This document shows positions 1 through 37,146 of a stretch of DNA of 37,146 nt, one piece after another. The stretch lies in contig CASBQE010000404.1 in the NCBI GenBank assembly GCA_949127665.1, positions 1-37,146 of the forward strand, given 5' to 3'. The notes beneath the pieces are model-generated. The model did not search any database. It had not been told where the DNA came from and saw only the letters and a program-made list of their open reading frames with translations. The translations under genes and the position numbers were made by a program. Source of the stretch: Synechococcales cyanobacterium PMM_0083. Its GTDB lineage: Bacteria > Cyanobacteriota > Cyanobacteriia > Leptolyngbyales > Leptolyngbyaceae. The number at the start of each line of letters is the position of its first letter. Within the stretch, counting starts at the first letter, position 1.

Positions 1-1
1 G

Positions 2-1084
2 TCTGGTAAGCAGAACTATATCCAATTCGTACTGCGTGACGACAATCGTCCATCTGACATTGGCTTCCAAGATGCCATTACCACAGCCGCAGCCTACAAC
101 AATATCAGTGGTGACAGCAGCTATGACTTTAATAGCACTGGTGGTCGTGCTTACCAGGTATCCTTTGACCGTCCCTTCCAGTACAACACTGTTACGAACT
201 CTGAAAGCTTCAATAATACATTGACTTGGGAATACAACATGACTCGTTGGCTAGAGTCCCAAGGCTACGATGTTTCTTACTACTCCAACTTGGATGTTGA
301 TTCCAATCCCTCCCTGCTATATTCCCAAAATACTTTTCTATCGGTTGGTCATGATGAGTACTGGTCTATGAAAATGTTTGATAATGTCGAAAAAGCTCGG
401 GATAATGGCATTAACTTAGCTTTCTTCTCGGCTAACACAGCTTACTGGCAAGTACGAATTGACCCTTCTACTAGTGGACAAGCGAGCCGTGTGATGACTG
501 TCTATAAGGATAGTTCTGGGATTGGCTCAAATCCATCTATCGACCCCATCGCCCAAACGAACCCTGCTGCCGCAACCACCCTATTTCGTAGCTCTGAAGT
601 CAATCGCCCAGAAAATTCACTGTTGGGAGTCGGCTACATTGGGGATTGGGGTGCTAGTAATATCTATAGCGGTCGCGACTTTGTAGTGAGCAATGCCGCT
701 GACCCCTACTATGCCAATACTGGACTCCAAAACGGCGATCGGCTCACTGGTTTGGTAGGTTATGAATGGGATGCTGTGCTGAACAATGGCTTTACCCCAG
801 CAGGGTTGGTCGTATTGTCACAATCCCCCGTTCCTTCTGGTGGGCTGATTCCCTTAGGATTGCTCCCCCCAGGCACGAACGATACCATCTCGAATGCAGT
901 TCGTTATACCGCACCGAGTGGGGCGAAGGTATTCTCAACTGGTTCTATTCAATGGGTATGGGGCCTGGATAGCGATCGGGTTACGAATCCCCGGGTTGAT
1001 ACTCGCGCTCAGCAAATAGCAGTTAATGTCTTTGCTGATATGGGAGCTAAACCTCAAACTCCAGCTAACAACATTGTTGTTTGA
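2..1084 (+). CDS. N,N-dimethylformamidase beta-subunit-like C-terminal domain protein (5' partial)
   Basis: The reading frame is open from base 2 to the TGA at 1082-1084, so about 360 residues of a larger protein are visible and the start lies outside the window; an internal TTG at 221 is not the true start. The stretch FLSVGHDEYWS with its His-Asp-Glu core, followed by a Phe-Phe-Ser-Ala-Asn block, is typical of the domain named after the large subunit of N,N-dimethylformamidase. In cyanobacteria this domain often sits at the end of long, probably exported proteins (family knowledge); Asn/Ser/Thr-rich composition fits that. True amidase activity is not shown, and the real substrate is unknown. 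It precedes the polysaccharide genes, separated from them by a perfect hairpin, so it is probably a separate transcription unit. Confidence 0.7.
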   Translation, partial: SGKQNYIQFVLRDDNRPSDIGFQDAITTAAAYNNISGDSSYDFNSTGGRAYQVSFDRPFQYNTVTNSESFNNTLTWEYNMTRWLESQGYDVSYYSNLDVDSNPSLLYSQNTFLSVGHDEYWSMKMFDNVEKARDNGINLAFFSANTAYWQVRIDPSTSGQASRVMTVYKDSSGIGSNPSIDPIAQTNPAAATTLFRSSEVNRPENSLLGVGYIGDWGASNIYSGRDFVVSNAADPYYANTGLQNGDRLTGLVGYEWDAVLNNGFTPAGLVVLSQSPVPSGGLIPLGLLPPGTNDTISNAVRYTAPSGAKVFSTGSIQWVWGLDSDRVTNPRVDTRAQQIAVNVFADMGAKPQTPANNIVV

Positions 1085-1152
1085 TATATCCAAAAGCTTC
1101 GAGGAAATTTCCCTCTGCCCTTTTCTTTATAGATTCGCATATCACAACACTT

Positions 1153-1190
1153 GGCTACAATAATGAGTTAAATAACTCATTATTGTAGCC
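1153..1190. repeat. Perfect 18-bp inverted repeat (hairpin)
   Basis: GGCTACAATAATGAGTTA at 1153-1170 is followed by AA and then its exact reverse complement at 1173-1190. It lies 68 bases after the upstream stop and 22 bases before the ATG of the first glycosyltransferase. There is no T-run on either side, so it is not a textbook intrinsic terminator; it could act as an RNA stem that ends or processes the upstream transcript, or bind a dimeric protein. Confidence 0.8.
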
Positions 1191-1212
1191 GAGAAAGATT
1201 TACGAAAGAAGA

Positions 1213-2898
1213 ATGATAGAACGATCAAAAGCTCATAAAAATGACAAAAGTGAACTTATGGAAAAATTAGACGACAATGAAATCATGCGTTGGCAAGAAG
1301 AAGGCAGGCAAGTCATACCGCAAAACTTCGCCGAATTTCGCAAACTTTGTACTAAAGCAAAAGAGTTTTTAAAATGCGGCGATTATAGTACGGCAGCTGT
1401 TTACTCAGAAATGGCAGCTTCATATGCAGTTGCTAAGCACTGTGGCCTTTTTGCCAGTTCTGAGCTTGAACATATCCTCCTTGAAATTGGACAAGTAGGC
1501 ATCCAAACTAGAATCAGACTTGAGCCGTCTATAGCCTCCACACCATCGCAGATGCATATCTTACATGTTGCTTCATCCGTAATGGATATTGGTGGACTCT
1601 CCAAAATGCTCTGGCGCTGGATTCAGCAGGATAGCAAGAATGTTCATTCCCTAGTTTTAACTAGACAATCGCCAAATCACAGAGTGCCAAGCATATTAAG
1701 GGAGACCATAGTTAAAGGTGATGGCAGTATACATGTGCTCAATGAAAGTATTGGCAATCTTATATCCTGGTCTAAGCGACTAAGAAAAATTGCTGCTTCT
1801 GCCGATTTAGTTATTCTGCATATACATAATGATGATGTTATTCCAATTCTTGCATTTGCAAATAAGGAGCAGTCTCCACCTATTTTATTCCTAGATCACG
1901 CTGACCATATGTTTTGGTTGGGGACAAGCGTTAGTGATGTAGTAATTAGCCTCCGTGAGTCGGGTATGCACTTGGCTCAGAAACGCAGAAACATTCAGGC
2001 AGAACGCAATGTATTGCTTCCTATTATTTTAGAACCTATTCAAAGATCTCTTTCTCGCATAGAAGCAAAGAGACATCTCGGTATTCCTGAAAGTAGTGTT
2101 GTGCTCCTCTCGATTGCTAGAGGAGTGAAATATCGAACCATGAATGGAGTAAGCTTTGCTGATGCCCATGTAAAGTTACTCAAACAATGTGAACAAGTAA
2201 TTCTTATTATTGTTGGTCTCAACGAACCTGAAGACTGGGTATCAGCGATTAAGCAAACGCAAGGAAGAATCAGAGTAATTGGAGAAACGAACGAAACTGA
2301 CACATATTATCAGGCAGCTGATATTTATGTGGATTCATTTCCTTTTACATCAAATACCTCCCTTCTAGAGGCAGGAAGTTATGGCTTACCTTTAGTTAGT
2401 CGTTATCCATACTCTTCCGATGCTTGCAAAATTCTCGGCACAGATATGCCAGGTTTGGCAGGGCATTTGCTCGAAGTTCAAGATTTAGAGAAATATACAG
2501 AGGTCTTATTACGTCTGATCATAAGTGAGAGTTTTCGCCTTTCGTTAGGAGAATCAACCAGGAAAAAAATTACAGAGATACACACAGGAGCTCATTGGGA
2601 AAAATGCTTATACGATGCTTATGATCGTGCAAGCAATATGCCTAAAATGATGGGATTAGAAAATATAAATGATAAAATTATTGTGGAACAACCAGACGTT
2701 TTTCTGCCGAGTATTTATGGATGGGATATTAATCTCGATTTCTATCTACAATACATGCCGCTCATTCAACGAGTGAAATGCTGGATTAATTTAGGCAAGC
2801 AATATAGGCTGCGAGAACGAATAAATCTTCTATTCCCAGCGTGGCTAAGTACGCATTACGTACGTTTAAAGGCAAGGGTTAAAAACACAATCAGATAA
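1213..2898 (+). CDS. GT4-like (GT-B fold) glycosyltransferase
   Basis: A 561-residue protein. The N-terminal ~110 residues are charged and helical with no clear match. A GT-B pair of Rossmann domains follows: the first has a glycine-rich acceptor-side loop (VMDIGGLSKMLWRW, about residues 118-131), and the second begins near LGIPESSVVLLSIARG (about residue 287). The donor-binding segment ADIYVDSFPFTSNTSLLEAG contains Glu386, the family's second conserved glutamate; the first glutamate of the usual E-x7-E pair is absent or replaced. It is expected to be cytoplasmic and to add a sugar from an activated nucleotide sugar; donor and acceptor cannot be read. The ATG at 1213 has only a weak purine-rich AAGAAG before it; ATG at 1258 is possible. 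Base composition is AT-rich and no HIP1 site is seen. Confidence 0.75.
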   Translation: MIERSKAHKNDKSELMEKLDDNEIMRWQEEGRQVIPQNFAEFRKLCTKAKEFLKCGDYSTAAVYSEMAASYAVAKHCGLFASSELEHILLEIGQVGIQTRIRLEPSIASTPSQMHILHVASSVMDIGGLSKMLWRWIQQDSKNVHSLVLTRQSPNHRVPSILRETIVKGDGSIHVLNESIGNLISWSKRLRKIAASADLVILHIHNDDVIPILAFANKEQSPPILFLDHADHMFWLGTSVSDVVISLRESGMHLAQKRRNIQAERNVLLPIILEPIQRSLSRIEAKRHLGIPESSVVLLSIARGVKYRTMNGVSFADAHVKLLKQCEQVILIIVGLNEPEDWVSAIKQTQGRIRVIGETNETDTYYQAADIYVDSFPFTSNTSLLEAGSYGLPLVSRYPYSSDACKILGTDMPGLAGHLLEVQDLEKYTEVLLRLIISESFRLSLGESTRKKITEIHTGAHWEKCLYDAYDRASNMPKMMGLENINDKIIVEQPDVFLPSIYGWDINLDFYLQYMPLIQRVKCWINLGKQYRLRERINLLFPAWLSTHYVRLKARVKNTIR

Positions 2899-3032
2899 AG
2901 ATGCCAAGCTTTTTAGGTGCTTAAACTGTTTATCATTCAAACTGGGCAAGGTTAAAACGTTAAAGCCTTACACTAAAAGCATCACAGCAAATCGAGTCAC
3001 CCAATCTAAATGCATATCAGCTTATCAAGTTT

Positions 3033-4103
3033 ATGGACACTAACAAATCGACAGCTACCATCAAACAAGAAAAAATATGTGAGCCTGAGCAGAAGAGCGA
3101 ATCTATTACCATCAAACAAGAAAAAATATGTGAGCCTGAGCAAAAGAGCGAATCTATTGTTTTAGTCTGCACTGCTGATGATGCTTATGCTATGCCATTA
3201 GCAGTGACCATTCGTTCTGCACTTGAAAATCTTAAGGGCAATCATGTACTAGATGTATTCATTTTTGATGGAGGTATTAAGAAGGCAAATAAACAAAAAA
3301 TACTTGAATCTCTAAGATCGGAAAAATGTAAAGTTAGCTTCCTATCAGTTCCCGAATCTATAACCCAAAGTATTAAAAAAGAAGTACATAACTATATTGA
3401 AGAAGTGCCGACAGCACTCAAGCATATTTCTGTTGCGGCTTACTATAGATTACTTATTCCAGAGCTTATCCCTCCTCAATTTGAAAAAGTAATTTATTTA
3501 GATTGCGATCTAGTAATCAAGGGTGATCTGGGAGATTTATGGCAAAAAGATATTGGGGAATATTATGTCTTAGCTGTACAAGATGTCATGATACGTGATG
3601 TGTCCAGTTCCTTAGTCCTATTCAATCACCAGGAGATGGGGATTCGTGGCGATTCAAAATATTTTAATTCAGGTGTTTTAGTAATTAACGTCAAAAAATG
3701 GAGGGCTAGTAAATTCAGTTTCCAGGCTATAGAATTTCTCAAAAAAAATCGAAATATTTTGAATTTTCCCGACCAAGATACACTCAATGTATTATTCGCT
3801 GGTCAGTGGGGAGAACTTGACCCTCGATGGAATCTACTTCTACCTCATGCTCTTGCCTACTCTTCTTGGAAGACAAGTCCATTTTCAGAGGATGTTTATA
3901 ATGACTTTATCCAAAATCCTTATATTATTCACTTTTCTTCGGAGTTAAAGCCTTGGAATTCAAGACATCCTTTGTTGAAAGAGCATTTCTTTGAGTATGT
4001 TGATATGACGGCATGGTCAGGGTGGAGATTAACATTTAAGAGGCGTGTTTTGAATGTATTGAAGCGTGAGTTTCGCAAGATGATTAGCAAGTTTGTCAAG
4101 TGA
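3033..4103 (+). CDS. GT8-family glycosyltransferase (LgtC/general stress protein A type)
   Basis: A 356-residue protein. The core starts near residue 43 with VLVCTADDAYAMPLAVTIRS, the usual GT8 opening. The metal-binding D-x-D is Asp157-Cys-Asp159 in YLDCDLVIKGD. Later blocks YFNSGVLVINVKKWR, FPDQDTLNVLF and a C-terminal HFSSELKPW (metal-binding His and the KPW signature) are all family hallmarks, so it should be a retaining transferase using a UDP-sugar such as UDP-galactose or UDP-glucose (family knowledge). Residues 9-42 are a tandem duplication of a 17-residue unit ahead of the catalytic domain, which is odd for this family. No clear ribosome site precedes the ATG. It belongs to the one-direction glycan block; its acceptor is probably the growing lipid-linked glycan (inference). 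Confidence 0.88.
   Translation: MDTNKSTATIKQEKICEPEQKSESITIKQEKICEPEQKSESIVLVCTADDAYAMPLAVTIRSALENLKGNHVLDVFIFDGGIKKANKQKILESLRSEKCKVSFLSVPESITQSIKKEVHNYIEEVPTALKHISVAAYYRLLIPELIPPQFEKVIYLDCDLVIKGDLGDLWQKDIGEYYVLAVQDVMIRDVSSSLVLFNHQEMGIRGDSKYFNSGVLVINVKKWRASKFSFQAIEFLKKNRNILNFPDQDTLNVLFAGQWGELDPRWNLLLPHALAYSSWKTSPFSEDVYNDFIQNPYIIHFSSELKPWNSRHPLLKEHFFEYVDMTAWSGWRLTFKRRVLNVLKREFRKMISKFVK
3057..3158 (+). repeat. Two tandem 51-bp direct repeats inside the GT8 gene
   Basis: Unit 1 is 3057-3107 and unit 2 is 3108-3158. They differ at one base that I can see (CAGAAGAGC versus CAAAAGAGC), a silent change. Each encodes the same 17 residues, TIKQEKICEPEQKSESI, so the duplication keeps the frame and looks recent. 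Confidence 0.9.
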
Positions 4104-4235
4104 AAATGGATTTAGAAAACTAACATATGTGGATAACGCACGATCCATAGACTGTAGAGATCGCTAATCGATGCTTATATATTTAGCCTAATTGACAAGT
4201 CTCAAGAAGTTATTTTCGATTCAGGTGTTTCATTA

Positions 4236-6029
4236 ATGGCTCATTTTTTACCTAAGCTTCTGTACCTTACGAAGGGGCATCACAAATCACTGATAGGGAT
4301 GCTCTGTCTGTTTCTCTTTATTTCTGGCTTGGAATTGCTTGGAACCGGGATGATTGGTCCGTTTATCGCTATTGCTACTAATCCAGACTTGATTGAAAGC
4401 AATACCTCGATTAATTCAATCTACCAATATTCAACTCTTAAGTCCAAGGATCAATTCTTGCTTCTCTTGGGGCTTGTAGTTATTACGGCGTTCTTTCTGA
4501 AAGCATTTTTTGCTTTTAATGCTCAACTGGCGGTTTTCAAGTTTGGCTTTAACTTGAAAGGTGAACTATCCAGAAAGCTGATGAAGGCTTATCTTGCAGC
4601 CCCTTATAGCTTTCATCTACGGATTAATTCAGCAACACTCATTCAGAATATTATCGGTACTACGGATAACGTGTGTCTTGGTGTCGTGATGCCGCTCTTA
4701 ACATCGATCTGCAATTCAGTAGTTGTCCTGGCATTGATATTCCTATTGATTAAAACTGATGTGATGGCTTTGCTCCTGATTTCAATGCTCTTGTTCGTTG
4801 TCTTTGGGCTATTGAAATTAACAAGAGATCGCTTAGATCGGTGGGGTAGAGATGGGTGGAAGGCTTCTAGTGAGATGATTCGCGTGCTAAATCATGGCTT
4901 AGGCGGGTTTAAAGAGACTCGTGTATTGGGTTGCGAATCCTATTTTGAAAACCAGATGGAGGAGCAGACGAGAAAATATGCTGTAAATCTAAGCCTAGCT
5001 CAGGGATATGGTAATCTTCCCCGCTTTGCGATCGAAGCAGTCATGATCAGCTTTTTGATTGGTTTTACTCTTGTATTTATTAGTTTAAATCGAGGCGAAT
5101 CACGAAGCCTAACTGCCGTTCTAGGAATTTTTGCCCTCGCCTCAATCCGTCTGCTGCCGGCAGTCGGAAATTTAGTTTCTGGCATGAATACGGTTAGAAC
5201 TAATACCTTTGCCGTCGATCAACTGTTTTCTGACTTTAAGGAACTAGAGAAGGAGCAGCTTACTCCTAGGTTTGCTTCTATTCATCTCCCCGCAGACTTA
5301 TCACCTAGCCAAAATAATCTGATTACGTCCTTCACACATGAAATCGTTTTAGACAGAATTCTCTTTCAATATCCAAACAGCACAAAAACTGCACTCGATG
5401 AGATTTCTTTAACGATTTATAAGGGTCAATCGATTGGACTGATTGGCAAATCTGGTGCTGGTAAGACTACGTTGGTTGATGTGCTTCTGGGTCTTTTTAC
5501 GCCTCAATCTGGAGATATTAAAGTTGATGGGGTCTCAGCCTATAACAATTTGCGTGTCTGGCAGAACATGCTTGGTTATGTCCCCCAGTCTATCTTTTTG
5601 ATCGACGACACTTTGGAGCGGAATATTGCATTTGGGGTTCCGGATCACTTGATTGATCCAGATCGATTGAGTAGGGCAATTGAAATGGCTCAACTGAGTG
5701 GAGTAGTTGAGCAACTTCCAGGTGGTATCAAAACAGTTGTTGGGGAGCGAGGAGTTTTATTATCGGGCGGACAACGTCAACGAGTTGGGATTGCGCGTGT
5801 GCTTTACCACGAACGAGAAATTTTAGTTTTTGATGAAGCAACGGCTGCTTTGGATACTGAAACGGAGCATCTTGTAACGGAAGCGACTAAAGCCTTGAGC
5901 GGCACTAAAACCATTATTATTATTGCTCATCGCCTTTCAACGATCGAGCATTGCGATCGCATTTATCAACTTGAGCAGGGTCAAATTCTCAAATCAGGTA
6001 GTTATCAGGAAGTTGTTCTGGGTCAATAA
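4236..6029 (+). CDS. ABC exporter, fused membrane and ATPase domains (PglK/MsbA-type lipid-linked glycan flippase candidate)
   Basis: A 597-residue half-transporter. Residues ~18-325 hold about six membrane segments. The ATPase domain has Walker A GKSGAGKT around 404-412, Q-loop Gln451 (GYVPQ), signature LSGGQ at 509-513, Walker B ending at Asp533-Glu534 (LVFDEA), D-loop, and switch His565 (IIAHRLSTI). All catalytic residues are present, so it should be active as a homodimer. In this setting the best role is moving a lipid-linked oligosaccharide across the plasma membrane, as PglK does in Campylobacter (inference from context); lipid or peptide export cannot be excluded. The gene carries a HIP1 octamer at 5953-5960, unlike its immediate neighbours. 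No obvious ribosome site precedes the ATG at 4236. Confidence 0.9.
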   Translation: MAHFLPKLLYLTKGHHKSLIGMLCLFLFISGLELLGTGMIGPFIAIATNPDLIESNTSINSIYQYSTLKSKDQFLLLLGLVVITAFFLKAFFAFNAQLAVFKFGFNLKGELSRKLMKAYLAAPYSFHLRINSATLIQNIIGTTDNVCLGVVMPLLTSICNSVVVLALIFLLIKTDVMALLLISMLLFVVFGLLKLTRDRLDRWGRDGWKASSEMIRVLNHGLGGFKETRVLGCESYFENQMEEQTRKYAVNLSLAQGYGNLPRFAIEAVMISFLIGFTLVFISLNRGESRSLTAVLGIFALASIRLLPAVGNLVSGMNTVRTNTFAVDQLFSDFKELEKEQLTPRFASIHLPADLSPSQNNLITSFTHEIVLDRILFQYPNSTKTALDEISLTIYKGQSIGLIGKSGAGKTTLVDVLLGLFTPQSGDIKVDGVSAYNNLRVWQNMLGYVPQSIFLIDDTLERNIAFGVPDHLIDPDRLSRAIEMAQLSGVVEQLPGGIKTVVGERGVLLSGGQRQRVGIARVLYHEREILVFDEATAALDTETEHLVTEATKALSGTKTIIIIAHRLSTIEHCDRIYQLEQGQILKSGSYQEVVLGQ

Positions 6030-6078
6030 CAATGCTTAGCTACTGTCATAATCAACGATGTGAGAGGGAAATTAGTTT

Positions 6079-7233
6079 ATGAGAGTTGCCTATGTTACTC
6101 CTTTTGATGCAAGAACTTTAAGCGTTCCAAACAACTGGTCTGGAACTGGCTACTACATTGCCCAATCTATAAAAGACCAATCAGTCTCTTTCGATTACAT
6201 TGGTCCACTCGAAGATAAACTTCCACTTAAATTTCTTAGTGGATTTAAGAGCCGTTACTATAAACTTTTTAGAAAAAACTATATAAGATATATTGAGCCT
6301 TTAGTCTTGCAAGATTACGGAAGACAGATAGCTGAAAAGATTCAGGGTAATCCTGTTGATATAGTTTTTAGCGCAGCCAGTGATTCCATTGCCTACCTTG
6401 AATGCGACCAGCCGATCGTTTTTTGGGCAGATGCAACGTTTGCTAACTTAATAGATTTTTATCCTGCATATAGTAATCTCTGTAAAGAATCGCTTAAAAC
6501 TGCCCACCGAATTCAAAGCATTAGTCTAGAAAAGTCTAAGTTAGCAATATATTCTTCCGAGTGGGCTGCTCAAACTGCTATCAATTATTACAATGCCGAT
6601 CCTACAAAGGTCAAAGTTGTGCCTTTTGGAGCCAATATTGAAATCAAGAAAGGTATCAACGAAGTTAAAGCTTCTATTGAAGCAAGACCAAATGATAAGT
6701 GCAAGCTTTTATTTTTAGGCGTTGATTGGTTCCGTAAGGGAGGAGATGTTGCACTCAGGGTTTCTGAAGAACTTAATAATTTGGGACTAGATACGGAATT
6801 AACAGTTGTTGGCTGTCAACCAGTCATAGAAGGCACTGTGCCCAACTTTGTTAAACCTTTAGGCTTTATCAGCAAGTCTACCACTGCTGGAAAGGATAAA
6901 ATTAACCAAATCATTGCAGAGTCTCACTTTCTAATTCTACCTTCGCGAGCAGAATGTTACGGGGTTGTTTTTTGCGAAGCAAATTCATTAGGAGTTCCTT
7001 GTATTTCTAGAAGAGTTGGTGGAATTCCAACAATTATCAAAGATGATTTGAATGGCAAACTATTTGATAAGGATGCTGCTCCTATTGAGTATTGCGAGTA
7101 CATATATAACGCATTTACAAATTACGCTCGGTACAAAGAGCTGGCGCTCTCTGCTTTTAATGAATATGAATCATGTTTGAATTGGCGAGTATCTGGCAAC
7201 AAAGTTAAAGAATTGCTAATGTCAATTGTATGA
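6079..7233 (+). CDS. GT4-family glycosyltransferase
   Basis: A 384-residue GT-B enzyme. The N-terminus MRVAYVTPFDARTLSV with the glycine motif WSGTGYYIAQS is the acceptor-side opening. The hinge region YSSEWAAQTAINYY and VKVVPFGANI is typical of GT4. The donor site carries the E-x7-E pair, Glu292 and Glu300 (SRAECYGVVFCEA), followed by VGGIPTII. It therefore transfers a sugar from a nucleotide donor with retention of configuration (family knowledge); the specific sugar is unknown. A GAGGG ribosome site lies 10 bases before the ATG. It starts 49 bases after the ABC exporter and is followed 22 bases later by the fucosyltransferase, so these three are probably co-transcribed. Confidence 0.85.
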   Translation: MRVAYVTPFDARTLSVPNNWSGTGYYIAQSIKDQSVSFDYIGPLEDKLPLKFLSGFKSRYYKLFRKNYIRYIEPLVLQDYGRQIAEKIQGNPVDIVFSAASDSIAYLECDQPIVFWADATFANLIDFYPAYSNLCKESLKTAHRIQSISLEKSKLAIYSSEWAAQTAINYYNADPTKVKVVPFGANIEIKKGINEVKASIEARPNDKCKLLFLGVDWFRKGGDVALRVSEELNNLGLDTELTVVGCQPVIEGTVPNFVKPLGFISKSTTAGKDKINQIIAESHFLILPSRAECYGVVFCEANSLGVPCISRRVGGIPTIIKDDLNGKLFDKDAAPIEYCEYIYNAFTNYARYKELALSAFNEYESCLNWRVSGNKVKELLMSIV

Positions 7234-7255
7234 ACTAAAGATGTAGGAGAAGTTC

Positions 7256-8170
7256 TTGAGTGAAACCATGATAAATGATAGTAAAAGCAAAAAAATGAAA
7301 CGCTCTACAATAACCTTCATGAGGTTGCAAGGAAGGCTAGGCAATCAGTTGTTTCAACTGGCCTTGGCTTTGAATATTTCGCAGGAATTGGGGGTTCAAG
7401 TTTTACTAGAGGATTATGTAGCTACAAGCAAAGGATTTGAAAGATTCTTGTTTAAGGAACTAGCTGTATTTGATTATTTTCAATATTGCTCTCAGCTAGA
7501 CTCACTCATGGTTAGGGTGCTCCATCATCCTACAATTAAAAAGTTCTACCGCCCAGACAACCTATTTGTAGAGGGGGAGAGCGGTGATTATGAAATGGTT
7601 TTGGCACGACCGTATAAATTCTATACTGGTTTTTTTCAGTCACCCAAACTTTTCGCGGACAGAGATATCATCCTTAAAGCTTTCTCTTTAAAGGATGAAT
7701 TCATATGTGAACCGCTTTCGAAGCTTTTGCATTTAGCTGAGGAAACAGAGTGCCTTGCAGTTAGCGTCAGAAGAGGTGATTTTTTAGGATTATCGCACTT
7801 GGGAGCTTGTTCAGATGGATATTATCTTAACGCAATAGCCCTTATTCAAGGGAAACAGTCTGTTGAGCGCATCTTTGTTTTTTCCGACGATATTGATTAT
7901 TGTCGTGATTTGCTAGCTCCGCTCAATTGTCAAGTTGTTTATGTAGAGGGATTTACACCCGCAAAATCTTTGCAATTGATGAGTCGGTGTAATCACTTTG
8001 TAATTGCGAATAGCACATTTAGCTGGTGGGGAGCTTGGTTATCGGAGTATAAGGATAAGCTGGTAATAGTTCCAGATCCTTGGAATGATCGAGCAGAAAT
8101 CTCACCTGACTTCCTCCCAACTGATTGGATTACCTTACCCAAGTATGCCATTCTCAATACTCTGGAATAA
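7256..8170 (+). CDS. GT11-family alpha-1,2-fucosyltransferase-like protein
   Basis: A 304-residue protein with the three diagnostic GT11 blocks: QGRLGNQLFQLALAL near residues 25-39, VRRGD at 171-175 (the GDP-fucose-binding arginine motif), and NSTFSWWGAWLS at 252-263, plus FVFSDDIDYC between them. Family members are inverting alpha-1,2-fucosyltransferases that use GDP-L-fucose and usually add it to a galactose. The donor is made by gmd and fcl at 19723-21792, which strongly supports the assignment. I chose TTG at 7256 because AGGAG at 7245-7249 sits 6 bases before it; the next in-frame ATG at 7268 would place that site 18 bases away. Which residue on the glycan is fucosylated cannot be told. 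Confidence 0.88.
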   Translation: MSETMINDSKSKKMKRSTITFMRLQGRLGNQLFQLALALNISQELGVQVLLEDYVATSKGFERFLFKELAVFDYFQYCSQLDSLMVRVLHHPTIKKFYRPDNLFVEGESGDYEMVLARPYKFYTGFFQSPKLFADRDIILKAFSLKDEFICEPLSKLLHLAEETECLAVSVRRGDFLGLSHLGACSDGYYLNAIALIQGKQSVERIFVFSDDIDYCRDLLAPLNCQVVYVEGFTPAKSLQLMSRCNHFVIANSTFSWWGAWLSEYKDKLVIVPDPWNDRAEISPDFLPTDWITLPKYAILNTLE

Positions 8171-8252
8171 AAGGGAGATTAGCTCACAGATATATTTGAA
8201 GAGAAGGCAATGAGAAGCTTTAGATTCGTTCATTTCACAAAAGGAAAGAGAA

Positions 8253-9371
8253 GTGGCAATATTTAATCAGAAAGTTTTCTTTTATACAACTTCCCGGGAA
8301 ATACTTCCGGAACCAGGCTCTGCCTATTTTCAAGACCTTATTGTTAATTTAGCCGATGGTTTTCAACATCTTGGAGTTCAGTATTACTCGAGCAATAACT
8401 ACTGGAAGTTATCTCCAAAAGGTCATCGTTATCTACTTCAGTTTGATCCGAATGTCGCACATTGGGATTGTGATATTGTAGTTTTAGAACGGCAATGGGT
8501 TGAGGAAAATGGCTCGTTACCTAAGGATTTATTCAATCCCTCTCGTTCATATATCACAGTATACTTGGATTGTGAAGATGGATGGAGGACTTTGTCGTGG
8601 CTACCCGAATTCAGACAGTTTGACTTTATCTTTAGAACTCACTGCAATACCAATATCAAATGCCCTGCAAATATTCATCCTTGGGCATTCGGTCTATCTA
8701 GTAGAGTTCTCAATGAAGTCAGTGAGTGTAAATCTTTTGAAGAAAAAAAGAGATGCTTACTTTTCAACTTTAGACAGACTGGGAAGCATTGCCATTCTCT
8801 TAGACGGTTTGTTGCGAAGACATTTATTCCTAAAATCAAAGACATTTTATTGATTGATTCATCTACCGATGATTTAACATGTCCTCCTCAAGATCCTTAC
8901 CATTATCTTCGGTGGTGGCAGACTGGCAAACGCCATTATCCTAGCTACTATAAACGATTAAGAGATTCAGCTGCATGTGCTTGCTTCGGAGGTTTTTTCC
9001 TGGCTCCACAATTCACTGATTGTAATTCTAAGATAGGTTACTACTCAGAAAGGCTTATTAGAGAGTTTGGGGTGAAAACAAATAGGATTTCACAATGGGA
9101 TAGCTGGCGATTTTGGGAATCTTTAGCAGCAGGTTGCACTACTTTCCATGTGGATTTTGAGAAGTATGGTTTTGATCTCCCAATGTTGCCAAAAAATTGG
9201 GAGCATTATATTGGTATTGACCTAGATAATATTCAGGAATCGATTGATAGAATAGCTGAACAACCCGAGATTTTAGAAAAAGTCGCAGCTCAAGGTAGAG
9301 TATGGGCTCTCAAAAATTACTCTCCACAAGCTACAGCTCTATATTTTATGGAAAAAGTTCTTAATGTTTAA
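8253..9371 (+). CDS. Putative glycosyltransferase of unplaced family (CgeB/GT1-like C-terminus)
   Basis: A 372-residue protein that I do not recognise with confidence. The GTG start at 8253 follows AAGGA by about 7 bases. There is no signal peptide or membrane segment. The N-terminal half is rich in aromatic residues and has an acidic patch, YLDCEDGWR, near residues 105-113. The C-terminus, SWRFWESLAAGCTTFHVDFEKYGF followed by a helical tail ending in YFMEKVL, resembles the end of CgeB or glycan-phosphorylase-like GT-B proteins, where the Glu-Ser-Leu-Ala-Ala-Gly-Cys segment lies at the donor site. Position between the fucosyltransferase and a GT2 gene makes a sugar-transfer role likely (inference). 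A non-catalytic sugar-binding or modifying role is the alternative. Confidence 0.55.
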   Translation: MAIFNQKVFFYTTSREILPEPGSAYFQDLIVNLADGFQHLGVQYYSSNNYWKLSPKGHRYLLQFDPNVAHWDCDIVVLERQWVEENGSLPKDLFNPSRSYITVYLDCEDGWRTLSWLPEFRQFDFIFRTHCNTNIKCPANIHPWAFGLSSRVLNEVSECKSFEEKKRCLLFNFRQTGKHCHSLRRFVAKTFIPKIKDILLIDSSTDDLTCPPQDPYHYLRWWQTGKRHYPSYYKRLRDSAACACFGGFFLAPQFTDCNSKIGYYSERLIREFGVKTNRISQWDSWRFWESLAAGCTTFHVDFEKYGFDLPMLPKNWEHYIGIDLDNIQESIDRIAEQPEILEKVAAQGRVWALKNYSPQATALYFMEKVLNV

Positions 9372-9652
9372 TAACTTTACTTAGTTTAACCCTTTCAACA
9401 AATTTTATAGATTTTATAGAGGAGAGAAGTAATTCACAAGAACTATGAACTATCAAGTCAAGGACACTAAGAGAATAACATTATCAGGAGAGTCCAACGT
9501 CTGATAGTTTTAGCTTCTTAAGCTTTAGCATACCCTCCTTACTCTTGGAAGAAGTCTATTGTATATCAGCTACTTCATGGCTATAGATAAATTGAAAAAT
9601 TAATTCTTCAGAAGAGACAAGATGCTATTCATTCATCGAGAATTAGACGCAT
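9372..9652. other. Intergenic stretch, no gene seen
   Basis: This is the longest gap inside the plus-strand block. It is AT-rich with a short repeated TTTTATAGA around 9412-9419. No convincing open frame, hairpin or terminator was seen. It marks a change from HIP1-poor genes upstream to a HIP1-bearing gene downstream, so a promoter for the second half of the block could lie here (inference). Confidence 0.4.
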
Positions 9653-10732
9653 ATGAAAAACAGCACGAATGCAAGCATGGATAAAAAAACACTAGTCAGT
9701 ATTGTCATCAACAACTACAACTACGATCGCTTTCTTTCTCAAGCGATCGACAGTGCCTTAAATCAAACCTGTTCACACATTGAGGTGATTGTGGTAGATG
9801 ATGGCTCGACTGATAACTCGCGGGAGATTATTGCCACTTATGGCGATCGCATTACTCCTATTTATCAGGAGAACGGTAAACAAGGAGCTGCACTCAATAG
9901 TGGCTTTGCCGCCAGTCACGGTGATCTTGTTCTTTTCCTGGACTCCGATGACTATCTTTTGCCAATGACAGTCCAGCGGATTGTAGAAGTATGGAAGCCA
10001 GGAGTTGGCAAAATTCACTATCGACTGCAAGTCGTGGATACCGAAGGACAGCCTTCAGGAGCTTTCATTCCGACGACAACAGCGAAGTTGGCAAATGGAG
10101 AGGTGTGGCGCGAGTTAATTCAAACTAGCGGCTATGTGAGTACTTGTATGAGTGGCAATGCGTACAGTCGTAAGGCGCTGACTCAGGTATTTCCCATCCC
10201 TGATGAATACAGGACTACTGCGGATGACTATTTGATGATCTCAACGCCTTTTTGCGGCGAGGTGGTTGGCATTGAAGATGCACTCGGTGTCTATCGGATT
10301 CACACTAGCAACCAATGGGCGTTGACCTCGGTCTCAGGCGGTCGGTTTCGCCGATTTGTCGAACATGATTTGCAAAACTTTGCGCTGTTGCTACAACGAG
10401 CCAAGGAGTTCGGACTTGAAGTTCCTCCTGACTTAGAAACGCGATCATTCGCTCGTTTGTGGTCCCGTTTAGCCTCTCTGCGCCTGGAACCTCATGCCCA
10501 TCCTGTGCCTTCAGATCACCCCCTCCAACTGACTTACTGGGGGATTCGCTCTCTCTGGCAATTTTCTGAATTTAACTGGCAGAAACGGATTATTTATAGC
10601 CTCTGGTTTCTTTGGGTAGGGCTAATGCCCGTGTCTCTTGCAAATGTTGGGATTGTTTGGTTACAGGCTCCCCACCTTCGTCCCAAGGCAATTGATTGGA
10701 CATTGACTAGAATTCGCGCATTGGTTAGTTAA
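9653..10732 (+). CDS. GT2-family glycosyltransferase
   Basis: A 359-residue protein with a GT-A domain of the GT2 type. It opens with VSIVINNYNYDRFLSQAIDSALNQT, then VVDDGSTDNS (about residues 47-56) for nucleotide binding and the metal-binding D-x-D, Asp97-Ser-Asp99, in FLDSDDY. A TADDYL block near residue 185 supplies the usual acceptor-side acids. The last ~70 residues contain hydrophobic stretches (IIYSLWFLWVGLMPVSLA) that may dock it to the membrane. GT2 enzymes invert configuration and use UDP- or GDP-sugars (family knowledge). The gene has a HIP1 site at 9843-9850 and a more balanced composition than the preceding genes. No strong ribosome site is seen; a second in-frame ATG lies at 9677. 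Confidence 0.88.
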   Translation: MKNSTNASMDKKTLVSIVINNYNYDRFLSQAIDSALNQTCSHIEVIVVDDGSTDNSREIIATYGDRITPIYQENGKQGAALNSGFAASHGDLVLFLDSDDYLLPMTVQRIVEVWKPGVGKIHYRLQVVDTEGQPSGAFIPTTTAKLANGEVWRELIQTSGYVSTCMSGNAYSRKALTQVFPIPDEYRTTADDYLMISTPFCGEVVGIEDALGVYRIHTSNQWALTSVSGGRFRRFVEHDLQNFALLLQRAKEFGLEVPPDLETRSFARLWSRLASLRLEPHAHPVPSDHPLQLTYWGIRSLWQFSEFNWQKRIIYSLWFLWVGLMPVSLANVGIVWLQAPHLRPKAIDWTLTRIRALVS

Positions 10733-10763
10733 CGCACAATTTGGTTAAACCGGGAGCAATGTT

Positions 10764-11861
10764 ATGGATCAAAAAAAGAGGTTATTAGGGATCGATTTAT
10801 GCCGGGGAATTGCCGCTTATGCAGTTATTTTAGTGCATTCAGGCGACGAGGCATGGGGAGTTCCTATCGATCAAAGCGCGATCAGCTTCAGGCTTTTATT
10901 TTACTTTGCCGTCCCATTCTTCTTGGCTGCATCCTTCTATTTCATGACGCGCAAACCAAAAGCCACTTCCTCCCCAGATTTTTGGAAATCTAAGTTTGAA
11001 AGAATCATCATCCCCTATTTGATCTGGAGTGGGATTTATTTAATTTTAAGGATCATCTTTTTCTCTAAATCAAATCAACCTGATCGATTAAATCAACTAT
11101 TCCAAGATCCACTCGCCATTGCTTTTTGTGGAGGTGCATCCTTTCATCTTTATTTTTTGCCGCTTTTGCTTGCAGGTAGCACTTTAATTTTGGCAGTAAG
11201 TTATTTTTCAGATAGCCGATTTAAGACTAAGGTGCTAGTCTTTTTCTGTTTAGTGAGCATTGCTATCCACGAGCTATTAGTAGTTTCTGGGAATGGATTT
11301 AAGCTAGGTTCAAGCGTAGCTTTTCAAGGAGTTTTGGATATGCTTTCACTAAATATTGATGCATATCCACCCATTAAGCTTTTACTGGTTTATGTATTTT
11401 GGGTTTTATTGTGCTTACCCTACTTTTTTTCGGCAATTATTTTAAACCGATTTTTTTCAAAAAGAGGGCTTTCATTGCTTTCATTCCGAGCAGTCATACC
11501 TCTTCTCGTTATATTTTTCATCGCTGATATCTTTGGTTATCTCTTTCTTCCTGGAACTATGAAGGATCTGATTATTGCCTACTCTCTCCTCTTATTAGGA
11601 ATTTGCATATCACAGCGGATTGATGAGAACAATCGAATAATCTGGAATTTAGGGATGTGTTCCTTTGGCATTTATTTAATCCACCCTATTTTAATGAATT
11701 TCACTAAATTATTTATTGCTAGAGTGGATCTTGGATTGATGAAACAAGTCACTATTAGCTCTATGCTGATTCTTTCTTTAACAAGCTTTTTGTTGAGTTG
11801 GCTAACTGTATCGTTGATGTTGAAAAGTAAATGGCTCGCGAAGTATGCACTGGGTGTTTAA
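10764..11861 (+). CDS. Acyltransferase 3 family membrane protein (OafA/WecH-like O-acyltransferase)
   Basis: A 365-residue integral membrane protein with about ten hydrophobic segments. The family's conserved N-terminal pair is present: Arg14 in LCRGIAAYAVILVH and His25 eleven residues later. FYFAVPFFLAASFYFM is the usual second segment. Members transfer acetyl, succinyl or other acyl groups onto sugar hydroxyls of O-antigens and exopolysaccharides. Here the likely target is the polysaccharide built by the flanking transferases (inference from location). GGGAG lies 7 bases before the ATG at 10764, and the gene begins 31 bases after the GT2 gene, suggesting one operon. It is AT-rich and HIP1-free, in contrast with both neighbours. 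Confidence 0.85.
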   Translation: MDQKKRLLGIDLCRGIAAYAVILVHSGDEAWGVPIDQSAISFRLLFYFAVPFFLAASFYFMTRKPKATSSPDFWKSKFERIIIPYLIWSGIYLILRIIFFSKSNQPDRLNQLFQDPLAIAFCGGASFHLYFLPLLLAGSTLILAVSYFSDSRFKTKVLVFFCLVSIAIHELLVVSGNGFKLGSSVAFQGVLDMLSLNIDAYPPIKLLLVYVFWVLLCLPYFFSAIILNRFFSKRGLSLLSFRAVIPLLVIFFIADIFGYLFLPGTMKDLIIAYSLLLLGICISQRIDENNRIIWNLGMCSFGIYLIHPILMNFTKLFIARVDLGLMKQVTISSMLILSLTSFLLSWLTVSLMLKSKWLAKYALGV

Positions 11862-11940
11862 GAACACTTGACCTTACTCTTGGAATGTGCGACTCGTGTT
11901 GCAATCTATCCTTAAATAGAAGTGCCTTCTAGAGGTGAAA

Positions 11941-13065
11941 ATGAGAATTGCTTTAATACGGACAATGCCTCATTTTAGTATGGATGTCTATGCAGATGGT
12001 CTGATTGCAGGGCTTAAAGCCATACATCCCAACTGGGAAATTATTGAATTAGTGCCGCAGGCATTTGATCGGGAAACACGTTCTTTGACTGTTAGGGCAC
12101 AGAAAGCTTATGAGCGCTTCTGGCGATTTCCCAAGGAAGTTCAGCAGCAACCTGTAGATGTTTTCCACATTGTTGATCACAGTGATGCTCACATTGTTCG
12201 TTGGCTAAGAAAAACGGGTAAACCGATCGTAGTCACTTGTCATGATCTGATCAATATCCTCTACCCGGAAAACCTTCAAGGTTCAGTTAGGTTGCCGATT
12301 ATTAGCGATCGCCTGGGACGGTACTCAATCCAAGGTATGGAATATGCTGATGCTATTATTACAGTCTCGTCGGAAACAGCAAAAAATGTCGATCGCGTCC
12401 TCAATGTTAACCGCGATCGCGTCACCATCATTCCCAATGCAGTAGACCCTTTATTTCGCCCACACCCTGAAGAGCAGTCTCAAGCTTTTCGCACTCAGAT
12501 CAATGTTCCTCCAGATACATTTTGTTTATTGAATGTAGGAGGGAATCATCCCCGTAAAAACCTAACTACAATTCTCAAGGCGTTCAATATTCTTAAACAA
12601 AAAGGTTTATCGGTTCAGTTTTGGAAAGTTAGTGACGATTTTACAGATGAAGATAAGGGCTTTATTCAAATCAATAACCTTGAAGATTCTATCAAGTATT
12701 TAGGTTATCTCGACAAAGCCGCTCTAGTTAAGGCTTATAATGCCGCTAGCGTTCTTGTTGCACCCTCTTTTCATGAGGGCTTTGGGATAACGCTTTTAGA
12801 AGCGATGGCGTGTGGCACACCAGTGATCACCTCAAATGTTTCAGCGATGCCTGAAGTCGTCAATGACGCTGGAATCCTAGTTGATCCGAAAAATAGCCAA
12901 GCCATTGCAGATGCGGTGTGTCGGCTTCAATCCGATCCTATTTACTATCAGGAGTTGCGAGATAAAGGACTCAAGAGAGTTCAGGCGTTTACATGGGAAA
13001 ACGTGGCGGAGCAGGTAGTCGGAGTTTATGAAAAGCTATTAAAGCATGGGTCACCTTACACATAA
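11941..13065 (+). CDS. GT4-family glycosyltransferase
   Basis: A 374-residue GT-B enzyme. The N-terminal domain begins MRIALIRTMPHFSMDVYADG; VTIIPNAVDPLFRP near residue 165 is the inter-domain hinge; FCLLNVGGNHPRKNL opens the donor domain; Glu279 and Glu287 form the E-x7-E motif in SFHEGFGITLLEAMACGTPVI. This is a full canonical GT4 enzyme, mannosyltransferase-like by overall style, though the donor is not proven. I place the start at ATG 11941 because AGAGG at 11931-11935 is 5 bases upstream; GTG at 11935 would overlap that site. HIP1 sites fall at 12305-12312 and 12413-12420, so this gene looks native in composition. Confidence 0.88.
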   Translation: MRIALIRTMPHFSMDVYADGLIAGLKAIHPNWEIIELVPQAFDRETRSLTVRAQKAYERFWRFPKEVQQQPVDVFHIVDHSDAHIVRWLRKTGKPIVVTCHDLINILYPENLQGSVRLPIISDRLGRYSIQGMEYADAIITVSSETAKNVDRVLNVNRDRVTIIPNAVDPLFRPHPEEQSQAFRTQINVPPDTFCLLNVGGNHPRKNLTTILKAFNILKQKGLSVQFWKVSDDFTDEDKGFIQINNLEDSIKYLGYLDKAALVKAYNAASVLVAPSFHEGFGITLLEAMACGTPVITSNVSAMPEVVNDAGILVDPKNSQAIADAVCRLQSDPIYYQELRDKGLKRVQAFTWENVAEQVVGVYEKLLKHGSPYT

Positions 13066-13172
13066 ACTCAAATCTCGATACTTTAAAGAGGTTTAAACCA
13101 GTACATCAAAGAGTCTAGAACAGTACATCCTGATTGCTTAACTTTTTTATTCTTTTGAGGATGTTTTGGACA

Positions 13173-14234
13173 ATGAAAAAAAAACTGTTGCTAGTTACAT
13201 TTCCTGTAGACTTTGGCAGTAAAACTTTTGAGCAGAGATATATTAAGCTATTTGAAAATCACCTTGATCTGAAAGTATATCGCTTTGTTCCTGATCAATT
13301 TGTTCCTAATCAAAAGTATTCAAATCCTTTACTAAGATTTTCTGCAACTATTGGAAGAAGACTTCTGGGTTCTATTGAATTGCAAAGGCAAGTTCGTCAA
13401 GCAAATCGAGAAAGTAGAAACATTGTTTTTCAGGGAGTGAGTCCAGCTCTTTTTGCCTATCCAGCAATCAATCGTGGTACTAGCTGCATTGTTACAGACT
13501 GGACTAGGAAACTTTATGAATCTATTGATGCTAGGACAATGTCTCCACCATGGCTTACCTTTATTCATAAACAAGTACTTAACTCACAAAAATATGTAAT
13601 CGGTTTGACAGATGCTGTAGTTGAGGAAATTTCTAAAGATTACGGTATTTCCCACCATAAGCTTAGAAAAAGTCGATTACCGTTTTCAGTTGATTTAAAC
13701 GTATTTGTTCCTAGCCCTATTCGCGACGATGGTATTGTCAAAATTCTGTTCGTGGGCGGTGACTTTCAACGTAAGGGGGGAGATGTTTTACTGGATTGGT
13801 TTGTGAAACAGGATAAACCACATTTGCAAATGACGATGGTAACGAGTCATCATCCAGGAGACTTTAAAGATGTCACAATCCAAACCAATGTTCAATATGG
13901 TGAAACCAGGCACATCGAGCTGTTTAAAAGTCATGACATTTTTGTGCTTCCCACGAAATGTGATGCTTACCCTAGTGTTGTTGGAGAAGCGGCTTGTGCG
14001 GGGCTTGCAGTCCTGACCACTAAAAATGCTTTGGGCGCTCCTGAAATTATTCAGAATGGAGTGAATGGATATATTTGCGATTCTCAAGAAGCATTATTTA
14101 ATCAGCTAGGTATGCTAGTTGAAAATAAGACTTTAATTGAATCTATGAAGCAAAGCAGTCGCAAAATAATGGAAAAGAACTTTGCATTGGATCTAGTGCT
14201 GAATGATTTTATGAGTTGTATTTTTGAGGATTAA
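13173..14234 (+). CDS. GT4-family glycosyltransferase
   Basis: A 353-residue GT-B enzyme from the chosen ATG, which begins MKKKLLLVTFPVDFGS. In-frame TTG at 13134 and ATG at 13161 are possible earlier starts, but they add a hydrophobic tail not expected for the family, and GAGG at 13157-13160 directly abuts the 13161 ATG. The donor domain starts at KILFVGGDFQRKGGDVLLDWF; the donor site CDAYPSVVGEAACAG holds Glu272 while the first glutamate of the E-x7-E pair is replaced. The RKGGD motif resembles that of the 6079-7233 enzyme (FRKGGDVAL), so the two may be distant paralogues acting on similar donors (inference). It is AT-rich and HIP1-free. Confidence 0.82.
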   Translation: MKKKLLLVTFPVDFGSKTFEQRYIKLFENHLDLKVYRFVPDQFVPNQKYSNPLLRFSATIGRRLLGSIELQRQVRQANRESRNIVFQGVSPALFAYPAINRGTSCIVTDWTRKLYESIDARTMSPPWLTFIHKQVLNSQKYVIGLTDAVVEEISKDYGISHHKLRKSRLPFSVDLNVFVPSPIRDDGIVKILFVGGDFQRKGGDVLLDWFVKQDKPHLQMTMVTSHHPGDFKDVTIQTNVQYGETRHIELFKSHDIFVLPTKCDAYPSVVGEAACAGLAVLTTKNALGAPEIIQNGVNGYICDSQEALFNQLGMLVENKTLIESMKQSSRKIMEKNFALDLVLNDFMSCIFED

Positions 14235-14366
14235 CTATTCATGATTTAGATCCTACTAATCTCTTATTGATATGTTTATGCTTGATTCTACGCCAACTAT
14301 TTTTTCATATTAATAAATATTCAGTTTTACTTTTACTAACTACCCATAAGAGAATCTGGAGTAATT

Positions 14367-15638
14367 ATGAGTGATACATTTCGGTTAGGAGTCGTTTTTA
14401 CCCACCCTACTCAGCATCATGGGCCGCTTTGGAGGAAGCTTAGTGAACAACCGGGTCTTTCCCTCAAGGTACTTTACCTTTCCGACGAAAATCAGGGTAG
14501 CGGCGATCGCGATCTGGGTAGCAATTCTCAAGGCTGGGATGTCGATTTGCTGAGTGGATATGAGCATGAGTATTTAACCGATCTCTTTGGAACGGTGCCA
14601 TCCCAGCAAAAGAAGAGCGTGATCAGTCCAGGCTTGATCAGTCGCCTGACCAGCGATAACTTTGATGCTGTTTTCATGCAGAGCTTCGTTAACTATTCTT
14701 ACCGATTAACGGCGCTCCTCTGCAAACTTCGTGGCATCCCATTAATCATGCAGAACGATGCGACTATCATGTCAGATGGGCGCTACAGTCGATCGCGCCG
14801 AATCGCGATGTCAATGTTATATCCCTGGATGCTTAACTTGGCAGATTACTGGCTGTCTTGTGGCGATCACAATGAGATTCACTTGCGCCATTATGGTGTT
14901 TCAGACGAGAAGATTGTGCGGGGCTGTCATCCCGTAGATGGCGAACGATTTGAGCAATCCATTGCCCAATACCAGGATGAAATTTTGCAAATTCGTCAGA
15001 AGCTTGCTTGGGATGCAGATACCGTGATCTATGGGTTCGCCGGTAAATTTATAGATCGCAAAAATCCGTTTGAATTCATTCAGGCGATCGCCAAAGCCCA
15101 TCAACGCGATCCCCGGATTCGGGGAGTCATGATCGGTGGAGGCGACTTAGAAGCAGAGATCAACGAACGTCTTGCCACCCTGAATGGCGAGGTGATCAAC
15201 CTGGGTTTCGTGAATCAAGCCAAAATTCCGCTCTACTATGCAGCGATGGATGTTTTTGTAGTCACTTCCTGGATCGATCCCCATCCGCTTGTAGTATCAG
15301 AGGCGATGGCATCGGGAACGCCTCCTATCTTGAGCGATCGCTGTGGGAATTGGGGCTATAGCGATACCGTTCGGCATCGCTACAATGGTCTGGTCTATCC
15401 CTGTGGTGATGTTGACGCTCTGGCAGGCACACTGCTAGAAATGGCTGCCCCTGATACTCGAAAACTCTACAGCGAACGGTCTAAGGATGTCTTTTATGGA
15501 CAAGATCTATACTTTGAAGTGAATGCCTTCTTGGAAGTGATCGAGCGGATCAAACGCAACAATCGTGAAATAGCCTCTAAGGTTAGCACTGCAGTATCGC
15601 AAGGTGCTGCAAACACAACCCCTCTAAAATCGCCTTAA
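14367..15638 (+). CDS. GT4-family glycosyltransferase
   Basis: A 423-residue GT-B protein. The start FRLGVVFTHPTQHHGPLWRKL contains a HHGPL loop typical of transferases that pair with polysaccharide clusters. The donor domain has FAGKFIDRKNPFEFIQAI and DPHPLVVSEAMASGTPPILS with Glu312 as the retained glutamate; the first glutamate of the motif appears to be an aspartate (Asp-Pro-His-Pro). GGAG lies 5 bases before the ATG. HIP1 sites occur at 14503-14510 and 15084-15091. The last ~25 residues are low-complexity. It is separated from the preceding gene by 132 AT-rich bases and from the next by about 60, so it may begin its own transcript. Donor sugar unknown. Confidence 0.85.
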   Translation: MSDTFRLGVVFTHPTQHHGPLWRKLSEQPGLSLKVLYLSDENQGSGDRDLGSNSQGWDVDLLSGYEHEYLTDLFGTVPSQQKKSVISPGLISRLTSDNFDAVFMQSFVNYSYRLTALLCKLRGIPLIMQNDATIMSDGRYSRSRRIAMSMLYPWMLNLADYWLSCGDHNEIHLRHYGVSDEKIVRGCHPVDGERFEQSIAQYQDEILQIRQKLAWDADTVIYGFAGKFIDRKNPFEFIQAIAKAHQRDPRIRGVMIGGGDLEAEINERLATLNGEVINLGFVNQAKIPLYYAAMDVFVVTSWIDPHPLVVSEAMASGTPPILSDRCGNWGYSDTVRHRYNGLVYPCGDVDALAGTLLEMAAPDTRKLYSERSKDVFYGQDLYFEVNAFLEVIERIKRNNREIASKVSTAVSQGAANTTPLKSP

Positions 15639-15699
15639 GGGTGCTAAATAGATGGTTCAGAAAAGTTTAAGCAGGTTATAAAGACGAGGCAACTTGGTG

Positions 15700-16923
15700 A
15701 TGAATGTTCTCATATCCGCTTATTCATGTGAACCCGGCAAAGGGTCTGAGCGAGGCGTTGGTTGGAACGTGGCGCGAGAAGTTGCCAAACATCATCACGT
15801 TTGGGTATTCACCCGACCCGATGAGAGTCAGTCTGCAATTGAAGCCGAACTAGCTGCGAATCCCATTCCTAACCTGCATTTTGTCTACTTCACCCTGCCC
15901 TTCTGGAAAGACAGCCTCCGCTGGGGACAGTCTGGTGCCATGCAACTTCATTACTATCTCTGGCAAATTCAGGCATATTTTGTCGGACGCAAACTGCACC
16001 GTGAGATCGGCTTTGATCTGATTCACCATGTCACATTTGTGCGTTACTCCTCGCCCAGTTTTCTAGCCCTCTTGCCGATTCCATTTATCTGGGGACCGGT
16101 AGGAGGGGGTGAATCTGCGCCCCTCTCGTTTTGGACTGACTTTAGCTGGAAAAATAAGCTCTATGAGTCATTGCGTTGGGCATGGCGATCAATCGGAGAA
16201 CTGGATTTGTTTACCCGGCTAACGGCTCGACGAAGTGCGATTATCTATGCGACAACCAAAGATACCGCTCAACGCCTGCGGAAATTGGGGGCACCCAATG
16301 TTCAGTGCTTGTCTGAATCAGGCATGACTCAAGCAGAAATTGAACAACTGAGCCAATGCCCGCCCCCAACAGGGTTTCCCATCCGATTTATTAACATTGC
16401 CCGTCTGCTTCATTGGAAAGGGATTTACCTGGGACTGCGGGCATTTGCCCAAGCCAATCTCCCCGATGCTGAGTACTGGATTTTAGGCGAGGGATCTGAG
16501 CTAGAGCAGTTGCAAACGCTTGCCTTAGATTTAGGGATTGACACCCAAGTAAAATTTTGGGGACTGTTGCCGCGTGAGGAAGTGTTGGTTAAGTTAGGGC
16601 AATGTTCTGTCCTAGTGCATCCGAGTTTGCATGATTCAGGCGGATGGGTGCCTCTGGAAGCAATGGCATCTGGTAGACCTATTATTTGTCTGGACTTGGG
16701 CGGTCCATCAGAATTGGTCACAGCGGCGATCGGCATCAAAGTTGCAGCAGATAATCCAGAACAAGCAGTCAGCGATTTAGCAAAAGCGATGATTAAGCTG
16801 GCTGGAGATAGTAGCCTGTGCGTTCAAATGGGGCAGGCAGGGCAGCAAAAAATCAAAGAATTTTATAGTTGGGAGGCGAAGGGGACATTGTTTGCCCACA
16901 CTTACAAAACATTGACACTGTAG
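15700..16923 (+). CDS. GT4-family glycosyltransferase
   Basis: A 407-residue GT-B protein. It opens MNVLISAYSCEPGKGSERGVGWNVARE, a signature shared by a cyanobacterial and bacteroidetal GT4 subgroup, and continues with FIWGPVGGGE near residue 133. The donor domain starts at IRFINIARLLHWKGIYLGLRAF, and the donor loop HDSGGWVPLEAMASGRPIICLDLGGPSELV carries Glu320; the usual first glutamate is replaced by Asp/Ser. Three in-frame starts are adjacent: TTG 15694, GTG 15697 and ATG 15700. GAGG at 15686-15689 is within reach of the last two; ATG was chosen. The next gene starts 23 bases after the stop, so the two are likely co-transcribed. Confidence 0.86.
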   Translation: MNVLISAYSCEPGKGSERGVGWNVAREVAKHHHVWVFTRPDESQSAIEAELAANPIPNLHFVYFTLPFWKDSLRWGQSGAMQLHYYLWQIQAYFVGRKLHREIGFDLIHHVTFVRYSSPSFLALLPIPFIWGPVGGGESAPLSFWTDFSWKNKLYESLRWAWRSIGELDLFTRLTARRSAIIYATTKDTAQRLRKLGAPNVQCLSESGMTQAEIEQLSQCPPPTGFPIRFINIARLLHWKGIYLGLRAFAQANLPDAEYWILGEGSELEQLQTLALDLGIDTQVKFWGLLPREEVLVKLGQCSVLVHPSLHDSGGWVPLEAMASGRPIICLDLGGPSELVTAAIGIKVAADNPEQAVSDLAKAMIKLAGDSSLCVQMGQAGQQKIKEFYSWEAKGTLFAHTYKTLTL

Positions 16924-16946
16924 TGCGAACTTGACTAGGTTTAACA

Positions 16947-18071
16947 ATGCACATTCTAGTTCCAGCCTTGCATCGACCCTTAAAGCCTACTGGCGTTTGC
17001 AGGCATGCCGTCAATTTGGCACAATGTCTAGCAGAAACGGATGAAGTTACCAAGGTGACTCTGATTATAGGTGAATGGCAAAAAAGTTACTTTGAAGAAA
17101 CGTTCCAACTTCTTTCATCGAAAATCAGCTTAATTAGCGTATCCATTAATAATAGTTCTCTTGCAAGAAATCGTTGGTTCTTATTTGGGTTACCCAAATT
17201 AGCCGATCGCCTACATCCCGATATCATTCACCACTCCTTTCCCTTTCCATTTGTTCGTCAGTGGTTTAAAGCCCCCGTAGTAGCCACAATTCACGATCTC
17301 TATCCCTATGAGTGTCCAGAGAATTTTGGCTATCCTCAGGTTTGGTTTAACCGTTGGTTTTTAAGGCAATGTGTTGATCAGAGTGATGGTCTCTCATGTG
17401 TTTCCCAATCTACCTTGAACTCCCTTAAGCATTATTTCCCAAACATCAATTACCGTAAGCAGATCACTGTTATCTATAACTATGTAGATTTTAGTCACGT
17501 TAATCCTAGAATTCCTGAAAAAATCGCTTCCGAGGAAGGCTTTAAATTTTTTCTTTGCGTTGGACAGCATCGAAAAAACAAGAACTTAGATTTACTGATC
17601 CATGCTTATCACACCTTGCAAAAGAATGGCATTCTGAACCCTTCTACAAAATTACTGATCGTTGGCAGTTCTGGACCCGAAACAGAGAATCTCCTACATC
17701 AAATTCAGACTCTGGCTTTGCAGGAACAGGTGCTGCTACTCTCTTCAATTACAGATAAGGAATTATGTTGGCTATACAAAAACTGTGAACTTTTCGTCAT
17801 TCCCTCCTCTACTGAAGGGTTTTGTTTGCCTTTAGTCGAAGCTCTATCATTATCGCCGAGAGTAGTCTGTTCAAATATCCCCATTTTTCAAGAGGTCGGT
17901 TCTTCTAACTGCAACTATTTTGAATTGAGCGATGATCCTGGCTACAATCTTACAGAGGCGATGACTTTTGTGCTTTCGCAACCCGCTATGAACCGACTTG
18001 CTGCTGATATACGGTTTTCAAAGGCGAGTGTCGCTCAGCAACTTTTGAATTTCTACGCCTCAGTCCAATAA
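16947..18071 (+). CDS. GT4-family glycosyltransferase
   Basis: A 374-residue GT-B enzyme. The acceptor-side domain includes RPLKPTGVCRHAVNLAQCLA and a VVATIHDLYPYECPENFGYP block; FFLCVGQHRKNKNLDLLIHAY opens the donor domain; and PSSTEGFCLPLVEALSLSPRVVCSNIPIF holds the complete E-x7-E pair (Glu290 and Glu298). It should be a retaining transferase; the strong similarity in layout to mannosyltransferases such as those using GDP-mannose is a hint only. A TAGG sits 7 bases before the ATG. It is the last transferase before the Wzy-like protein, 23 bases after its upstream neighbour. Confidence 0.88.
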   Translation: MHILVPALHRPLKPTGVCRHAVNLAQCLAETDEVTKVTLIIGEWQKSYFEETFQLLSSKISLISVSINNSSLARNRWFLFGLPKLADRLHPDIIHHSFPFPFVRQWFKAPVVATIHDLYPYECPENFGYPQVWFNRWFLRQCVDQSDGLSCVSQSTLNSLKHYFPNINYRKQITVIYNYVDFSHVNPRIPEKIASEEGFKFFLCVGQHRKNKNLDLLIHAYHTLQKNGILNPSTKLLIVGSSGPETENLLHQIQTLALQEQVLLLSSITDKELCWLYKNCELFVIPSSTEGFCLPLVEALSLSPRVVCSNIPIFQEVGSSNCNYFELSDDPGYNLTEAMTFVLSQPAMNRLAADIRFSKASVAQQLLNFYASVQ

Positions 18072-18207
18072 TTTTCCACCTCTAAAATTTTCGTTGATTT
18101 ATAGATTCCTGTAGATGCCAGTTCATCGACAGAAAATTCACAGGAAGATAATTTTGTTTTTCCTTAACGAAGGATGACCTGTAGTTAATTTTAAGCGTAA
18201 TTAGTTT

Positions 18208-19635
18208 ATGAGTTCTCAAGTAGCCATCCAAAAAAAGAAAGGAATAGTTAGAAGTTCTACACTAATCCTGATAGGGTTTGCTACTGCTTTTTTCCCGCGT
18301 CTCCTAACCTACTTTGGAGGTCCCGCACCCATCAACTTTGTTCATTTTGGAGTCGTTCCAATTGTCGTAGTCATTGCGCTACTGCAAACGCGTGTTAAAG
18401 ATCGTCAACAAATTGCGATCGCTTGGGAACTGATCGTTGGTTTAGGCATTCTGCTTACCTGCATCACTGCGAGTGCGCTGATCAATGATGCAGGGTTTTT
18501 AAATATCTTTCTCCAATTTATGCTAAACGGAGAACCCTTCCTGCTGTTAATCGCTATAGTGACTCTTCCCTTAGCCGGTGAAAACCTAAAGAGATTTAGA
18601 AGTTGGATAGTGGGTTTCTGCCTATTTAATTTGATCCTGGCAATTGTTCAGTCTATTCTCCTGCCTATAGGGCTTTATCCTGGGGCTCAAGGAGGTCAAC
18701 TGATCACAGACAATATTGCTGGTGTCTTCGCATCAAAAGGGGGGAGTGCCGGAAACTATATATCTTGTACCGTTTCGCTATACTTCGCTCTCTATTTTTT
18801 CAATGTCTTTAAGACCGTTCCTCGTTGGAAGCGGATCGCTGTATTAATAGCGGCTTTCTATCAAACGTCTGTTTCCGACTCAAAGCAAGTATTTGTAGCT
18901 TTTTTTGTAGGCTGGCTGCTGGTGGTTTTAACAAATGTCAAAAAACCTACAAAAATATTGATGTACATCATTCCCATCATTCTGATAGGTTGCACATTTT
19001 ACTGGGCGCTTGCCTATACAGACTGGGAACCTTTAGATCCCTATCGAAATTTTACAACGGGTCGGGCAGAGCAAAATCTCTATGGTCCTGATGGAGAAGC
19101 AACTATACTCAAGACCTCAGCATTTCGCATTATTCCTGCTTATTACACAACACCATTAAACTGGCTTTTTGGGCTTGGTCCAGGTCATACCGCTACTCGT
19201 CTAGGCGGATGGATTCTGAGGGATTATAAGGCACTGCTAGTACCGCTCGGTGCAACACTTCATCCTGCGTCTGAGGCGTTTTGGCAAATTATCCTAGGTC
19301 CATCGGGATGGCTTTCGCGGGAGTCTACCATGTATTTCCCAATGTTTACCTGGGTGGGGATCTGGGGAGATTTGGGGTTTGTTGGTTTGGCAGCCTATCT
19401 CTACCTCAGCTCTATTGTGTGGCGCAGGATTTGTGTAGATGATTTTTGCAAGTTTTTGCTACTTTCTACCGCAGTTCTGGGTTTCATCATCACTCAAATG
19501 GAGGAACCAGGACAGATGCTCATGATCGCTTGTTTTTTGAGCTTACGCTGGCATGAAGAACGAGAAGCTAGGAACAGCCTCCACGATGAGCTATCGTCTC
19601 CACCTGTTCTATCCGCTCACAGCCAACACTGGTAA
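18208..19635 (+). CDS. O-antigen polymerase/ligase-like membrane protein (Wzy/WaaL type)
   Basis: A 475-residue integral membrane protein with roughly ten to twelve hydrophobic segments and a long periplasmic stretch between about residues 275 and 395, which is the usual layout of Wzy polymerases and WaaL ligases. That loop contains GLGPGHTATRLGG, resembling the glycine-histidine patch seen before the last membrane segments in the family. The role would be to polymerise repeat units from a lipid carrier or to ligate the finished glycan to an acceptor outside the membrane. Sequence identity in this family is low, so the call rests on topology and on the position at the end of the transferase run. 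It converges with fcl, 87 bases apart, with no clear terminator between them. Confidence 0.75.
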   Translation: MSSQVAIQKKKGIVRSSTLILIGFATAFFPRLLTYFGGPAPINFVHFGVVPIVVVIALLQTRVKDRQQIAIAWELIVGLGILLTCITASALINDAGFLNIFLQFMLNGEPFLLLIAIVTLPLAGENLKRFRSWIVGFCLFNLILAIVQSILLPIGLYPGAQGGQLITDNIAGVFASKGGSAGNYISCTVSLYFALYFFNVFKTVPRWKRIAVLIAAFYQTSVSDSKQVFVAFFVGWLLVVLTNVKKPTKILMYIIPIILIGCTFYWALAYTDWEPLDPYRNFTTGRAEQNLYGPDGEATILKTSAFRIIPAYYTTPLNWLFGLGPGHTATRLGGWILRDYKALLVPLGATLHPASEAFWQIILGPSGWLSRESTMYFPMFTWVGIWGDLGFVGLAAYLYLSSIVWRRICVDDFCKFLLLSTAVLGFIITQMEEPGQMLMIACFLSLRWHEEREARNSLHDELSSPPVLSAHSQHW

Positions 19636-19722
19636 GAGCTTGATGGTTGGGTCTAGCAAAATACCAGAGTGTCTGATGTATCGGCTACCGACTGCTACGC
19701 CCTTACACAAGATAACTTTGTC

Positions 19723-20670
19723 CTAAACTTGCTGACGATACCATTCAATGGTTTTCTCCAGTCCTTGGCGAAACTCCATTTCAGCTATAAAGCCAAACTT
19801 TTCTGTTGCTCGCTGCGTATCCAAGCAGCGGCGGGGTTGCCCGTTGGGTTTATCCGTTTCCCATACTAATTCACCGTCATAACCCATCACTTCGCAGATC
19901 AGCTCGATCAGGTCTTTAATCGAAATTTCATAGCCTGTCCCCAAATTTACTGGCTCTGAGTCGTTGTAGAAATTGGTTCCCATCACAATGCCACGAGCTG
20001 CGTCTGTAAAATATAAGAACTCGCGGGTCGGTGAGCCATCTCCCCACACTGGTATCCTAACTTCACCCCGTGCCTGCGCCTCACACACCTTACGAATCAA
20101 TGCCGGAATCACATGGGAGCTTTGCGGATCAAAGTTATCTTCTGGACCATATAAGTTGACTGGCAGGAGGTAAATTCCATTAAAACCATATTGCTGGCGA
20201 TAGGACTGCAGTTGCACTAACAATGCTTTTTTGGCTATTCCGTAGGGAGCATTGGTTTCCTCTGGGTAGCCGTTCCATAGATCCTCCTCCTTAAATGGAA
20301 CGGGGGTGAATTTAGGATATGCACAGATTGTGCCTACACATACAAATTTTTGCACCCCCGCTTCATAGGCGCTGTGAATTAGTTGGGTGCCCATCATCAG
20401 ATTATGGTAAAACATTTCAGCAGGCTTTTCGCGGTTTAAGCCAATACCCCCCACATGGGCTGCTAAATGAATCACAACATCCTGGTGATCAACTGCGCGT
20501 TGGCAGTTTTCCATAATACGCAGGTCACAATCTCGCGATCGCGGAGCCGTAATTTTGTTTGGCTCAACTCCGGCTTCGCATAGTTGCTTCATCACTTGCT
20601 TGCCTAAAAAACCGGCACCACCCGTCACAAGAATACGTTTACCTGCGAGATCAAAATTAGCGATCGCCAT
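19723..20670 (-). CDS. fcl: GDP-L-fucose synthase
   Basis: A 315-residue short-chain dehydrogenase that converts GDP-4-keto-6-deoxy-mannose to GDP-L-fucose with NADPH by epimerisation and reduction. The nucleotide motif GGAGFLG is at 17-23; the catalytic region GTICAYP has Thr114 where many homologues have Ser; Tyr143 and Lys147 form the Y-x3-K pair (PYGIAKKA). [15 protein letters not shown] and [16 protein letters not shown] are diagnostic of this enzyme. I chose ATG at 20670 because AGGAAGAGG lies 9 bases upstream on the minus strand; a TTG at 20694 would add eight residues. It follows gmd by 42 bases in what is clearly a two-gene operon for GDP-fucose supply. Confidence 0.95.
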
Positions 20671-20712
20671 GAGGAAATACCTCTTCCTTATCAACTACAA
20701 AGAATCCGAAAT

Positions 20713-21792
20713 TCAAGACGCTTTACTTCCAACCGTAGCTCGAACCGTTGCCGTATCGGTTACAGGCTGTATCACATGCCCACTCAGGGGAACCAATCCC
20801 AATGCCTGCAAGTCAGCTTCCACCATCAGATACACCAACTGTTCAAAAGTTACAGATGGCTCCCACCCTAACGTTGTTTTCACTTTTGTTGGATCTCCAA
20901 TCAACAAATCCACTTCCGTGGGTCGAAGGTAGCGTTCATCGAACTCCACATAGTTTTTCCAGTCTAGGTTGACATGACTAAAGGCTATATCTAGAAACTC
21001 GCGGATTGAGTGAGTCTCACCGGTCGCCACTACATAATCATCGGGTTGGTCTTGTTGCAACATTGCCCACATCGCTTTGACGTAATCTTTGGCATAACCC
21101 CAATCTCGCTTCGCGTCTAAATTACCCAGATACAACTTCTTTTGCTGTCCGGCAATGATTCGAGCCAAGGCGCGGGTGATTTTGCGAGTTACGAAGGTTT
21201 CACCACGACGAGGGGATTCATGGTTAAACAAGATGCCATTGCAAGCAAATAGATTATAAGATTCGCGATAATTAATCGTTTGCCAATGGGCATAAACTTT
21301 AGCGCAAGCATAAGGACTGCGAGGGTAAAAGGGAGTTGTTTCTTTCTGGGGAATTTCCTGAACCAGACCAAACATTTCCGAAGAACCAGCCTGGTAGAAC
21401 CGCACCTCGATCCCCGTCCGTTGCTGATATTCGCGAATCGCCTCCAGAAGCCGCAGCGTGCCCATACCCACGGAATCAACAGTGTACTGGGGAGAATCGA
21501 AACTAACCCGAACGTGAGATTGAGCGCCCAAGTTATAAATCTCAACGGGTTGCACTTCCTCCAAAATGCGGCGCAAGTTAGTGCCATCCGTCAAGTCGCC
21601 ATAATGCAAAAAGAGCTTAGCTTCTGCTTTATGAGGATCTTCATAGATGTGATCGATCCGGTCAGTATTGAACGTTGAAGTGCGGCGAATAATACCATGA
21701 ACTTCATAGCCTTTCTCAAGTAAGAGTTCACTCAAATAAGAGCCATCCTGTCCCGTAATTCCTGTAATCAGTGCGCGCTTTTGGCTTGTCAT
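20713..21792 (-). CDS. gmd: GDP-mannose 4,6-dehydratase
   Basis: A 359-residue NADP-dependent dehydratase making GDP-4-keto-6-deoxy-D-mannose, first step toward GDP-L-fucose. Visible hallmarks are [19 protein letters not shown] with the glycine motif at 11-17, GSSEMFG with Ser137/Ser138 and Glu139, Tyr161 and Lys165 in [12 protein letters not shown], and [20 protein letters not shown] at 21792 gives the standard N-terminus and is preceded by AAGGGAC at good spacing; a TTG at 21831 is less likely. A TATAGT at 21823-21828 (minus sense) is a possible -10 box but I see no matching -35. Full length with all key residues, so probably active. The intact gene ends next to a dead IS1 element upstream of it. 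Confidence 0.96.
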
Positions 21793-21936
21793 GATATGTC
21801 CCTTTGGTCGAACTAAATAGATACTATACAAAAACTGATCAAATAAACTCTGGGCAGTGTTTTAGACCTGTGAAAATGCCAGAATCAGGCAGGCGTTTAC
21901 CCTAGACTTACCCTACGGTTGATGTTGCAACTTGAA

Positions 21937-21954
21937 GTGCTGCGATCGCAGCAC
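21937..21954. repeat. 18-bp perfect palindrome centred on HIP1
   Basis: GTGCTGCGATCGCAGCAC is self-complementary over its whole length, with the HIP1 octamer in the middle. It lies between the gmd start and the IS1 transposase remnant. It may just be a HIP1 site with chance flanks. Confidence 0.6.
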
Positions 21955-22001
21955 CTTTATTCAATACTATGCTTGTCCTTGGTTGGTTGCCTGAAGTCAT
22001 A

Positions 22002-22628
22002 CAGCAGATCGCTGATGCGGCAGTCAACAGGAGCGGCATCCAAGATCCGACAGAAGTGTTAAAGATTAGTCCGACCATGGCGATTGGAACCTTAAAAAAG
22101 ATCGGTAATCTTAAAAAAAGCTCGATATCTCAAAGCACTCAATGAAGGTCTGTTAGCCCAACCTAAACCAACTCAAACTCATCGTCAAGTTTTGCTAGTG
22201 GCAGGATGTAGAGGCTAAAGCCGATGAGATGTGGAGTTTCGTAAGCTCAAAGAAACAGCAACGGTCGTTGTGGCGTGACATTGTCCCCCAAAGTAATGAG
22301 ATGTTGGCAGATGTGTTGTCAAACCGCGAGGATAGTGCATTTCTCGAACTCAAAACATTGTTGGAACTTTTCGGGATTATGCAGTTTCATACCGACGGTT
22401 GAGGAGCCTATGTTGGCGTAGCCTGCCGGACGCATTACGACATCTTGACCTTGCTGTTATACCGTCGGCAAACCTAATACTCAAATAATTAAACCTAAGC
22501 ATCTTACCTTACGCGCAAAAATCAAGCGTTTGGCTCTCAAAACGATTTGCTTTGCCACGTCTATCTGGTCGCATGATTGCGTTACTGGTTTGTTCATCAA
22601 TTGCTATGAATTTGACTTGACTCTCTAA
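22002..22628 (+). pseudogene. IS1-family transposase remnant
   Basis: Translating the plus strand piecewise recovers the IS1 InsA/InsB order. QQIADAAVNRSGI and then VLKISPTMAIGTLKKI (from 22002) match the InsA helix-turn-helix region. From 22211 one frame gives EAKADEMWSFVSSKKQQRSL, then NREDSAFLELKTLLELFGIM and FHTDG-stop-GAY, where TGA at 22400-22402 replaces the usual Trp codon. From 22494 another frame gives PKHLTLRAKIKRLALKTICF and ends GLFINCYEFDLTL at the stop at 22626-22628. At least one nonsense codon and two frameshifts make it non-functional. The DDE-type aspartates in DEMW and TDG are still readable. Confidence 0.8.
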
Positions 22629-22690
22629 ACCTTACCCACGGGTCTAGACAATACCCTCTGATATTTTTTTAAGGGAACATAGACGAAACA

Positions 22691-23485
22691 TCAACTCAAA
22701 GGTACTGTCTGTCTACTTGAGTTAATCAGTTGTTTGCAAGCTAAATAAATAAAGATTGGAATAGTACGCCTATAGCGATCCCAAAGCCTCTTTGGCTCTT
22801 GCCCTAAGCGATAAAGCCATTCAAACCCCATTGAACGAACGATTAAGGGCGCTCTCTTATGAAGACCAGCATAGACAGGAAAGGCTCCTCCTAATCCCAC
22901 CATCACAGAATTTATTTTTCCTTTATGTTGAAGCATCCAAGTTTCCTGCTTAGGGCAACCTAAAGCAACAAGCACAATACCAGCTCCACTATCGTTAACC
23001 TTTTGAATAATTGCCTTGTCTTCCTCCGAAGTCAGTGGGCGAAAAGGTAGGGGTTCCATTCCTGCAATCACTAAATTTGAAAATTCCCGTTCTAATCTCA
23101 CTCTCATTGCATCCAGGATTGATTGCTCGGAACCCAAAAAGAAAATACTCACCCCCTCCAACGAAGCCTTTCTGCATAGCGAGTCAAGAACATCTAACCC
23201 TGCCACCCGATCCTGGTTTGTGACACCCAACATTTTGAGCATCCATACCAATGGCATCCCATCGGGAGTTACTAAATCCGCGCTACGCAGTACCGCTGCG
23301 AAATCTGGTCTTTGATGAGCCTCAACCAACATATGAACATTGGCAATACATACCGCCTTACTAAGACGCTCCTTTGCCCATCTCAACATTAAAGATATTT
23401 GACTTTCAAACGGCATTGCAGTCACTGGAGATCCAACTATGTCTCTAGAAGGAGGAGATTTTTCTAAATCTATGAGCATGATCAT
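22691..23485 (-). CDS. WecG/TagA/CpsF-family glycosyltransferase (GT26)
   Basis: A 264-residue protein of normal length for the family. Diagnostic blocks are ANVHMLVEAHQRPDF, ADLVTPDGMPLVWM with the conserved Asp-Gly, DRVAGLDVLDSLC, IFFLGSEQSIL, IVLVALGCPKQETWM, VGLGGAFPVYAG and GFEWLYRLGQEPKRLWDRY. Members transfer N-acetylmannosamine, its uronic acid or a hexose from a UDP-sugar to a lipid-linked first sugar, so this enzyme probably adds the second sugar of the repeat unit. The C-terminal tail (after RYRRTIPIFIYLACKQL) is the membrane-docking part. ATG at 23485 is used; a second ATG at 23479 is equally possible and no ribosome site is clear. The 3' end abuts the IS1 remnant. Confidence 0.92.
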   Translation of the reverse strand: MIMLIDLEKSPPSRDIVGSPVTAMPFESQISLMLRWAKERLSKAVCIANVHMLVEAHQRPDFAAVLRSADLVTPDGMPLVWMLKMLGVTNQDRVAGLDVLDSLCRKASLEGVSIFFLGSEQSILDAMRVRLEREFSNLVIAGMEPLPFRPLTSEEDKAIIQKVNDSGAGIVLVALGCPKQETWMLQHKGKINSVMVGLGGAFPVYAGLHKRAPLIVRSMGFEWLYRLGQEPKRLWDRYRRTIPIFIYLACKQLINSSRQTVPLS

Positions 23486-24234
23486 CTATACCAATAAATA
23501 AGCAAATTAATCAAAGCAAGTCAGGCAGTGATACGCACCACATCTAAATGGTGGGAGGCGGTGCATCGGGCAATCTTTTAGCAACTCTCGTAATTTGAAA
23601 ATGTGAAAATACTCGTGATACCTAATGTGCAACTAAGGAATGTGCAACTAAGGTCACCCACCCTGCGGGAAGCGAGCTATGTCCCTCAGTCCCTACTTTT
23701 CATACCCTACTGTCTACTCCCAAGGCAGTAGCAGATGAGTAAGAGTTTTCCTGAATCCTTCTTTGAGAGAGGGATTTAGGGTGAGGACAGTCGGGAAAGT
23801 TTCACATCGCGCCACGATTCAGCTAGGTAGACGAAGTATTCTCTCGTTTAGAAGTTGAAGGTTGTGTAAAAAGAAATCGAGCCGACGAAAAACTACGGAA
23901 AACTTGGAGATACGGCTAGCGTATTCCCGGCTTCTCAATCATGAAAGCAATTCAGTCACTCAATAAGTAAATGTACAGTTAAGGTACTTCTCAGAGAATA
24001 TACTTAAATTTAGATAAAGTTAGTCTGTCACACTACAAATTCATCGCATCTTTAAAGGAAAAGAGCTTATAGGTGGACTAGCTTTATTATTTTTCAATTC
24101 GTGTGAATATACTGAAAAAAATGGCTCATGTAGCTGTACTCGAAAGAGTACCTATCCGTCAATGATTTAGTATTATTTTTTAATATTAAATGATGTTGTC
24201 GTAAGTCGCTGCACCAGAAAAGCAAGCCTCTTAG
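23486..24234. other. Non-coding stretch beside the wecG-like gene
   Basis: I see no credible gene in these ~750 bases. Small items: a 15-bp exact tandem repeat AATGTGCAACTAAGG at 23624-23653; a hairpin GTACTC-GAAA-GAGTAC at 24136-24151 with a GNRA loop, followed 20 or so bases later by a T-rich run; and GCGGTGCATCG at 23558-23568, which recurs at 24950-24960. The upstream part must contain the promoter of the minus-strand wecG-like gene. Confidence 0.5.
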
Positions 24235-24644
24235 TCACCAGTCCTCTCTTTGAGTCCTCGGTTCATGACTTTTGGGGGCAGGTTGTTTCTCCAGCCAGAG
24301 ATTCCATTGCGCCAACTTCATATCATCTAATTGTGCCTGACTACGACTACCAAACAGTTGCCATAGGCGATCGCCCCCCTGTACTCGTGTCAGCTTTAAT
24401 CGCTGAATCTGTACGGACATAGCAGCTTGCAACCCTGACAGGTTACGAGCCGAGTCGTCTAACACCAAAGCCTCGAATAACGGTAAATTCGCGCTCTACC
24501 TGCACCCCCCGGATTGATTTGAACCCAGGCGATCGCCTCCGCCATCAAAATTGGATCACCCGATTCCAAATACCGCTGCATCCGAGCAATCGGAGCTGCC
24601 TTCATTGCTTCTCAGCGGATCTGAGTAATCTGTTGATCAGCAGC
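24235..24644 (-). pseudogene. Frameshifted remnant of an unrecognised gene
   Basis: Reading the minus strand, AADQQITQIR, a TGA at 24612-24614, then EAMKAAPIARMQRYLESGDP and ILMAEAIAWVQINPGG run in one frame; the sequence then shifts to a second frame giving NLPLFEALVLDDSARNLSGL, QAAMSVQIQRLKLTRVQGGD, RLWQLFGSRSQAQLDDMKLA and a stop at 24235. The two halves read as one helical, soluble protein broken by a nonsense codon and a frameshift near 24490. I do not recognise the family. The 5' end is lost where the MscS remnant on the other strand begins. Confidence 0.5.
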
Positions 24645-24826
24645 TCAAGGCAGATTGCTCGGAGGTGCTTGAACCCACCCAAATAGATAGACTGGAGGAC
24701 TTTGGATCACGGACTCTGCTACTCCGCACCCTGACCAAAGTCAAACCTGGGAAACATCTCTATATCCAGCGCTTGCTCCGTAAACGGCTGAAACATGCTT
24801 TTGACCAAGAGCGCGTTTCCAATTAG
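24629..24826 (+). pseudogene. C-terminal remnant of an MscS-type mechanosensitive channel
   Basis: Sixty-five codons are open on the plus strand between a TAA at 24626-24628 and a TAG at 24824-24826, with no start codon. The reading DRLEDFGSRTLLLRTLTKVK followed by PGKHLYIQRLLRKRLKHAFD matches the pattern of the MscS cytoplasmic C-terminal domain: a leucine-aspartate strand, Arg-x-x-x-Lys-x-x-Pro-Gly-Lys, then an Arg-rich helix ending in Ala-Phe-Asp. The pore and membrane part and the final Ile-Pro-x-Pro are missing, so it is a fragment. The identification is by eye and moderate. Confidence 0.45.
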
Positions 24827-24975
24827 GCGATATTTTCAAGACGTGCTTTCTCGGTCTTTTTGTTGAGATGACGGATGTTTTCTCCTTGCCTTCCTCCTTT
24901 TATATGCTCCTCTCTGTATTTCTTGGCACATCAGCGGTAAATTGGTAACGCGGTGCATCGTACAGCGATCTTGTA

Positions 24976-25896
24976 GTGATCAATCAATTTTCTTTAGCGG
25001 AATCATCAGATAGTTTAGGCATGAATGGTCGGGTGCAAGAGTTTCAATGGTTGTGGAAAGGTCAAGCCATGACTATCGCCTATGAAGTTTTGGGAGAAGG
25101 CAATCCGGTTTTGCTACTACCTGCCTTCAGTACGATCTCAAGTCGGGCTGAAATGCAGGGTTTAGCCGAGCAGCTCTCCGAGAAATTTCAAGTGTTTGTG
25201 GTGGATTGGGTTGGGTTTGGGGAGTCTTCTCGTCCGCTGATTGACTATCGTCCGGCGTTGTATCATGCGTTTCTGCGAGACTTTGTGCGATCGATGTTTT
25301 CGCAGCCAGTGGTGGCGATCGCGGCGGGTCATTCCGCCGGATTCATCATGCAACTCGCCCATCAAGATCCGTGTCCCTGGTCATATGTCATCCTCACCGC
25401 TCCGACTTGGCGAGGTCCTCTGCCCACTATGGGCAACCATCGTTGGTTTTATAAGCGGGTGCAGCAATTGATTGGACTTCCGGTTGTGGGGCAGTTTCTC
25501 TATCTGCTCACCACTCTTCCTTGGTTTATTCGCTGGATGATCAGCCGCCATGTTTATGGCGACTCCAAAAACATCACCCGAAGTTTGGTCACCGAAAAAT
25601 GGCGAACGACACAACAGCAGAACGCCCGGTTTGCCTCTGCCGCCTTTGTCACAGGCGCTCTCGATCCGATTCGGACTCGCCAGGAATTTATTGACTATTT
25701 TCAACCGCTGCCCGTGCCAGTATTAATGGTGATTGGCGAACAAACCCCGCCCAAATCTCGCGAAGAAATGGAGTTTGTGGTTCACTTTTCTGGTGTGCAA
25801 GTCTATCGGATGCCGGGTTCTCTGGGATTACACGAAGAATACTCGCGCACTTTGATGAGCGGCATTTTGCCCTTTTTGACTAAAGTTCTTTCGTGA
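24976..25896 (+). CDS. Alpha/beta hydrolase
   Basis: A 306-residue alpha/beta-hydrolase-fold protein. The oxyanion-side strand is NPVLLLPAFSTISSR; VVDWVGFGESSRP follows; the nucleophile elbow is GHSAG at 118-122 with Ser120; the acid is the Asp in VTGALDPIRTRQEF; and the base is His286 in GLHEEYSRTL. The triad is therefore complete, and an esterase, lipase or similar activity is likely, but the substrate cannot be read. In plants and cyanobacteria such enzymes near pigment or lipid genes act on esters, but no such neighbour is here. The GTG at 24976 is used; ATG at 25021 is an alternative. It is followed 10 bases later by the pentapeptide-repeat gene, so the two form an operon. Confidence 0.85.
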   Translation: MINQFSLAESSDSLGMNGRVQEFQWLWKGQAMTIAYEVLGEGNPVLLLPAFSTISSRAEMQGLAEQLSEKFQVFVVDWVGFGESSRPLIDYRPALYHAFLRDFVRSMFSQPVVAIAAGHSAGFIMQLAHQDPCPWSYVILTAPTWRGPLPTMGNHRWFYKRVQQLIGLPVVGQFLYLLTTLPWFIRWMISRHVYGDSKNITRSLVTEKWRTTQQQNARFASAAFVTGALDPIRTRQEFIDYFQPLPVPVLMVIGEQTPPKSREEMEFVVHFSGVQVYRMPGSLGLHEEYSRTLMSGILPFLTKVLS

Positions 25897-25906
25897 TGTT
25901 ATCTCT

Positions 25907-26431
25907 ATGAAATCTTCTGCCGTTCTACTTGGGGCGATCGCCTCTTTGGGCTTAATCACCACGGTTTTAGCTGCCAACCCTGAGCAAGTGCAGCAACTGA
26001 TCAATACTCGTCAGTGTGAAGGCTGCCTTCTGACTGACGCAGTGCTTTACAGCTACGATCTATCGGGAGCCAATTTGAAAGGGGCGAATCTGACCTCGGC
26101 AGCACTGCAAGGCTCAAACCTAAACTATGCGGTGCTGACCAACGGCAAACTGGAAAAAGCGAATTTGGCACTGGTCAAACTGCGGGAAGCCGACTTGAGC
26201 GGAGCCAATCTTGCGGGAGCCAGCTTGTTAGGAGCCGATTTGACAGGCGCAAACTTAACGGGCGCAAATTTGCAAGGGGCAGTGCTAGAAGGCGCAGACC
26301 TGCGGAGAGCCGATTTGAGTGGAGCCAACTTGCAAAAAGCAAACCTATTAAAAGCGCGTATGGCTGGAGTCAAATTAGAAGGTGCAATTTTGAAGGGTGC
26401 GCGAATGCCCGATGGCAGAGAGTCAAAGTAA
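25907..26431 (+). CDS. Exported pentapeptide-repeat protein
   Basis: A 174-residue protein. Residues 1-22 form a signal peptide (KSSAVLLGAIASLGLITTVLA with a likely cut after Ala-Asn start). A short linker holds a Cys-x-x-Cys (RQCEGC, about residue 39). From about residue 45 to 168 there are some two dozen A(D/N)LxG/x repeats (for example LSGANLKGANL, SGANLAGASLLGADL), which fold as a right-handed four-sided beta-helix. The function of exported pentapeptide proteins in cyanobacteria is mostly unknown; structural or binding roles are assumed. The close spacing to the upstream hydrolase suggests they are made together. Confidence 0.9.
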   Translation: MKSSAVLLGAIASLGLITTVLAANPEQVQQLINTRQCEGCLLTDAVLYSYDLSGANLKGANLTSAALQGSNLNYAVLTNGKLEKANLALVKLREADLSGANLAGASLLGADLTGANLTGANLQGAVLEGADLRRADLSGANLQKANLLKARMAGVKLEGAILKGARMPDGRESK

Positions 26432-26453
26432 GTTGTAGTGGGATTGTGAACTC

Positions 26454-26523
26454 AAAATATCTCCTGCGGCAACGCTATGCGTTGGCACAGCTAATTCGTT
26501 CGCGCAGCGTCTAGCAGAGAAGA
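26454..26523. repeat. Cyanobacterial intergenic palindromic repeat (REP-like)
   Basis: The left arm AAAATATCTCCTGCGG... runs 26454-26481 and is followed by a partly inverted right arm, TTCGCGCAGCGTCTAGCAG, around 26497-26515. Together they could fold into an imperfect hairpin between two converging genes and might serve as a bidirectional terminator. A related copy lies inside the histidine kinase gene at 26866-26893. Confidence 0.65.
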
Positions 26524-26560
26524 CAAGGACTTGCAAAACTCAAAACTTTACAACTTCTTC

Positions 26561-29467
26561 TTACGATTGATCTAGGGGAATTTCGATCATAAACTCTGTG
26601 CCTTTCCCCGGAGCAGAGATGCATTTTAGTTGTCCACCATGCTTTTCCGTCACGATTTCATAGCTAATGGATAAGCCTAACCCAGTTCCTTTGCCCACAG
26701 GTTTAGTAGTGAAGAAAGGGTCGAACAGTCGCCGCTGCACGGTTTCTGGAATGCCACAGCCATTGTCAGCAATGCGAATGACAATTTGCTTGGAGGGAGA
26801 CAGTTCTGTGTGAATGCGAATGGTGGGACGCGGGGAGTTAAGAGTTTTAAGTTTTGAGTTTTGTTCGCGTAGCGTCTCCGTAGGAGATATTTTAAGTTGT
26901 AATTCAGCATTCAATATTGAGAATTGAGAACTCTCTTCCAGGGCATCGATCGCATTGCTGAGCAAGTTCATAAATACTTGGTTCAATTGTCCGGCGTAGC
27001 ATTCCACGAGCGGCAACGTGCCGTAGTCTTTGATGATGTGAATTTCTGGGCGATCGCCCTTTCCCTTCAGCCGACTTTGCAAAATCATTAAGGTGCCTTC
27101 AATGCCATCGTGAATGTCTACCTCCTTCACCGCCGCTTCATCGGTACGGGAAAAGTTGCGAAGAGACACCACAATTTGCTTAATGCGATCGGCTCCTACT
27201 TTCATGGAACTCAGCATTCGAGGCAGGTCTTCTAGGATGAAATCCAAATCAATCGTTTCCGCTTCTGTGAGAATCTTTGCTCCAGGATCAGGAAACTGCT
27301 GCTGATACAGCTTCATTAAGCCCAACAAATCCTGAGTATATTGATTGGCATGACTTAAGTTTCCAGAAATAAAGTTGACGGGATTATTGATTTCGTGGGC
27401 GACTCCTGCGACTAATTGCCCTAAACTCGACATTTTCTCGCTTTGCACCAGTTTGGATTGGGTTTGCTGCACATAGCGCAATGCCTCTTCTAGCTGTTGA
27501 GTTTGCTGACGCAGTTGTCCTTCCGATTGCCGCAGCGATTCTTCTGCCAGTTTGCGTTCCGTTGTGTCCCGTAAGATCACCACGTATTCCTGGCTGTCTT
27601 CCTGGGCGCGATCGGAAATTGACACTTCTAGAATTTGAGGCAAGTCTGGAAGAGAAAGCCGCTGTTCACTTCTGGCTTTCCACTGGGCTGGATCGCTGGC
27701 TAACTCAGTTAATTGCTCGTTGAGGGGATGTCCGATTAAGTCGGCGGACTTTAGCCCAAATAGGGCGATCGCGGCAGGATTTGCTTGCCGAATCACTCCC
27801 GTTTCGTCCACGACCACAATGCCATCTTGGGCAATCGTGAACAGATATTCGGCAGATTCACGAGCTTCTGCCATTGCGACTACTTGGGGCAAGCTCGTCC
27901 AACAGGCGATCGCGACTCCCACAAATGCCACCAGCATGAGCAACACCACAATCAAATGGTTGCCTCGCGCTTGCTGCGTTATGTCCAATAGGGCGCGGAA
28001 CTGCCAGCCAGCCAACATCGCAGTACACAGCAAAATGATCAGCATCGTCACCTGTAGAACAACGGAATCGCGGGCAATGGTCAAGGGCGATCGCTTGTAT
28101 TGCTGAATCCACCACTCTGGCTGACAAATGCTGATGGGCGTAAGTCGAATTCCCTGATCAATCGCCAAAATGCCCAAGGGAACTGCCAACCCTAAGATAA
28201 ATGCCTGCCAGCCCCAGGCGATGCCGCCCACGAGCAACACCACTGCTTCCAGCCCAAAGATGGCGATCGCCACCCAGGGCAACAAGACCTCCGGTTTATC
28301 TCGCTGCAACCACAACCCCAAATGCACCGCCATAATCGAAACAAACCAGCCCACATTCCCCACAACCACCGTTTCTGCCACATTGCCCCGAAGCAGGCAG
28401 AGCAAACTTAGCACCAAGGTTAAAGTCAATGCTGGACCCAAGACACCCCGTTTAGACACGATCGCAAACACAGGCGCAATATGTTTATCCAGAGCAAGCT
28501 GATGCAGCATCCGTGGACAGTTCGAGACAACGGTTGCACAACAGAGCAAGCAATCTGCCGCCAGCAAAAAGGTAATAATTAACGCTGCCCATTTGCCCCA
28601 AAACGGCTGAGCCGCCATTAAAAGACTGAGAAAGTGATTCTCCTGAAAGACACCCGTAGAGAGGCGCATCAGCACCCAAGAGCCACCCAAATAGATGCAG
28701 GGCATTAACCAGGCAGCAATTCCCAAAAAACGCAGCGATCCTTTGGGATTGCGGCTGTCAGCCACAAATGCCGAGGCAGACTCGCAGGCGTAGGAAGCAT
28801 AGCTGACAAACAAAAACCACTTTGCCCACTCTAAAAAGCTAGGTGGGGAGATACTTTGCAGCCCGGTCCAATCGGGTGGGAAAAAGCCTGGACTTGCCGG
28901 AGAAAGCGCCAGCCAGCCTAACCCCTGAAGACAAAATGCCAGCAGCAGCCCGATCGCGGGAATCACAAAAAACAAATGCAGAATGCTGAGGGCACGAGTG
29001 CCGCTAAATGCCACCACAAACGGCAATAGCGTAAATCCAACCTTCAACCATCCTTCAGGACAAGAAAGTCCTAACATGTTGAGATTAACGCTAATCAAAT
29101 CTGTGAGGACGATCGCGTTAATCGGCAGCACCGACACCCAGCTAAAGAAGTAGCCGATCGCCGCATAGCGGGCAATCCAGGGATACTCCTTCAGCAACCG
29201 GGTTGTGTAGTTAGGGGTTCCGCCTGCCACATCCACAAAGTGAGTGCCTAATCGCTTGACCTGGTAGTTCAGCAGCATTCCAAACAACGTTGCCGGAATC
29301 CAAACATAAATCGCTTGAAAGCCGAGGGCTTCATGCACTGACGGCGCGACATTGATCCAGATAATGTGCCCAGTTAGCCCAAAGCCCCAGGTTTCAGCAG
29401 CGCTGAGGCTTCTAGTCAGACGGGTAAAGGAAGACTGACGCAGAGCCGTGCTATCAAGGGAGGTCAT
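26561..29467 (-). CDS. APC-type permease fused to PAS and histidine kinase (transporter-sensor kinase)
   Basis: A 968-residue fusion. Residues ~25-440 form about twelve membrane segments of an amino-acid-permease-like (APC superfamily) transporter, with an unwound-helix-like opening WGFGLTGHIIWINVAPSV. Two more membrane segments (about 470-525) lead to a PAS domain (~535-640: GIVVVDETGVIRQANPAA), a coiled coil (640-680), and a HisKA domain with phosphorylatable His691 (VAGVAHEINNPVNF). The ATPase has N-box Asn834/Asn838, G1 DNGCGIP at 901-907 and G2 GKGTGLGL at 925-932. All motifs are intact. It probably senses a solute through the transporter part and signals to a response regulator located elsewhere, by analogy with the CbrA-type transporter-kinases (inference). 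Residues 846-879 are an insertion derived from a repeat element. Confidence 0.85.
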   Translation of the reverse strand: MTSLDSTALRQSSFTRLTRSLSAAETWGFGLTGHIIWINVAPSVHEALGFQAIYVWIPATLFGMLLNYQVKRLGTHFVDVAGGTPNYTTRLLKEYPWIARYAAIGYFFSWVSVLPINAIVLTDLISVNLNMLGLSCPEGWLKVGFTLLPFVVAFSGTRALSILHLFFVIPAIGLLLAFCLQGLGWLALSPASPGFFPPDWTGLQSISPPSFLEWAKWFLFVSYASYACESASAFVADSRNPKGSLRFLGIAAWLMPCIYLGGSWVLMRLSTGVFQENHFLSLLMAAQPFWGKWAALIITFLLAADCLLCCATVVSNCPRMLHQLALDKHIAPVFAIVSKRGVLGPALTLTLVLSLLCLLRGNVAETVVVGNVGWFVSIMAVHLGLWLQRDKPEVLLPWVAIAIFGLEAVVLLVGGIAWGWQAFILGLAVPLGILAIDQGIRLTPISICQPEWWIQQYKRSPLTIARDSVVLQVTMLIILLCTAMLAGWQFRALLDITQQARGNHLIVVLLMLVAFVGVAIACWTSLPQVVAMAEARESAEYLFTIAQDGIVVVDETGVIRQANPAAIALFGLKSADLIGHPLNEQLTELASDPAQWKARSEQRLSLPDLPQILEVSISDRAQEDSQEYVVILRDTTERKLAEESLRQSEGQLRQQTQQLEEALRYVQQTQSKLVQSEKMSSLGQLVAGVAHEINNPVNFISGNLSHANQYTQDLLGLMKLYQQQFPDPGAKILTEAETIDLDFILEDLPRMLSSMKVGADRIKQIVVSLRNFSRTDEAAVKEVDIHDGIEGTLMILQSRLKGKGDRPEIHIIKDYGTLPLVECYAGQLNQVFMNLLSNAIDALEESSQFSILNAELQLKISPTETLREQNSKLKTLNSPRPTIRIHTELSPSKQIVIRIADNGCGIPETVQRRLFDPFFTTKPVGKGTGLGLSISYEIVTEKHGGQLKCISAPGKGTEFMIEIPLDQS
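26835..26936 (-). repeat. Repeat element inserted in frame in the kinase ATPase domain
   Basis: Within the kinase gene, 26866-26893 (plus-strand reading CGCGTAGCGTCTCCGTAGGA then GATATTTT) matches the left arm of the 26454-26523 repeat in opposite orientation, with about four differences in 28. It is flanked by low-complexity AATTCAGCATTCAATATTGA-type sequence common beside such repeats. It is translated as residues ~846-879. Confidence 0.75.
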
Positions 29468-29733
29468 AGTTAAACCAGGTTGTTACAGAAATAATTATGC
29501 AAATCCTACCCAGCATAAAAACTGCTAGACAGGACACAAAAGGTTCAAAACAAGACGTATTGCAGTGGCAGATGCTTTTTAGGGAAACCAAGATGCATTT
29601 GAGTTGCACTTAGGCGATCGCAAAAGCTCACCAAACTTAACGTTGCCATAAAATATGGGAATTTATATTTTCTGGTAAGTCGCAATAATTGAATTGTTGA
29701 TAAAGATTATCTGGAGTTGCTGACAAGCGATCG
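29468..29733. other. Intergenic region before the kinase gene
   Basis: No gene seen. It is AT-rich with one HIP1 site and must hold the promoter of the minus-strand kinase gene. No clear terminator for the PmbA-like gene was recognised. Confidence 0.4.
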
Positions 29734-31062
29734 CTAGCCTTGCCCCGTTACCGACAGTCCATCGACGATCAGCGAGGGCGTATAGCAAGACCCATTCCAG
29801 TCGCCATCGCCGCCCAGCTCAATCAAGTGTTTCAGTGCGGTATAGACATTACCTGAAACCATCGTGTCTTTGACGCGCCCTAAAATTTCGCCATGTTTGA
29901 CTCGATAGCCCAAATCCACATTGATGGAAAACTCGCCCGAAATTCCGGCTCCACCGCCCAGCATTTGATCCACAATAATGCCGTCATCCAAACTGGCGAT
30001 TAGCTGATCTAACGATTTTGCAGTGGGCGATCGCGTGGCTGCCGATTCCACAATCAGGTTAAACAATCCCGGTGTCGGATAGCTGCCCAAGCCGGGACGA
30101 AAGCCATTGCCCGTGGTGCCGCTGCCAAGAGTGCGTCCGGTGGTGCGATCGACATAAAACAGCTTCAAAACGCCGCTGTCAATCAAGGTGATCGGTCGAG
30201 TGGGAGTGCCCTCATCATCAAACGGGCAGCTAAAAGGACCCCGATCAGGATGTTGAGAAAGGGTTAAGTCTTTAGAGGTGACAATCTGGTTGAGGCGATC
30301 GCTCCAAGGTGAAGCGCCCTCAATCACTTGCTTCCCGTTCAACGCTGCCTGCACCGTGCCCCACAACATATCGGCTGCTTTTGAGGTAAATAAGATCGGC
30401 ATCCGTCCACTGACAGTTTGGGTATTGTCGGTCGCCCAATGCAATCGCTGTAAAATCTGCTCGACCAGTGCATCAGGATCTAAGCGATCGCGCTGAGTTT
30501 GCCCATCATAGATGCTTAAGAAATCATCCCCACGTACCCATTCAGCCGATAGTGAAACGCTCAGCGTCGTGTCGGTGTAGCCACAGTCTAAGCCTTGAGA
30601 TGTAATCAACCGGGTGGTTTCAGCCTCACATTCCCATTCCGCTTCACACAGCACATCAGGATAGGCATCGCGCACCAGGGCGATCGCCTGTTTGCCCCAT
30701 TCCACCAGTTGTTCCACCGATACCGCTTCTCCCATGTCAGGGTAATCCACCTGGGTTGCGTCTGCCAGTTCAATGGTTTCTGGCTCATTTAATTCGCTCA
30801 ATGCCAGTGCCCGTGTCACCAAGTCGTGCGGCTCCACAGGACCGTAGGCAACCGCTAAACCAGGGCAACCCTGTCGCCACAACCGCAGTGCTACTCCCTC
30901 TGCCTGGGCGCTTTCTAGCTGCTTTAACCGATTTGCTTCAAAAAAAACCGGACGAGACAAAGATTGCGCTTGAAAGACTTCCGCAGCCTCAGCACCCGAC
31001 TTGATCGCCAACTCAAGCAGTTGCTCTGCCAGCGTTTGTTTCTGCAAATCCTGCGAATCCAT
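29734..31062 (-). CDS. PmbA/TldE-like protein (TldD/PmbA family)
   Basis: A 442-residue protein. The N-terminal half has LAIKSGAEAAEVFQAQS and the C-terminal half has FDDEGTPTRPITLIDSGVLK, TTGNGFRPG, GGAGISGEFSINVDLGYRVKHGEILGRVKDTMVSGNVY, all typical of the family. There is no H-E-x-x-x-H, so it corresponds to the non-metal subunit (TldE/PmbA) of the TldD/TldE protease, which trims peptides such as microcin B17 precursors and unfolded peptides. The matching TldD subunit is not in this window. ATG at 31062 was chosen over TTG at 31071; no ribosome site helps. It lies downstream of the Tab2 gene on the same strand, about 90 bases apart. Confidence 0.9.
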   Translation of the reverse strand: MDSQDLQKQTLAEQLLELAIKSGAEAAEVFQAQSLSRPVFFEANRLKQLESAQAEGVALRLWRQGCPGLAVAYGPVEPHDLVTRALALSELNEPETIELADATQVDYPDMGEAVSVEQLVEWGKQAIALVRDAYPDVLCEAEWECEAETTRLITSQGLDCGYTDTTLSVSLSAEWVRGDDFLSIYDGQTQRDRLDPDALVEQILQRLHWATDNTQTVSGRMPILFTSKAADMLWGTVQAALNGKQVIEGASPWSDRLNQIVTSKDLTLSQHPDRGPFSCPFDDEGTPTRPITLIDSGVLKLFYVDRTTGRTLGSGTTGNGFRPGLGSYPTPGLFNLIVESAATRSPTAKSLDQLIASLDDGIIVDQMLGGGAGISGEFSINVDLGYRVKHGEILGRVKDTMVSGNVYTALKHLIELGGDGDWNGSCYTPSLIVDGLSVTGQG

Positions 31063-31155
31063 AGTATTCAATCAATGGCAATTAGCGATTAGTCTGCATG
31101 GTGCTTAGAGGCGGTCAGCAGCCAACCGACTCAACAATTCACGACTATCATCAAC

Positions 31156-32016
31156 TTACGCCAAATTGGACTCCTGCAATAGCCAGAATCCAGCAAAGGT
31201 TTCTACATCGGGTGAAGACTGCACGGCTAAAAAGTGAACTCCCTTTGCCTGCCGTTTTGCGGTTTCAAAGTTGGTCGCTTCAGCTTGGAGACTGGCATTG
31301 ACCAAATCGGCAAGAATCCAGCGATCGCTCACCCCAGTTTCTAGCAGCAATCGAGGCGGTTCTAAGTCAAATTTGAAATACCCCAACTCCAGCCCAGACA
31401 TCCACGCCGCCAGGGGAGTTGCTCGATCAGAAAAAATCACCAACCCCGGAATAACCGCATCTGCCGTCAGCCCTATCAAACTCAGGGGAAAAGATTCGCC
31501 AAACCCAACATCCCAGTCACTCAAGTCATCAAAAGCAAGAGCTGGCAGGGTCACCAACGCCCACTTTTGCCCTTGTAAGGCATCCGGTAAAGAGCGAGCA
31601 AGCGTAGTCCCAAAACTAACAGTAGGGTTGGCTCCCGGCTGAAATCCGGGCTGCTTGGGATATTCTTGCTCAAGTCGCTGCTGCATCCATTGCATCAAGG
31701 CATAGGTACGCCGACTCATCGTTGCGGGAACTCCCAGATCATCGCAGGCTTTGGTGATCATGTTGTTCATGGCCTGCCGGAAAAAGCGGATTTTATCCGG
31801 CGAGTTGGGAGCTTGGGCGATCGCGTTTGACAACACTTCCTTTAGCCTGACCGAATTAACCTCACTATTGGAGCAGTATTCGGCATAGCGAAACAGTTCA
31901 TCCGGCTCCGCTTGGATATCAACGGGACTCTCACAAACCAGCACTTCCCAAATTTTTTTTCCATCTTCATCCAAAATCGGACGAGAGTAAAAATCTATTT
32001 CCCAAATTGTCGTCAT
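31156..32016 (-). CDS. Tab2/Atab2-family RNA-binding protein (DUF1092)
   Basis: A 286-residue protein of normal length. The opening TIWEIDFYSRPILDEDGKKIWEVLVCES and the closing WLLQESNLA are signatures of the Tab2 family; KWALVTLPALAF and SDRWILADL are further conserved blocks. In Chlamydomonas, Tab2 binds the psaB leader and drives its translation, and Arabidopsis ATAB2 is needed for photosystem I and II assembly. A cyanobacterial member probably has a related role in RNA binding for photosystem production (inference). The gene is divergent from the radical SAM gene at 32363, sharing a 346-bp spacer with repeated GTCATGA motifs. Its presence points to a phototroph. Confidence 0.9.
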   Translation of the reverse strand: MTTIWEIDFYSRPILDEDGKKIWEVLVCESPVDIQAEPDELFRYAEYCSNSEVNSVRLKEVLSNAIAQAPNSPDKIRFFRQAMNNMITKACDDLGVPATMSRRTYALMQWMQQRLEQEYPKQPGFQPGANPTVSFGTTLARSLPDALQGQKWALVTLPALAFDDLSDWDVGFGESFPLSLIGLTADAVIPGLVIFSDRATPLAAWMSGLELGYFKFDLEPPRLLLETGVSDRWILADLVNASLQAEATNFETAKRQAKGVHFLAVQSSPDVETFAGFWLLQESNLA

Positions 32017-32362
32017 ACAGCGACCACCAGAACAAAGCCGAGATACCTGTAAACCCTATCACAATTAGGTTTCGCGTAAATGACGGGATTTTACATAACT
32101 TGAAAAATTCCGTAGCATTTGCTGGATGTCCTAGAAAAATTCTGTAGATTCGTAGCCAATTTAACGATTGTCATGACATTATGAACCAGAGTCATGATAG
32201 ACAAAATGCACTAGATGATAACGATGACAGGAACTTCTTGCTATCGTCTTAGTCAGTTTCATCTAGGTCATGACAGACTAAATCCAGTGCCATAATGGAC
32301 TGATCGTACCGAACCAATTGTCACGGTACTTTAGCAACTCCTAATCCTACGTGTGAGTTTCA
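32017..32362. promoter_or_regulatory. Divergent intergenic region with repeated GTCATGA motifs
   Basis: The 346 bases hold the promoters of the Tab2 gene (minus) and the radical SAM gene (plus). GTCATGAC at 32170-32177, GTCATGATAGAC at 32191-32202 and GTCATGACAGAC at 32267-32278 are three copies of one motif; the last two extend into an imperfect ~20-bp direct repeat. Spacing of the first two is 21 bases, two helical turns, which suits a binding site for a dimeric regulator (inference). No gene is seen here. Confidence 0.4.
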
Positions 32363-33952
32363 ATGAACGTTTTACTCCTATATCCTCGGTTTCCCAAAAG
32401 CTTTTGGTCGTTTGAAAAAACGCTAGCACTGCTCAACCGAAAAGCGATGTTGCCCCCACTTGGGCTGATAACGGTTGCAGCAATTTTGCCCCAAGAGTGG
32501 AATTTCAAGCTGGTCGATCTCAATGTTCGGGAAGCCACGGAAGCGGAGTGGAACTGGTCCGAACTGGTGATCATGTCTGCGATGATCGTGCAGAAAGACG
32601 ATTTGTTGGCTCAAATTCGTGAGTGCGGGCGGCGCGGTAAGCCAGTGGCAGTGGGCGGTCCTTATCCCACGGCACTGCCAGACGAAGCGAAGGGTGCTGG
32701 CGCAGACTACATGATTTTGGATGAAGGGGAAATTACCCTGCCGATGTTTGTGGAGGCGATCGCACGGGGCGATCGGTCGGGCGTTTTCCGGTCAGGCGGC
32801 GAAAAGCCCGATGTGACAGGCACTCCCGTGCCCCGCTTTGATTTGTTGCAAATGGAAGCCTACGCTGAAATGTCTGTTCAGTTTTCGCGGGGCTGCCCCT
32901 TTCAATGCGAATTCTGCGACATTATCGTGCTGTATGGTCGAAAACCTCGCACCAAAGCCCCAGAGCAGATTCTTGCCGAACTCCAATATCTCTACGATTT
33001 GGGCTGGCGACGCAGCATCTTTATGGTGGATGACAACTTTATTGGCAACAAGCGCAACGTCAAGCTGTTTTTGAAGCAGATGCAGCCTTGGATGGTAGAA
33101 CACGCTTTTCCGTTCTCCTTTGCCACTGAAGCATCGGTAGATTTGGCACAAGACCAAGAACTGATGGATATGATGGTCGCTTGCAACTTTGGCTCGGTGT
33201 TTTTAGGAATTGAAACCCCGGATGAAGACAGCCTTGCCATGACCCAAAAGTTTCAAAACACACGCGATCCGCTCAGCGATGCGGTCAAGAATATTGCCCG
33301 TTCTGGCTTAAGGGTGATGGCTGGATTCATCATCGGGTTTGATGGTGAAAAAGCGGGTGCTGGCAACCGAATTGTGAAATTTGTCGAAGAAACCACAATT
33401 CCAACGGCGCTATTCAGTATGCTGCAAGCGCTACCCGACACCGCTCTGTGGCACCGTTTGATCAAAGAAGGGCGACTGAGCGGCGAATCGACTTCTGGTA
33501 ACCAAACGGCATTGATGAACTTCGTGCCTACTCGTCCCTTAGAAGACATTGCCCATGAGTTTGTCGAAGCGTTCTGGGAACTATATGAACCTAAGAAGTT
33601 TCTATCGCGCACTTATCGCCATTTCATGCTGCTGAGTGAAGCCAATTACCCGAAAAAGGGTAAAGTTGCTCAGAAAAAAATTGATTTGGTAGCCCTGAAA
33701 GCGATCGCCATTATCTTTTGGCGGCAAGGGTTTATCCGCGATACTCGGTGGATGTTTTGGCGCTATTTATGGGGAATGTATCGCCACAACCGAGGCGGTT
33801 TGAGCAGCTATCTTTCAACCTGTGCCCAGATTGAACACTTTGTCGAATATCGTGAAATTGTTCGCCGTGAAATTGAAGCCCAAGTCGTAGAATTTTTGCG
33901 GGAAGATACGACTGTTAAAGTTGAAGAAAAGGTTGCCCATCCAGTCGCTTAA
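32363..33952 (+). CDS. B12-binding-domain radical SAM protein (DUF4070 family)
   Basis: A 529-residue protein. Residues 1-145 form the cobalamin-binding-type Rossmann domain (MNVLLLYPRFPKSFWSFEKT; VAVGGPYPTALPDEA). The radical SAM cluster is Cys178-x3-Cys182-x2-Cys185 (RGCPFQCEFCDI), and later blocks FMVDDNFIGNKRN, FATEASVDLA, FLGIETPDEDSL and VMAGFIIGFDGEKAG are typical of the family. The final ~180 residues match the DUF4070 extension. Members include HpnP, the hopanoid C-2 methylase, and many uncharacterised cyanobacterial paralogues, so methylation of a lipid or other unactivated carbon is possible but not shown. ATG at 32363 follows a weak GAG. The last residues, VEEKVAHPVA, are unrelated low-complexity. 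Confidence 0.85.
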   Translation: MNVLLLYPRFPKSFWSFEKTLALLNRKAMLPPLGLITVAAILPQEWNFKLVDLNVREATEAEWNWSELVIMSAMIVQKDDLLAQIRECGRRGKPVAVGGPYPTALPDEAKGAGADYMILDEGEITLPMFVEAIARGDRSGVFRSGGEKPDVTGTPVPRFDLLQMEAYAEMSVQFSRGCPFQCEFCDIIVLYGRKPRTKAPEQILAELQYLYDLGWRRSIFMVDDNFIGNKRNVKLFLKQMQPWMVEHAFPFSFATEASVDLAQDQELMDMMVACNFGSVFLGIETPDEDSLAMTQKFQNTRDPLSDAVKNIARSGLRVMAGFIIGFDGEKAGAGNRIVKFVEETTIPTALFSMLQALPDTALWHRLIKEGRLSGESTSGNQTALMNFVPTRPLEDIAHEFVEAFWELYEPKKFLSRTYRHFMLLSEANYPKKGKVAQKKIDLVALKAIAIIFWRQGFIRDTRWMFWRYLWGMYRHNRGGLSSYLSTCAQIEHFVEYREIVRREIEAQVVEFLREDTTVKVEEKVAHPVA

Positions 33953-33991
33953 TCTAGGCGCTTCAACAATGGGTTTCTCTAGATTTTCCTG

Positions 33992-35140
33992 ATGGAGCGT
34001 CGAAACGCTGTATCCGTTAGTGACTGCCAGCAGTTTGCTGGAGTTTCCACGTTGTCACGGATACAGCCTATGAGCGTTGCCAATGTTATTACCGCGACTA
34101 CCCTAACCTCTCTTGCGGGGTTATTTTTTTATAATGCCATTCAAGGATTGCAAACTGAAAATGGCGATTCCCTTAGGGATAGTTTCACGAATCGCCCACC
34201 TGATGACGAGCAAGACGCAATTCAACACAAGCAGACTGCACCTTTAAATAGCAAGAGCGCGATCTCAAAGCCGGAAAAGTTAACGCCGCCCAAGAATCCA
34301 ACTGTAATGGTTTCCCAAACAGAGCGATCGCCTACGCCTTTGATTGCCGCCAGCTCATTTCGCCCTCAACTCAATAGAAATGCTGCCCCACCTGAAGCCA
34401 TTTCTTCACGCGCACTAATTAGCCGCTTACAACAAGAGAAGCCGCCATTCTCCGTGCCGCTTTCTCGAAATGACATTATGGGTCACTGGGCAGAATACTA
34501 CATCGAAGCATTAGTCTCTCGCGGCGTGGTGCAGGGTTTCCCTGATGGCAGGTTCCGCCCCGACCAAGCGGTTACAGAAACAGAGTTTTCTACACTGGCT
34601 CAACTTGCCTTTCAAGGCAATCCTCCGTCATCTGTGACCTATAACAGCTTGAGAACGGCATTAAACCATGCGCCTTCTCGCGCAGAAGCCGCCGCCTTTA
34701 TTTATCGGGGGCTAATCCAAACTGAACCTACCACTATCGTCACGAGCATTCAAGTTAGCGGCGAAGTCGTTCGCCCTGGTGCCTATTCTCTTGCCGCGCT
34801 GAATGATGTGCGAATTGCGCGTGAGAATAAGCGACCCACCGTGTATAATGCCATTCGCCAAGCAGGGGGTAGCCTTGTCACCGCAGATTTACAGCAGGTA
34901 GAAATCCATCGAATGGGTGACAACGGCAAACCAAAAGTAATTCGAGTGAATTTGGCAAATGCCCAAACAGGCGATCGCGGTCAAGATGTCATGTTGCAGC
35001 AGGACGATCGCTTAGTGATTCGGGCAGTTGCACCTGTGGCTCAGCAGCCAATTAAACCGACCAAGACAATAGAGCCAATCAAGACCGTAATTCAGCAATC
35101 GATTGACATATCTGATATGTCAATTGACGAACAACCCTAA
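33992..35140 (+). CDS. SLH-domain and SLBB-domain surface protein
   Basis: A 382-residue protein. One hydrophobic segment (SVANVITATTLTSLAGLFFY, about residues 28-47) is a signal anchor. A Pro/Ser/Lys-rich linker follows to about residue 155. A single SLH repeat (MGHWAEYYIEALVSRGVVQG, then FPDGRFRPDQAVTETEF) spans about 163-207. The C-terminal ~100 residues, IQVSGEVVRPGAYSLAALND to RLVIRAVAP, form an SLBB fold as found in Wza-type polysaccharide export proteins. SLH repeats bind the peptidoglycan-linked polymer and, in cyanobacteria, also occur in outer-membrane channels. The combination suggests a link between cell wall and a polysaccharide or outer-membrane partner (inference). ATG at 33992 is used, but ATG at 34070 is also possible and neither has a clear ribosome site. 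Confidence 0.82.
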   Translation: MERRNAVSVSDCQQFAGVSTLSRIQPMSVANVITATTLTSLAGLFFYNAIQGLQTENGDSLRDSFTNRPPDDEQDAIQHKQTAPLNSKSAISKPEKLTPPKNPTVMVSQTERSPTPLIAASSFRPQLNRNAAPPEAISSRALISRLQQEKPPFSVPLSRNDIMGHWAEYYIEALVSRGVVQGFPDGRFRPDQAVTETEFSTLAQLAFQGNPPSSVTYNSLRTALNHAPSRAEAAAFIYRGLIQTEPTTIVTSIQVSGEVVRPGAYSLAALNDVRIARENKRPTVYNAIRQAGGSLVTADLQQVEIHRMGDNGKPKVIRVNLANAQTGDRGQDVMLQQDDRLVIRAVAPVAQQPIKPTKTIEPIKTVIQQSIDISDMSIDEQP

Positions 35141-35245
35141 CATGCGCCACTTTATGATCTCATCTCTTTCTCGATTTGAGACACTCATTTTCGGATTTTT
35201 CGAGGTGCCGAATAGTCTTCCTATCGGTAATCCAGCAGTTCTCCC

Positions 35246-36349
35246 TCAATAAGACCATCTGCTGATCGCATAGCTCCAAGTCACCGAATAATTCAGGGCA
35301 ACCATCAGCGCTAGGGAGCCAATTTTGATCCAGGTGGGCAAACGGGCTAAGCGATCGCCCAACACAAACCATACTGAAAACAACACCGCACCATAGCGAA
35401 ACGTGTTAATCAACTCGCCCTGTTGCAGCATCACACCCAACGATAAAGCCGTGTAGAGAGCCATGGGACGAGAAACCCGCCACAGCAATACGGTTCCGCC
35501 AATCAGCAGCCCATAAACCGCATGATGCAGCAGGGAACCCAAGCTTGTATTTTGCCAGGGGTTGCCAAACCACAGCGTTTGCAGCATGGAAAACCAAGAT
35601 GTGGCATGGCTCCAGTTTGACCGCGCTTGCACCGATTGCCACGGATTGCCCGTTTGCCAATATTGATACAGCGGAAACAGCAGCATGATCGCCATGCCAC
35701 CCAAGCAAACGAAGGTAAAACGGCGCAGTTGAGTGGCGCGATCGCGCTGGTGAGCCGCAATGATTAGCGCGACGCAAAGGATCACAAAAAGTCCCTGATT
35801 GCGGGTCAATCCAGCCAGCCCAGCCGCGATCGTTGCCATTCTGGGCTTGCAGAAAACGGCAGCGGCAAACGCAAGATAGGACAGGAGCAGAAACAGCGAT
35901 TCGGTATGGTGCGAGTGAAAGATGAACGATCCCGGCGAGTACAAAAACAGCAGCCACCCCCAAATTGTATTAGGCAGTAAACCCGCTTGGATTGCCTCAG
36001 AATTTTTGGGTGAGGATTGCAACCAAACCACCACTGCCAGCCAGCCTAGAAAAATCAACGACGATAGCAGTGTGCCTGCAACTTGAGGCACCGCTAATAA
36101 TCCCGTTACCGCTGCCCACCCTCGAACGAGCAAAGGATAGAGCGGAAAAAAAACCCAGTTTGCCCCTTGATAGCCCAGAGTGGCAATGATGGTGTAATGT
36201 TCTGCATCCCAGTGGTTCAGCAGCGTTAGCCAAGATGTACCTTGTTTGTGGACGATCCACAGCCACAGTAACCCATGCTGCACCCAAACCGCGATCGCCA
36301 AAATCGGGTAAAGCAAACTGCGCTTGGCAATCCAGTGAGACTCAATCAT
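35246..36349 (-). CDS. PIG-V-like integral-membrane mannosyltransferase
   Basis: A 367-residue protein with about nine to ten membrane segments. Conserved family features are WDAEHY (Asp48 in the first extracytoplasmic loop, expected to be catalytic), VFFPLYPLLVRG, SHHTESLFLLLSYLAF and GLTRNQGLFV, all as in GPI mannosyltransferase II (PIG-V) and its bacterial relatives. Bacterial members would add a mannose or similar sugar from a polyprenyl-phosphate donor outside the membrane. ATG at 36349 was chosen because it overlaps the upstream stop as ATGA, which indicates translational coupling; a GTG at 36361 is an alternative. The acceptor is not known. Confidence 0.8.
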   Translation of the reverse strand: MIESHWIAKRSLLYPILAIAVWVQHGLLWLWIVHKQGTSWLTLLNHWDAEHYTIIATLGYQGANWVFFPLYPLLVRGWAAVTGLLAVPQVAGTLLSSLIFLGWLAVVVWLQSSPKNSEAIQAGLLPNTIWGWLLFLYSPGSFIFHSHHTESLFLLLSYLAFAAAVFCKPRMATIAAGLAGLTRNQGLFVILCVALIIAAHQRDRATQLRRFTFVCLGGMAIMLLFPLYQYWQTGNPWQSVQARSNWSHATSWFSMLQTLWFGNPWQNTSLGSLLHHAVYGLLIGGTVLLWRVSRPMALYTALSLGVMLQQGELINTFRYGAVLFSVWFVLGDRLARLPTWIKIGSLALMVALNYSVTWSYAISRWSY

Positions 36350-37146
36350 TTCATCCCACACCTATTTTGAAACAGAAAAACATCATCTTGCTGAAAATCA
36401 AGCTGAAAGCAAGGGCTTTTCTTTGCCTGATTGACTAACTCCAACACAATTTCAGGCGTACTCAAGCCTCCAGGGTGGCGCTGATTGAATAGCAAATAGT
36501 GATAGTTTTCTAACTTCACGCCCTTTGCTGTGACGACATTAATCCCAGAACGATGGCTTAAATGGGGCAGTAGAGCGGCTGGGGCTAAAACAGAATCTTG
36601 GGTGGTAATGTGGGCGATCGCGCTGCGAGTTGCCTGCCAAGTACTCAGCTTACTCAGGTAGCGAGTCCCAAATAAATGCCACTGACCCAGCGCCATAAAT
36701 GCAACCAGCGACCACAGTACGATAGGTTTGGGGCGCTGAATCCAAGCGTCGCCTGCTGCTAAAGAAGCAATCATCACTAGCAGCATGAACGGCAAAATTG
36801 GCAGGGAATATTGATGCACTAAGTTCTTTTGCACCTCCTTCTCAGACAGCAGATTCATCGCCAATTGCGGAATTGCCGCCACCATCGGCGCAAAATGGCG
36901 TGGAGTCAAGCCCCATGCCAAGGGAGCAAACAGAATTACCAGATAGCCGAGGTTGTTGAAGGTCAGCACTCGCCGCAAAACCACATCCGGCTTTAGCACC
37001 AGATTTAAGGCAATTTCGGGAATGGAGTTGCCCAATTCAGCATAGAGCGATAGCCCCAACACGCCAGCCGATTGGAAATGCGGCAAAATCACCTGAGTTG
37101 CCAGATAAAACCAGACTAAACCCGCGATGAACGCGATCGCGCCACA
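36346..37146 (-). CDS. DUF2079 membrane protein (5' partial)
   Basis: The frame is open from the stop at 36346-36348 to the window edge, so the N-terminal part lies outside; an internal GTG at 37092 is not the true start. The ~266 visible residues include several membrane segments, MVAAIPQLAMNLLSEKEVQK and HQYSLPILPFMLLVMIAS, the classic C-terminal block of DUF2079, and then a soluble extracytoplasmic domain ending near the stop. DUF2079 proteins resemble GT-C glycosyltransferases and are thought to act outside the membrane with lipid-linked sugars. The stop overlaps the next gene's ATG by four bases, so it is co-translated with the PIG-V-like enzyme. Confidence 0.8.
   Translation of the reverse strand, partial: CGAIAFIAGLVWFYLATQVILPHFQSAGVLGLSLYAELGNSIPEIALNLVLKPDVVLRRVLTFNNLGYLVILFAPLAWGLTPRHFAPMVAAIPQLAMNLLSEKEVQKNLVHQYSLPILPFMLLVMIASLAAGDAWIQRPKPIVLWSLVAFMALGQWHLFGTRYLSKLSTWQATRSAIAHITTQDSVLAPAALLPHLSHRSGINVVTAKGVKLENYHYLLFNQRHPGGLSTPEIVLELVNQAKKSPCFQLDFQQDDVFLFQNRCGMK

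Follow-up and report, generated by a model that had tools for sequence, protein, structure and literature searches.

A small dispersed repeat set in heptamer arrays inside a cyanobacterial sensor histidine kinase gene and other protein-coding genes

Filamentous cyanobacteria reportedly carry SDR, units of 21–27 nt with many dispersed copies and a small hairpin. These units are said to be embedded in tandem heptamers and mini-elements. Cyanobacterial SDRs are also cited in a passage of PMC4390886. Outside the cyanobacteria, the Rickettsia palindromic elements (RPE), palindromes of 105–146 bp, are dispersed between genes and lie in frame inside many conserved protein genes, where they are tolerated (PMC2229807). 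The intragenic GTAG/CGTC-tagged REP are hairpin repeats of 20–40 nt which occur in many species, some of them within genes, DNA-repair genes being prominent among these; GTAG families are reported in cyanobacteria (PMC3733652). Our own literature search on translated heptamer repeats in cyanobacteria found nothing.

Here we analyse an insert in a kinase gene located within a window of 37,146 nucleotides, the whole stretch of Synechococcales cyanobacterium PMM_0083 under study. The first-pass annotation had described a repeat invading a coding gene and being tolerated. That description is supported, and the kinase insert is one instance of a pattern seen across the genome. From sequence comparison, the insert is very probably one copy of an SDR-like repeat, very small, dispersed and apparently mobile, which settles in heptamer arrays and persists in the loops of proteins.

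The kinase gene and its expanded loop

The gene (26561–29467, minus strand) encodes a 968-aa sensor histidine kinase comprising an amino-acid permease-like membrane part, PAS, HisKA and HATPase_c. An expanded loop of 36 aa, residues 846–881 (SSQFSILNAELQLKISPTETLREQNSKLKTLNSPRP; 26825–26932, minus strand), lies between the N-box helix and the next strand in the predicted fold. The insert had been placed between the N-box helix and the following strand, and it is indeed found there, between NLLSNAIDALEE and TIRIHTEL, in frame and without a stop. It had also been credited with adding about 34 residues without breaking the frame. The frame is kept, but only about 20 residues are extra because an ordinary loop has been replaced: the loop measures 36 residues here against a median of 15 in homologues (range 4–34, n = 52), and the figure of 34 counts nearly the whole of it.

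Rather than a lone repeat, the insert is better described as a core inside heptamer arrays. The 28-nt core, ATATCTCCTACGGAGACGCTACGCGAAC, occupies 26863–26890 on the minus strand and codes for ISPTETLRE. It is followed, 3′ in the gene, by an AAAACTC-type heptamer array (26835–26862, minus strand) coding for QNSKLKTLNS, and preceded on its 5′ side by a degenerate TTCTCAA-type array (26891–26934, minus strand) which was read from the sequence.

The predicted structure of the kinase has a mean pLDDT of 86, and confidence drops along the loop. In the model the N-box helix runs on into the loop and is followed by a second short helix ahead of the next strand, the inserted part being modelled from one sequence. 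Orthologues had been expected to be free of the insert; full-length ones from other genera do not contain the repeat and their loop lengths agree. The finding that would have refuted the first-pass reading, an insert with conserved amino acids in an orthologue of a distant species, did not turn up, and the only other orthologue carrying the insert is that of the congener, in a different frame. In other cyanobacteria (L055, L077, L120 and L121) the same ATPase-domain loop contains heptamer-like peptides, for example KTQNSKLKTQN, so that the loop may be a recurrent landing site.

The repeat core: copies, hairpin and reading frames

When the copies are lined up, the kinase copy matches the dispersed 28-nt core exactly. 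A 23-nt piece of it recurs in its own genome at 42 places with at most three mismatches, 13 of them exact, which leaves 12 further exact copies elsewhere in that genome; the reversed control of this piece gave no match there. The congener genome holds 31 copies of the repeat, again with a control of zero, and the 23-nt piece had no chance match in 100 dinucleotide-preserving shuffles. A chance match is refuted by these shuffles and controls. The own-genome assembly is fragmented (484 contigs, 86% complete), which is the kind of circumstance that favours an assembly artefact. Nevertheless, the exact copies, the zero controls, the occurrence of the repeat at the same site in the separately assembled congener and the open frame through every listed genic copy make chance resemblance or artefact extremely improbable.

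Within the window, an inverted match between 26866–26893 and an intergenic repeat had been noted, and its 24 matched bases out of 28 are confirmed; when the remainder of the window was shuffled 100 times by mononucleotides, no 28-base match exceeded 21, and the mean was 17.8. The partner is a degenerate intergenic core copy at 26449–26481 on the plus strand (33 nt, 85%, an inverted repeat), inverted relative to the kinase copy. A possible second degenerate intergenic copy, read by eye, lies at 26498–26521 on the minus strand (GTTCGCGCAGCGTCTAGCAGAGAA on the plus strand), in the same orientation as the kinase copy. The intergenic copy at 26449–26481 is a degenerate relative and not the evident source. 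Elsewhere in the window, positions 3056–3157 contain a near-exact 51-nt tandem duplication (98%) at the start of an ORF. An Rfam search of the window returned no match.

In the lined-up copies, tandem heptamers of various types surround the core (AAAACTC, CATTCGC, GACATTC and others). Most copies have heptamer flanks, and the three bases on either side of the core are usually the same. The AAAACTC, CATTCGC and GACATTC arrays we take to be STRR-type cyanobacterial heptamer arrays. The core is predicted to form a small hairpin, TCTCC-TAC-GGAGA. Across 71 distinct copies its stem pairs are kept in 76–92%, and changes on both sides of a pair are few.

No stop occurs in any of the core's three forward frames, which read ISPTETLRE, ISYGDATR and YLLRRRYAN. 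Only one reverse frame is open (SRSVSVGD). Most antisense genic copies use this single open frame. The copies in PriA and in a histidine kinase use another antisense frame, and there CCGAAG replaces CCGTAG, so that the TAG is gone. Since seven is not a multiple of three, an AAAACTC array yields one peptide, KTQNSKL, in every forward frame; the AAAACTC and CATTCGC arrays each give the same hydrophilic peptide whichever forward frame is read.

Of 390 genomes of the class, 48 contain a 26-nt piece of the repeat with at most two mismatches, and most of these have between one and four copies. Genomes rich in copies are the two members of this genus and one distant genome. The latter, G364, contains 89 copies of a variant, and the core lies there in a larger dispersed element; of 30 copies read, none falls within a long ORF. 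Entry into genes is therefore no general trait of the core, and a habit of this kind was dropped as a reading. More distant cyanobacteria offer isolated copies in genes, for example in PheT and in a GNAT acetyltransferase.

Genic copies, filled and empty sites

Other in-frame copies inside genes had been suggested as a check, and they are present in conserved genes. In its own genome the core lies in frame in OplAH (three copies), RecG, SbcC, PBP1C, a ModBC fusion, GlmS (antisense) and a filamentous-haemagglutinin-like protein. The congener carries in-frame copies in homogentisate phytyltransferase, GlmS, a spermidine-synthase-like (SpeE-like) protein, PriA, PrmC, NurA, HemW, a second histidine kinase and OplAH. 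Beyond the kinase, at least 13 genes of this species and its sister species contain the repeat in frame, including DNA-repair, cell-wall and translation genes. The copies checked against orthologues number nine here, spread over seven genes, and ten in the congener, each in its own gene; this makes 14 different genes in total, a set which includes neither the copy in the haemagglutinin-like protein nor a triple copy found in a glycosyltransferase-like ORF. Most gene names were confirmed by NCBIfam and Pfam family models; in C66, C53, C150 and C119 the N-terminal copies lie upstream of likely starts and were not counted.

Alignments with relatives identify the copies as insertions or as insert-bearing variable linkers. 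The cleanest insertions are those in GlmS, OplAH, PrmC, homogentisate phytyltransferase, SbcC and the kinase, while in RecG, NurA, HemW and ModBC the linker length varies in all relatives. GlmS gains 45 aa here and 38 aa in the congener at one site, and nothing in 14 other genomes.

Several further repeats were seen during this comparison. The triple copy in the glycosyltransferase-like ORF, which is long, consists of three tandem 63-nt units with an antisense core in each (congener C385). A second dispersed repeat, approximately GTTCGGCTGAGCGCTCACGTCGAAGCC (peptide VRLSAHAEV), occurs in genes and heptamer arrays: the congener kinase (L032), RecG (L155), L150 and L160. A third, GCGCCGCTGACGCTAAC followed by AAAACTC heptamers (peptide SAADANKTQNS), is in frame in GlmS (L224/L225) and in a spermidine-synthase-like gene (L315); in the latter it stands where the congener has the core. 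In two other genomes (G006 and G004), OplAH has long heptamer-type peptide inserts at the core-bearing sites of this genus.

Comparing filled with empty sites between the two congeners gives a difference of 24 nt at OplAH site 1, OplAH site 4 and PrmC, and of 48 nt at the place in OplAH with two cores; for the second histidine kinase the local difference at the core is 8 aa. Each core thus adds 24 nt net (8 codons) and leaves the frame intact, although this figure comes from coding genes, in which selection lets through only lengths divisible by three. Two readings fit the data: a unit of 24 nt, or an insertion of 28 nt that duplicates 3 nt (+31) and loses one heptamer (−7). Among the OplAH sites, some are filled only in this species and others only in the congener, and PrmC and the second histidine kinase are filled in the congener only. 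Copies have thus been gained or lost since the species split, the direction being read from the relatives.

In the congener kinase the core lies at the same site, within a block of 44 nt that is identical in both species. At fourfold sites of this gene, 123 of 367 positions differ between the congeners (33%), and for sites free to vary at this rate the chance of 44 identical nucleotides is 1.6e-8. Such identity amid such divergence suggests that the block recently arrived in both genes, by repeated arrival, or was homogenised. A single entry in the ancestor of the genus, followed by gene conversion among copies that kept the block identical, with gain and loss of heptamers shifting the frame and little mobility now, would account for the shared kinase site, for the GlmS and SbcC sites which are also common to both congeners, and for the flanking heptamer arrays at the kinase site, which differ between the two species. 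The OplAH sites filled and empty in both directions and the sites filled only in the congener speak for movement in general, and we regard this old-entry account as rather doubtful, albeit a serious contender; at the kinase site, a single old entry with conversion is compatible with movement elsewhere.

The shared block is read as ISPTETLRE here and as ISYGDATRT in the congener, in a different codon phase. Conservation thus applies to the DNA and not to the peptide encoded, which argues against selection on the latter. The loop, longer still in the congener, differs in length by 31 residues. One could still propose a use for the inserted peptide, such as that of a linker or an interaction segment within the ATPase domain, on account of which selection would keep it. 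The kinase gene is intact and under purifying selection (dN/dS against the congener of 0.083 before the insert and 0.026 after it), and YLLRRRYAN readings of sense copies are rare at genic sites (one seen), so that some peptides seem to be selected against. However, besides the two frames and the unequal loops, the same peptide is carried by unrelated proteins, and we consider a useful peptide highly unlikely. The inserted peptide is probably neutral, given that its frame differs between species and that its hosts are many and unrelated.

Returning to the mobile repeat, its flanks lead us to infer that the core spreads by copying into, or by recombination between, heptamer arrays, which would act as landing pads. 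A core would in this manner have entered the ATPase-domain loop of the kinase and become part of the open reading frame. Insertions in loops and linkers would be tolerated because of the net eight codons, the stop-free forward frames and an array peptide that is the same in each frame; others would be removed by selection. RAYT mobilisation was rejected: Y1 transposase genes are not flanked by the core, and six Y1_Tnp loci of the two genomes had no core copy within eight mismatches.

Comparison with known repeat families

The presence of countable filled and empty sites for an element of a few dozen bases makes its movement measurable between close strains. A core that is stop-free in its forward frames and whose net length keeps the frame offers a route from non-coding repeat to protein sequence, and inserts in glmS, recG, priA and prmC make the limits of tolerance testable.

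Each of the known systems shares some features with the core. In size, predicted hairpin and genic copies, DNA-repair genes included, the core is comparable with REP, and its antisense strand has GTAG one base before the stem, which may correspond to the REP tag; unlike REP, no RAYT transposase link is seen for the core in the two genomes. The STRR-type arrays are the surroundings of the core, and the dispersed core is a separate unit. As in SDR, the core is short (~24–28 nt), has many dispersed copies (42 and 31), a predicted small hairpin and a filamentous cyanobacterial host; it is likewise set in heptamers and, in G364, lies within a larger dispersed element. What stands out in the core is its in-frame insertion in many conserved genes. 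In this respect the core resembles RPE, as it too is found both between genes and in frame in conserved genes. In contrast to RPE, it is a cyanobacterial repeat of 28 nt that sits in heptamer arrays, the likeness being one of behaviour in genes.

We therefore call the core an SDR-like element which behaves in genes like RPE, the likeness to SDR being one of size, heptamer setting and host. A bolder reading, which we find nearly balanced while leaning slightly against it, is that of a frame-neutral mobile repeat, 24 nt net, which uses heptamer landing pads and is still on the move among the protein-coding genes of one lineage of cyanobacteria, repeatedly filling the same protein loops in whichever frame the arrays leave open. 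Such an element would be a counterpart of the RPE with a far smaller unit.
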